Shown in pieces: positions 1 through 64,000 of a stretch of 64,000 nt of DNA; the first letter of the stretch is position 1, and every line of letters begins with the position of its first letter. The DNA comes from Halomonas sp. Bachu 37 (GTDB lineage Bacteria > Pseudomonadota > Gammaproteobacteria > Pseudomonadales > Halomonadaceae): assembly GCF_039691755.1 (NCBI RefSeq), contig NZ_CP137552.1, positions 1,984,001-2,048,000 on the forward strand, given 5' to 3'. The notes under the pieces were generated by a model that did not search any database, had not been told where the DNA came from, and saw only the letters and a list, made by a program, of their open reading frames with translations. The position numbers were made by a program, and so were the translations under genes.

Positions 1-1145
<1,145 letters not shown>

Positions 1146-2978
1146 TCAATGGGCGTGAAGTTGTCGGCTCAAACGATGACGGCGTTCGAACTCATGCACT
1201 CGCTGGCGAGCGAATTCGATGGTCTGTGCGGTCATGACGCTATGGTTCTCATCCTTCAATTCGCCGCCCATATGACGTACCACTACCATGGCGGTTTCTA
1301 CCATTGCCTCGAACGCAGCACTGCTATCCAGGGCGCCGGGTAGCGGCATCAGCAGGGTGATACCGGGAGTGGTAAAGTCCTCTTCGACATCGAGTGCGAA
1401 CGTACCGGGCTTGATCACGTTCAGCATGGAAAATTGCAGCTCGCTGGTGGGGCTTTCGGTCTCGAACCGGTGGAACACTCCCATGTCGCTGCTGTAGCGC
1501 AAACCGCAAGCCATCATCAATTCCAGCAGCTTGGCGCCGGGGAAACCATCCGGATCGCGTGATATCACGCTGATCACGACGACTTCTTCGGCATGAGTCA
1601 GTGTATCCCGGGCATGGTTGCCATCCACGTCATTGCGCAGCGCCTTTTCCATGGTGGGATGGGTCGGCAGGCGCTCCTCGCGCCAACCATCCGCTGCCGA
1701 GCGGGCGTTGTGGTCATCGTCGGCTCGCTGAAGCTCCTGCTCGTAAGCGTACTGCTCCCGAGCTGCCGCTTCTTCCCGCTGGGCCTGCTCTTGCTGTCGA
1801 GCAGCCTCTTGTGCCTGGCGCGCCCGCTCCGCCTGAGCAGCCTCCTCGGCGTCACGACGCTTCTGAGCTTCGAGTGCCTTGCGCTCGGCTTTGAGCTTGG
1901 CCGCCTCCTGTGCGCGCCGAGCCTTTTCTTCCTTGCGCAGACGACGCGCCTGGCGATGCTCCAACATGCGCTTTTTGAGCGAGTGGCCCATTCCTTCGAA
2001 ATCCACTAGCCGATACTGCTCGTCGTCATACTCGTCATTTTGCAGCTCATCGTCTTCCAGTGCGGAGAGAGGAGCAGCCGACTCTTGCGGCTGTGTCGAC
2101 TGGTCCGGTGCCGCCCCGGCAGCGGGCTGGTTACCTACGGTATTACTGCGCAATTGCCGACGCGGCCTTGAAGCGTTCGCCTCACTCGCCTGGCTCTCGC
2201 TCTTAGGCGCGAGGGTCGGAGAATCGTCATCCGCCATATCGGCGGCCATCGTGGGTTCTTGCTCATCCAGTGCGGAGATACGCGGCTCCTGTCGGATATC
2301 GCCGACCCGCTCCTCGGCTTGGGCTTCGATGCTATCGATACCGCTCTTACCGTTATTTTTGCTTCTGCTACGGACCCTGTCACGTTCGGTGTCGGCATTG
2401 CCTTCACTTACTGAATGGAATGCAGTCATGGTGGCATCCGTTTCAGCGACCTCGCGTTCGACGCGGGGCTCGTCCTTTTCGCTGGCTGGCGCGGCAGGAG
2501 AAGAAGCAGTAGTCGCAGAGGTCGGTGAAGTAACGCTAGCAGGAGCTGGGGAGGGTCGTTCCGGCGACACGGGGCGAGACGCCATGGATGGAGTGGTCGC
2601 TTGCGGCGTCTCTTCCGTCGTACCTGCTGGCTTGTTGCCGGGGGAGATGTGTCCGGTTTCATGGCCGCCAAACGAATGCCGGAATTCCGAGAGCACCTTG
2701 GACGGCCCCGGATGCTCCTGGCGTTTGAGCTTGGGTTTCTCTTTCACTCCCGAGTAGTCCGCCGGGCGCAAGACTCTTGCCCCGCCGTTGGGGAGCTCCC
2801 ACTCGATTTCCGCCTCGCGGGCGGCTGCTTCCGGATCCTGCTCCGACTCCCTTGAACTGGTATCCACCTGGTCCAGGCGGGGCACTCGACGCTGACGCTG
2901 CAAGCGACGCACACCGTCAACGACGATGAGCGTCACCAGCGCCAGTCCCAGAATAATAAGCCACTCTCTCAATTCCAT
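1146..2978 (-). CDS. zipA: cell division protein ZipA with an unusually long linker
   Basis: ZipA anchors FtsZ to the inner membrane. The ATG at 2978 gives 610 residues beginning MELREWLIILGLALV, a single N-terminal membrane segment followed by basic residues, as expected for ZipA; an upstream in-frame extension would add a second hydrophobic stretch and is not typical. The C-terminal 140 residues (from about VVVISVISRDPDGFPG to the end) match the FtsZ-binding domain. Between them lies roughly 430 residues of low-complexity Pro/Ser/Glu sequence and then a highly charged Ala/Glu/Arg/Gln-rich predicted helix. E. coli ZipA has only 328 residues, so the linker is greatly expanded. The gene follows smc on the same strand. 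Confidence 0.93.
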   Translation of the reverse strand: MELREWLIILGLALVTLIVVDGVRRLQRQRRVPRLDQVDTSSRESEQDPEAAAREAEIEWELPNGGARVLRPADYSGVKEKPKLKRQEHPGPSKVLSEFRHSFGGHETGHISPGNKPAGTTEETPQATTPSMASRPVSPERPSPAPASVTSPTSATTASSPAAPASEKDEPRVEREVAETDATMTAFHSVSEGNADTERDRVRSRSKNNGKSGIDSIEAQAEERVGDIRQEPRISALDEQEPTMAADMADDDSPTLAPKSESQASEANASRPRRQLRSNTVGNQPAAGAAPDQSTQPQESAAPLSALEDDELQNDEYDDEQYRLVDFEGMGHSLKKRMLEHRQARRLRKEEKARRAQEAAKLKAERKALEAQKRRDAEEAAQAERARQAQEAARQQEQAQREEAAAREQYAYEQELQRADDDHNARSAADGWREERLPTHPTMEKALRNDVDGNHARDTLTHAEEVVVISVISRDPDGFPGAKLLELMMACGLRYSSDMGVFHRFETESPTSELQFSMLNVIKPGTFALDVEEDFTTPGITLLMPLPGALDSSAAFEAMVETAMVVVRHMGGELKDENHSVMTAQTIEFARQRVHEFERRHRLSRQLHAH

Positions 2979-3186
2979 GTTGAAAGTTCCATGGGTCGTC
3001 TTGCCTGTTGCTAAGGCGCCATGCCTAATAATGGGTACTGCCAGCAAGCATAGCGCGATTGCTACGAAAAGGGCCACATTTTGCCGATTTCCATGCTCCG
3101 GCACACTTGTTTTACCGAATTTACTTCCTTATGCCCACCCTTTTCCTTTATCGGGTGATTCACTACCTACCGAGAGTATCGTCTTT

Positions 3187-6100
3187 TCAAGCCTGAGCCA
3201 ACGCGGCGGCTTCCTCTACCCCCACCGCAACCAGCCGCGACACACCCGGTTCCTGCATGGTGACACCCATGAGTCGCTCCGAAGCTTCCATGGCGATCTT
3301 GTTGTGGGTGATATAGATGAACTGGACGTTATCCGACATTTCCTTCACGAGTTTAGCGTAACGCGCCACGTTCGCATCATCCAGCGGCGCATCCACTTCG
3401 TCCAGCATGCAGAAGGGAGCGGGGTTCAACTGGAAGATGGCAAACACCAGCGACAAGGCGGTCAACGCTTTCTCCCCACCGGAGAGCAGGTGTATGGTGC
3501 TGTTTTTCTTGCCGGGTGGCCGCGCCATGATCGCCACGCCAGTTTCTAGCAGGTCTTCACCGGTCAGCGTCAGCCAAGCCGCGCCACCACCGAATACGCG
3601 TGGAAATAGCGTTTGAAGTCCGCCATTCACCTGGTCGAATGTTTCCTTGAAGCGCACCCGAGTCTCCTGGTCGATACGCCGTATCGCCCGCTCCAGGGTT
3701 TCCAGCGCATCGCTCAACTCCTGATGCTGCGCTTCTAGATAATCGCGACGCTCGGCTTGTTGGTCGTACTCCTCGATAGCCGCCAGGTTGATCGCCCCGA
3801 GCCGCTTGATCTTTTCCGCCACGCGCTCCAGTTGTTGTTGCCACTCGCCTTCAGTGGCCTCCTCCGCCAATTCCGGGAGCAGGGCGGCAGCATCGTGGCC
3901 CAGTTCGGCCAGATGCTCCTCCTGAGAGTCGGCCTTGAGCGCCAATGCCTGCACCTCCATACGCCGTTGCTGTAGCTGCTCGCGACTCGACTCCAGAGTG
4001 CGCTCGTGACGTTGGCGTGCCTGCTCGTCTTCGCGTAACTGATCCGCCAACGCCTGCGCCCTTTGGCGAACCTCGTTGAGGCGCTGCTCTTCGCGCTCCC
4101 GTTGGTGAAGCAACTCTTCCAGCTCTTCGCGCTCCATCTCGTCGGGCTCCACCAGAGCCTCACGCGCCTCCTCCAGTTCGGCGATGCGTAACTCGAGACG
4201 CTCATTGGCCTCGTCACTACGAGCTTGCTGGGCGACCAGGCCGGCCTGTTCGGTACTCAACCGCTGGGTTTCCAGGGCCAGAGCTTGCTGCTGCTCCTTA
4301 AGCGGCGCGTAGCGCTGGCGCAGTCGACTCAGCCGCTCACGCCCTTCGCGCCGGGCCTGATCATCGCTTTCGCGCTGCCGGGCCGCCGTCTCGAGCTGCT
4401 CCATGGCGACATGCCAGGCCTCGCGCTGCTCTTCCAGGGTCAGCTTGAGCTCGGCTTCGTCGTGGCTCAGCTGCTGCAATTCTTCATCCAGCTCCCGGGT
4501 GCGGTCTTCCAGATGCTCCAGGCGGCCTGCCAGGCTACGCTCCTTCAACGCTACCTGCTGATGACTTGCGGTGTGATCGCGCTCCTGCTGCGCCAACGTC
4601 TCGCGGGACCGCTCGATCTCACTTAGGCTTTCGGCGGTGGCGTGACACGCCTCTTCGCATTGCTCCCAGGCCTCGCGCGCCGCTTGCCACTGAAGCTCGG
4701 CATCGCGCTGCCGACGCCGCGTCACCAGCACGGCGTCGAGCTGTTCATTTTCCCCTAGTTGCTGCAACCAGCCCGCTCCCACCCACAGGCCATCGCGGCT
4801 CAAGACACTTGCCGGGGGTTCGATACGCTCTTGCCAGGCCAGGGCGGCATTGTGATCGTCAACGCAGTGTATCTGGGCCAACCAGGCATTAAGCGCCCCC
4901 GCGCCACGCACCCTGGCGGCCAGTGAATCCATGCTTATCGCGATGTCGGGTGCTTCCGCCCCGAGCAGTTGCAGGTTGCCGGCCAAGCGCTCATTCAGCG
5001 GTTGCAACTGCTCGGGCGTGACCATCCGAGCGCTCAACCAGGGGGCCAGCACCCAGGAAACCACCGTTTCCCATCCAGGCGAAACGTCCAGGCTCTCTCC
5101 CAGTCGCGGACACGAAGCCAATCCATGCGCCTGCAGCTGTTCGTTGAGCCGCTCATCGGGTTCCGCCAGGGCGGCTTCGAGCAAAGCGTTGAGCGAAGCC
5201 AACTCCCCCTGACACTCGCTCATTCGATCGCGTTGGCGGTCACGCTCACGGCTCAACGACTGCTGCTGGTCGCGCGCCTCGAGCAGCGCTCGTTGCAGTT
5301 CATCCCGCTTCGATTCGAAGGTCGCGGCTGTCTCACTGATTTCCGCCAGGCGTTCGCGTTGGACTTCATGCTCCAGGCGCAGGCGTTCCAGATCGTCGAT
5401 TTCATTGCGTTGCTGGCGGCGGCGCTGGATATCGGCCTGATGACGGCTGATGCGCCCTTCTAGTTCACGGACTTGATCCTGACATCGCTCGGCGTCACGA
5501 CCGGCACGCTGCCAACGGGCATTGCTCTCTTCCCAGGCGTTTTCCGCAGCTTCCGCATCCGGTTCGCAGGCTTGTTGAGCCGCCTCCAGTTCCTCGAGCT
5601 GCTCCTCCAGGGCTTGTTGCTCGGGTTCCAGCTCGGCCAGCCGATGGGAAATGACTTCGAGGCGCTCGCCGTCGCTCACGGTCAGTCGGGCTTGTTCGGC
5701 GTGCTCCCTGCGCGCCGCGTCGATATCACCCGCCAGCTGGGATTCGCGGCTGCGACGATGGGCGAGATTCTGCTCGAGGCGGGCAATGGTCGTTGTGGTG
5801 GCGTAGAAACGCTGCTGATGACGGTCCAGCTCTTCTGCCAGCTGGTCATGGCCGAGCCGCGCCTGCTCGAGGCGGCTTTCACACTGGCGAACCCCGAGCA
5901 CTTCGCGCTCCACCGCGGTTTCAAGCTCGCGCACACGCGCCTCGTGCTGAGCCTGCTCGGCACGCAGGGTTCGCGCACGCAGCAGGGCCAGCTCCCCCTT
6001 GAGGCGATATTCGCGCTGCTTGAGCTCCTGGTAGCGGCGGGCGGCCTCGGCTTGACGCTTCAATCGCTCAAGTTGTTTATCGAGCTCTTCGCGAATATCG

Positions 6101-6684
6101 TCCAAACGCTCCAGGTTCTCCTGGGTACGCCGCATGCGGTTTTCGGTTTCGCGGCGACGCTCCTTGTATTTGGAGATTCCAGCGGCTTCCTCGAGAGTGG
6201 CCCGCAGGTCATCGGGCCGCGCTTCGACCAGGCGCGAGATCATGCCCTGGCCGATGATGGCGTAGGAGCGCGGCCCCAGCCCGGTGCCCATGAATAGATC
6301 GGCGATATCGCGACGGCGGCATTTCTGGCCGTTGAAGAAGTAGCTAGATTGACCGTCCCGCGTTACCTGACGCTTGACGGCGATCTCGGCATACTGGGCA
6401 TAGACGCCCCCCATGCCGCCGTCGCGGTTGTCGAAACGCAGTTCGATGGCGGCCTGGCCCACCGGCTTGCGCCCGGTAGAGCCGTTGAAGATCACATCGG
6501 CCATGGATTCGCCGCGCAGGGTCTTGGCGGAGGACTCCCCCATGACCCAGCGCACGGCGTCGATGATGTTGGACTTGCCGCAACCGTTCGGGCCGACGAT
6601 GGCGGTCATGTTGCCATCGAAGGGAACGGTGACCGGGTCGACGAAAGACTTGAAACCCGCCAGGCGGATGGAGGTCAAGCGCAT
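3187..6684 (-). CDS. smc: chromosome partition protein Smc
   Basis: The 1165-residue product is a full-length SMC ATPase for chromosome condensation and segregation. The N-terminal head carries Walker A (GPNGCGKSN, about residues 32-40). Two long Glu/Arg/Gln-rich coiled coils flank a hinge at roughly residues 500-670. The C-terminal head has the ABC signature LSGGEKAL and Walker B CMLDEVDAPLDD. It starts 19 bases after ccmI ends and is followed by zipA. Gammaproteobacteria with MukB usually lack Smc, so this places the organism with the Pseudomonas/Halomonas-type group. Length and motifs are complete. Confidence 0.97.
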   Translation of the reverse strand: MRLTSIRLAGFKSFVDPVTVPFDGNMTAIVGPNGCGKSNIIDAVRWVMGESSAKTLRGESMADVIFNGSTGRKPVGQAAIELRFDNRDGGMGGVYAQYAEIAVKRQVTRDGQSSYFFNGQKCRRRDIADLFMGTGLGPRSYAIIGQGMISRLVEARPDDLRATLEEAAGISKYKERRRETENRMRRTQENLERLDDIREELDKQLERLKRQAEAARRYQELKQREYRLKGELALLRARTLRAEQAQHEARVRELETAVEREVLGVRQCESRLEQARLGHDQLAEELDRHQQRFYATTTTIARLEQNLAHRRSRESQLAGDIDAARREHAEQARLTVSDGERLEVISHRLAELEPEQQALEEQLEELEAAQQACEPDAEAAENAWEESNARWQRAGRDAERCQDQVRELEGRISRHQADIQRRRQQRNEIDDLERLRLEHEVQRERLAEISETAATFESKRDELQRALLEARDQQQSLSRERDRQRDRMSECQGELASLNALLEAALAEPDERLNEQLQAHGLASCPRLGESLDVSPGWETVVSWVLAPWLSARMVTPEQLQPLNERLAGNLQLLGAEAPDIAISMDSLAARVRGAGALNAWLAQIHCVDDHNAALAWQERIEPPASVLSRDGLWVGAGWLQQLGENEQLDAVLVTRRRQRDAELQWQAAREAWEQCEEACHATAESLSEIERSRETLAQQERDHTASHQQVALKERSLAGRLEHLEDRTRELDEELQQLSHDEAELKLTLEEQREAWHVAMEQLETAARQRESDDQARREGRERLSRLRQRYAPLKEQQQALALETQRLSTEQAGLVAQQARSDEANERLELRIAELEEAREALVEPDEMEREELEELLHQREREEQRLNEVRQRAQALADQLREDEQARQRHERTLESSREQLQQRRMEVQALALKADSQEEHLAELGHDAAALLPELAEEATEGEWQQQLERVAEKIKRLGAINLAAIEEYDQQAERRDYLEAQHQELSDALETLERAIRRIDQETRVRFKETFDQVNGGLQTLFPRVFGGGAAWLTLTGEDLLETGVAIMARPPGKKNSTIHLLSGGEKALTALSLVFAIFQLNPAPFCMLDEVDAPLDDANVARYAKLVKEMSDNVQFIYITHNKIAMEASERLMGVTMQEPGVSRLVAVGVEEAAALAQA

Positions 6685-6703
6685 CGAATCAGGCCATTGC
6701 CAT

Positions 6704-7945
6704 CTATTCGAATACCCTGTCGATCACGACTTCCACTGGCTCGCCATCCTCAGCCGTCACTTCTGTTCTGCTCAACTCACCGAACAGATCGCCCGGCTGT
6801 GGGGTGGCCTGGCCCGAGGAGGAGACACGCACCATCAGCCGGGCCTCATCGACCATCGAAAGGCGGGCCTGAGGAGACATCGCCGTGGTGTCATCCAGGG
6901 TAACGGTCATGGGCAGCTCGGCTGCCGTGGTGCGAATCACGGCCAGCGGCGGCAGTTCGCCTTCCGTATCACGGGCCGTGATGAAGACCGTGGCATCCTC
7001 GTCGACCATTTCCGCCAAGGTGGGGTCCAGGCTGACACGCACGTTGATGCCCGGGCCGGAAGCTACTGCTTCAGCATCATCGGGTGCTATACCCATATGC
7101 TGCTGGGCAATGCGGATGCCTTCACGCAGGGACTGTTCGGTATTCGGGTCCCCGACACTGGCGATCGCGCGGCGCCAACGATCCACTGCAGTTTCGTAGT
7201 CGCCACGATCAAACGCCTCGATGCCGAGCAAGCCCAGCACGGTGGGTTGACGAGGGTCCAGCGCCAGTGTCTCGTCGACCAGGGCTTGCACCTCGGGGGT
7301 CAACTCGCGCCCGGCCATGAAGAAGCGGATCTGTGCCAGCTGCGCCAGCAAGGGTGCGACACGGCCTTCGATGGCGATCAGACGTTCCAGGGCATTCACC
7401 GCTTCCGGAATGCGTCCGGTTTCGCGATAAATCGGGAACAGTGCCGACCATACGTTGGGATTGTCGGGCTGGCGCTGCGCCTGCTCTTCCATGCGTTCGA
7501 CATACATTTCCAGGGAGCCTTCGGGATGGCTTTCCACCTCCTGCTGTACCGCATACAACGCCAGGTCCCCTTCGGCACCTTCGTACTGATACCAGACCAC
7601 CGCGGCGACTACCACCATCACCATGACCAGTGGGATCACGAACCGCCCGGCGGTTGCCGGTTGCAGCGGGCGCCGCTCGCTCGCTTCCGTGTCTTCCAGC
7701 AGGCTGCGTTCCAGTTCCAGGCGATCCTCGGCGTAGCGCTCATGGTCGATGTCGCCACGCGCCAGGGCGGCTTCAAGCGATGCCAGGCGGCGCTTGAAAA
7801 CCGCCACATTCTGCTCGGCCGTGGTATCGCTGGCTTCGAATTCGGTTAGTTCCCGGTGCAATTCGGGGGCTTGACGTAACGGGGTGACGAGTAGCCACAC
7901 CGCTGGCAGGAGCAGCAGGCCAAAAGCAATCCAGAGCAGTGTCAT
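6704..7945 (-). CDS. ccmI: cytochrome c maturation protein CcmI (TPR apocytochrome chaperone)
   Basis: CcmI, also called CycH, holds apocytochrome c for heme ligation in the periplasm. The 413-residue product has two N-terminal membrane segments: the first about residues 3-22 and the second near residues 100-115 (RFVIPLVMVMVVVAAVVW). These flank a cytoplasmic charged loop with the typical FKRRLASLEAALARGDID stretch. A periplasmic TPR region follows, then a C-terminal beta-rich domain. The chosen ATG overlaps the ccmH stop codon (TGATG), which implies translational coupling; a GTG one codon earlier is the only close alternative. It is the last gene of the ccm run before smc. Confidence 0.93.
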   Translation of the reverse strand: MTLLWIAFGLLLLPAVWLLVTPLRQAPELHRELTEFEASDTTAEQNVAVFKRRLASLEAALARGDIDHERYAEDRLELERSLLEDTEASERRPLQPATAGRFVIPLVMVMVVVAAVVWYQYEGAEGDLALYAVQQEVESHPEGSLEMYVERMEEQAQRQPDNPNVWSALFPIYRETGRIPEAVNALERLIAIEGRVAPLLAQLAQIRFFMAGRELTPEVQALVDETLALDPRQPTVLGLLGIEAFDRGDYETAVDRWRRAIASVGDPNTEQSLREGIRIAQQHMGIAPDDAEAVASGPGINVRVSLDPTLAEMVDEDATVFITARDTEGELPPLAVIRTTAAELPMTVTLDDTTAMSPQARLSMVDEARLMVRVSSSGQATPQPGDLFGELSRTEVTAEDGEPVEVVIDRVFE

Positions 7946-8412
7946 CACGACCTCTCACGGTTAATCAGGGCATCCAGGCGAGCGCTTTCCTCGGCGCTCA
8001 GCTTGCGGGAAGAGGCATTGCGACGCGCTCGCATCAGCAGGAAGATGACCAGCACTCCAACTACCACCAGGGCGATGGGCAGCCCCCAGAGCAGGTAGGT
8101 GCGGCTCTCCAGGCGCGGGTTGTAGAGAATGTACTCGCCGAACCGCTGGACCATATGATCGACAATTTCGATATCCGAGCGGCCATCCTGCAACAGCACA
8201 TAGACCCGCTCGCGCATGTCGCCGGAAATCGGCGCATCGGAATCGTTGATCGCCTGGTTCTCGCACAACGGGCAACGCATGGAGCCGATAAGAGAGTGGT
8301 AGCGTTTCTCCAGCACGGGGTCGTCGAACTCGCGCATTTCGATGGCCGCCGCCATGGCGGTGCCGGCGCTACCGAGCACAAGCAATGCCAACAACAATCG
8401 TATCACTGCCAT
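7945..8412 (-). CDS. ccmH: cytochrome c maturation protein CcmH
   Basis: CcmH is a membrane-anchored thiol-disulfide protein that reduces apocytochrome c haem-binding cysteines together with CcmG. The 155-residue product has an N-terminal signal peptide, the diagnostic RCPLCENQ motif (Cys47 and Cys50), and a transmembrane helix near residues 105-123. This is the short CcmH form without fused TPR, consistent with a separate ccmI. It overlaps ccmG by about 10 bases upstream and ccmI downstream. Confidence 0.95.
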   Translation of the reverse strand: MAVIRLLLALLVLGSAGTAMAAAIEMREFDDPVLEKRYHSLIGSMRCPLCENQAINDSDAPISGDMRERVYVLLQDGRSDIEIVDHMVQRFGEYILYNPRLESRTYLLWGLPIALVVVGVLVIFLLMRARRNASSRKLSAEESARLDALINRERS

Positions 8413-8930
8413 TTTTCTACCTCCGGGAGAATCACGTCGCGCACGTCAGCCGGTGAAATGTAGCCGGTATGGTGATAGCGGATGATTCCGTCGCGGTCGA
8501 CCAGGAAGGTTTCAGGCGCACCGTAGACGCCCAGATCGAAGCCCAGATCGCCGTCCGGGTCGAATATATTCAGCTCGAAGGGATTGCCGAATTCCTCCAG
8601 GAACTGCAGCCCTTTCTCGCGTGTATCGCGATAGTTGATGCCTACCAGCCGGACGCCCCGGTCGGCGAGATCCAGCAGTTGAGGCATCTCCTGCTTGCAG
8701 GCCGGGCACCATTCGCCCCAGACATTGACCAGCGTCACCTCCCCCTTGAGCAGCGACAGGTCCACCTCTCGCTGCGGATCTTCCAGGGTGGAGTAGGTGA
8801 ACGCAGGGAACTCCCTCGCCATCAATGCCGAGTCCCGATGCGAAGGGTCCAGCGCCAGCCCCCGGTAAAGAAAAATGGAAAACAGCAGGAACCCTACCAA
8901 CGGCAATAACAGTAACAGTCGCCGTTTCAT
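8403..8930 (-). CDS. ccmG: thiol:disulfide interchange protein CcmG/DsbE
   Basis: This is the periplasmic thioredoxin-like reductant for cytochrome c maturation. From the ATG at 8930 it has 175 residues: an N-terminal anchor (MKRRLLLLLPLVGFLLFSIF), then a thioredoxin fold with active site WCPAC (Cys75 and Cys78) and the acidic GEWCP context typical of CcmG. The start overlaps the ccmF stop as ATGA, so an upstream extension of 42 residues is rejected. It sits between ccmF and ccmH. Confidence 0.95.
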   Translation of the reverse strand: MKRRLLLLLPLVGFLLFSIFLYRGLALDPSHRDSALMAREFPAFTYSTLEDPQREVDLSLLKGEVTLVNVWGEWCPACKQEMPQLLDLADRGVRLVGINYRDTREKGLQFLEEFGNPFELNIFDPDGDLGFDLGVYGAPETFLVDRDGIIRYHHTGYISPADVRDVILPEVEKWQ

Positions 8931-10930
8931 GAGTGTGCCTCCGTGGCCGTTCGGGCAGCAGCCGGACGCGCTGCCTCCTTGGCCCTGACACGACGGTAGC
9001 GCTTGTCGGCGACAGCGAGAACGCCACCGGCCGCCATCAACAGCGCCCCCAGCCACAACCAGCGTACGAATGGCTTGTACTGAATTCGCATGGCCCAGCT
9101 GCCGTCATCCAGATCCTCACCCATGGCGACGTACAGGTCGCGAAAGAGCCCCGGACGCAAGGCGACTTGGCTCATGGGCATACCGGTGGCCAGGTAGAGG
9201 CGTTTTTCCGGATTCATCTGGAAACTCCGCCCGTCATCACCACGCCGCACCTGCAATTCGGCAGTATCGGCCAGGAAGTTGGGGCCGCGCCGACTGGAAA
9301 GCTGCTGCATGGTGAACTGGTAACCGGCGACTTCCACCGTGTCCCCCGGCGCCATGCGCACGTTACGCTCGATATTGTAGTTGGAGACCATGGTCACACC
9401 GACGATGGTAACGGCGATCCCCAAATGGCCCAGCACCATTCCCCAGTAGGCCAGCGAGAGCTTGCGCAACCCGCTCCCCAGGGAGCCTGCATGACGCGTC
9501 TTGGCAAAGACGTCACGCACCATGGGCAACACGATCCACAGGGCCGATACCAGGCCCAACGAGACCCATAGATCCCAGCTACCCCCATAGATCAACGGCG
9601 CAACGATGCCGATGACGAGTGCCGCTGCACCGGCAAGCCACAGTTGCTTGACCACGACGTCGAATGACATGCGTTTCCAGCGCGCCGTCGGCCCCACGCC
9701 CATGAAGATACACATCACCACGGTCAACGGCACGAACAGCGTATTGAAATAAGGAGGGCCGACACTGATCTTGCCCAGGCCCAGTGAATCGAGAATCAGC
9801 GGGTAGACCGTTCCCAGCAGCACGGTCACCGTCATGATCACCAACAGGATATTGTTGATTAGCAGCAGAGAGTCCCGTGAAAGCCAGCTGAAGCCGACCT
9901 TCTGGCTCACCCGCGGCGCACGAAACGCGAATACCAGCAACGACAGGGTCACGGTGATTGCCAACAGCATCAGGATGAAAAAGCCCCGCGACGGATCGTT
10001 GGCGAAGGCATGCACGGAAGTCAACACGCCCGACCGCACCAGGAAGGTACCCATCAGCGATAGAGAAAAGGTGGAAATCGCCAGCAACACCGTCCAGCTC
10101 TTGAACGAACCACGCTTCTCGGTCACCGCCAAGGAGTGGATCAGAGCGGTTCCCGTCAACCAGGGCAGCAAGGAGGCGTTTTCCACCGGGTCCCAGAACC
10201 ACCAGCCGCCCCAGCCAAGCTCGTAGTATGCCCACCAGCTACCCAGGGCGATGCCCACTGTCAGAAATGCCCAGGCGACATTGGTCCAGGGACGCGCCCA
10301 GCGGGTCCAGGCGGCGTCCAACCGGCCTCCCAGCAAGGCGGCAATGGCAAAGGCGAACACCACCGAAAAACCGACGTAGCCCATGTAAAGCATCGGCGGA
10401 TGGATAACCAGGCCGAAATCCTGCAACAGCGGATTGAGGTCGGCGCCGTCTTGCGGCGTATTGAGCAGCAGACGCTCGAACGGGTTGGACGTCACCAGGA
10501 TGAACAGCAGGAAGCCGACGGATACCAGCCCCATGATGCCCATGACACGGGCCACCATGTCCCGTGGCAGGGACCCGGTAAACCGCGTCGCGGCGTAGCC
10601 CCACCCCGCCAGCATCATGCTCCACAGCAGCACCGATCCTTCGTGGTTGCCCCAAACCGCGCTCAACTTGTAGTACCAGGGCAGCAGGGAATTGGAGTTA
10701 TTGGCCACATTGGCGACGGTGAAATCATCCAGCATGTAGCTGGCGGTCAGACAGGCATAGGCAATTGCCACGAACAGAAACTGGCCTGTCGCCATGGGCT
10801 GACCATAGGCCATCCATAACGGGCGCCGGGTGGCGGCACCGGCCAGGGGTACCACACCCTGTATCGCCGCCATCAGCAGAGCCACTACCAGTGCGAAATG
10901 GCCAATCTCGGGAATCATCTTGATTATCAT
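8927..10930 (-). CDS. ccmF: heme lyase component CcmF
   Basis: CcmF attaches heme from holo-CcmE to apocytochrome c with CcmH and CcmI. The 667-residue polytopic membrane protein contains the tryptophan-rich WWD motif (WGGWWFWDPVENASLLPW, about residue 230) and conserved periplasmic histidines, including VIHPPMLYMGY. About a dozen or more hydrophobic segments are visible. It follows ccmE after 12 bases and overlaps ccmG by 4 bases. The length is normal for the family. Confidence 0.97.
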   Translation of the reverse strand: MIIKMIPEIGHFALVVALLMAAIQGVVPLAGAATRRPLWMAYGQPMATGQFLFVAIAYACLTASYMLDDFTVANVANNSNSLLPWYYKLSAVWGNHEGSVLLWSMMLAGWGYAATRFTGSLPRDMVARVMGIMGLVSVGFLLFILVTSNPFERLLLNTPQDGADLNPLLQDFGLVIHPPMLYMGYVGFSVVFAFAIAALLGGRLDAAWTRWARPWTNVAWAFLTVGIALGSWWAYYELGWGGWWFWDPVENASLLPWLTGTALIHSLAVTEKRGSFKSWTVLLAISTFSLSLMGTFLVRSGVLTSVHAFANDPSRGFFILMLLAITVTLSLLVFAFRAPRVSQKVGFSWLSRDSLLLINNILLVIMTVTVLLGTVYPLILDSLGLGKISVGPPYFNTLFVPLTVVMCIFMGVGPTARWKRMSFDVVVKQLWLAGAAALVIGIVAPLIYGGSWDLWVSLGLVSALWIVLPMVRDVFAKTRHAGSLGSGLRKLSLAYWGMVLGHLGIAVTIVGVTMVSNYNIERNVRMAPGDTVEVAGYQFTMQQLSSRRGPNFLADTAELQVRRGDDGRSFQMNPEKRLYLATGMPMSQVALRPGLFRDLYVAMGEDLDDGSWAMRIQYKPFVRWLWLGALLMAAGGVLAVADKRYRRVRAKEAARPAAARTATEAHS

Positions 10931-10942
10931 GCAAGCTCCGAA

Positions 10943-11452
10943 TCAGTTCTGGGTGGCTTCAGTGCCATCCTGCGACTCCAGCCGCTTACCCACCTCGCTT
11001 GCCTTGGCCTGATAATCGGCCGGCGAGTAGCCCGCATCTTCCAGTGCCTGAGCCACTTCGGGGGGCATGTAATTCTCATCGTGACGGGCCATTACCTGAT
11101 CGGCCCGGAAGCGGCCATCGGCCTGGAGTTCCCCCACGACCACCACTCCCTGGCCCTCACGGAACAGGTCCGGCAGGATCCCGCTGTAGTACACGCTGAG
11201 GTCATCCACATAGTCGGTGACCTGAAACTCGACTTCCAGGGTATCGCGGTCACGAACTACCGTGCCCTCCTTGACCATGCCCCCGGCACGAATCTGGCGC
11301 TCTATCGGGGCGTCTCCTGCGGCTATCTGCACCGGGCTGAAGAACAGGTTGATGTTGGCACGCAAGGCGTAGAGCGTCAGGCCGATAGCGATCGCCGCCA
11401 GCGACACCAGGCCGAGGATCACGAACAGCTTTTGTTTGCGTTTAGGCGTCAT
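10943..11452 (-). CDS. ccmE: heme chaperone CcmE
   Basis: CcmE carries heme covalently in the periplasm. The product from the ATG at 11452 has 169 residues: a basic N-terminus, one membrane anchor (about residues 9-29) and an OB-fold domain. The heme-binding HDENY motif has His124 as the attachment residue and Tyr128. The start lies inside the end of ccmD (11 bases overlap). A longer in-frame reading into ccmD is not supported by family length. Confidence 0.95.
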   Translation of the reverse strand: MTPKRKQKLFVILGLVSLAAIAIGLTLYALRANINLFFSPVQIAAGDAPIERQIRAGGMVKEGTVVRDRDTLEVEFQVTDYVDDLSVYYSGILPDLFREGQGVVVVGELQADGRFRADQVMARHDENYMPPEVAQALEDAGYSPADYQAKASEVGKRLESQDGTEATQN

Positions 11453-11681
11453 GGTGGTCTCCACCCTGTGCGGTAGTAAGGGGTTCACTAGAAGGACTGG
11501 TTTCGTGCCGAACACGCTCGCGGCGCTGGCGGCGTTTCAGGACGGTCAGCAGTTGTCGGCGTTCGCCGAAGGCATGTACCACTGTGCCCAGCAACAGCAA
11601 TGCAGTGGCTCCCCAGGAGGCCCAGACGTAAGCGGCGTGGCCACCCATGGCAAAGAATTCGCGTAACGTATCGAAGGCCAT
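11442..11681 (-). CDS. ccmD: heme exporter protein CcmD
   Basis: CcmD is a small membrane protein that helps release holo-CcmE from the CcmABC complex. The 79-residue product has one transmembrane segment (YVWASWGATALLLLGTVVHA, about residues 18-37) followed by an Arg-rich cytoplasmic tail (LKRRQRRERVR), the standard CcmD layout. Its start overlaps the ccmC stop and its end overlaps ccmE. Confidence 0.9.
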   Translation of the reverse strand: MAFDTLREFFAMGGHAAYVWASWGATALLLLGTVVHAFGERRQLLTVLKRRQRRERVRHETSPSSEPLTTAQGGDHHDA

Positions 11682-12421
11682 TACCCCCGCTCCTCCACAA
11701 GTTCCTGCACCCAGCGCTTGCTCGACTCACGGCGCAATATCTCGCTACGCGTGCGCATCAGCGTCAAGGCGATAAAAAAGCAGTAAAAGCCCAATACCAT
11801 GATCAGCAGCGGCAGCCACATTTCCATGGGCATCGAAGGGCGCGAGGTGATACTGAACGTGGCGGGCTGATGCAGGGTATACCACCAATCCACCGAGTAC
11901 TTGATGATGGGAATATTGATCACACCGACCATGGCCAGCACCGACGCCGCCCGTGAAGCGCTGTCGCGACTGGAAAAGGCACCGCGCAGGGCGATCACGC
12001 CGAGATAGAGAAACAGCAGAATCAACATCGACGTCAAGCGTGCATCCCACATCCACCAGGTGCCCCAGGTCGGCACTCCCCATACCGCCCCGGAAAACAG
12101 CGAGATGAAGGTCATGGCGGCCCCCAGCGGCGCCATGACCGCTGCCGCCATGTCCGCCACCTTGATCTTCCAGACCATGTAGACCAGGCCCGCCACGGCC
12201 ATGGAAATGAAGATGGACTGGGCCAGGAAAGCCGCCGGCACATGCACGTACATGATACGAAAGCTATTGCCCTGCTGATAATCCGCGGGGGCGAATGCCA
12301 GGGCCCAGACGCTACCGACCACCAGCAGCACCGCCGCCGCCACCCAGAACCAGGGCTGCAGCTTGGCGCTGATGGCGTAAAACCATTTGGGCGAACCCAA
12401 TTTATGAATGAAGGCCCACAT
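11681..12421 (-). CDS. ccmC: heme ABC transporter permease / heme-handling protein CcmC
   Basis: CcmC loads heme onto CcmE. The 246-residue product has six predicted transmembrane helices and the WWD-family signature WGTWWMWD (about residues 119-126). The periplasmic histidine (MYVHVPAAF, His60) and the second one in the YTLHQPAT loop are both present. It is followed by ccmD with a one-base overlap and preceded by ccmB at 12 bases. Confidence 0.96.
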
Positions 12422-12433
12422 GTCTATCCGTCC

Positions 12434-13162
12434 TCAACCGTTGATACTGATGCGTAGCGATGCCGCAATCGCCCAGGGAGCCAGGATCAAGCCTACGGCG
12501 AGCAAGGCTCCCAGAATGGCAAGGTGCGCCAGTACGCCGTCACCCATGATGGCGGCCTGTACCGCTCCCGCACCGAAAATCAGCACCGGAATATACAGCG
12601 GCAACACCAGCAGAGACAGCAATACCCCGCCCCGCGCCAGGCCCACGGTAAGCGCAGCCCCGATCGCGCCGATCAGACTCAAGCTGGCCGTGCCCAGCGC
12701 CAGCGACAACGCCAGCACCCCGTAACTTCCCGCCGGCAAGGCCAGCATGACCCCCAATAGCGGCGCCATCAGCGCCAGCGGCAAACCGGTCAGCAGCCAG
12801 TGTACCGCCACCTTGGCCAGGCTCAGTGCCGCCAGGGGCTGGGGAGCGAGCAGCAGCTGCTCCAGGCAGCCGTCGTCGTAATCACTGCGAAACAGGCTAT
12901 CCAGCGATAACAGCGCCGCCAGCAAGGCGGCCACCCAGAGAAGCCCTGGCGCAATTACCGTCAGCAGTGCCGGATCCGGCGATATACCGATGGGAAACAG
13001 GGTAATGACCAGAGCGAAGAAGACCAGCGGGTTCAACACCTCTCCGCGGTGACGCAGCATCAGAGTCAGGTCGCGTTTCACCATTGCCAGAAGGGCGTCC
13101 GAAAGATTGCCGGGAGCCTCTTCGATAGGCAAATGCCGCAGACCTCTGGGGTCTTCCAGCAT
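12434..13162 (-). CDS. ccmB: heme exporter permease CcmB
   Basis: CcmB is the membrane partner of the CcmA ATPase. The core of about 216 residues (from MVKRDLTLMLRHRGE, ATG at 13084) has six hydrophobic segments and matches the family length of about 220. The first ATG after the ccmA stop is at 13162 and gives 242 residues with a 26-residue extension of unknown value; a TTG further up at 13222 would overlap ccmA. I list the 13162 start but 13084 is a serious alternative, since neither has a strong ribosome binding site. Confidence 0.9.
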   Translation of the reverse strand: MLEDPRGLRHLPIEEAPGNLSDALLAMVKRDLTLMLRHRGEVLNPLVFFALVITLFPIGISPDPALLTVIAPGLLWVAALLAALLSLDSLFRSDYDDGCLEQLLLAPQPLAALSLAKVAVHWLLTGLPLALMAPLLGVMLALPAGSYGVLALSLALGTASLSLIGAIGAALTVGLARGGVLLSLLVLPLYIPVLIFGAGAVQAAIMGDGVLAHLAILGALLAVGLILAPWAIAASLRISING

Positions 13163-13190
13163 AACAGCCGTGCCTTGGCGATCTATGGGG

Positions 13191-13835
13191 TCAGGTCGTT
13201 TCACCGCAGTCTCCCTGGCCAAGTTGTATCCGACGCAACGCAGGGGAAGAGCTCAGTTCATGGTGGGTCGTCACCAGAACACAGCCGCCATTTCTCGCAT
13301 GTGCTGCCAGGCGGGCTTCCAATGCCGCCACACCATCGCGATCGATGGCGGTGAAAGGTTCATCCAGTACCCACAGTGAGCGGGGAATCAGCTCCAGTCG
13401 TGCCAGCGCGACACGACGCTGCTGACCCGCCGACAACTGTCCGGCGGGAACATCCTCGAATCCCGCCAGTTCCACATTCTCCAGCGCGCCAAGACAAGCG
13501 GTTTCGCTGCGTTTTTCTCCCGCCAAGGCTTGATACCAGTAAAGATTCTCCAGAGGAGTGAGCCCCGCTTTGACCCCAGGTGCATGGCCGAGGTACAGCA
13601 GGTTGGCAAGGAAATTCGACCGGGCCTGGCGCATGGAGGTTCCATTCCAGAACAGCTCTCCCTGGTAGTCGGAAAGTTGTCCGGAAAGTATCTTCAACAA
13701 GGTGGTCTTGCCGCTGCCGTTCGGTCCTTCGATTCGGACGATCTCACCGGCATTGATCTCCAGGTCCAACCCCTGAAAAAGCCAGCGGTCATCGCGTTCA
13801 CAGGCCAATTGGCGGGCTTGCAGGCGCAGGCTCAA
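13191..13835 (-). CDS. ccmA: heme exporter ATP-binding protein CcmA (TTG start)
   Basis: CcmA is the ABC ATPase of the CcmABC complex and the first gene of the operon. Walker A (GPNGSGKTT), signature LSAGQQRRVALARL, Walker B LWVLDEPF and the switch histidine (TTHHEL) are all present. No ATG fits the domain start. The reading frame does contain a TTG at 13835 preceded by a GGGAGAG ribosome binding site about five bases away. This gives 214 residues beginning (M)SLRLQARQLACE, close to the E. coli length of 207. A TTG at 13901 is further upstream and adds sequence not expected in the family. Confidence 0.93.
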   Translation of the reverse strand: MSLRLQARQLACERDDRWLFQGLDLEINAGEIVRIEGPNGSGKTTLLKILSGQLSDYQGELFWNGTSMRQARSNFLANLLYLGHAPGVKAGLTPLENLYWYQALAGEKRSETACLGALENVELAGFEDVPAGQLSAGQQRRVALARLELIPRSLWVLDEPFTAIDRDGVAALEARLAAHARNGGCVLVTTHHELSSSPALRRIQLGQGDCGETT

Positions 13836-14008
13836 AAGTCTCTCCCGGCACGTTGATTTCGCGTCGAACTCTACACGGAAAGCCCTCCGCTCGCCAGTCA
13901 AGCTATGCGGCGCCGGGTCGCAGCTTGATCGCTATCAACTTTTACTTCTCTTTTGCTTACGAACAGTCGGATCGGCAAGAAATAGCCGATGGCGTAGCAT
14001 GAACCTGG

Positions 14009-14028
14009 AACTGTAAGGACGTACAGGT
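14009..14028 (+). promoter_or_regulatory. predicted LexA (SOS) box upstream of the peptidase-like gene
   Basis: CTGT at 14011-14014 and ACAG at 14023-14026 are separated by exactly eight bases (aaggacgt), the CTGT-N8-ACAG core of the gammaproteobacterial LexA operator. A TATATACT stretch at 14028-14035 could be the -10 region, so the operator would sit within the promoter. A second, weaker copy (CTGT-N8-ACAC) lies at 14042-14057. The next plus-strand gene begins at 14111. Confidence 0.65.
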
Positions 14029-14110
14029 ATATACTTCAATACTGTATGAAAAGACACCCACAAAATATAACGGTGATTGCCTGCCTCCCTTGGCTCCAGG
14101 AGTTAAACCG

Positions 14111-14473
14111 ATGCTACCTTCTCAGCTATGTCCTATCGCCTCCTCTCCCCACCCCATCCCTCACACTCGACCGCAGCGAGTCATGCGCCGCAATACCTAC
14201 GCGCTGAAAGTCCGCGGTAACGCCATGTGTGATTGCAATCTTTTTGATGGGGATGTCATCATCATTCGCCGCCTGCAAGCGGGGACGAACGAAGAGACGG
14301 CGGTCGCCGAGATCAATCAACGCGAGGTGGCCTTGAAGAAACTGTCGATCGACCGCTTCGGCGTCCATCTTCTTCCCGCGGACTCCCTGCTGCCGGCCGT
14401 TTTCCTGCATAATCGTGACATTCAGGTACTGGGGTTGGTCATGGGGGTCAACCGCCAACCCACGGAGCATTGA
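14111..14473 (+). CDS. LexA/UmuD-like S24 peptidase-fold protein lacking the catalytic serine
   Basis: The 120-residue product aligns by eye with the C-terminal autopeptidase domain of LexA and UmuD: YALKVRGNAM, then LFDGDVIII, then REVALKKL, then IQVLGLVMGV. There is no DNA-binding domain and no Ala-Gly cleavage site. In the family the nucleophile lies in G-x-S-M; here it is GNAM, so Ala38 replaces serine, while the general-base lysine (Lys76) is kept. Autocleavage should therefore be impossible. The ATG at 14111 has AGGAG eight to nine bases upstream; the reading frame extends to a TTG at 14090 but without support. The gene is preceded by an SOS box and overlaps the next gene (TGATG). The function is unknown; a dimerisation partner for LexA or UmuD is an inference. 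Confidence 0.75.
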   Translation: MLPSQLCPIASSPHPIPHTRPQRVMRRNTYALKVRGNAMCDCNLFDGDVIIIRRLQAGTNEETAVAEINQREVALKKLSIDRFGVHLLPADSLLPAVFLHNRDIQVLGLVMGVNRQPTEH

Positions 14474-15102
14474 TGCGCTACCTTGTGCCTTCCCTCGACG
14501 AGCAAGAGCGGCATACCGCGGAAATCGACGTGGAGAAGAGCCGCTTTCTGGCCTGGCTGTGTCATGCGCCCACCCCGGCGGCATTCGAAAACCTGCTGCT
14601 GGCGGCACGCGCCGCCCACCCCAACGCCAGTCACCATTGCAGCGCCTTTATCGCCGGCCCGCCGGGGGAACAGAACCTGATCGGGTTCTCCGATGACGGC
14701 GAGCCCGGCGGTACCGCAGGCAGGCCCATGTTTCAGGTATTGGAAGGTAGCGGCATCGGCCAGGTCGGCTGCGTGGTAATACGCTATTTCGGCGGCACCA
14801 AGCTGGGCACCGGAGGCCTGGCAAGAGCCTACGCCCAGGCAGTAGCAAAGGGGCTGGAAGCCCTGCCCACCCACGAGGTCGTCGAGCGCGACGCCTACCT
14901 GCTGCAGGTGGATTTTTCCGCCGAGGCCGAGGTACGCAACTGGCTGCACGAGAATGACATTGCCATTCTCGACGTCGAGTACGCTGCCCGAGGCGCCGCC
15001 CTGACCATTGGCTGGCCACGCGACCAAGCGCTGGACCTGAGCCCACTGGAAAACCGCTTGAAGCAGACCGTGGAATGTCGCCGCCTTCCCCCCCAAACAT
15101 GA
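14473..15102 (+). CDS. yigZ: YigZ/IMPACT family protein
   Basis: The 209-residue product has the UPF0029/IMPACT N-terminal fold. This includes the EIDVEKSRFLAWL start, ASHHCSAFI, and the diagnostic DDGEPGGTAGRPMFQVLEG and RYFGGTKLGTGGLARAY motifs. A ferredoxin-like DUF1949-type C-terminal domain follows. Family members are linked to translation and stress, but the biochemical role is unsettled. Its ATG overlaps the stop of the upstream peptidase-like gene, so the two are probably co-translated and this copy may share SOS control. Confidence 0.9.
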   Translation: MRYLVPSLDEQERHTAEIDVEKSRFLAWLCHAPTPAAFENLLLAARAAHPNASHHCSAFIAGPPGEQNLIGFSDDGEPGGTAGRPMFQVLEGSGIGQVGCVVIRYFGGTKLGTGGLARAYAQAVAKGLEALPTHEVVERDAYLLQVDFSAEAEVRNWLHENDIAILDVEYAARGAALTIGWPRDQALDLSPLENRLKQTVECRRLPPQT

Positions 15103-15132
15103 ACGCGGCATGCCAACCAAGGCATGCCGCGT
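15103..15132. terminator. perfect 12-bp hairpin between convergent yigZ and oadB
   Basis: A 12-base inverted repeat (acgcggcatgcc) flanks a six-base loop (aaccaa) between the ends of two convergent genes. Only short T-rich runs follow on either strand, so it may act as a bidirectional but weak intrinsic terminator. Confidence 0.6.
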
Positions 15133-15168
15133 CTCGTTCTGCTTTCTAATTTCTACTTCCGCAAGTAT

Positions 15169-16491
15169 CTAACCCAGATACTTGATCATGACCCCCGCCG
15201 CCACGGCAGAGCCGATGACCCCGGCCACGTTGGGCCCCATGGCATGCATCAGTAGGAAGTTGTGCGGGTTGGACTCCAGACCTACCTTGTTGGCGACACG
15301 CGCCGCCATCGGCACCGCCGAAACGCCTGCCGCGCCAATCAATGGATTGATCGGCATCCGGCTCACCAGGTTCATCAGCTTGGCCATCAATACGCCGGCG
15401 GCGGTACCGATGCCAAATGCCACGATACCCAGCCCCAGGATGCCCAGCGTTTCCACCGACAAGAAACTCTCCGCCATCAATTTAGAGCCTACCGAAAGCC
15501 CCAGGATGATGGTCACGATATTGATCAAGGCATTCTGCGCGGTATCCGATAAACGCTCGACCACACCGCACTCGCGCATCAGGTTACCGAAGCAGAACAT
15601 GCCCAGCAGTGGCGCTGCATCGGGCAAGAAGAGCGCAACCAGAATCAGCAGCATCAGCGGGAAGACGATCTTTTCCAGCTTGGACACCGGCCGCAGCTGC
15701 GTCATCTTGATCTCACGCTCTTTTTGAGTCGTCAACAGACGCATGATCGGCGGCTGGATCAGCGGCACCAGCGCCATGTAGGCGTAGGCCGCCACGGCAA
15801 TGGCACCCAGCAACTCAGGGGCCAATACGCTGGATACGTAGATCGAGGTCGGCCCATCCGCGCCGCCGATAATACCGATGGCGGCGGCCTGGTTGAGGGA
15901 GAAGTCCATAACCCCCAGCGATGTCAGCAACACGGCACCAAAGAGCGTAGCAAAAATGCCGAACTGGGCAGCGGCCCCTAGAAAGAGCGTTCGCGGATTC
16001 GCCAGCAGCGGCCCGAAGTCGGTCATTGCGCCAACACCCATGAAGATGAGCAGTGGCGCGATGCCCGAGGCGATAGCGACTCTATAGAAGCTGTAGAGCA
16101 TGCCATCGCTATAGCCTACGCCCACGGCGACATCCTTGGCAGCGCGCAACTGGTCCGGTGCCGCCGTATCGTGAGCAATGGCTTTCAGCGTCTCCCTCCA
16201 TGCTTCCACATTGGCAAGCGGGTCCAGAGTCGCGCCTAACGCTGCCGATATCTGCTGCAGTACCGCAGGCTTGGCGACTTCGATTGCTTGATCCAGGGCT
16301 GAAATCGCCAGCCCCGCTTCGGGAATATTGGCCAGAATTCCCCCGAAGCCGATCGGCACCAGCAACAGCGGCTCGAATTTTTTCTGGATGGCCAGGTACA
16401 ACAGCAAGAGCCCCACAGCGATCATCACCGCCTGGCCCAACTGCAGGTTGTAAAGCCCCGACCCTTCCCAGAGAACGATTAGTTTATCCAT
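15169..16491 (-). CDS. oadB: oxaloacetate decarboxylase Na+ pump, beta subunit
   Basis: OadB is the membrane subunit that decarboxylates carboxybiotin and pumps sodium outward. The 440-residue product is strongly hydrophobic with about ten or more membrane segments. It carries conserved stretches of the family: [37 protein letters not shown], and the ion-site region [17 protein letters not shown] containing the key Asp. It is 13 bases downstream of oadA in an oadGAB operon. Confidence 0.95.
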
Positions 16492-16504
16492 GATCCGGGC
16501 GCCC

Positions 16505-18310
16505 TTAGAGTTCGATCAGCGTGTCGCCTACGGCTACGCTGTCGCCCTCATTGACCTTGATCGCGGCGACCTTCCCCGCGCTGCTCGCCCGGACTTCCGT
16601 CTCCATCTTCATGGCTTCCAGGATGATCACCACATCGCCCTCGGCGACGCTATCGCCGGGTTTGACGTTGACCTTGAAGATATTCCCGGCCAGCGGTGCG
16701 GTGATGCTAGCCCCGGATGGGGCAGCAGGGGCCGCTTCGGCCGTGGCTGCGGGTTGCTCCTGCACCTCGCCGATCTCGCCACCTTCGGCGACCTCCACGA
16801 CATAGGCCTTGCCATTGAGCTTGACGGTATAGGTTTCGGGGGTTCCGGCCGGTGCCGGGGCGCTCGCCGCTTGCTGCTTGGCGGGCACTTGAGCGGCTTG
16901 CTCCTCGGCCTGGGGCGCCGGCTCGAAGGCTTCGGGATTATCGCGATTCTTGAGGAATTTCAGGCCGATCTGCGGGAACAGTGCATAGGTCAGCACATCG
17001 TCCACTTCGCGCTCGCCTTCGGCCAGGCGAATGTTTTCGTCCTTGGCCTTTTCCTTGAGCTCCGCCTGCAACCTGTCCATTTCGGCAGCGAGGTTATCGG
17101 CTGGACGACAGGTGATCGGCTCACTCCCTTCCAGCACGCGGCTCTGCAGTTCGCGGTTGAAGGGCGCCGGTGCTGCGCCGTACTCTCCCTTGAGAAGCGC
17201 CTGCACTTCCTTGGAAATGGACTTGTAGCGCTCGCCCATCATCACGTTCATCACTGCCTGGGTGCCGACGATCTGCGATGTCGGCGTGACCAGAGGAATG
17301 AAGCCCAGATCTTCACGGACACGGGGGATTTCCTCGAGAACAGCGTCCAGCTTGTCGCCGGCGCCCTGCTCCTTGAGCTGGCCTTCCATATTGGTCAACA
17401 TGCCGCCGGGTACCTGGGCAACTAGAATGCGCGAGTCGATGCCCTTGAGAGACCCCTCGAAGGCGGCGTACTTCTTGCGCACCTGACGGAAGTAGCCGGC
17501 GATGTCTTCCAGCAGCTCCAGATCCAGCCCGGTATCGCGCCCGGTATCCTTGAGCATGGCGACCACGGATTCGGTGGGGCTGTGGCCGTAGGTCATGGAC
17601 ATCGAGGAGATAGCGGTATCGACATTGTCGATTCCCGCCTCCACTGCCTTGAGAATGGTGGCGGTCGAGAGTCCCGTCGTGGCATGGCACTGCATGTGGA
17701 TCGGGATCGACAGCTCCTGCTTCAAGCGGGTCACCAGCTCGAAAGCGGTATAAGGCGTCAATAGTCCCGCCATATCCTTGATGGCCAATGAGTCGGCACC
17801 CAGCCCCTCGATGGTCTTGGCCAGATCCACCCAGCTGTCCAGGGTATGAACGGGGCTCACCGTGTAGGAAATGGTGCCCTGGGCGTGACCTTCCACGTTG
17901 CGTACCGCCTTGAGCGCCCGCTCCAGATTGCGCGGGTCGTTCATCGCATCGAAGACCCGGAAGACATCTACCCCGTTGGTCTTGGCCCGCTCGACGAACT
18001 TGTCCACGACATCATCGGCATAGTGGCGGTAGCCCAGCAGGTTCTGCCCCCGCAGCAACATCTGCTGGGGCGTATTGGGCATGGCCTCCTTCAGGGCGCG
18101 GATACGCTCCCAAGGGTCCTCGCCGAGATAGCGGATACAGGCATCGAAGGTCGCGCCGCCCCAGGATTCCAGCGACCAGAAGCCCACTTTATCCAGCTTC
18201 TCGGCGATAGGCAGCATATCGTCCAGGCGTAAACGAGTGGCGAACAAGGACTGATGTGCATCACGCAGGACGACATCGGTGATTCCCAAGGGACGTTTTA
18301 TTTCGTTCAT
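16505..18310 (-). CDS. oadA: oxaloacetate decarboxylase, alpha subunit (carboxyltransferase plus biotin carrier)
   Basis: OadA transfers the C4 carboxyl group of oxaloacetate to biotin. The 601-residue product has an N-terminal TIM-barrel carboxyltransferase domain ([17 protein letters not shown] at the start, metal ligands in MQCHATTG). A PYC/OADA domain follows, then a Pro/Ala-rich linker (about residues 460-530) and a C-terminal biotinyl domain with EAMKMET, where Lys568 carries biotin. It lies between oadG and oadB, which separates it from pyruvate carboxylase subunit B. Confidence 0.96.
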
Positions 18311-18385
18311 GGCGTAGGCTCGATCATTTGTAATAAGGAAACAGGCAGCGCAGGACCATCCGTTAAACGTAGCGTGAACGCATGC

Positions 18386-18634
18386 TTAGCGCTGATGGCG
18401 ACTGCGATAGCGATGAATGGCCGCGCTGATGACGACCATCGTCTCATCATCCGAGGAAGCACTGGATGTGACACTGGGAGAGGCAGGAGCGGCGGCGGGC
18501 TCAGGCGAGAAGCGCCTGATCAGAGTCGACATAAGCATTACGGTCAATACCAAAACCGTAAGAAAAACAAAAACAAAGCCCATACCGAGGCCCATCAGGG
18601 CTAACCCGTCATTTAGCAGTTGTGTATCCTGCAT
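18386..18634 (-). CDS. oadG: oxaloacetate decarboxylase, gamma subunit
   Basis: OadG is the small membrane subunit that assembles the alpha and beta subunits. The ATG at 18634 has GGAGA ten bases upstream and gives 82 residues. There is one N-terminal transmembrane helix (LMGLGMGFVFVFLTVLVLTVMLM), then a Pro/Ala/Ser-rich cytoplasmic tail ending in basic residues (HRYRSRHQR). An upstream extension without membrane character is rejected. It is the first gene of oadGAB and is divergent from dusC. Confidence 0.88.
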   Translation of the reverse strand: MQDTQLLNDGLALMGLGMGFVFVFLTVLVLTVMLMSTLIRRFSPEPAAAPASPSVTSSASSDDETMVVISAAIHRYRSRHQR

Positions 18635-18759
18635 ATGGCTTTCTCCGTGGTGCTGCGCCCCGCGCTTGGTCCGACGCTGCCAGTCAGCGTAAAAAGAGGC
18701 TTGGCGCAATGAGAGTGATGCACTAACCTGCCACACCCTGAAAAGATTGCAAGGGCGCC

Positions 18760-19827
18760 ATGGTGGAAGTCAACGTTGTTAATTTACTACAAGATGGCAA
18801 AATCGGCCTGGCGCCGATGGAAGGCGTCATCGATTCCGTCACCCGCGATCTGCTGACCAGATCACCAGGCTTCGATTGGACGGTCACCGAATTCGTCCGG
18901 GTAGTCGACGCTCGCCTGCCACCTCGCGTGTTTCACAAGCACTGCCCCGAACTCACCCAGGCGCGAGTCGCAACCCCCAGCGGCGTCCCGGTCCACCTGC
19001 AGCTACTCGGCTCGGACACTCGTGCCTTGGCCACCAATGCCCGTCAGGCCTTGGCGCTCGGCGCCATCAGTATTGATCTCAATTTCGGCTGTCCGGCCAA
19101 GATCGTCAACCGCCACGACGGGGGCGCGTCACTGTTACGCCATCCCGAACGTGTGTTCGCTGCCGTCAAGGCAGTCAGCGATGCTATCGACGGCGAGATT
19201 CCGGTAACCGCCAAGATTCGCCTGGGCTTTGCCGATCGGCGCCAGGCGCTTCACTGCGCGCTTGCCGCACAGTCAGCCGGTGCACGACAGCTCGTGGTCC
19301 ATGGGCGAACCCGAGAGGAGGGCTACCGGCCACCAGCCCACTGGGACTGGATCGGCAAGATCCGTCATCGCCTGGATATACCCGTTGTCGCCAATGGCGA
19401 TATCTGGACCCTGGAGGACTACTGGAGGGCACGCTCGCTTTCCGGCTGCAAGGACGTGATGCTGGGACGTGGCGCCCTCGCCGACCCGTGGCTGGCACCA
19501 CGCATCCGACATTGGTTGACCACCGGCGAGCGCCTGGCTCCCACCACTTGGGAAATGCAGGCCGACGTTCTTCACCAGTACGCCACGATTCAGCGGCGTA
19601 CTCTACCGCCGAAGATCGTGGTATCACTGGTCAAACAATGGCTGGCCCAGATGCGCCAGCGTGGCGGGGAAGCGGAAGTGCGTTTTCAGAAGCTCAAGCG
19701 CATTACCGATCTAGACACACTTCTAGACGCCCTGCTCCTGCCACGCAGCAATCAGGAACATGAACAGAGAGTCGTGAAGGAACCAACAACGGAACAGCCC
19801 CACCATTCCGAACGTGCATTTTGCTGA
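18760..19827 (+). CDS. dusC: tRNA-dihydrouridine(16) synthase DusC
   Basis: DusC reduces U16 in the D-loop of tRNAs with FMN. The 355-residue product shows GLAPMEGVIDSVTRDLLT at the start and TEFVRVV. NFGCPAKIVNRHDGGASLL contains the catalytic Cys, and VVHGRTREEGYRPP and VVANGDIW follow. The MEGV(I/L)DS start and TEFVRV distinguish DusC from DusA and DusB. The C-terminal tail of about 25 residues beyond the domain is polar and unremarkable. It is transcribed divergently from oadG. Confidence 0.92.
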   Translation: MVEVNVVNLLQDGKIGLAPMEGVIDSVTRDLLTRSPGFDWTVTEFVRVVDARLPPRVFHKHCPELTQARVATPSGVPVHLQLLGSDTRALATNARQALALGAISIDLNFGCPAKIVNRHDGGASLLRHPERVFAAVKAVSDAIDGEIPVTAKIRLGFADRRQALHCALAAQSAGARQLVVHGRTREEGYRPPAHWDWIGKIRHRLDIPVVANGDIWTLEDYWRARSLSGCKDVMLGRGALADPWLAPRIRHWLTTGERLAPTTWEMQADVLHQYATIQRRTLPPKIVVSLVKQWLAQMRQRGGEAEVRFQKLKRITDLDTLLDALLLPRSNQEHEQRVVKEPTTEQPHHSERAFC

Positions 19828-19843
19828 TTCAAGAACTGCAGAC

Positions 19844-19875
19844 AAAAAAAGCGCCCGCCGCATTGCGGAGGGCGC
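19844..19875 (-). terminator. intrinsic terminator on the minus strand, beyond the tRNA genes
   Basis: On the minus strand a GC-rich hairpin (arms gcgccc-ccgc and gcgg-gggcgc, one unpaired base each, 19851-19875) is followed by seven T residues (19844-19850). It lies between the 3' end of dusC and the tRNA-Arg genes and would end transcripts coming from the tRNA cluster. Confidence 0.75.
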
Positions 19876-20022
19876 GAGGCACGATCGCAGGACCGAGGGC
19901 GCGAGCCACCTGACGGCCTGGCTAGGTACAACTGGAGCAACACATCAGAAAGGAAACGGTAATCGGACGATGGCAATATAGTGCTTGATACAGCGCCTGA
20001 AGAAACAACATTACCGAAGCAG

Positions 20023-20051
20023 AAAACCCGCTCTCGAAAGAGAGCGGGTTT
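20023..20051 (-). terminator. terminator directly after the tRNA-Arg pair
   Basis: A 12-base perfect stem (aaacccgctctc) with a GAAA-type loop lies five bases past the 3' end of the tRNA-Arg at 20057. On the minus strand the second arm ends in a run of four T residues. Together with the hairpin at 19844-19875 this gives two terminators in series. Confidence 0.8.
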
Positions 20052-20056
20052 GAATC

Positions 20057-20133
20057 TGGCGCGCCCGGGAGGATTCGAACCTCCGACCACCTGATTCGTA
20101 GTCAGGTACTCTATCCAGCTGAGCTACGGGCGC
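20057..20133 (-). tRNA. tRNA-Arg (anticodon ACG), copy 2
   Basis: The 77-base gene folds as a cloverleaf: acceptor GCGCCCG paired with CGGGCGC, anticodon loop CTACGAA (ACG, inosine after modification), T loop TTCGAAT, and an encoded 3' CCA. It is identical in sequence to the copy at 20213-20289. Confidence 0.97.
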
Positions 20134-20212
20134 GTGATACAGCAAATACTATAATCTATCGACTATGATCGACATGAGAGCAGAACATCACAAGCACTAT
20201 CATGTACAAGAC

Positions 20213-20289
20213 TGGCGCGCCCGGGAGGATTCGAACCTCCGACCACCTGATTCGTAGTCAGGTACTCTATCCAGCTGAGCTACGGGCGC
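20213..20289 (-). tRNA. tRNA-Arg (anticodon ACG), copy 1
   Basis: Same 77-base sequence as the gene at 20057-20133, with encoded CCA. It lies 19 bases after tRNA-Ser, and the arrangement csrA-tRNA-Ser-tRNA-Arg repeats matches E. coli serV-argVYZQ. Confidence 0.97.
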
Positions 20290-20308
20290 GTGTCTATAGA
20301 TGTGCGTT

Positions 20309-20401
20309 TGGCGGAGAGAGAGGGATTCGAACCCTCGATAGGGCTATAAACCCTATACTCCCTTAGCAGGGGAGCGCCTTCAGCCACTCGGCCACCTCTC
20401 C
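20309..20401 (-). tRNA. tRNA-Ser (anticodon GCT)
   Basis: A 93-base class II tRNA: acceptor GGAGAGG/CTCTCTCC, anticodon stem-loop CTCCC-CTGCTAA-GGGAG (anticodon GCT, reading AGC/AGT), a long variable arm (TATAGGGTTTATAGCCCTA), TTCGAAT T loop and encoded CCA. Confidence 0.97.
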
Positions 20402-20509
20402 TCAACGGCACGGCGCGAATATTACCGATTTCAGTGACTCATGTCCAGTCCATCGGGATTTTTTTCGCGCCGATGTCTTTCACCCTATCTATGATACCCA
20501 TGGATACGA

Positions 20510-20698
20510 TTATTCAACTTCCTCTGTACTGCTTCTTTCGCGCTGAATTCGCTGATAGATTTCTTCACGATGCACGGCGACATCTTTGGGCGCATTGACA
20601 CCGATCCGCACCTGGTTGCCTTTCACGCCCAGCACGGTGACGGTTATCTCATCACCTATCATAAGGGTTTCGCCGACACGGCGGGTTAGGATGAGCAT
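20510..20698 (-). CDS. csrA: carbon storage regulator CsrA (RsmA)
   Basis: CsrA is a homodimeric RNA-binding protein that binds GGA motifs near ribosome binding sites to control translation and stability. The ATG at 20698 is preceded by AAGGAGA at good spacing and gives 62 residues. The RNA-contact residues Leu4 and Arg44 (VAVHREEIY) are present. A 22-residue upstream extension is rejected. It lies between lysC and tRNA-Ser, as in pseudomonads. Its probable sRNA antagonist is at about 30,383-30,570 in this same window. Confidence 0.97.
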
Positions 20699-20893
20699 GG
20701 CTGATCTCCTTCTCAGACGTTTTGTTGCAACGGGATGTGTCCGCCAGAGGCGGCACCAAACCATTATGCGGCATGGCGCCGCCGGTCACCAATGGCTCCG
20801 GCACCATGACACCTGAACCTCCCGTTGAAAGAAAGCCCACCACCACTCGGCAGCGACTCCCTGTTCAGCGTAGAAGATATAAGCTCTGCTGCG

Positions 20894-22144
20894 TCATTCG
20901 CTTTCAATATCAGCCTTGTCCAGACCGAACGAATTGTGCAAGGCCTTTACCGCAAGCTCCATGTGCTTTTCATCGATGACCACGGAAATCTTGATTTCCG
21001 ACGTGGAGACCATACGGATATTGACGTTCTCGTCCGCCAGAACGCGGAACATCTTGGACGCCACGCCAGCATGGGAGCGCATACCGACACCCACTAGCGA
21101 CACCTTGGCAATATTATCGTCGCCACGCAATTCCCCCCCGCCTAGATCGGGAATAACGGTCTCTTCCAGGATGCGCTTGGTGGCCTTGTAGTCGCCCTTG
21201 GCCACGGTAAAGGTGAAATCCGTGTAGTCTCCCGCCGGCGCCACGTTCTGCACGATCATGTCGACTTCAATATTGGCATCGGCGATAGGCCCGAGAATGC
21301 GCGATGCAACGCCGGGCACGTCGGGGGTATTGAGCAGGGTGAGCTTGGCTTCGTTCTTGGTAAAGGCGATACCGGAGATCAGCGGTTCTTCCATGGAGTC
21401 CTCGTCTTGGTCGGAGTCTGCAACAATCAGGGTGCCGGGGCCATCTTCGAAGCTCGACAGCACCCGCAAGGGAACGTTGTACTTACCGGCGAACTCCACG
21501 GCACGGATCTGCAGTACCTTGGAGCCCAAGCTTGCCAGTTCCAGCATTTCTTCTACGGTAATGGTTTCCAGGCGCTGGGCCTTGGAGCATACCCGAGGGT
21601 CGGTGGTATAGACGCCATCGACATCGGTATAGATCTGACACTCATCCGCGCCCAGGGCCGCGGCAAGCGCTACGCCTGTGGTATCCGAACCACCGCGTCC
21701 GAGCGTGGTGATATTGCCTTCTTCATCCACGCCCTGAAAACCGGCGACCACGACGACCTGGCCGTCATCGAGATCCGCCTTCAAGTCATCGGTTTCGATA
21801 CGCTGGATGCGCGCCTTGGTATAGGCGCTATCGGTATGGATACCTACCTGGGCACCGGTGTGCGAAGTGGCGGCAACGCCCAGTTGCTGCAAGGCCATCG
21901 CCAGCAGGGAAATGGTTACCTGCTCGCCGGTGGAGAGCAGCATGTCCATTTCGCGCGGCGTGGGGTCTTCGTTGATAGAATTGGCCAGTTCGGTCAGACG
22001 ATTGGTCTCGCCACTCATGGCGGAGACAACCACCACGACCTGGTGTCCTTGCTCTCTGAATCCCTTGACCTTTTCCGCCACGGCCTTGATGCGCTCGACA
22101 GAGCCCACCGAGGTGCCGCCGAACTTCTGTACGTATAATGCCAT
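20894..22144 (-). CDS. lysC: aspartate kinase (lysine/threonine-sensitive type)
   Basis: This enzyme phosphorylates aspartate at the entry to lysine, threonine and methionine synthesis. The 416-residue product has the N-terminal kinase domain (VQKFGGTSVG; TLGRGGSDTTG) and two C-terminal ACT domains (LTLLNTPDVPG and VGVGMRSHAG). It is monofunctional, as the length shows. An internal ATG (Met251, MEEPLISGIA, at 21394) has GAGGA five bases upstream; this matches the place where some family members start a separate beta subunit consisting of the ACT region. It lies between alaS and csrA. Confidence 0.95.
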   Translation of the reverse strand: MALYVQKFGGTSVGSVERIKAVAEKVKGFREQGHQVVVVVSAMSGETNRLTELANSINEDPTPREMDMLLSTGEQVTISLLAMALQQLGVAATSHTGAQVGIHTDSAYTKARIQRIETDDLKADLDDGQVVVVAGFQGVDEEGNITTLGRGGSDTTGVALAAALGADECQIYTDVDGVYTTDPRVCSKAQRLETITVEEMLELASLGSKVLQIRAVEFAGKYNVPLRVLSSFEDGPGTLIVADSDQDEDSMEEPLISGIAFTKNEAKLTLLNTPDVPGVASRILGPIADANIEVDMIVQNVAPAGDYTDFTFTVAKGDYKATKRILEETVIPDLGGGELRGDDNIAKVSLVGVGMRSHAGVASKMFRVLADENVNIRMVSTSEIKISVVIDEKHMELAVKALHNSFGLDKADIESE

Positions 22145-22199
22145 ATGCCGTTTATCCTGTTCGTTGGGATGAATGAAGGTTGGTTACCAATAAAATGTC

Positions 22200-22228
22200 A
22201 GGGCCGGAGCACTATGGCTACCGGCCCT
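22200..22228 (-). terminator. hairpin between alaS and lysC
   Basis: An eight-base perfect stem (agggccgg / ccggccct) with a 13-base loop lies just after the alaS stop codon. On the minus strand the following sequence is GACATTTTATT, so the T-run is offset. It may reduce but not abolish read-through into lysC. Confidence 0.5.
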
Positions 22229-22234
22229 TTGGTA

Positions 22235-24844
<2,610 letters not shown>

Positions 24845-24967
24845 AGGGTATCCGTGACAAGAAGCGTGATGCCCCAGGGCGCTTGAGCCGCTACCCGTCG
24901 GGGTCGCAAAGGGAGCCATTATAGCGCAGTTGTCAAATGACTAAAGCCACGGATGGTAGAAGGCGGG

Positions 24968-25420
24968 TTACAGCTGTGCCAGAGCATGGCGAATCTGGTC
25001 GAAATCGAACCCGCGCGAGGCCAGAAAACGTTGACGGCGGGCATATTCGCGCGGGGAGTCACCGGGAGTGGAAAAGCGTCTTGCCAGGGTGGTGGCCGCC
25101 AGATCGAACCAGTCGACTCCTTCGCGCTCCTCCACCTCGGCAATGGCGTCTTGGGCAAGGGACTGGGAGATACCTCGTTGGAAGAGTTCGGTACGAATGC
25201 GTATCGGCCCCTGACCGCGAGCGACCCGGGAGCGCACGAAACTTTCCGCGAACCGTGTATCCGATTGCAGCCCTTTATCGACCAGTTCATCCAGGCAGGC
25301 ATCGATCTCGTCACCAGGATGTCCTTTCGCCCCCAGGCGCTGCTCCAGCTCGGCGCGGGAATACTCGCGCCGGGCCAGTAGCATGATCGCCTGTTCGCGG
25401 GGAGTGGAGGCGCCACCCAT
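24968..25420 (-). CDS. recX: regulatory protein RecX
   Basis: RecX caps RecA filaments and inhibits recombinase activity. The 150-residue product has the typical helical repeats with REYSRAELEQRL, a second YS/RF-type repeat (DTRFAESFVRSRVARGQGPIRIRTEL), and a final ARRQRFLASRGFDFDQIRHAL repeat. It begins three bases after the recA stop, so recA and recX are probably one transcript under the SOS box at 26505-26524. Confidence 0.94.
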   Translation of the reverse strand: MGGASTPREQAIMLLARREYSRAELEQRLGAKGHPGDEIDACLDELVDKGLQSDTRFAESFVRSRVARGQGPIRIRTELFQRGISQSLAQDAIAEVEEREGVDWFDLAATTLARRFSTPGDSPREYARRQRFLASRGFDFDQIRHALAQL

Positions 25421-25423
25421 GGC

Positions 25424-26485
25424 TTAGATCAGATCATCTTCGGAAGGGGCCGCGGACGCCTCGGCTTCCTCCTTCTCCTGCTTGGGCTCCACCGTGGCCA
25501 GCAACTGGCCGCGGATCTGCGACTCGATCTCTTCCATGATCTCGGGATGCTCTTCCAGATACTGGGCGGCGTTGGCCTTGCCCTGGCCGATCTTGCTGCC
25601 CTTGTAGCTGTACCAGGCACCGGCCTTGTCGACCAGGTTGCACTGCACGCCCAGATCGATTACCTCACCGGCATGGTAGATGCCCTTGCCATAGAGAATC
25701 TGGAATTCGGCCTGGCGGAACGGTGGTGCCACCTTGTTCTTGACCACCTTGACGCGGGTCTCGTTACCGGTGACCTCGTCGCCCTGCTTGACCGAACCGG
25801 TACGGCGGATATCCAGACGTACGCTGGAATAGAATTTCAGCGCGTTGCCGCCGGTGGTGGTTTCGGGCGAGCCGAACATCACGCCGATCTTCATGCGGAT
25901 CTGGTTGATGAATATCACCAGACAGTTGGCATTCTTGATGTTGCCGGTGATCTTGCGCAGCGCCTGGGACATCAGGCGAGCCTGCAGGCCGACGTGGGAA
26001 TCGCCCATCTCGCCTTCGATTTCCGCACGTGGCGTAAGCGCGGCCACCGAGTCGATCACGATGACGTCCACCCCGCCCGAGCGTACCAGCATGTCGGTGA
26101 TTTCCAAGGCCTGCTCGCCGGTATCCGGCTGCGACACCAGCAGGTCATCCAGATTGACGCCAAGCTTTTCCGCATAACTTGGGTCGAGCGCATGCTCGGC
26201 ATCGACGAAGGCGCACGTCTTGCCCTGCTTCTGGGCTTCGGCAATGACCGACAGCGTCAGCGTCGTCTTGCCCGAGGACTCGGGGCCGAAGATTTCGCAT
26301 ACACGACCAAACGGCAGACCGCCGATACCCAGCGCGATGTCCAGTCCCAGCGAACCGGTGGACACCGAGGGCATGACCACGCGGGGAGTATCGCCCAAAC
26401 GCATGACGGTGCCCTTGCCGAACTGACGGTCGATCTGGCTGAGCGCTGCATTCAGCGCCTTGGTACGATTGTCATCCTGTGCCAT
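25424..26485 (-). CDS. recA: recombinase RecA
   Basis: RecA forms filaments on single-stranded DNA, performs strand exchange and triggers LexA self-cleavage. The 353-residue product has Walker [10 protein letters not shown] (about residues 67-75), the L1/L2 loops ([37 protein letters not shown]), and an acidic C-terminal tail ([17 protein letters not shown]). A LexA box precedes it and recX follows. Confidence 0.98.
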
Positions 26486-26504
26486 TCACGCATTCCTCGT
26501 TCGA

Positions 26505-26529
26505 AACTGTATAATTACCCAGTATTATG
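26505..26529 (-). promoter_or_regulatory. recA promoter -10 with LexA (SOS) box
   Basis: Read on the minus strand, CATAAT (26529-26524) is a good -10 element. It is directly followed by CTGG-N8-ACAG (26522-26507), one base from the CTGT-N8-ACAG LexA core. A TTGTTG-type -35 lies just upstream at about 17 bases. The site is 20 to 40 bases ahead of the recA start codon, as in other gammaproteobacteria. Confidence 0.8.
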
Positions 26530-26572
26530 CCAAATATTGGCTCACAACAAAATGGCTTCGTCCACTTAGCGG

Positions 26573-27109
26573 TCAATTTTCTCCTTGCGCCGTGCGATAG
26601 CGCCTCTCCACCGCAACAATCAACCCGGCGAGCGCCCTTCGCACGGCCTGCTCGCGCACCGCCTGACGATCACCATAAAAGTGGCAGCGCTCGGTCTCAC
26701 ATTGGTCGCCGTCGCCCCAGGCCAGCCATACCGTTCCCACCGGCTTGGCCTCGCTACCGCCATCGGGTCCTGCCACGCCGCTGACCGCGACACCCAGCCG
26801 GGCGCCGCTTTCGCGACAGGCACCCGCCACCATGGCCGTCACCACTTCCTCGCTGACGGCGCCATGAGTCTCCAGCAGCTCGGGTGGGACTCCCAGCAAG
26901 CGTGTTTTCGCCGCATTGGAATAGGTCACGTAACCCGTCGCGAAATAGGCAGAGCTACCCGCCGCGCCGGTGATCGCGCTTGCCACGCCGCCGCCCGTAC
27001 ACGACTCCGCCGTGGTCAACTCCACGCCATGCTTCCGGCACAAGCGGCCCAACCGTTCGGCAAGCAGCGAAACATCCAGATTTTTCAAACGGGAGAGACT
27101 CGAGGTCAT
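26573..27109 (-). CDS. pncC: nicotinamide-nucleotide amidohydrolase PncC (CinA C-terminal type)
   Basis: PncC deamidates NMN to nicotinate mononucleotide in pyridine-nucleotide recycling. The 178-residue product is a stand-alone CinA C-terminal domain with [17 protein letters not shown] near the N-terminus and [29 protein letters not shown] precedes the ATG by six bases. It lies upstream of recA on the same strand and is divergent from mutS, a neighbourhood shared with pseudomonads. Confidence 0.93.
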
Positions 27110-27230
27110 GACGGCTCCTTCATGTAAGGCATGTGTTCAGCGTAGAATACTGTGTTTTCCTTGCCCACAGAACATGCCGCCCAGGACCAGCACCTTGGCC
27201 GGGGCGGGCGCACGCTCAACCAGGAAGCTC

Positions 27231-29813
27231 ATGTCACAGCTCAGCCCTGCACATACGCCGATGATCGCGCAATACCTCAAGATCAAACGCGACCACCCCG
27301 AGGTTCTGCTTTTCTACCGCATGGGGGATTTCTACGAGCTCTTTTTCGACGATGCCAAGCGTGCCGCCGCGCTGCTGGATATCACCCTGACCCAGCGTGG
27401 CCAGTCCGGTGGCAAGCCGATTCCCATGGCGGGCATCCCCTACCACAGCGCCGAAGGCTACCTGTCGCGCCTGGTAACCGCCGGTGAATCGGTGGCGATC
27501 TGCGAGCAGATCGGCGATCCCGCCACCAGCAAAGGCCCGGTGGAACGCAAGGTGGTACGCATCGTCACGCCCGGCACGCTGCATGACGAAGCCCTGCTCG
27601 ATGCCCGCCGTGACAATGTCCTCGCCGCTCTTTATCCCCATGAGGCGTCGTGGGGCATTGCCTGGCTGGAACTGTCGAGCGGACGCTTCAGCGTCGTCGA
27701 GGTGGAAGGCGAGGCGGAAATGCTGGCGGAATTGACGCGGCTATCGCCCGCCGAGCTTCTGGTGCCCGAGTCGCTGGACCTGCCGGGCGCCCTGCAGGAA
27801 CTGCGCGGCCTGCGCCGCCAGCACGACTGGCTGTTCGACCTGGAGAGCGCCACCCGCAGCCTGTGCGATCAGTTCGAAGTACAAGACATGCGCGGCTTCG
27901 GCTGCGCCCACCTCACCACCGCCCTGGTCGCCGCCGGGGTATTGATTGATTATGCCCGGGACACCCAGCGTTCGCGTCTTCCCCACGTAACCGCGATAGC
28001 GGTGGAAAGCCGTGATGACGCAGTGGTGATCGACGCCGCCAGTCGCCGCAACCTGGAGATCGATACCAACCTGACCGGCCGCGGCGAAAATACCCTGGCT
28101 AGCGTAGTGGATACCTGCACCACCGCCATGGGCTCCAGGCTTCTCAAGCGCTGGCTGAACCGGCCGCTGCGCCAGCGTGACCTGGTGGGAGCCCGCCAGT
28201 CGGCAGTGGCGCTGCTGCTGGTGCAAGCGAGATACGTGGCCCTACGCGACACGCTGGCGGGCGCCGGCGATGTCGAGCGCATACTCGCCCGGGTCGCCCT
28301 GCGCAGCGCAAGACCTCGCGACCTGGCACGTTTGCGCGATGCGCTCGCCACCTTGCCCGAGTTGCAGACTCAGCTTGCCGATATCGACACCGGCAGCGCA
28401 CTCGATACCGCCAAGCAACATGTCCGACCCTACCCCGAGCTCAGCGACACCCTGAACCGTGCCCTGGTCGAAAACCCACCGGTGGTGCTACGCGACGGCG
28501 GCGTACTGGCGGAGGGATTCGATAGCGAGCTGGACGAACATCGCGGCATGGCCGAAAACGCCGGCGAATACCTGGTCCGCCTGGAAACCCGTGAACGCGA
28601 ACGCACCGGCTTGAGCGGCCTGAAGGTAGGCTACAACCGAGTACACGGTTACTATATCGAGATTTCCCGCGCCCAGGCCCAGAGTGCCCCGGCCGACTAT
28701 ATCCGCCGCCAGACCCTCAAGAACGCCGAACGCTTCATCATCCCCGAGCTCAAGGAGTTCGAAGACAAGGCGCTATCGGCAAAATCCCGCGCCCTGGCCC
28801 GGGAGAAGTGGCTCTACGAATGCCTGCTGGATGAACTGAATGAAGGGCTGAGCGAGCTGCAGGCCACCTCTCGCGCCCTGGCCGAGCTCGATGTCCTGTG
28901 CGCCTTTGCCGAGCGCGCCGAAGCACTGGACTGGATTCGCCCCGAGCTGAGCGAAGCCCGAGGAGTCTGGGTCAAGGCCGGTCGCCACCCGGTGGTGGAA
29001 CGGGTCAGCGAAACACCTTTCGTGCCCAACGACCTGTGTCTGGACGATGACCAGCATATGTTGATCATCACCGGCCCCAACATGGGCGGTAAATCCACTT
29101 ACATGCGCCAGGCCGCTCTGATCACACTGCTGGCCCATGCCGGGAGTTTCGTGCCCGCCAGCGAAGCGCGCATCGGCCCCGTGGATCGAATATTCACCCG
29201 TATCGGTTCATCAGACGACCTGGCCGGCGGTCGCTCCACGTTCATGGTGGAAATGACCGAAACCGCCAATATTCTGCACAATGCCACCGATCATAGCCTG
29301 ATATTGATGGATGAGATCGGACGCGGCACGAGCACCTTCGACGGCCTGTCGCTGGCCTGGGCCAGTGCCGAGCACCTGGCACGCACTGGCGCGCTGACCC
29401 TGTTCGCCACGCATTACTTTGAAATGACCGCGATGCCGGAACACGCCGACGGTGTGACCAACGTCCATTTGACGGCAACCGAGCATGGCGACGGCATCGT
29501 CTTCATGCACCGCATCGAGCCCGGCCCCGCCAACCAGAGCTACGGGCTACAGGTCGCCCAGTTGGCCGGCGTACCCGCGGCTGTGATCAACCGAGCCAAG
29601 GAGAAACTGATCCAGCTGGAACAGCAGGAAGTCCATGCGGAGAACCGGGCGGTGCTGGGTTCGTCGCCGGACGCTACCGCTCCGCCGAAGCAGGCCGACC
29701 TGTTTGCCGCCACGCCACATCCGGTCGTGGAGGAGCTGACCCACCTGGCCGTGGATGAGCTGACCCCAAGGCAGGCGCTGGAAATGTTGTATCAGTGGCG
29801 AGAGATGCTGTAA
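27231..29813 (+). CDS. mutS: DNA mismatch repair protein MutS
   Basis: MutS recognises mismatches and small loops. The ATG at 27231 has AGGAAG upstream and gives 860 residues. The mismatch-binding motif [11 protein letters not shown] lies near residue 35. The clamp and lever domains follow, then the ATPase core with Walker [14 protein letters not shown], Walker [17 protein letters not shown] and the ATHYFEM switch. A C-terminal extension with a tetramerisation-type end ([17 protein letters not shown]) is present. Upstream in-frame codons run antisense to pncC and are rejected. Confidence 0.97.
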
Positions 29814-29876
29814 TGGAACACGCTTGCCGCCGACACAACGGCCCGACTAGAATGGCCGCTAAGTTTTTTATCTTAT

Positions 29877-29910
29877 AAAAATCCATACTTTTATAACGGA
29901 TTTTTAACCC
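29877..29910 (+). terminator. probable mutS terminator
   Basis: Arms AAAAATCC (29877-29884) and GGATTTTT (29898-29905) form an eight-base A/T-rich stem ending in five T residues, about 65 bases after the mutS stop. The stem is weak in GC content, so read-through into fdxA is possible. Confidence 0.5.
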
Positions 29911-29959
29911 ATGACCGACACCGGGCGTTGAGCCCCGTAAACGCTAGAGGGATACCGAC

Positions 29960-30283
29960 ATGACATTTGTCGTTACCGAGAACTGCATCCAATGCAAATA
30001 CACCGACTGTGTCGAGGTCTGTCCGGTCGATTGTTTCTACGAAGGCCCCAATTTCCTGGTCATTCATCCCGATGAGTGCATCGATTGCGCCCTGTGCGAG
30101 CCGGAATGCCCGGCGGAGGCGATATTCTCGGAAGATGAACTACCGGAGGGGCAGGAAAGCTTTATCGAGATCAACGCCGAACTCTCTGAAGTCTGGCCCA
30201 ATATCACCGAAAAGAAAGATCCCTTGCCTGATGCAGAAGAGTGGGATGGCAAGACAGGCAAACTGGAAAAGCTCGAGCGCTAA
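29960..30283 (+). CDS. fdxA: seven-iron ferredoxin FdxA
   Basis: FdxA is a small electron carrier with one [3Fe-4S] and one [4Fe-4S] cluster. The 107-residue product has two cysteine motifs: C-x2-C-x4-C-x3-CP ([15 protein letters not shown], residues about 9-20) and C-x2-C-x2-C-x3-CP ([12 protein letters not shown]). The C-terminal region ends in [23 protein letters not shown], as in Azotobacter-type FdI. It follows mutS. Downstream on the opposite strand is a predicted RsmZ-like sRNA, an arrangement known for Pseudomonas rsmZ. Confidence 0.96.
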
Positions 30284-30382
30284 CCTTTTTTCAGGTCACT
30301 CTTGAGGGCCGTGCATATCGGCCGGCCCCTTGATAGGCTTCTGGCCCGCAGCGTAATTCCGAAACGCGTAAAAACCGGACGC

Positions 30383-30407
30383 AAAAAAAGGCGGCCCGTA
30401 GGCCGCC
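30383..30407 (-). terminator. Rho-independent terminator of the RsmZ-like sRNA
   Basis: On the minus strand GGCGGCC-TACG-GGCCGCC is a perfect seven-base GC stem with a four-base loop, followed by seven T residues. No T-run follows on the plus strand, so it serves a minus-strand transcript, not fdxA. Confidence 0.9.
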
Positions 30408-30570
30408 CGCTCCAAGCGTTTCCTCCAACAATTCCCTCTGTTGCAACTCCTGTAGTGCCGTCCCTGCCAGGGCCAACGTCCTGTTTCACCCAGCGCACCG
30501 TCCTGCATCCCGTTGCATCCTGCGTGAGACTTCCTTGCCTCCCCTGTCCTTGTTGAGCAGTGTGGCAGGT
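30383..30570 (-). ncRNA. predicted CsrA/RsmA-sequestering sRNA of the RsmZ/CsrB class
   Basis: Read on the minus strand, about 185 bases between fdxA and eno contain 13 GGA triplets, many as CAGGA(U/C)G, AAGGA or AGGGA, the binding motif of CsrA/RsmA. The stretch ends in a strong GC hairpin followed by seven T residues. A TTGTCA (30600-30595) and an A/T-rich TTAAACTAAC (30581-30572) could be the promoter, so the 5' end near 30566-30570 is approximate. A perfect TGTAAG-N6-CTTACA GacA-type site is about 150 bases upstream. The position, convergent with fdxA, is that of rsmZ in Pseudomonas. No convincing protein-coding frame is present. It likely antagonises the CsrA encoded at 20,510-20,698. 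Confidence 0.8.
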
Positions 30571-30603
30571 TGTTAGTTTAACTCAAGGCGGCCCTGACAA
30601 CGA

Positions 30604-30630
30604 AAGAGCGAGCCACGCAGGCTCGCTCTT
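30604..30630. terminator. perfect 11-bp hairpin between the GacA-type site and the sRNA
   Basis: aagagcgagcc and ggctcgctctt form an 11-base stem with a five-base loop. On the minus strand it is followed by TCGTTG, so it could be a weak terminator for read-through from eno, insulating the sRNA promoter. It may instead be the 5' end of a longer sRNA if a promoter at TATAAA (about 30,643) is used. Confidence 0.45.
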
Positions 30631-30713
30631 AGCAGTCAATACTTTATAAACAATGATTTAAGCAAAATCACTGGCGAATTTCTTCGCTCTACGTATCGGA
30701 TTTCCTGCCTTTT

Positions 30714-30731
30714 TGTAAGAAAACTCTTACA
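30714..30731. promoter_or_regulatory. perfect GacA (UvrY) upstream activating sequence
   Basis: TGTAAG-AAAACT-CTTACA is an exact match to the palindromic TGTAAG-N6-CTTACA site bound by the response regulator GacA ahead of rsmY and rsmZ. It lies about 150 bases before the predicted start of the sRNA at 30,570, similar to the roughly 180-base spacing known in Pseudomonas. A further CTTACA half-site is at 30748-30753. Confidence 0.8.
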
Positions 30732-30756
30732 ACTATTGAAGAAATAGCTTACACCA

Positions 30757-30780
30757 GCCTCCCTGACTCGATAGGGAGGC
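30757..30780 (-). terminator. eno downstream hairpin
   Basis: gcctccct and agggaggc form an eight-base perfect stem with an eight-base loop, 19 bases beyond the eno stop codon on the minus strand. The following sequence has no clear T-run, so termination may be partial. Confidence 0.55.
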
Positions 30781-30798
30781 ACATCGGCAATCGGGCTT

Positions 30799-34697
<3,899 letters not shown>

Positions 34698-34792
34698 TCA
34701 GAAGGCACGGCAGAAAGCCACACCAGAATGGGTCGACAGGGTAGCAGATTACGCCTAAAGCCTCAATTACACCCGCAACCCTACGGTAGCCA

Positions 34793-35350
34793 CTATTGCG
34801 GCCACCAGCGGGCGAGCTCCCCGCCCAGCGGGTCGTATGCGGGACGCGATACCTTGGCGATGCGCACCACCGCCGCGTCGTGTTCCGCCGGGTCGGCGGG
34901 CAGCAGGTCGAGCTCACGCTGATCCTCGGGGTAAGCGGCCAACAGCAAAAAATCATCGCTCGCCTCCAACGAGCAGTGCCCGGTACCCGCCGGCAGTACC
35001 AGCGTATCGCCGGCACGGATCTCGACATCCTCGCCCCGCTCACCGCCCAGGCGCAGCCGCCCCCAGCCCGCCAGTACACCGAACGCTTCGTGGGCGATGG
35101 AATGATAATGGTGGTAATCGTAGACCCCGCCGCGCCAGCTAGGTGTCCAGCCGCTGACGCTGAACAGCCGCTCGAAGCGCTCGGCGATGGCCTCGCGGTC
35201 GAGTGTCGAATCAAGCCCCCCGGATCGGTAGTGCAGCGTCGCCAGTCGCGTATTGGGAATCGAGCCGTCATCAGAGAAGGTCATCCGCTCGGGGCTCACC
35301 GCCCCCGATTTTGCATCCGCCAGGCCAAGCTCTACCAGTGTCGACTCCAT
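34793..35350 (-). CDS. cupin-domain protein (YjlB-like)
   Basis: The 185-residue product has a single cupin barrel: HHYHSIAHEAFGVLAGWGRLRLGG (metal-site motif 1) and AGDTLVLPAGTGHCSLEASDDFLLLAAYP (motif 2). Conserved histidines and a Glu are in the usual metal-ligand places. The N-terminal 60 residues include IPNTRLATLHYR, as in the YjlB type. The substrate is unknown. Two adjacent ATG codons exist; the second has GGAGG five bases upstream. It is a single gene between gltBD and pyrG. Confidence 0.8.
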   Translation of the reverse strand: MESTLVELGLADAKSGAVSPERMTFSDDGSIPNTRLATLHYRSGGLDSTLDREAIAERFERLFSVSGWTPSWRGGVYDYHHYHSIAHEAFGVLAGWGRLRLGGERGEDVEIRAGDTLVLPAGTGHCSLEASDDFLLLAAYPEDQRELDLLPADPAEHDAAVVRIAKVSRPAYDPLGGELARWWPQ

Positions 35351-35407
35351 CATGCCCTCCGCTTGTCGGTTTTCATCGAAGTCTAGTACCGTGACGCCCC
35401 AAACGAC

Positions 35408-35433
35408 AGCGCCCCGGCAATAGCCAGGGCGCT
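35408..35433 (-). terminator. possible gltD terminator
   Basis: An imperfect GC-rich stem (agcgcccCggc / gccAgggcgct, one mismatch) with loop AATA lies 17 bases after the gltD stop. On the minus strand the next bases are GTCGTTT, so the T-run is poor. Confidence 0.45.
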
Positions 35434-35449
35434 GTGCGACTCGGTGGCG

Positions 35450-41377
<5,928 letters not shown>

Positions 41378-41785
41378 GGGCGTGCCTCTGATAAGCGTGT
41401 TTTATTTGCAGCTTTTACATGATACCTTGTCCGGTTATTTTTCTTTTCAGACCAACTCTTCCGGACTCAAGCGCACCGTGGCGGTGGCGGCTGCGTGGCG
41501 AAAATGGCCGCTCAGCATAGCCATTCCGCCCCCTTGCGCGCAATATTCAGCCTCGTGCAAAGCGGTGAAAAGTCTCGGAAAATCCATTAGTTGCAGCAAA
41601 TGATTCGAAAAAACAACATACACTTCAACGACTTGCACCGAACCGAAACGATATTTTAACGCAGACTACCAAGCACTAGACTTTAGTCCAAAGCAAACCT
41701 TTTTTTCCATGCCGATAGCGCATATGGCATGCGGATTCTCGCATTTTCAATCCATTTACGTTCCCTCACGCCTGTCATTACTTCA
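41378..41785. other. noncoding region upstream of gltB
   Basis: About 400 bases between the gltB start and the aroB terminator. I see no convincing gene and no strong sigma-70 promoter. It is A/T-rich in parts and holds a small inverted repeat (catgcc / ggcatg, 41708-41732) next to a seven-T run, which lacks a T-run on the proper side for a terminator. It presumably contains the gltBD promoter. Confidence 0.5.
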
Positions 41786-41813
41786 TAAAAAAAGCCCGCA
41801 GTGTGCGGGCTTT
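41786..41813 (-). terminator. aroB terminator
   Basis: A ten-base perfect stem (aaagcccgca / tgcgggcttt) with a three-base loop. On the minus strand it ends in seven T residues. It is 33 bases after the aroB stop and would end the pilMNOPQ-aroKB transcript. Confidence 0.9.
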
Positions 41814-41845
41814 GAACCGTGACCGGCGCCATGAAAAATCAGGAC

Positions 41846-42967
41846 TCAGCGGCGGGGAAACTCTTCCAGCAGGGCTTGCAGCATGTCGCTCGGCGTCGCG
41901 TCGAAGACACACGCCTTGCCCAGCGATTCAAGCAGCACCAGACGCAACCTTGCATCGAGGTTTTTCTTGTCGAGACGCATGCGCTCGAGAAAATCGTCGG
42001 CTTCCATTCCTTGCGGCGCTTCAAGCGGCAGCCCCGCGCTGGCAATGAGGGCATTGCAGCGAGCCACCTGCGCATCGTCCAGCCATCCCAGACGGTGCGA
42101 CAGCTCAGCCGCCATGGCCATGCCGGCGCCCACGGCCTCGCCATGCAGCCACTGGCCATAGCCCTGGTGCGATTCGATCGCATGACCAAACGTATGCCCC
42201 AGGTTGAGCAGCGCTCTTACGCCCTGCTCGGTCTCGTCCTCGGCAACGATATCCGCCTTGAGGCGGCAGCTTCGCTCAATGGCCGACACCAATGCATCCG
42301 GCTCCAGCCCGCGCAACGCCTGCATATTGGCTTCCAGCCAGCCGAGAAAGTCACTGTCGCGAATCAAGCCGTACTTGATCACTTCGGCGAGTCCGGCGGA
42401 TAGCTCGCGAGACGGCAGGGTGATCAGGGTATCGATATCGATCAGCACCGCCTTGGGCTGCCAGAAGGCCCCGATCATGTTCTTGCCCCGCGGATGGTTG
42501 ACGCCGGTCTTACCCCCGACCGAGGAGTCCACCTGGGATAGCAGTGTCGTCGGCACCTGAATGAAGGCCACGCCACGCTGATAGCTGGCCGCCGCATAGC
42601 CGACCATGTCGCCTATTACCCCCCCGCCGAGTGCGATCAGCGTGCAACGGCGGTTGAATCCCGCTTCGAGCAAGGCATCCCAGATGCGGCTTACCTGCTC
42701 CAGCGTCTTGTACTCTTCGCCGTCGGGCAGCACCAGTGTGCGCACCTCCAGATGGTCCGGCAGGCCCAGGCGAAGGCGCTCGAGATACAGCGGCGCGATC
42801 GTCTCGTTGGTAACAACCAGGACCTGATTACCGGCAAGATAAGGCGCCAGCCACTCCGCCGTGCCCATGACGGCCGAGCCGATGTGAATGGGATAGCTGC
42901 GCTCGCCCAGGTCCACGTTCAAGGTAGTGGGCGGCAGGCGAGACGGTGCTGTACTGTCGTGGGTCAT
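41846..42967 (-). CDS. aroB: 3-dehydroquinate synthase
   Basis: AroB is the second step of the shikimate pathway and needs NAD+ and a divalent metal. From the ATG at 42967 (a TTG two codons earlier is less likely) it has 373 residues, with [37 protein letters not shown], and [21 protein letters not shown]. Metal-ligand residues in [15 protein letters not shown] and [13 protein letters not shown] are present. It follows aroK almost directly, as in other gammaproteobacteria. Confidence 0.97.
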
Positions 42968-42969
42968 GT

Positions 42970-43512
42970 TCAAGCCTTACGTTGCAGGGGATCGACCAGC
43001 CGGCGTACCCGTCGCTGGATTTCATTGACGACGGCGCGCGGGCTACGGCGGTCGGTGCGCACCGTGACATCGGCGGTCGCGCGATACAGCGGATCACGCA
43101 GGGCGAACATGTCGTTGAGCACCTGCTCTCGATTATCGCACTGCAACAGTGGCCGGTTGCGATCCTTGGCGGTACGCCTGAGCTGTTGCTCCACGGTGGT
43201 GAAAAGATAGATCACCGCGCCTCGTTCGCGCAGGGCACGGCGATTCTCCTCGCGCAGCACGGCGCCTCCCCCGGTGGCTACCACCACGCCGGGAAGCTGG
43301 GTCAGCTCGTCGATCATGAGCATTTCCCGCTGACGAAAGCCTTGCTCACCCTCGACATCGAATATCCAGGGAATGTCCGCCCCGCACCGGTCCTGAATCG
43401 CGTGATCGCTATCGAAGAACTCTCGCGACAATTCAGACGCCAGCAGACGGCCTATGGTGCTTTTCCCGGCCCCCATGGGACCGATGAGAAATAGGTTGGG
43501 TAAATCCTGCAT
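42970..43512 (-). CDS. aroK: shikimate kinase
   Basis: AroK phosphorylates shikimate. The 180-residue product has Walker [16 protein letters not shown] (residues about 11-25), the shikimate-binding [30 protein letters not shown] and the ATGGGAVL motif. Its start overlaps the pilQ stop by one base and aroB follows within three bases, so pilQ, aroK and aroB are probably co-transcribed. Confidence 0.96.
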
Positions 43513-45575
43513 CAGGGAACCGCCAGGCCTTCATCAATGAGTCGTGGAGTAATGAATACCAACAACTCTACCTTTTCATTGCTCTCTTCGGTATAGCGAA
43601 AGAGTCGGCCCAGCAGAGGAATGTCTCCCAGCAGCGGCGTCTTGGCCAGTTGACGTAGCTCCTCGGTGGTCAAAATACCGCCGAGCACCACGGTCTGACC
43701 GTTATCCACCAGCACCTGGGTTTCGATCGTATTGGTATCGATCGGCGGCTCGCCGCCAAACTCGGAGTCGCGGAAGCTATCGTTACGGATTATCAAGTCC
43801 ATGATAATGCGATTATCGGGGGTTATCTGTGGCGTGACTTCAAGCTCGAGCAGTGCTTCCTTGAACTCGGTTTCGGGATTACCTTCTGCGCTTACGCTCT
43901 GATAGGCACGCTCTTCGCCCTGGCTGATCCTCGCGGTACGCTGATTGGCGGTAATCACTCGCGGCTGGGATATCGTCTGGCTCTTGCCTTCGCTTTCCAG
44001 GGCACGTAGCTCCAGGTCGAGCAGGATGTCCCCGGAAAGATAGCCGAAACTGAAACCGGTATCGTTACCGGTAGTGCCACCCATATCGACTGCCAACCCT
44101 CCCATCGCCCGATTGATGCCATCGGGGTTGATATTGCGCCTGGTGTAAGTTCCATCTTCCCCTTCCTGAAAACCGCGGGTACTCGACATGCCCCAGTTCA
44201 CCCCCAATTCACGGGAAGCGGTATCCCTGGCAATGACGATACGCGCCTCTATCTGCACCTGGCGCACGGCAATGTCGAGGCGCTCCAGCGTCCGCAGGAT
44301 GGCCTGCACCTGGTCGGGAGTATCCTGTATCAGCAGGGTGTTGGTGCGCTCGTCGACACTGACCCGGCCGCGCTCGGTCAGCAGGCCGAAGCCATCCCCG
44401 CCGCGCAGCAAGGTGGCGAGATCCGTCGCCCGGGCGTACTTGACCTCGATGAACTCGGTGACCAGCGGGGCCAGGGTCTCTTGCTGGGAGCGCGCCTCGA
44501 TCTCCTGGCGCTCGATCTCGGCCAGCTCGCCGGCGGGTGCCACCACGATGACATCGCCTTCGCGCCGACTGGACAGGCCGCGACTCTTGAGGATGAGATC
44601 CAGGGCCTGATCCCAGGGAACCTCATTGAGATTCAACGTCACCCGCCCGCTGACACTATCGCTTGCCACCAGGTTCAAACCGGTGAATTCGGCCAGGGTG
44701 GAAAGCACCGAGCGCACTTCGATATCCTGGAAATTCAGACTGACCCGCTCGCCGGTATAGTTCTGTCCGCTATTCTCCGCAAGGTCGGCATCGTGGCCGG
44801 CGACAGGTTGCACCTCGATGGTCAGTTGCCGACCACTCTGGGACGAGACCATGGCATAGGCTCCGTCGACCACAAGCTCGAGCTGGGTACCGTCCTGGCC
44901 TGCGTGCGGCGTGATGCGCTGGACCGGCGTGCCGAAGTCGGTGACATCGTAGACCTGAGTGAGGCTATCGGGGATGGCCGTGCCACGCAGCTCCGCCACC
45001 ACTCGGCCGCCGCCACCTTCGCGCACCCGAGTATCGACTCCCGCCCGATCCAGAGTGACCAGTACCCGACCGGCCCCGTCAGCACCGCGCCGGAAGTCTA
45101 TGTCCTCGACCTGGGGGCCTAGCGACGCCTGCAGCGAGCGCGGTGATGCCGTCTCGGCGGGAGCCGCTACCGAGGCGCTGCCAGTCGATTCGTGTACGCC
45201 GGGACCGATCACGATTCGCAGCCCATCGCCCTGGCGTGAGGTGACATAGGGATGCCCTCGCTCTAGGTCCACGACCAGCCGAGTCCGAGCGCCGGTATCC
45301 AGCGCGGTCACTCGCTGTACGCCGCCCACGCCCACATCGAAACGACGCCCCTCGAGACCGCTGGAAGTATCGGCCAGGTCCAGAGTCAAGCGGGGGGGAT
45401 CATCCAGGCGGTAACCACGCAATTCGGGTACCGGGCCGGAAAAGCTCAGGTCGATTTCAACATCGCCCCCACTGTTGCGACGAAAGTCCAGATCCGTCAG
45501 CACCGAGGCGGCGAACGCCAGGGAAGGTAGCGTCGACAACAGCAGTATCACAACGCTCCGGGTCATCAATGTCAT
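43512..45575 (-). CDS. pilQ: type IV pilus secretin PilQ
   Basis: PilQ forms the outer-membrane channel for the type IV pilus. The ATG at 45575 (GGAAGGA before it) gives 687 residues: a signal peptide ([16 protein letters not shown]) and two AMIN domains (about residues 30-260). The secretin/STN N0-N1 domains follow ([41 protein letters not shown]). The C-terminal secretin domain carries [20 protein letters not shown] and [11 protein letters not shown]. It is the last pil gene before aroK. Confidence 0.95.
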
Positions 45576-45612
45576 TGCATCCTTCCGCTTTGTTGTCTTT
45601 GGGGACAGCCCG

Positions 45613-46161
45613 TCACTTATCGTTATCAAGGGTCAACTCCACGTCGCGCTCCCGCCAACCGGTACGATCGGTATAGATGCGCTCGACTACCGCTATTCCA
45701 TTTTCTCCGATATCGCCGATGACGCCGTAATCGGTGCCCAGGTAATTGCCCTCCCGGACCGAAACCACCTCGCCCATGGGCGTTTCGATCAGGCCGATCC
45801 GGCGAGCGCCCATGCGCAAGGTTCCCACCAGGCGCAACTCCTGCAGGTCGAACTGCTCCAGCGGCTCACGAGTTCGCTGCTGATCGGGCGCCAGCTCGCT
45901 ACTGTAGCGCTCATCGCTGCGGGACGTGTCGAGGACTTCCCGGGGCAGGAAGGGGCTGCGCGCATCGCCATAGCGATACTCCAGGCCATGGTAATCGGGG
46001 ATGACCGGAATCACGATCAACGGCTCTCCCCCGGGCGCTTCCCGGATGGCGTCCAGCGTCTGCTTGAGCTCATTCAGCCGGGGGTCGGCGCACCCCCCCA
46101 GCAACATCCCCAGTAATACTCCCAGCGCTATCCCCGCCCTCGACGACTTGTGGAGGCTCAT
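45613..46161 (-). CDS. pilP: type IV pilus assembly lipoprotein PilP
   Basis: PilP is an inner-membrane lipoprotein linking PilNO to PilQ. The 182-residue product has a lipoprotein signal (GVLLGMLLGGCADP, lipobox Cys24), a disordered region with FLPREVL, and the C-terminal beta domain FDLQELRLVGTLRMGARRIGLIETPMGEVVSVREGNYLG. It overlaps pilO by four bases. Confidence 0.93.
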   Translation of the reverse strand: MSLHKSSRAGIALGVLLGMLLGGCADPRLNELKQTLDAIREAPGGEPLIVIPVIPDYHGLEYRYGDARSPFLPREVLDTSRSDERYSSELAPDQQRTREPLEQFDLQELRLVGTLRMGARRIGLIETPMGEVVSVREGNYLGTDYGVIGDIGENGIAVVERIYTDRTGWRERDVELTLDNDK

Positions 46162-46793
46162 TGCACTTCCTCCTCGGCACGGTCGCTTACGGGGCGATAG
46201 TTGTAAGTACGGGCCAGCATGGAGAGGCGCAGCTCACCACCCGTTTGCGCTACCGGCGCCAGGGTAAAGTCGTGCTGGGTCACGATGCGTGACAAATCCG
46301 CCATGTCGCTGATGAAAGCGGCGATTTCGTGGTAACCGCCGCGCACCTGAATATCGAAGGGCTGCTCGATGTAATATTGCTGCGTCACCGGTGCGCGCAG
46401 GCGGATGTTCTCGATGGTCAAGCGATTGTCCACGGCGGCATCGCTGATACTGTCCAGCAGCGACGGCACTTCCGCATCGGTGGGCAGCATGGCGCGCAGT
46501 TGCTCCATCTGCAGTTCCAGGGTGCTCAATTGCTCGAGCATGCCCGGCAGATACGAGGCCTCTGCGGCCTTGCCGCGATAGTCGGCGAGCAACTCCACTT
46601 CGCGCCGCTCGGCGCTCTCGAGCGCATCACGTCGCTCGCCGATGACCCACCAGTTCATCAAGGCCAGCGATAGCAGCAGCGCCAGGATGCAACACAGCAC
46701 CTTGAGCAGAAACGGCCAGCCACCGGCCTCCTTGACATCCAGTTCGCGCCAATCCACTTGCCGCAGACGACGCCACTCCAGCTTGAGATTCAC
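46158..46793 (-). CDS. pilO: type IV pilus inner membrane protein PilO
   Basis: PilO heterodimerises with PilN in the alignment complex. The 211-residue product has a cytoplasmic N-terminus, one transmembrane helix (PFLLKVLCCILALLLSLALMNWW, about residues 27-49), a coiled coil (LESAERREVELLADYRGKAAEA), and a ferredoxin-like periplasmic domain starting near YYIEQPFDIQVRGGYHEIAAFISDMA. It has four-base overlaps with pilN and pilP. Confidence 0.93.
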   Translation of the reverse strand: MNLKLEWRRLRQVDWRELDVKEAGGWPFLLKVLCCILALLLSLALMNWWVIGERRDALESAERREVELLADYRGKAAEASYLPGMLEQLSTLELQMEQLRAMLPTDAEVPSLLDSISDAAVDNRLTIENIRLRAPVTQQYYIEQPFDIQVRGGYHEIAAFISDMADLSRIVTQHDFTLAPVAQTGGELRLSMLARTYNYRPVSDRAEEEVQ

Positions 46794-47374
46794 TCGGCGA
46801 CCTCCGTATCTGCCAGGCCGGGTTCGGCACGCTGCAGGGGCGGGGTTTCAAGGACGGTGAAACGAAAGCGCCGCCCGCCTCTTTCGGCCTCCTCCTCCAC
46901 TTCGGAAAGCATCGGCACTTCGAGCCCCGGGGCCGCCGCCAGGCCGCGCAACTGGTCGGAAACCTGGCGGTTACTCGAGGCGATACCGGTTCCTTCCAGC
47001 ATCTCGGCCCTACGCGAGAGATTCAGGTAGTGAACGCCTTCCGCCAGGCTCCCCGCCAGGTCATTGAAAAGCCCGACCGTGCGCGAACGCCCTGTCTGCA
47101 GGCTGTTGAAGACGGCGACCTGCTCGCTGAGCTGCTCCACATCGGCCGAATAGCCCTGAATCGCCTGGACGTCGTCGTTCAATGCATCGATCTGACGCTG
47201 GATATAGGCGTTGCGTTGCTGCTGGGCATCCAGCGATGTCTGATAGCTCCGGGCCACACCAAAGCCCACGGCGCAGCCGACCATGACGGCCAGCGCCACG
47301 CACAGGTGGAAACGCCGGGTACGTTTTTCACGGCGGGCTTCGCGCCACGGCAGCAGGTTGATGTTCACGTTCAT
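46790..47374 (-). CDS. pilN: type IV pilus inner membrane protein PilN
   Basis: PilN binds PilM through its cytoplasmic N-terminus, here NINLLPWREARREKR, the conserved INLLPWR motif. The 194-residue product continues with a transmembrane helix (LCVALAVMVGCAVGFGVA), a coiled coil and a ferredoxin-like fold. It overlaps pilM and pilO by four bases each. Confidence 0.95.
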   Translation of the reverse strand: MNVNINLLPWREARREKRTRRFHLCVALAVMVGCAVGFGVARSYQTSLDAQQQRNAYIQRQIDALNDDVQAIQGYSADVEQLSEQVAVFNSLQTGRSRTVGLFNDLAGSLAEGVHYLNLSRRAEMLEGTGIASSNRQVSDQLRGLAAAPGLEVPMLSEVEEEAERGGRRFRFTVLETPPLQRAEPGLADTEVAE

Positions 47375-48432
47375 CGGCCGACCCTCATGGCCAGTCCGCA
47401 GGCGGTAAGCATGGCCGGGGCATCGTTGCTCAGGGCTTCGATATTCAGTCGAGAATTCACTTTCATGCGCTGGAAGGGATTGGCGATGGTGACGTTCATG
47501 CCGCTATCTTCGGCGATTCGTTCGGCGAGGCCGGGAATCACGCTGGAGCCACCCGCCAGGATGATGCGGTTGACCTCATGCTTGCGCCCCGCCGTGTAGT
47601 ACAGCTGCAGCGAGCGCCCCACCTGCTGAACCACGGTTTCCACGAAAGGAGTCAATACGCTGTCATGGTAATCCTCGGGCAAGCCGCCCCGCTTCTTGGC
47701 AAACCCGGCTTCTTCCATGCTCAGCTGATAGCGCTCACGAATGGCATCGGTGAGCTGGCGACCACCGAAGACAGTATCGCGGCTATAGACGATATGTCCT
47801 TCACGCATGACGTGGAAAGCGTTCATGTTGGCGCCGATATCCACCAGGCCGACACAACTATCCGCCTCGGCGCCTGACTGCAACTGGCGCCTCAAAGTGG
47901 GAAAGGTACGCTCCATGGCGAAGGTTTCCACATCCACCGCCGCCGGCTCCAGGCCGGCTCGCTCCAGCGTATCGGTGAGCTGGGTCACATCCTGTTGCCG
48001 ACAGGCGACCAGCATGACCCGTTGCTGCTGATCGTCGAAAGGCGATGGCCCGAGGCAGTGGAAGTCGAATGCCACCTCGTTGAACGGAAACGGGATATGA
48101 CGGTCGGATTCGAGAATGATGCGCTCCTCGATCTCATCTTCCTCGAGCGATGCGGGGAAACTCAGGGTTTTGGTGATGGCGGCGCTTGCCGGCACCGCTA
48201 CCGAAGCCTTGCGGGTGGAGGGCTTGGCATGCTCCACTGCGCGGCTGAGAACACTGGCGACATGGTCGATATCGCGGATGCGCCTTTCCACCACCGCCCC
48301 TTCGCGAAGCGGACGCACGGCGTAACTCTCCACCTGGTAGTTGTCGCCGGAACTCTTGAGTTCAAGCAGCTTGACGGTGGCCGAGGTGATATCGACACCG
48401 ATCAATCCCTTATTGGGCCTGAGAAAGCGCAT
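47371..48432 (-). CDS. pilM: type IV pilus assembly protein PilM (actin-like)
   Basis: PilM is a cytoplasmic actin-like ATP-binding protein of the pilus alignment complex. The 353-residue product shows LIGVDITSATVKLLELK, an FtsA-like phosphate-binding start, then SCVGLVDIGANMNAFHVM and ILAGGSSVIPGLAERIAEDSG. It is the first gene of pilMNOPQ and is divergent from ponA. Confidence 0.95.
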   Translation of the reverse strand: MRFLRPNKGLIGVDITSATVKLLELKSSGDNYQVESYAVRPLREGAVVERRIRDIDHVASVLSRAVEHAKPSTRKASVAVPASAAITKTLSFPASLEEDEIEERIILESDRHIPFPFNEVAFDFHCLGPSPFDDQQQRVMLVACRQQDVTQLTDTLERAGLEPAAVDVETFAMERTFPTLRRQLQSGAEADSCVGLVDIGANMNAFHVMREGHIVYSRDTVFGGRQLTDAIRERYQLSMEEAGFAKKRGGLPEDYHDSVLTPFVETVVQQVGRSLQLYYTAGRKHEVNRIILAGGSSVIPGLAERIAEDSGMNVTIANPFQRMKVNSRLNIEALSNDAPAMLTACGLAMRVGR

Positions 48433-48548
48433 CTCGGTTCGGTTCCGCCTACATGGTTAAGAGAAATACCAAAAAAGGGCTAGGTGACGTCGAGGTTACA
48501 TGATTTTCCTCAAACTCACACCCACCAAGGCTTGAGTCATGTCAAGGG

Positions 48549-48577
48549 TGGTGAGCGGCTCCTCGCCTTCCTATAAT
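48549..48577 (+). promoter_or_regulatory. possible ponA promoter
   Basis: A TATAAT at 48572-48577 is a perfect -10 box, 67 bases before the ponA ATG. The -35 position 17 bases upstream (TGGTGA) is poor, so the call rests on the -10 alone. Confidence 0.4.
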
Positions 48578-48643
48578 GGCTCTCGTCGTCAATAACCGGC
48601 AGCATGCGGTTCGTCCCCCTATTTCCATGGATGTCGCCTTTTC

Positions 48644-51172
48644 ATGAAGTTGTTCAGAACATTAATCTCCTCGCTTTTCTGGTTGCTGGTGGCACTTATC
48701 GGCGCCACATCGCTTGCCGTGGTAGGCGCCGCCTTGTATTTCGCCCCGGGACTACCCGACGTACGGCAGCTGCAGAACTTCGAACTGCAGACGCCCCTGC
48801 GCATCTTCACCCGCGACGGCAAGCTGATCGGCGAGTTCGGCGAAGAGCGGCGCATGCCGGTGGATTTCGAGGAGATTCCGCAGGAAACGATCAATGCCCT
48901 GATCGCCGCCGAGGACGCCAATTTCTTCGATCATGCCGGCGTCGATCCGCGAGGCCTCGCCCGTGCCGCCCTGGAGCTTGCCGCCAGCGGCGGCGACATC
49001 CAGACCGGGGGCTCCACCATCACCATGCAGGTAGCGCGCAACTATCTGCTTACCCTGGACCGGACCTTCACCCGCAAGATTCGCGAGATTCTTTTGGCCT
49101 TGCAGATGGAGCAGATACTCAGCAAGGAGGAAATCTTCGAGCTCTACGTCAACAAGATATTTCTGGGCAACCGGGCCTACGGTATCGCTGCTGCCGCCGA
49201 AACCTATTACGACAAGCCGTTGGCCGAGCTGAGTCTCGCCCAACAGGCCATGATTGCCGGCCTGCCCAAGGCGCCTTCCTCTTTCAATCCGCTGGCCAAT
49301 TCCGAGCGTTCCTTGATTCGTCGCAACTGGATCCTGTTCCGCATGCGCGAGCTGGGTTTCATCGACGAAGCCACCTACACGCAGGCCGTGCAGGAGCCGG
49401 TCACCGCCCGCCGTCATATCACCCAGGCGGAAGTGGAAGCCGCTTACGTATCGGAAATGGCGCGCCAGTTCGCCATCGAGGAATTCGGCGACGAAGCCTA
49501 CACCGGCGGCTACCGCATTCACACGACACTCGATAGCGAGCTGCAACCCCATGCGCGCCGTGCCCTGGCCCGAGGGTTGCTGGCGTATGATCGGCGCCAT
49601 GGCTGGCGCGGGCCGGAACAGCGCGATATCGCCGCCAGCCTGGTCGAGGCGCAGGAGCGGACGTCTTCCCAGGGGCTCGAAGAGGAGCTTGCCGAATCAC
49701 CCGAGATCATCGAGACCGCGCGCCAGGCCGCCGAGCGCAGCCAGACCGAAGTAGAAGGTATCGACGGGGATGTCAGCAACTGGTTGCAGGTGCTCGAGCG
49801 CACGCCCAATTACGGCTTGTTGCAACCCGCTATCGTGGTAGCAAGCGAAGGCCGGGAAATGCAGGTAATGCTGCGTGGCGGCGAACTCCAGACCCTCGAC
49901 TGGAGTGGCTTGAGCTGGGCACGGGAATATCTCAGCCCTCGCAGCCGTGGCGGTGAGCCCGGTTCCGCCGCCGAGATCGCCTCCCGTGGCGACCTGGTGC
50001 GAGTGATGCGCGACGAAGAGGATCAGTGGCGCCTGTCGCAGCGTCCCGATGCCGAAGGCTCGGTCGTGGTTCAAGACCCGCGCACCGGCGCTATCCTGGC
50101 GCTGCAAGGCGGCTTCGACTTCAACGCCAGCAAGTTCAACCGCGCGGTACAGGCACAGCGGCAGTCGGGCTCCATCTTCAAGCCTTTCATCTATCTTGCC
50201 GCCCTGGAGGATGGCGAGATGAATGCCGCGACGGTCATCAACGACGCCCCGGTAGTCGTCGATGATGGCAGCGACTCCCTGTGGCGGCCGGTCAACTCCA
50301 GCCGGGATTTTCTGGGTCCGACCCGCTTGCGCCCGGCCCTGGCTCGCTCACGCAACCTGGTGACCATTCGTGTCCTGCAGAACATGGGGCTGAATCACAC
50401 CATCGAATATCTGCAGGGCTTCGGCTTCGCCTCCAGCCGCCTGCCAAGAGGACTTTCCCTGGCACTCGGCAGCGCCTCCCTCACCCCGCTGGAGATGACC
50501 AATGCCTATGCCGTGCTGGCCAATGGCGGCTTCCAGGTCACGCCCTGGTTCATCGAGCGAGTGACACGCGGCGACGATACCCAGGTGGTGAACGAGGCCA
50601 CGCCGAAGGTCGCGTGCCCGCAATGCAGCGAAGGCCAGGAGCGCGTAACCATCGGGGATCGCGACTACCCCGTCGCCCCCCGTGTCGCCGATGCCGCTGC
50701 GGTCTATATTCTCACCGACATGCTGCGCGACGTGGTCGAGGTCGGCACCGGACGTGGCGCCTTGAGCCTGGGACGCGAGGATATCGTCGGCAAGACCGGC
50801 ACCACCAATAGCCAGCGAGACGCCTGGTTCGCCGGCTTCAACAGCGATCTGGTGGCCACGGTGTGGGTAGGCAAGGACAACAACGACTCCATTGCCGAAT
50901 ATGGCGCCAACGCGGCACTACCGGTGTGGGTGGATTTCATGGGCAACGCCTTGGAAGGACGTCCACCGGCCACTCTCGAGCGCCCCGAAACTGTCGTCAC
51001 CGCCCGGGTCGATCCAGATAGCGGGCGGCGCCTGCAGGACGGAGAACCCGGCGGAATGGTGGAGCTGTTCCATAGCGACCATTTGCCGAGCTACCAGACC
51101 CGGCGTGTCAGCCGCGAGCTTGAAGAGGCCAGCGGTTCTCAGGGGTCGGGAACCGTCGAGTCGATCTTCTAG
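48644..51172 (+). CDS. mrcA: penicillin-binding protein 1A
   Basis: A bifunctional class A PBP that polymerises and cross-links peptidoglycan. The 842-residue product has an N-terminal membrane anchor (about residues 6-30) and the transglycosylase domain (AAEDANFFDHAGVDPRGLARA, with the catalytic Glu; GGSTITMQVARNYLL). An OB-like insert is rich in charged residues. The transpeptidase domain has SGSIFKPF (SxxK), SRNLVTIR (SxN) and KTGTTNSQRDAWFAG. It lies back-to-back with the pilMNOPQ operon, as in Pseudomonas. Confidence 0.96.
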   Translation: MKLFRTLISSLFWLLVALIGATSLAVVGAALYFAPGLPDVRQLQNFELQTPLRIFTRDGKLIGEFGEERRMPVDFEEIPQETINALIAAEDANFFDHAGVDPRGLARAALELAASGGDIQTGGSTITMQVARNYLLTLDRTFTRKIREILLALQMEQILSKEEIFELYVNKIFLGNRAYGIAAAAETYYDKPLAELSLAQQAMIAGLPKAPSSFNPLANSERSLIRRNWILFRMRELGFIDEATYTQAVQEPVTARRHITQAEVEAAYVSEMARQFAIEEFGDEAYTGGYRIHTTLDSELQPHARRALARGLLAYDRRHGWRGPEQRDIAASLVEAQERTSSQGLEEELAESPEIIETARQAAERSQTEVEGIDGDVSNWLQVLERTPNYGLLQPAIVVASEGREMQVMLRGGELQTLDWSGLSWAREYLSPRSRGGEPGSAAEIASRGDLVRVMRDEEDQWRLSQRPDAEGSVVVQDPRTGAILALQGGFDFNASKFNRAVQAQRQSGSIFKPFIYLAALEDGEMNAATVINDAPVVVDDGSDSLWRPVNSSRDFLGPTRLRPALARSRNLVTIRVLQNMGLNHTIEYLQGFGFASSRLPRGLSLALGSASLTPLEMTNAYAVLANGGFQVTPWFIERVTRGDDTQVVNEATPKVACPQCSEGQERVTIGDRDYPVAPRVADAAAVYILTDMLRDVVEVGTGRGALSLGREDIVGKTGTTNSQRDAWFAGFNSDLVATVWVGKDNNDSIAEYGANAALPVWVDFMGNALEGRPPATLERPETVVTARVDPDSGRRLQDGEPGGMVELFHSDHLPSYQTRRVSRELEEASGSQGSGTVESIF

Positions 51173-51206
51173 CTTTTAGCTTCTAGCTATCCATCATCCA
51201 GCAAGT

Positions 51207-53222
51207 TTAGCCGGCCGATGTCGAATATCCTTCGCGTCGGCTGGCCAGCCAGTTCCCGCCGATGGCCAACAGCATTACGGCCACACCCGCCACCTCGGCG
51301 ATCACGTTGGGATAGAACACCGTGACTATCGCCGCCGTAATGGCCAGGCGCGGCAACCACGCCATGCGCGTGAAAAGATATCCTTCCAGCGCGGCGGCAA
51401 AGGCGCACAGCGCCAGTATCGCGATCACCCCGTTCCACAGCACCACCGGCAGCGGCCCGCCGACGATGATCTCGGGATTGAACACCATGAACAGCGGAAT
51501 CAGATAGAGCCCTTTGGCGAACTTCCATGCCTGGAAGCCCGTTTCCATCGGCTTGCTGCCGGCGATAGCCGCCCCGGCAAAACCGGCCAGGGCGATGGGC
51601 GGCGTCACGTTGGAATCCTGGGAGTACCAGAACACGACCAGGTGTGCGATCAGCAGCGGCACGCCGAATTCCGCGGTCAAGGCGGGCCCGACCAGCACAA
51701 TCAAGACGATATAGCTCGCCGTGACCGGCAACCCCATGCCCAGTATCAGGCTGGCCAGCAGTACCATCACCAGCGCCAGCACCAGGTTGCCGCCGGAGAA
51801 CGCCATCATCATCGAGGAGAACTTCAGCCCCAACCCGGTCAGCCCGACCACACCAACGATGATCCCCGCCACGGCACATGCCATGGAAACCGCCACCGCG
51901 TTGCGCGCGCCCAGCTCCAGGCCTTCGATTAGCTTGGCCAGCCCGGCGCCGGCCACCTGCTTGATACTGTCGAAGGTAACGCTCTGGCCTTGCGATGGGG
52001 CAATGAAGAGAAACCAGATGGCATAACGCAACACCGCCACCGCCACCATCGTCACCACGGCGATGAACCCGACGCGCATCGGCGACAGGTTCATCGCCAG
52101 CAACCATACCAGCACGGCGAGGGGCAGCAGAAAGTGCCAGCCGTCGCGCATCACCTGACGCATCTGGGGCAGCTCGCTCTTGGTCATGCCCTGCATGCCT
52201 TGTTTGAGGGCGATGATATGCACGAACAGGTAGACCGTGGCGAAGTACATGATCGCCGGCAGGATGCTGACCTTGACCACATCCAGGTAGGGTGTATTGG
52301 TGTACTCGGCAATCAGGAAAGCGCCGGCCCCCATCAATGGCGGCATGATCTGCCCCCCGGTGGAAGCGGCGGCCTCGATGCCTCCGGCCTGGTGCGACTT
52401 GTAGCCCAACCGTTTCATCAAGGGAATGGTGAAGGCGCCAGTGGTGACCACGTTGGCGATCGCGCTGCCGGAAATGGAGCCCATCCCGGCGGAAGCCAGC
52501 ACCGCCGCCTTGGCCGGCCCGCCGCGCTGGCGGCCGGTAGCGGCGTAGGCCATGTCGATGAAGAACTTGCCGGCGCCGGTACTTTCCAGAAACGCACCGA
52601 ACAATACGAATATGAAGATATAGGTCGCCGCCACACCGAGCGGCAGGCCGAAGATTCCCTCCTGGCCCAGGTAGAGCTGGCCAGCGACGCGTTCCAGCCC
52701 GTAACCGCGGTGCTCCATGATGCCTGGCAGCCACTGCCCCAGCCACGGCAGCTCGCCGCGAGGACCGGCAAAAGCGTAGACGATGGCTAGCACGCCGATA
52801 ATGGTCATGCCGAAGCCCACGGCCCGACGGCTGGCCTCGAGCACCGTCACCGTGGCGATACAGGAGACGAGGATGTCGGTGCTGTTCCAGAAGCCGGCAC
52901 GATTGATGATCTCGTCGAGGAAGAACACCAGGTAACCGCCGGTGATCATGGCGCCAGCGAAGAAGACCAGATCGATCATCCAGCCGAGGAGACCCCGCTT
53001 GCGGTTAGGTCCGAACACGGGAAACATCAATATGGCCAGCATCATCACCAGCGCCAGGTGGATGCTGCGCTGATAAAACAGCCCCAGCGGCTGGATACCC
53101 GCCGAATAAAGCTGAAACAGCGACAGTCCCACCGCGACGATGGTGATCAGCCGCAGCACCACGCCCGGCTGAATCGCATTGCCGCCCGGCATCGTCACCG
53201 GGGGTTGTGTGGATTCACTCAT
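51207..53222 (-). CDS. TAXI-type TRAP transporter, fused 4TM/12TM permease
   Basis: The 671-residue product joins a small DctQ-like region (about residues 25-150) to a DctM-like large permease. About 16 or more hydrophobic segments are visible. Family motifs include GSISGSAIANVVTTGAFTIPLMKRLGY, EAAASTGGQIMPPLMGAGAFLIAEYTNTPY and LILGMGLPVTASYIVLIVL. It would take up an organic acid using a Na+ or H+ gradient with the binding protein at 53842-54801. The substrate is unknown; glutamate, C4 or C5 dicarboxylates are possible. Confidence 0.93.
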   Translation of the reverse strand: MSESTQPPVTMPGGNAIQPGVVLRLITIVAVGLSLFQLYSAGIQPLGLFYQRSIHLALVMMLAILMFPVFGPNRKRGLLGWMIDLVFFAGAMITGGYLVFFLDEIINRAGFWNSTDILVSCIATVTVLEASRRAVGFGMTIIGVLAIVYAFAGPRGELPWLGQWLPGIMEHRGYGLERVAGQLYLGQEGIFGLPLGVAATYIFIFVLFGAFLESTGAGKFFIDMAYAATGRQRGGPAKAAVLASAGMGSISGSAIANVVTTGAFTIPLMKRLGYKSHQAGGIEAAASTGGQIMPPLMGAGAFLIAEYTNTPYLDVVKVSILPAIMYFATVYLFVHIIALKQGMQGMTKSELPQMRQVMRDGWHFLLPLAVLVWLLAMNLSPMRVGFIAVVTMVAVAVLRYAIWFLFIAPSQGQSVTFDSIKQVAGAGLAKLIEGLELGARNAVAVSMACAVAGIIVGVVGLTGLGLKFSSMMMAFSGGNLVLALVMVLLASLILGMGLPVTASYIVLIVLVGPALTAEFGVPLLIAHLVVFWYSQDSNVTPPIALAGFAGAAIAGSKPMETGFQAWKFAKGLYLIPLFMVFNPEIIVGGPLPVVLWNGVIAILALCAFAAALEGYLFTRMAWLPRLAITAAIVTVFYPNVIAEVAGVAVMLLAIGGNWLASRREGYSTSAG

Positions 53223-53232
53223 GAAGTCCTCG

Positions 53233-53784
53233 TCAGACGTTATCCGGCTTGATTAACTGTAAGGTGACCCGCTGCCCCGCCGCTTCCGCGCTGAGGCTAT
53301 GGACGCGAGAAGTGCCGTCTTCTTGCCATAGCAGGCGATGATCGACCTCTTTCGAGCCGACGCGCAGTACGTAGCGATTGCCCGGCACAGGCTCATCGAT
53401 ATGCTCGATCCAGTACCCGCCCCGGCCATCGGAGAGCTGCTCGCCGCGACCGTAGATATGTCCCAGCCCGGCGGCAAAATCCGGTTGATGGCTGCGCTCC
53501 AGTACCATGTCACCGGCCACGTTGCGGTAGCAATCATGCACCGGAAACCCCTTTACCGAGTGGTTCCACCCCACGCACCAGCGCGCACCCGGGGGCATGG
53601 CCAGTGCAACAAGGCGCTCGCCGTGCTCGTCGGTCACCACGAGATGGGATGCCGTGAATGGCTGTTCGAATGATGTCTCGGCGTGCAGCGGTACGCCGGT
53701 AATAATCGACACTGCCAGAACAACCAGGGCGAGCACCACGGCTCGCCCTGGCAAGGGTCGACTATGAAAAGACCGCCAGTGCAT
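53233..53784 (-). CDS. DUF1850 protein linked to the TRAP transporter
   Basis: The 183-residue product has an N-terminal signal or anchor (ALVVLAVSIITGVPLHAET) and a beta-rich region with a WNHSVKGFPVHDCYR motif and LERSHQPDFAAGLGHI. This matches the DUF1850 family, whose genes usually neighbour TAXI-type TRAP genes. The function is unknown; a role in folding or gating of the transporter is an inference from context. It begins 57 bases after the binding-protein gene and ends 10 bases before the permease start. Confidence 0.8.
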   Translation of the reverse strand: MHWRSFHSRPLPGRAVVLALVVLAVSIITGVPLHAETSFEQPFTASHLVVTDEHGERLVALAMPPGARWCVGWNHSVKGFPVHDCYRNVAGDMVLERSHQPDFAAGLGHIYGRGEQLSDGRGGYWIEHIDEPVPGNRYVLRVGSKEVDHRLLWQEDGTSRVHSLSAEAAGQRVTLQLIKPDNV

Positions 53785-53841
53785 TCACTGACTCCTTGGT
53801 TACCGAGCTGGATACACTAGCTCATCACTTCCGTTTACCCT

Positions 53842-54801
53842 TCAGGGCTGCAGACGATCGGGAATATCGGCATCGATCTCTTCGAAGTAGCGCAGGGCGC
53901 CGGGATGCAGCGGTATCGGAGTGGACTCCATGGTGAATTCGACGGTGGTGTCGTTGGCGGCCGGATGCACGGCAATCAATTCATCGGTATTTTCGAACAA
54001 CAGCTTGGTGAGCTGATAAGCCAGTTCCTCATCCATGTCCGAGTTGACCACCAGCACATTGGGAATACCGATCGTCTGCACCGCCTCGTCCATGCCGTCG
54101 TACATGCCGGCAGCCAGTTCATACCTGGCGAATACCGGCTCGTCTTCACGAGCATTGGCGATCTCTTCGTCGGAGAAACCGATCAGGCGAATATCCCGAG
54201 TCGCCGCCAGGTTGAGGATCGAGCTGGTGGGAGGACCGACACTCCAGAAACCGGCGTCGATATCGCCATCGCGAATGGCATCGGCGGTTTCGTTGAAGTT
54301 GAGCCGCTGGGAAGTGAAGTCTTCGTAGCTTATGCCGTTAGATTCCAGCAGGGCGCGGGCGTTGAGCTCGGTGCCGCTACCCGGCGCGCCCACGGAAACG
54401 CGCTTGCCCTCGAGGTCGGCAAGTGACTCGATATCCGACTCGGCCAGGGTGACCAGCTGCACCGCATTCGGGTAGACCGACGCCAGCGCCCGGGCATTCT
54501 CGATCTGGCGCTCCTCGAAGTCGCCCGAGCCGTTGTAGGCTTGGTAGGCGGTGTCCGCCAGCACCAGCGCCAGGTCGGCGTCGCCGCGCATGATCAGGCC
54601 CATGTTCTCCACCGAGGCGCCGGTCACTTCCGCCGTGGCGTCAGCCCCTTCGATATGCTCATTGATCATTTCGGCAAAGCCACCGCCGATGGGATAGTAC
54701 ACGCCGCCGGTACCGCCGGTGGCGATGGAAAGCTGTTGCGCTGAAGCGGGAAGTGCCACGGCCAGCAAGGTTGCCGCCGTTGCGTATTTCAATGCGTTCA
54801 T
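53842..54801 (-). CDS. TAXI family TRAP solute-binding protein
   Basis: The ATG at 54801 (GGAGG before it) gives 319 residues with a clear signal peptide (ATAATLLAVALPASAQQ). The TAXI signature is SIATGGTGGVYYPIGGGFAEMIN. KRVSVGAPGSGTELNARALLE and the DGDIDAGFWSVGPPTSSI region follow, typical of the family. It is the first gene of a three-gene run with DUF1850 and the fused permease. The ligand cannot be told from sequence. Confidence 0.95.
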   Translation of the reverse strand: MNALKYATAATLLAVALPASAQQLSIATGGTGGVYYPIGGGFAEMINEHIEGADATAEVTGASVENMGLIMRGDADLALVLADTAYQAYNGSGDFEERQIENARALASVYPNAVQLVTLAESDIESLADLEGKRVSVGAPGSGTELNARALLESNGISYEDFTSQRLNFNETADAIRDGDIDAGFWSVGPPTSSILNLAATRDIRLIGFSDEEIANAREDEPVFARYELAAGMYDGMDEAVQTIGIPNVLVVNSDMDEELAYQLTKLLFENTDELIAVHPAANDTTVEFTMESTPIPLHPGALRYFEEIDADIPDRLQP

Positions 54802-54958
54802 GTGTTCCTCCGTCCTGCTTGGACTTATTGATATCAATGACGAAAAGGAGAGATGTCGCCACGCCACCGGGTATGGCCGCGTGATTTAAAAATTAGCACG
54901 CCTTGCGCGTTGGAAGCTACCGAGAGGGCAATCCGACCTTGCCAACGCCCGGCATGGA

Positions 54959-54988
54959 GCGACAACAAGACGGCAAACGCTCTATGAT
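54959..54988 (+). promoter_or_regulatory. possible promoter of the leader ORF and TSUP permease
   Basis: GCGACA (54959-54964) and TATGAT (54983-54988) are spaced by 18 bases and lie about 35 bases before the leader ORF. The -10 is good (5 of 6) and the -35 moderate (4 of 6). Confidence 0.4.
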
Positions 54989-55023
54989 TAGCGCTCACCG
55001 AATTACACAGCCCAGGAGAGGCC

Positions 55024-55080
55024 ATGTATTTGCGGAAAAGGTATTTGTGGAAAAGGCATTTGCGGAAAAACGACTTATGA
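55024..55080 (+). CDS. 18-residue basic leader peptide coupled to the TSUP permease
   Basis: ATG at 55024 has AGGAG five bases upstream and opens an 18-codon frame, MYLRKRYLWKRHLRKNDL, whose TGA overlaps the next start codon (ATGA at 55077-55080). The peptide is built from a five-residue repeat encoded by three 15-base tandem repeats. The codons TTG, AGG, AAA and TTA are unusual for the GC-rich surroundings. The permease itself has only a weak ribosome binding site, so coupling through this leader is likely. Whether the peptide has its own role is unknown. Confidence 0.45.
   Translation: MYLRKRYLWKRHLRKNDL
55026..55070 (+). repeat. three 15-bp tandem repeats
   Basis: gtatttgcggaaaag occurs three times in a row with one or two substitutions (55026-55040, 55041-55055, 55056-55070), immediately before the permease start codon. 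The copies keep both the leader frame and the permease frame open. Confidence 0.9.
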
Positions 55081-55823
55081 CGGCATTGGAAGCGTTTGCC
55101 CTGGTGGGGTTCGGTATCGTCGCGGGTTTCATCAACGTTCTTTCCGCCGGCGGCTCGATGCTGACTCTGCCGCTGCTGATGTTCCTCGGCCTGCCCACCC
55201 AGGTGGCCAACGGCACCAACCGCGTCGCCATCGTGCTGCAGAGTGTTTCGGCGGTTGCCAATTTCCTGCGTGCCGGCGCGTCGTACATCGGCTTGAGTCT
55301 GCGTCTTTCGATTCCTGCCGTGATCGGCTCTTTGGTCGGGGCGTGGCTTGCCATGCAGGTCAGCGACGCCCTGTTCGAGGCGATCCTGATCGCGGTGATG
55401 GCGGGGTCGGCGGTGATGATGCTGCTGCCCCAGCCGACACTCGACACCCGCCCGCTTACCCCGGAGCGGCTGACCCTGCCGATTTACGCGGCAATGTTCC
55501 TGATCGGCCTCTACGGCGGTTTCATTCAGGTCGGCGTGGGCCTGCTGTTCATCGTCGTGCTGCACCGTATGCTCAAGATCGATCTGGCTCAGGTGAACGT
55601 ATTCAAGGTGTTCATCATCCTGATCTACTGCCTGCCGGCCCTGGCGCTGTTCATGTGGTTCGACCAGATACGCTGGAATTACGGCCTGCTGCTGGCGCTG
55701 GGCAGCATGACCGGGGCGTGGCTGGCGGTGAAGGTGAACATGAGCCCGCGTGGGGCAATATGGATCAAGCGCTTTACCCTCGCCGTCATCGTTGCGATCC
55801 TGCTGCGTCTGCTGTTGGGCTAG
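55077..55823 (+). CDS. TSUP (TauE/SafE) family membrane permease
   Basis: The 248-residue product has about seven or eight transmembrane segments. Family features are ALVGFGIVAGFINVLSAGGSMLTLPLLMFLG in the first helix pair, VANGTNRVAIVLQSVSAV, and the repeat-half GLYGGFIQVGVGLLFIVVLH. Members export or import sulfonates, sulfite or small organic acids; the substrate here is not known. I start at 55077 because upstream in-frame codons cover the tandem repeat and lack a ribosome binding site. It is convergent with lhgO. Confidence 0.85.
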   Translation: MTALEAFALVGFGIVAGFINVLSAGGSMLTLPLLMFLGLPTQVANGTNRVAIVLQSVSAVANFLRAGASYIGLSLRLSIPAVIGSLVGAWLAMQVSDALFEAILIAVMAGSAVMMLLPQPTLDTRPLTPERLTLPIYAAMFLIGLYGGFIQVGVGLLFIVVLHRMLKIDLAQVNVFKVFIILIYCLPALALFMWFDQIRWNYGLLLALGSMTGAWLAVKVNMSPRGAIWIKRFTLAVIVAILLRLLLG

Positions 55824-55870
55824 ACAATTTATGTTCAGCTAGCAAGTTGCTCGGTTAGACCCTAGCTCGG

Positions 55871-57067
55871 CTAGGCCTCGACCAGAGCCTTCACCTGCTC
55901 GACGATATGCGCGCCAATGGGCAGTGCCGAGGTGGCCGCTGGCGACGGCGCATTGCCCACGTTCACGCTGCGCCGGGTGTTGACGAAGAGGAAATCATCG
56001 ACCAGCTTGCCGTCCCAGGAAACCGCCTGGGCGCGCACTCCCGCCGGGTAAGGCGTCAAGTCACTCTCGTTCAGGCTGGGGCAGTATTTCTGCACCAGCG
56101 CCAGGTAGCCGCGCTTGTAAAAGGAGTTCTTCATCTCCGTGAGCCCCGGCTTCAAGTGCTTGCCCAGCACCTTCAAGATGCCGGGATGGCTGAGCATCTG
56201 GCCCATGTCGCGCAGCGATACATCCTGTTTCCGATAGCCTTCACGCTTCAATGCCAGCACCGCATTCGGCCCCACGGTGACCGACCCGTCGATCATGCGG
56301 GTCAAATGAACGCCCAGAAAGGGCATGGCAGGGTCGGGGATGGGATAGATCAGATGGTTCACGATCCGGTCGTGCCGCTCGGAAAGCCGGTAGTACTCGC
56401 CGCGAAACGGACAAATGGTGAAGCCCGGGTCCTTGCCCAGCAGGCGGATCACGCGGTCGGCCATGAGTCCCGAGCAGGAAACCAGATAGCGGCTGGTGAA
56501 GGTATCGTCCGAAGTGGTGACGACCAGCTCCTCGCGGCGCTCCTCCAGCGCGGTGACTTCGGCACCATAGCGAATCTCGCCGCCCAGACGGGTAAACTCC
56601 GCCGCCATGGCGCGGGTGACCGCGGCGTAGTCGACGATCCCGCTGGAGGGCACGAAGATTCCCGCCACGCCGGTGATGTTGGGTTCGCGCTCGCGCAGCT
56701 CGCCGGCCTCCAGCCACTGCCGCTCCAGCCCGTTGGTCGCGGTGCGCTCCCACAGCGCCTCCATGCGCTGCCTTTCAAGCGCGCTGGTCGCCACCAGCAG
56801 CTTGCCGCAGATGTCGTAGTCGACGTTGTGCCGCTCGCAGAATTCACGTGTCGCGCGGTTACCTTCCAGGCAGAACCTGGCTTTCAGGCTCCCCGGGGTG
56901 TAGTACACCCCGGCATGAATGACACCGCTGTTGTGACCGGTCTGGTGCCGGGCGGGACCGCTCTCCTTCTCGACAACCAGCAGGCGCTTGTCGGGATAAG
57001 CCTGTTGCAGCTGCATCGCCGTCGACATGCCGAGGATGCCGCCGCCAATAATGATGAAATCCCACAT
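55871..57067 (-). CDS. lhgO: L-2-hydroxyglutarate oxidase/dehydrogenase LhgO
   Basis: LhgO oxidises L-2-hydroxyglutarate to 2-oxoglutarate with FAD, giving electrons to the respiratory quinone pool in E. coli. The 398-residue product has the FAD-binding start DFIIIGGGILGMSTAMQL, then the HQTGHNSGVIHAGVYYTPGSLKARFC block and FRGEYYRL. The C-terminal part is NVGNAPSPAATSALPIGAHI. The ATG at 57067 is used; a TTG precedes it. It is divergent from a GntR/FCD regulator. In E. coli lhgO follows csiD, which is not found here. Confidence 0.93.
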   Translation of the reverse strand: MWDFIIIGGGILGMSTAMQLQQAYPDKRLLVVEKESGPARHQTGHNSGVIHAGVYYTPGSLKARFCLEGNRATREFCERHNVDYDICGKLLVATSALERQRMEALWERTATNGLERQWLEAGELREREPNITGVAGIFVPSSGIVDYAAVTRAMAAEFTRLGGEIRYGAEVTALEERREELVVTTSDDTFTSRYLVSCSGLMADRVIRLLGKDPGFTICPFRGEYYRLSERHDRIVNHLIYPIPDPAMPFLGVHLTRMIDGSVTVGPNAVLALKREGYRKQDVSLRDMGQMLSHPGILKVLGKHLKPGLTEMKNSFYKRGYLALVQKYCPSLNESDLTPYPAGVRAQAVSWDGKLVDDFLFVNTRRSVNVGNAPSPAATSALPIGAHIVEQVKALVEA

Positions 57068-57159
57068 CAATGTCGTACCTATGCCAAATTGTTACTATTT
57101 ATTGATAATAGCCGCTAATTTCCCATCTTAAATGTTATTCATTCAGGAGCCGCCTTGTT

Positions 57160-57849
57160 ATGGAGACAGATGCGCCGCGTCAGAATCTAGCCATCAGCGC
57201 TTATCGCCAACTCAAGCATGACATCATTCGCGGCCGCTACGCTCCTGAGGAGAAGCTGTTGATGAGCCGCCTGAAAGAGCGCTACGGCGCCAGCACCGGG
57301 CCGCTACGCGAAGCGCTCTCGCAGCTGGTGGCCGACCGGCTGGTGGTCGCCATCAGCCAGCGCGGCTATCGCGTGGCGCCGATGTCGCTGGCGGAGCTCA
57401 ACGACATCTACGATGCCCGCGCCCAGCTCGAGGGGCTGATCCTGCGCCTTGCCATCGAGCGCGGCGACGACGACTGGGAGGCCGCGGTACTGGCCACTGC
57501 ACACCGGCTGGCCAAGGTCACCGACATCAATACCCCCGATGACCTGCTCGACATTTGGGATCGGCGTCACAAGGCATTTCACACGGCCATCGCCAGCGGC
57601 TGCAACTCACCTCACCTGCTGCAGATGCGCAATACCCTGTTCGATCAGGTCGAACGTTATCGCCATCTGTGGCTGCAGGAAACCGTGATGTCGCCCCAGG
57701 CGCTGGAGCGCAAGCGCCAGGAACACGCCGCGCTGGTAGATGTCATCCTGGCTCGGGATACCGCTCAGGCCGCTACCTTGATGCGTGACCACCTGATGAC
57801 GCCGGTGCCGATCATTACCCGTGTACTCGAAGAGCGCGACATAAGCTAA
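57160..57849 (+). CDS. GntR/FCD family regulator (CsiR/GlaR-like)
   Basis: The 229-residue product has an N-terminal winged helix (AYRQLKHDIIRGRYAPEEKLLMSRLKERYGASTGPLREALSQLVADRLV) and a C-terminal FCD ligand domain. The FCD metal residues are visible in WDRRHKAFHTAIASGC and the His of QEHAALVDVI. This is the type of E. coli CsiR (GlaR), which represses glutarate-use genes and responds to glutarate. The gene sits between lhgO and gcdH, so the same role is likely here. Confidence 0.88.
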   Translation: METDAPRQNLAISAYRQLKHDIIRGRYAPEEKLLMSRLKERYGASTGPLREALSQLVADRLVVAISQRGYRVAPMSLAELNDIYDARAQLEGLILRLAIERGDDDWEAAVLATAHRLAKVTDINTPDDLLDIWDRRHKAFHTAIASGCNSPHLLQMRNTLFDQVERYRHLWLQETVMSPQALERKRQEHAALVDVILARDTAQAATLMRDHLMTPVPIITRVLEERDIS

Positions 57850-57880
57850 ATCTGCATTTTAAAAAAATGTAGATATTTTT
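57850..57880 (+). terminator. terminator after the GntR regulator
   Basis: atctgcatttt and aaaatgtagat form an 11-base stem (one G-T pair) with a short loop, directly followed by ATTTTT and beginning at the stop codon of the regulator. Its second half also contains ATGT-N5-TTTT, the half-site reported for E. coli CsiR, so the stretch may be an operator for gcdH as well. Confidence 0.65.
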
Positions 57881-57941
57881 AAACAACGGCGATACATTGA
57901 CCCCATTGTTTGCCACCTGCACCTAATCCGAGGACCAAACC

Positions 57942-59120
57942 ATGACACGTTTCAATTGGGACGACCCGCTGCTGCTGGAACAACAGCTCACCGACGAAGA
58001 GCGCCAGATTCGCGACGCCGCCCATGACTACTGCCAGGAAAACCTGCAGCCGCGAGTATTGACCGCCTTTCGTGAAGAGCGCTTCGACCGCGAGATCATG
58101 AGCGAGATGGGCGAGCTCGGCCTGCTCGGCGCCACCGTTTCCCCCGAGTACGGCGGTGCGGGCGTCAACCACGTCTCCTACGGCCTGATCGCCCGGGAAG
58201 TCGAGCGGGTCGATTCCGGCTATCGTTCGGCTATGAGCGTGCAGTCGTCCTTGGTCATGTATCCCATCGAGGCCTACGGTTCCGAAGAGCAGAAGCACAA
58301 GTACCTGCCCAAGCTTGCCAGCGGAGAAATGGTCGGCTGCTTCGGCTTGACCGAACCGGACCACGGCTCCGACCCCGGTTCGATGGTGACTCGTGCCGAG
58401 AAAGTCGACGGCGGCTACCGCCTGACCGGCGCCAAGATGTGGATCACCAACAGCCCCATCGCCGATATCGCCGTGGTATGGGCGAAATCCGCAGCCCACG
58501 ACAATCAGATCAAGGGCTTCATCGTCGAGCGCGGTACCGAAGGGTTCTCCACGCCCAAGATCGAAGGCAAGGTGTCGCTGCGTGCGTCCATCACCGGTGA
58601 GATCGTGCTGGATAACGCCTTCGTTCCCGAAGAGAACCTGCTGCCCAATGTCGCCGGGCTCAAGGGGCCGTTCGGCTGCTTGAACAAGGCCCGCTACGGC
58701 ATTGCCTGGGGCGTCATGGGTACGGCGGAATTCTGCTGGCACGCCGCACGCCAGTACACCCTCGACCGCAAGCAGTTCGGCCGCCCGCTGGCCGCCAACC
58801 AGTTGATCCAGAAGAAACTGGCCGACATGCAGACCGAGATCACCCTGGGCCTGCAAGCCGCGTTGCAAGTGGGCCGGTTGATGGACAGCGACAACTGGGC
58901 GCCGGAAATGGTCTCGCTGATCAAGCGCAACAACTGCGGCAAGGCCCTGGATATCGCCCGTCAGTCCCGCGACATGCACGGCGGCAACGGTGTGTCCGAC
59001 GAGTACGGCGTGATTCGTCACATGGTCAACCTGGAGTCGGTGAATACCTACGAAGGCACTCACGACGTCCACGCCTTGATCCTGGGCCGTACCCAGACCG
59101 GCATCCAGGCGTTCTTCTGA
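57942..59120 (+). CDS. gcdH: glutaryl-CoA dehydrogenase
   Basis: GcdH oxidatively decarboxylates glutaryl-CoA to crotonyl-CoA. The 392-residue product is an acyl-CoA dehydrogenase with [17 protein letters not shown] and [16 protein letters not shown]. The glutaryl-specific C-terminal motif [16 protein letters not shown] has the catalytic Glu in TYEGTHD. It follows the GntR regulator and precedes a CoA-transferase by 14 bases, forming a glutarate-to-crotonyl-CoA pair. Confidence 0.94.
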
Positions 59121-59134
59121 GCGGGAGCGAACCG

Positions 59135-60364
59135 ATGAGCGAGCAGCCAGCCGATACCTCACCCCAGCCGCTGGCCGGGGTCAAGGTCCTCGATCTGTCC
59201 CGCGTGCTGGCCGGCCCCTGGTGCGGCCAGCTACTGGCCGACCTGGGAGCGGACGTAATCAAGGTGGAACGCCCCGGCAACGGTGACGACACTCGCCATT
59301 GGGGGCCTCCCTGGCTTGGCGACACCCGCGAGTCGGCCTACTACCTGTGTGCCAACCGCGGCAAGCGCTCGGTCACCGTGGACATGGCCAAGCCGGAAGG
59401 CCAGACCCTGATCAAGCGACTGGCGGCGGAGTCCGATGTGCTGTTGGAGAACTTCAAGGTCGGCGGCCTGGCGAAATACGGCCTCGATTACGCCAGCCTC
59501 AAGCAGGATAACCCGCGGCTGATCTACTGCTCGATCACCGGTTTCGGTCAGGAGAGTCCCTATGCTCACCGCGCCGGTTACGATTTCATGATCCAGGCCA
59601 TGGGCGGCATCATGAGCCTGACCGGCCGCCCCGACTTTGAGCCCGGCGGCGGGCCGGTCAAGAGTGGCGTGGCCTTCACCGACATCTTCACCGGCCTGTA
59701 TGCCGCCAATGCCGTAATGGCCGCGCTCTATGCCCGCGAACGAAGCGGTGAAGGTACGCATATCGACATGGCGTTGATGGACGTCCAGGTAGGAGTTCTC
59801 GCCAACCAGGCCTTGAACTACCTGACATCGGGCAAGGTGCCGCAGCGGCTGGGTAACGCCCATCCCAACATCGTGCCCTACCAGGCGTTCGCCACGGCGG
59901 ATGGTCACATGATCGTGGCCGTGGGCAACGACGAGCAGTTCAAGCGGCTCTGCGCCGTCCTGCGCCTGGACGAGCTAGCCGGGGATGCCCGTTTCGCTAC
60001 CAACGGTGCCCGAGTGGCCCATCGCGACTTGCTGGTAGCGCAACTCGGCGCCGCCCTGGTGCAGCGGACCACCGACCATTGGCTGGCGGCGCTTGAAGCG
60101 GTAGGCGTGCCCAGCGGGCCTATCAACACGCTGGACCGCGTCTTCGACGATCCCCACGTCAAGGCACGCGGTCTCAAGCAGACGCTGGAGCATTCGCAAG
60201 CCGGCCAGGTGGACCTGGTCGCCAACCCGATTCGCTTCAACGGCCAGTCCGCCACGGCTACCACGGCACCGCCCCAGCTGGGCGAGCATACCGACACCGT
60301 ACTCGGCGAGCTCGGTGTGAGCCCGGAAACCCTGGCCCAGCTGCGCCGGGATCGTGTGATCTAG
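59135..60364 (+). CDS. CaiB/BaiF family CoA-transferase, likely succinyl-CoA:glutarate
   Basis: Class III CoA-transferases move CoA between acids via an aspartyl-CoA intermediate. The 409-residue product has the start LAGVKVLDLSRVLAGPWCGQLLADLGADVIKVERPGNGD, the catalytic Asp in HIDMALMDVQVGVLANQAL, and PHVKARGL near the C-terminus. It is placed directly after gcdH, matching the bacterial and mitochondrial glutarate CoA-transferases (SUGCT type), so glutarate activation is the probable role. Confidence 0.88.
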   Translation: MSEQPADTSPQPLAGVKVLDLSRVLAGPWCGQLLADLGADVIKVERPGNGDDTRHWGPPWLGDTRESAYYLCANRGKRSVTVDMAKPEGQTLIKRLAAESDVLLENFKVGGLAKYGLDYASLKQDNPRLIYCSITGFGQESPYAHRAGYDFMIQAMGGIMSLTGRPDFEPGGGPVKSGVAFTDIFTGLYAANAVMAALYARERSGEGTHIDMALMDVQVGVLANQALNYLTSGKVPQRLGNAHPNIVPYQAFATADGHMIVAVGNDEQFKRLCAVLRLDELAGDARFATNGARVAHRDLLVAQLGAALVQRTTDHWLAALEAVGVPSGPINTLDRVFDDPHVKARGLKQTLEHSQAGQVDLVANPIRFNGQSATATTAPPQLGEHTDTVLGELGVSPETLAQLRRDRVI

Positions 60365-60598
60365 GCGTTTTGCTAGCGCCTGCCATTCAATCACCACCCC
60401 CCTGGATCAACGAGGCTGCCATCCGGCGGCCTTGTTGCGTTGTAGCCATTCATTGGCCAGATTCTTTGCGGTAAACGAAATCATCGCGCTGAAACTGACC
60501 GTACCCAGGATTCATTTGTCAGGCGAATTCGACTACCGTCTTGATAGGCCCTCCCGATAGGTCCACCTCCGGTTCCGTTATTACGCAGGAGTGATCCG

Positions 60599-61873
60599 AT
60601 GAACAACGCCCAACTCAACGAACTGAAAAAACGGTATGTCGCCAACGGTGCCGCCAGCCCCGCGACCCAGTTCGCCGACCGCGCCGAAAACGCCGAACTG
60701 TGGGATGCTGACGGCAACCGCTTCATCGATTTCGCCGGTGGCATCGGTGTGCTCAATATCGGCCACCGACACCCCAAGGTCGTCGAAGCGGTCAAGGCCC
60801 AGCTGGACAAGGTCATGCACACCTGCCAGACCGTGATGCCTTATGAAGGCTACGTGAAAGTGGCGGAACAGCTTAGCCGGATCACCCCGGTGCGCGGCAA
60901 CGCCAAGGTCATGCTCGCCAATTCCGGTGCCGAAGCGCTGGAAAACGCGGTCAAGATCGCCCGCGCCGCCACCGGCAAGACCAACGTGATCTGTTTCGAC
61001 GGCGGCTACCACGGGCGCACCTTCATGACCATGGCGATGAACGGCAAGGTCAACCCCTACCAGACCGACTTCGGCCCCATGCCGGGGACGGTGTTCCGCG
61101 CCCCCTACCCGGTGCCGTATCACGGTGTCAGCGAGGAGGAAGCGCTGCGTGGCCTGAAAATGACCCTGCGCACCGACGCCAACCCCAAGGATACCGCCGC
61201 GATCATTCTGGAACCCGTGCTCGGCGAAGGCGGCTTCTATCCCGCCTCGCCGTCGTTTCTCGAGGCGATCCGCGAGTTGTGCGACGAGCACGGCATGCTG
61301 ATGATCATCGACGAGGTGCAAAGCGGTTTCGGCCGTACCGGCAAGATGTTCGCCATCGAACACAGCGGTGTCGAGCCAGACATCATCACCATGGCCAAGA
61401 GCATGGCCGACGGCATGCCCATCTCGGCGATCGTGGGCACCGACAAGCACATGGATGCTTCCGGCCCCAACTCGCTGGGCGGAACCTACACCGGCAGCCC
61501 CACCGCCTGCGCCGCTGCCCTGGCGGTCCTGGAGGTTTTCGAAGAGGAGAACATACTCGAGCAGAGCCAAGCGCTGGGCGACAAGCTGGCCTCACGATTC
61601 ACCCAGTGGCAGGAGAGCTACGACTGTATCGATAACGCGCGCAACATGGGTGCCATGGCGGCTTTCGACCTGGTATCCGACAAGTCCTGCCATACGCCCG
61701 ATGCAGACCTTGCCGGTGCGCTATGCAAGAAAGCGCGGGAAAACGGCCTGATCCTGCTATCGTGTGGCATGTACGGCAATACCATTCGCTTTTTGATGCC
61801 CGTCACCATCGAAGACAAGGTGCTCGAGGAAGGGTTCGAGATCATCGAGAATTGCCTGAATCAGCTAGTCTAG
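60599..61873 (+). CDS. davT: 4-aminobutyrate / 5-aminovalerate aminotransferase
   Basis: A class III PLP aminotransferase of 424 residues. It has FAGGIGVLNIGHRHPKVVEAV, MLANSGAEALENAVKIAR, GGYHGRTFM, the cofactor Asp in IIDEVQSGFGRTG and the Schiff-base Lys in MAKSMADGMP. GTYTGSPTACAAALAVLEVF and the C-terminal GNTIRFLMP arginine follow. AGGAG lies seven bases before the ATG. In this context it most likely converts 5-aminovalerate to glutarate semialdehyde (DavT); GABA transaminase activity (GabT) cannot be excluded. The semialdehyde dehydrogenase (DavD) is not in the window. Confidence 0.9.
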   Translation: MNNAQLNELKKRYVANGAASPATQFADRAENAELWDADGNRFIDFAGGIGVLNIGHRHPKVVEAVKAQLDKVMHTCQTVMPYEGYVKVAEQLSRITPVRGNAKVMLANSGAEALENAVKIARAATGKTNVICFDGGYHGRTFMTMAMNGKVNPYQTDFGPMPGTVFRAPYPVPYHGVSEEEALRGLKMTLRTDANPKDTAAIILEPVLGEGGFYPASPSFLEAIRELCDEHGMLMIIDEVQSGFGRTGKMFAIEHSGVEPDIITMAKSMADGMPISAIVGTDKHMDASGPNSLGGTYTGSPTACAAALAVLEVFEEENILEQSQALGDKLASRFTQWQESYDCIDNARNMGAMAAFDLVSDKSCHTPDADLAGALCKKARENGLILLSCGMYGNTIRFLMPVTIEDKVLEEGFEIIENCLNQLV

Positions 61874-61895
61874 TCTGCCTTGCCGTAAAGTGCCG

Positions 61896-61943
61896 AACCG
61901 GCCACCGCCACCTTATCTGAACTCGGCGGCATGGCCGGTTTTT
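61896..61943 (+). terminator. terminator after davT
   Basis: aaccggcca and tggccggtt form a nine-base perfect stem, with inner GC pairing (gccgcc / ggcggc type), followed by five T residues. It begins 22 bases after the davT stop. Confidence 0.75.
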
Positions 61944-62123
61944 CATTGCCCGCCAGGAGACTCCAGAAGCGATAAAAAAGGGATGAGAAACACCCATTAA
62001 ATTAACCAGAAAAATGATCCTACTCCACCAAACAAAAAACCTAAAATCGCCCCAGCCAGACAGGCCGAGCCAATAAAGAAATAACTTGGCCTATATCAAT
62101 TCAGGTTTGTGGAGGAATCGCCC

Positions 62124-62533
62124 ATGCTCGCGATTGCAGCAAAAGAAAGTATCTTTTCGTCTATAAAAAACTTCTCCAGCATGAGTGCGTTTAAACCTGA
62201 CTCCCCTATAAATAGCTGCGACGAGGCGGTTAACACCTGCTTGCCCGAAGAGCAGTTTCTCTTGATTCAGGACCACGAAATACAGGCGAAGTACCGTTAC
62301 CGTGGGCTGGAGTTGAGTTTTCTTACCTTCAGCCCGGTCATTAGCCGTTTGATGGCGGTTCTGGGTATCGAAGCGGAGCAATCGCTTTCCCGCCTGGCGG
62401 AGGTTGCCAGGCAACTTGATCTCAAGGTGGAGAAAAAAGAGGCTGATTCCCATGGCGTAATACCCGCCGAACTACACAGCCAGCATTTCTTTATCGTCGA
62501 TGAAACCATTGCACTACGGGCTTTATATTGTTC
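62124..62533 (+). pseudogene. unknown gene, 5' part, interrupted by an IS3-family element
   Basis: ATG at 62124 is preceded by GGAGG at seven bases and opens a frame of about 136 codons before the IS begins at 62534. The product begins MLAIAAKESIFSSIKNF and contains EEQFLLIQDHEIQAKYRYRGLELSFL and VISRLMAVLGIEAEQSLSRLAEVARQLDLKVE. I do not recognise the family. Base composition is more A/T-rich than the surroundings. If the IS and one four-base target copy are removed, the frame continues into 63763-63919. Confidence 0.6.
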
Positions 62534-62554
62534 TGGTCAAGTCAGAGCGGACAC
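62534..62554. repeat. IS3-family inverted repeat, left (transposase 3' end)
   Basis: Twenty-one bases starting TGGTCAAGTC and ending agagcggacac match the reverse complement of the right end at 18 positions. Confidence 0.85.
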
Positions 62555-62558
62555 ATTT

Positions 62559-63368
62559 TCAAGCCGCAGCCGCCAGTTCGATCTCCCTCGGCGTCTGATA
62601 GCCTAGGGTCGAGTGAAGCCGGCAACTGTTGTACTCCATCTCGATGTAGTCGATTACATCCCGCCGTGCCGCCTGTCGGCTCGCATACCGCTGGTCAGCC
62701 AACCACTCGCTTTTCAGTGAGCCAAAAAAGCGCTCCATGACGGCATTATCCCAGCAGTTCCCCTTGCGGCTCATCGAGGCCTGGAACCCATGCCGAACAA
62801 GCGTGCCGCGGTACTCATGCGACGCGTATTGGCTCCCGCGATCGCTATGATGAATCAACCCTCTACCGGGTTGCCGGCGGCCCACGCCCATCTCCAGGGC
62901 GTCCAGGACCAGTTGCGTGCGCATGTGCTCGGCCATCGCCCAGCCCACCAACTGCCGGTCGTGGAGGTCGAGCACCGCCGCCAGGTAGAGCCATCCTTCC
63001 AACGTCCAGATAGCCGTAATATCAGCCACCCAGGCCCGATTCGGTGCCGCCACCGTGAATTGGCGATTCAAGAGGTTGGGCGCCACCGGCAGGGTGTGCT
63101 GGGTATCGGTCGTATGACGCCAGCGTCGCCGCTGGCGTGCCTCTACACCGGCTTCCCGCATCAGGCTTCGGGCCTGGTAACGACCGACCTCATAGCCACG
63201 GCGTCGCAGTTCTTTGGCCATGCGGCGGCTGCCGTAGCTGCCGCGCTTCCGGCGATGGATCTCTCTGACCTCATGGAGCAGGGCCTGTCGATGGTCATCA
63301 GGGTCACGTCGTCGCCAGGCATAGAAACCGCTCCGGCTGACCCGCATGACCCGACACAACACGGCCAC
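62559..63368 (-). CDS. IS3-family transposase OrfB (DDE integrase domain)
   Basis: The frame encodes a 269-residue core with an HTH_21-like start (SRRMAKELRRRGYEVGRYQARSLMREAGV) and an rve integrase domain. The DDE residues are in VADITAIW, IHHSDRGSQYAS and NAVMERFFGSLKSEW. The listed start is a GTG. The frame stays open upstream to the slippery site at 63440-63446 (ELRYQFIESEKATYPV), so the active protein is probably the OrfAB fusion made by -1 frameshifting. There is no internal damage; it looks functional. Confidence 0.93.
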   Translation of the reverse strand: MAVLCRVMRVSRSGFYAWRRRDPDDHRQALLHEVREIHRRKRGSYGSRRMAKELRRRGYEVGRYQARSLMREAGVEARQRRRWRHTTDTQHTLPVAPNLLNRQFTVAAPNRAWVADITAIWTLEGWLYLAAVLDLHDRQLVGWAMAEHMRTQLVLDALEMGVGRRQPGRGLIHHSDRGSQYASHEYRGTLVRHGFQASMSRKGNCWDNAVMERFFGSLKSEWLADQRYASRQAARRDVIDYIEMEYNSCRLHSTLGYQTPREIELAAAA

Positions 63369-63406
63369 GGGGTAGGTGGCCTTCTCCGACTCGATGAACT
63401 GGTATC

Positions 63407-63700
63407 TCAGTTCGACTCTTTGGCGAAGAAGGCCGCCGCCTTTTTTAAAATATCCTTTTCAACCTGAAGCTTACGAACTTCTTCGCGGAGCTTCTTGATC
63501 TCGGCGTCGCGATCGTCCTCCTGCCGCCCCGGGGTGCCGGAGCCCTGCTGGCGGTGCTTGCGGCACCAGCGGTCCAGCACGCTGCGCTCCACGCCCAGGC
63601 GCCGGGCGGCCTCGGATACGGAATACCCCTGATCGCTCACCAGGCTCACTGCATCCGCCTTGAATTCATCGGAAAACCGACGTCGAGTCTTCTTGGTCAT
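63407..63700 (-). CDS. IS3-family OrfA (HTH protein)
   Basis: The ATG at 63700 has GGAGG six bases upstream and gives 97 residues. The helix-turn-helix is RRRFSDEFKADAVSLVSDQGYSVSEAARRLGVERSVLDRWCRKH, followed by a leucine-zipper-like coiled coil (DAEIKKLREEVRKLQVEKDILKKA). The end of the frame overlaps the extended orfB frame across the slippery site. Confidence 0.93.
   Translation of the reverse strand: MTKKTRRRFSDEFKADAVSLVSDQGYSVSEAARRLGVERSVLDRWCRKHRQQGSGTPGRQEDDRDAEIKKLREEVRKLQVEKDILKKAAAFFAKESN
63440..63446 (-). other. A6G slippery heptamer for -1 frameshifting
   Basis: On the minus strand AAAAAAG lies near the end of orfA (…ILKKAAAFF). The orfB frame is -1 relative to orfA and is open from this point, so ribosome slippage here would create OrfAB. 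Confidence 0.75.
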
Positions 63701-63737
63701 GAACACCTCCACTGCCTCCATTATGAGGCTTACCGGG

Positions 63738-63758
63738 GTGTCCGCTCTAATTGGACCA
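63738..63758. repeat. IS3-family inverted repeat, right (transposase 5' end)
   Basis: gtgtccgctct at the inner side and TTGGACCA at the outer end; it matches the left repeat at 18 of 21 positions. Confidence 0.85.
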
Positions 63759-63762
63759 CTTC

Positions 63763-63919
63763 AAACAATGCACTTACTTCAGCGCAACACTCTTTGAAGT
63801 TTCATGAGTTGTTATTAAAGACCTGTGCCACATTGGAGCTGCACAATTTCATCAAGCGCTCCATCAAACAGAAACGCAACACATGCCAGATCCTCGAAGA
63901 AATTAAGGATAGACTCTAG
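63763..63919 (+). pseudogene. unknown gene, 3' part, displaced by the IS
   Basis: Fifty-one codons in frame with the 62124 gene once the IS and one four-base target copy are removed. They read NNALTSAQHSLKFHELLLKT, then a basic helix (HNFIKRSIKQKRNTCQ) and ILEEIKDRL before the TAG at 63917-63919. The joined protein would be about 188 residues. The frame is not open if three or no bases are removed, which supports the four-base duplication. Confidence 0.55.
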
Positions 63920-63931
63920 CTGTCGCAACTA

Positions 63932-63963
63932 TACCTTATCGAAGCTGTACCTTATCGAAGCTG
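63932..63963. repeat. two perfect 16-bp tandem repeats
   Basis: taccttatcgaagctg occurs twice in direct succession at the end of the window. On the minus strand a frame of about 20 codons runs in from the window edge and stops within the repeat; it is too short to name. Confidence 0.85.
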
Positions 63964-64000
63964 TAGCGCCGCTCCGTCATGCCCATCAACTGGACCATTG

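Follow-up and report, generated by a model that had tools for sequence, protein, structure and literature searches.

A predicted CsrA-sequestering small RNA between fdxA and eno, the probable Halomonadaceae counterpart of RsmZ

The gap between fdxA and eno in the 64-kb stretch of DNA that we analysed as a whole (hereafter the window) holds, very probably, the gene for a small RNA that titrates CsrA after being switched on by a two-component system. Judged from its sequence, the minus strand from 30553 to 30383 is highly likely to specify a GacA-activated, CsrA-sequestering non-coding RNA, the counterpart in the Halomonadaceae of RsmZ. An RNA titrating CsrA/RsmA had been proposed for this gap in the original prediction, and this reading gains support from conserved unpaired GGA triplets, from covariation, from a GacA-type box at an rsmZ-like distance, and from a genome that encodes CsrA, GacA and a GacS-like kinase. 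The features of the locus, with the identities of mutS, fdxA and eno confirmed by profile search, are:

20510..20698, minus strand: csrA (92.8 bits), the only copy found in the genome
26970..29813, plus strand: mutS, profile-confirmed; the start codon is that of the ORF list and may lie downstream
29960..30283, plus strand: fdxA (NF045490, 181 bits), convergent with the sRNA
30383..30553, minus strand: predicted CsrA-sequestering sRNA (RsmZ-like) of about 171 nt, called from GGA density, conservation, covariation and matches to the covariance model R1
30389..30408, minus strand: intrinsic terminator stem-loop of 8 pairs, with a T run (30389-30383) after it
30559..30564, minus strand: predicted -10 element CACACT, from sequence; often CACAAT after TG in the relatives compared
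30581..30586, minus strand: predicted -35 element TTGAGT, from sequence, 16 bp from the -10 element
30600..30630, minus strand: hairpin between box and promoter, recognized by eye and found in aligned relatives as well
30714..30731, minus strand: exact GacA-type box TGTAAGAGTTTTCTTACA, centred about 170 bp ahead of the predicted start
30736..30753, minus strand: second, imperfect box with 2 mismatches, adjoining the first
30799..32118, minus strand: eno (TIGR01060, 662 bits), the upstream neighbour of the sRNA

The GGA-rich character ascribed to the minus strand of the fdxA-eno gap was borne out: 13 GGA triplets occur in 208 nt (30590-30383), all of them within one 185-nt segment. The original prediction required the GGA density to exceed that of shuffled sequence, and the 13 triplets stand against a mean of 6.8 +/- 1.8 in dinucleotide-preserving shuffles (p about 0.001; like the other p values of this test, uncorrected for the place having been picked by an earlier reader). 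Seven of the triplets are part of AGGA, where 1.5 are expected from such shuffles (p 0.0003), and four of CAGGA; on either strand of the 64 kb, this stretch is the top 185-nt segment both for GGA and for AGGA. ANGGA was not significantly enriched (4 found, p 0.07), and up to 6 occur elsewhere in the 64 kb. At the 3' end, the GC hairpin followed by seven T residues was found as described, with GGGCGGCCTACGGGCCGCCT at 30408-30389 and the T run at 30389-30383. The extent first proposed (30383..30600) is amended at its 5' end: the RNA probably starts near 30553, a position derived from the predicted promoter, and the hairpin at 30630-30600 lies upstream. That hairpin is possibly the terminator of eno; a terminator scan called none at 30600-30630. 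A match to MIR156 (E 0.0005, 29.7 bits against a gathering threshold of 62) coincides with the hairpin upstream of the sRNA and was dismissed as a plain palindrome.

The exact GacA-type box, which the original prediction had overlooked, is the strongest evidence for the sRNA reading. The sequence at 30714-30731 fits the pattern TGTAAGN6CTTACA exactly, and we read it as a putative GacA box; in P. fluorescens SS101, according to the accessible part of PMC4353343, rsmY is preceded by TGTAAGCATTCTCTTACA and rsmZ by TGTAAGCATTCGCTTACT. Exact boxes number 5 in the window's own genome, compared with 0 for a reversed control pattern, and 142 compared with 8 in 41 genus genomes, 3 of which are without any exact box. 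All of the 30 best-scoring same-genus loci, that of the window's own genome included, carry an exact box, a figure that is an upper estimate for the genus because these loci are the best matches; four same-genus genomes (G150, G160, G162 and G166) have a match to the RNA model and no exact box nearby. The distance from the box to the predicted start is 169.5 bp in the window, and in 29 relatives it amounts to 176-181 bp (24 loci), 156-160 bp (4 loci) or 167.5 bp (1 locus); the steps between these classes correspond roughly to one and two turns of the helix and may reflect a constraint on the side of the DNA that the box faces. The palindrome about 180 bp before the start that marks GacA-controlled Rsm RNAs is accordingly present in the window and 29 relatives; it is imperfect or absent in some members of the Halomonadaceae. 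For three Pseudomonas rsmZ genes with starts defined by Rfam, the corresponding distances are 178.5, 181.5 and 183.5 bp, with 2, 1 and 0 mismatches in the box.

None of 20 loci from other genera, hand-picked from blast matches, has an exact box. In sixteen of them a box with no more than two mismatches stands at 177-195 bp, and the box of L139 has three mismatches. L147 carries an insertion, so that its box, also with three mismatches, is 313 bp away, and at two (L145, L146) no box was found at the locus. The box reads TGTAGG...CCTACA in L128, L132 and L134, both halves being altered alike, whereas elsewhere only one half is altered. Cobetia amphilecti (L085), L145 and L146 resemble one another in that the GGA-rich stretch before the conserved 3' part is expanded, and their best box at the usual distance has 5 mismatches. 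Vreelandella jeotgali (L045:2898-3085) has kept the locus, with several GGA triplets replaced by a GTGAAAG-type repeat and 1 mismatch in the box. Between box and RNA, TGCCACAAT stands directly upstream of the RNA in many relatives, and TTGAGT-16-CACACT is the version in the window; a scan with a generic consensus called no promoter before the sRNA, neither a -10 nor a -35 element.

Sequence conservation was followed in two alignments. The first (A1) holds 28 same-genus RNAs, namely that of the window and 27 of the 29 relatives measured for box distance, and has a mean column identity of 86%. Eight GGA triplets are invariant in all 28 of these RNAs. A further GGA at RNA nucleotide 73, scored as kept in 25 of 28, was not counted as conserved, since a gap artefact is involved and GTGA stands in the remaining rows. 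From A1 we derived a consensus structure of 37 pairs, in which 98.4% of the cells are paired, compared with 35-48% in slid versions. Two-sided changes affect 12 of the 37 pairs and 42 cells, against 12.3 cells in shuffles, and none of 500 shuffles reaches 42. All bases but one of the eight invariant GGAs are unpaired in this structure, and the RNA thereby presents multiple GGA motifs in loops or single strands, as CsrA/RsmA-sequestering RNAs do. Taken as a single sequence, the fold is not unusually stable (z -0.92). The second alignment (A2) extends over several genera and comprises 29 sequences, 17 of them RNAs from other genera, at 72% identity; 6 GGA triplets are invariant in it, and conservation is higher for the GGA triplets of the window than for the remaining triplets of the window (0.72 versus 0.41, p 0.002).

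A covariance model, R1, was built from A2; its E-values are rough. At E <= 0.01, R1 matched in 171 of 201 family genomes and in 21 of 24 genera, some of these matches being weak (E 0.001 to 0.01) and possibly false; 30 of the 201 genomes gave no match. A blast search with a 241-base query from the window hit 138 of the 201 genomes, partly through the terminator only, and is not a count of the RNA. In 19 of the 20 hand-picked other-genus loci the RNA lies between eno and fdxA, and the twentieth locus ends at a contig end. R1 found nothing at the sRNA site in two Salinicola loci (L054, L058) and in Modicisalibacter ilicicola (L093). The window's own genome has a single R1 copy, the next best match having an E-value of 1.8. 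As for a second Rsm RNA in this genome, the sequence after the four other exact boxes contains at most 7 GGA per 170 nt, compared with 13 here, and that downstream of near boxes at most 6 per 150 nt.

Larsenimonas suaedae (L057:2991-3711) has four tandem R1 matches between eno and fdxA, which are perhaps one long multi-repeat sponge. This arrangement resembles the multi-copy RsmZ of Azotobacter vinelandii (RsmZ1-7, according to the accessible part of PMC7366521), from which the single copy of the window's genome differs. G146 is the one same-genus genome without an R1 match and also lacks an exact GacA box; its GacA scores 257 bits, compared with 286-299 bits in the nine other same-genus genomes compared, and a decay of the Gac-Rsm system is possible in this strain.

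The check by Rfam models for RsmZ, RsmY and CsrB, which the original prediction had put forward, was negative: there is no match in the window at the gathering thresholds and none around the feature up to E 10, so that membership of an Rfam family as modelled is not supported. The RsmZ model (RF00166) also gave no match in nine Halomonadaceae fdxA loci, six of them R1-positive, and it matched three of three Pseudomonas-labelled loci at the fdxA-convergent site with 72-138 bits. When 20 related loci were scanned with all of Rfam (E <= 10), RsmZ, RsmY and CsrB again gave no match, and the only hit to the Rsm/Csr clan was a sub-threshold one to CsrC in L143 (28.8 bits against a gathering threshold of 61, E 5.9e-5), with one lower-scoring overlapping clan match omitted in reporting. 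The enterobacterial CsrB and CsrC RNAs (RF00018, RF00084) have CAGGAUG-type repeats, as the sRNA does; they are longer, carry more sites and occupy other genomic places.

The position of the locus, in contrast, corresponds to that of rsmZ, as had been stated from the outset: the order is mutS-fdxA-RNA with the RNA convergent with fdxA, and eno stands in place of rpoS as the other neighbour. In P. fluorescens SS101, mutS and fdxA flank rsmZ (figure legend in PMC4353343). With RsmZ/PrrB of Pseudomonas (RF00166) the sRNA shares the mutS-fdxA neighbours, the convergent orientation, the GacA palindrome about 180 bp upstream, the repeated GGA in loops and the terminator hairpin. It differs in its length (about 171 nt versus 133 nt in P. 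fluorescens SS101, as given in the accessible part of PMC4353343), in its 13 GGA triplets versus 8, in having eno instead of rpoS beside it, and in being missed by the Rfam model. By position and regulation, the sRNA is a probable RsmZ orthologue that falls outside the present Rfam model, and we consider it likely that it and Pseudomonas rsmZ descend from a common ancestor.

The alternative that retains most weight, although we think it unlikely, is that a CsrA sponge of independent origin came to lie beside fdxA by chance; its function would be the same, and only its descent would separate it from an RsmZ orthologue. The silence of the Rfam RsmZ model and the presence of eno rather than rpoS on the right-hand side fit such an origin, as does the precedent of RsmV and RsmW in P. 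aeruginosa, which are called probably independent in the accessible part of PMC7366521. The mutS-fdxA flank in common with rsmZ and the similar distance of the GacA box speak against it, and so do the R1 matches beyond the family. R1 was run over 85 sources, 80 of them fdxA loci, and yielded 11 matches with E < 0.2 outside the Halomonadaceae; nine of these fall at the fdxA-convergent site, most of them weak (E 0.0003 to 0.14), and two (L061, L107) lie away from it. Under random placement, 9 of 11 at this site has a probability of about 1e-11, for a threshold and a site width that were chosen after the matches had been seen. The nine comprise 6 of 22 Pseudomonas-labelled loci with a match, mostly a weak one, at the rsmZ site (L064 with 20.7 bits and E 3.2e-4; L068, L075, L051, L083 and L047 with E 0.02-0.14), two Marinomonas loci (L105, L106) and a locus from a metagenome-assembled genome labelled Pedobacter (L112). 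Generic GGA repeats and the terminator may carry part of this signal outside the Halomonadaceae. Common descent with rsmZ, the reading that we prefer, suggests that an rsmZ beside fdxA predates the split between Pseudomonas and the Halomonadaceae.

GGA-rich stretches convergent with fdxA are found in three Marinomonas loci (L105, L106 and L109). The last of these has an exact GacA box and no R1 match, while the other two, with R1 matches, have imperfect boxes. RNAs of the Rsm type linked to fdxA may, to judge from such sequences, exist beyond Pseudomonas and the Halomonadaceae.

Much less probable is the view that the stretch is nothing but the 3' untranslated region of the eno mRNA, rich in GGA and closed by a terminator, and that it acts in cis or is inert. 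The stretch does follow eno immediately and shares its strand, the eno transcript may include the GacA box, and in Halomonas sp. M20 (L055) the RNA is found near eno, with about 1.2 kb of other sequence between it and fdxA. However, a hairpin separates eno from the RNA in the relatives compared, an element of the TGCCACAAT type has been conserved immediately ahead of the RNA, and the box spacing agrees with that of rsmZ, a gene that does not adjoin eno. A processed eno 3' untranslated region that sequesters CsrA is a possible variant.

The claim that this stretch holds no convincing protein frame was upheld, in that no reading frame is conserved across the aligned relatives. Minus-strand ORFs of 61-72 aa overlap the sRNA stretch and extend beyond the terminator; yet the spacing between CAGGATG and the terminator stem takes all three values modulo 3 across the aligned rows, and every frame is interrupted by a stop in 21 to 26 of the 28-29 rows. 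Because lengths vary out of frame and stops interrupt most rows, the stretch is not coding. That the stretch is a small ORF or an sRNA of the base-pairing (Hfq) type with incidental GGAs, to which the high overall conservation within the genus and the overlapping ORFs might point, is hardly credible in view of this variation, of the stops, and of GGA triplets being better kept than others (permutation p 0.0002 and 0.002 in two tests).

The partners that a CsrA-sequestering RNA of the RsmZ type would need are encoded in the same genome. As had been noted, csrA lies about 10 kb from the sRNA on the minus strand (20510-20698). GacA is represented by a protein that scores 298.7 bits with NF007018 (UvrY/SirA/GacA; cut-off 280) and whose gene lies beside uvrC. 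A GacS-like protein of 924 residues has the domain order HAMP-HisKA-HATPase-receiver-Hpt; it reaches 634 bits with the BarA model, below the cut-off of 890, the profile search for GacS did not find the sCache_4 sensor domain (PF09984), and its gene adjoins cysM and rlmD, both identified by reading their sequences. The genome thus combines CsrA, GacA and a GacS-like protein, the set that defines a Gac-Rsm system. Among 20 tested family genomes without an R1 match, 18 have a GacA match (E <= 1e-50) and only 3 pass the cut-off, compared with 20 matches and 18 past the cut-off in 21 genomes with the RNA, a contrast confounded by kinship. The loss of gacA was rejected as a simple explanation for the loss of the RNA, since 18 of the 20 RNA-less genomes keep a GacA match; gacA and the sRNA do not strictly travel together.

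These genes and the sequence elements, with their conservation, covariation and spacing, are observed directly; from them we infer transcription, the start site, the binding of GacA and of CsrA, and the effect on targets. The most likely course of events, as suggested by the sequence, is that of a Gac-Rsm switch. Phosphorylated GacA would bind the palindrome at 30714-30731 and activate the predicted promoter at 30586-30559, and transcription would stop at the hairpin at 30408-30389. The resulting RNA of about 171 nt would display most of its GGA motifs in loops or single strands and bind several CsrA dimers, so that CsrA would leave its target mRNAs and these targets would be released.

For halophilic bacteria of the Halomonas group, the sRNA would supply the middle link that their Gac-Rsm switch has lacked. 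For Halomonas anticariensis, the accessible part of a 2020 review (PMC7366521) lists in a table GacS-GacA, CsrA in brackets and a mimic sRNA given as "Unknown", and reports GacS/GacA in connection with quorum sensing, exopolysaccharide and biofilm; regulation of quorum sensing by GacS/GacA in this species is also stated in the accessible part of a paper on the Halomonadaceae (PMC4187203). For H. hydrothermalis, CsrA binding has been modelled in a 2026 preprint, the available text of which names sponge sRNAs as future work (PMC12889724). The locus described here offers a candidate for the RNA listed as unknown in H. anticariensis, complete with sequence, promoter box, structure and family-wide distribution; R1 finds the RNA where Rfam does not, and the whole Gac-Rsm circuit becomes testable in halophiles that are used in biotechnology. 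An earlier description of the fdxA-eno RNA was not found in the literature searched, mostly papers open without subscription and present in part, or in the accessible parts of PMC13414033, PMC5568370, PMC2375449 and PMC6471967; an earlier prediction, for instance in the 2006 paper on the prediction of CsrA-regulating sRNAs (Kulkarni and others), is possible.

GacA-type boxes also stand before other genes, above all in the hcp-tssB gap. All 17 hcp loci found across the 41 genus genomes (L193-L209) have a box within the 600 bp that precede hcp; 16 of these boxes are exact and one has a single mismatch. The reversed pattern, with up to one mismatch allowed, was present at 0 of 17. No hcp match was obtained in the window's own genome. 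Among 20 further boxes, hand-picked in five genomes, six precede genes of the type VI secretion system (T6SS; L173, L175, L176, L178, L179 and L180) and two lie inside a long ORF. Four of these boxes (L173, L176, L179 and L180) are upstream of vgrG-like genes; Pfam confirmed VgrG-type domains only at L173 and L176. From the shared palindrome we infer GacA as the putative binder of these boxes, and a direct control of the T6SS by GacA appears possible. We tentatively suggest, at slightly less than even confidence, that the gene for the RsmZ-like RNA is one member of a direct GacA regulon that includes other genes, hcp-tssB foremost. If true, a single signal would reach secretion by two routes, one direct, at the promoter, and one indirect, via the mRNAs freed from CsrA. 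In the literature searched, as judged by titles and the beginnings of abstracts, no report of direct control of hcp by GacA was found.

The four other exact boxes of the window's own genome precede genes for a lipoprotein-like protein, a DUF4214/RTX-repeat protein, a dCache chemotaxis receptor and a protein without a Pfam match; L001:1501, L004:1501 and L005:1501 are the boxes before the DUF4214/RTX-repeat, no-Pfam and dCache receptor genes. The lipoprotein-like protein likewise gave no Pfam match for the copy at L002. An exact box upstream of such a lipoprotein-like gene occurs both in the window's own genome (L002:1501-1518) and in that of another species of the genus, G194 (L186:1493-1510).
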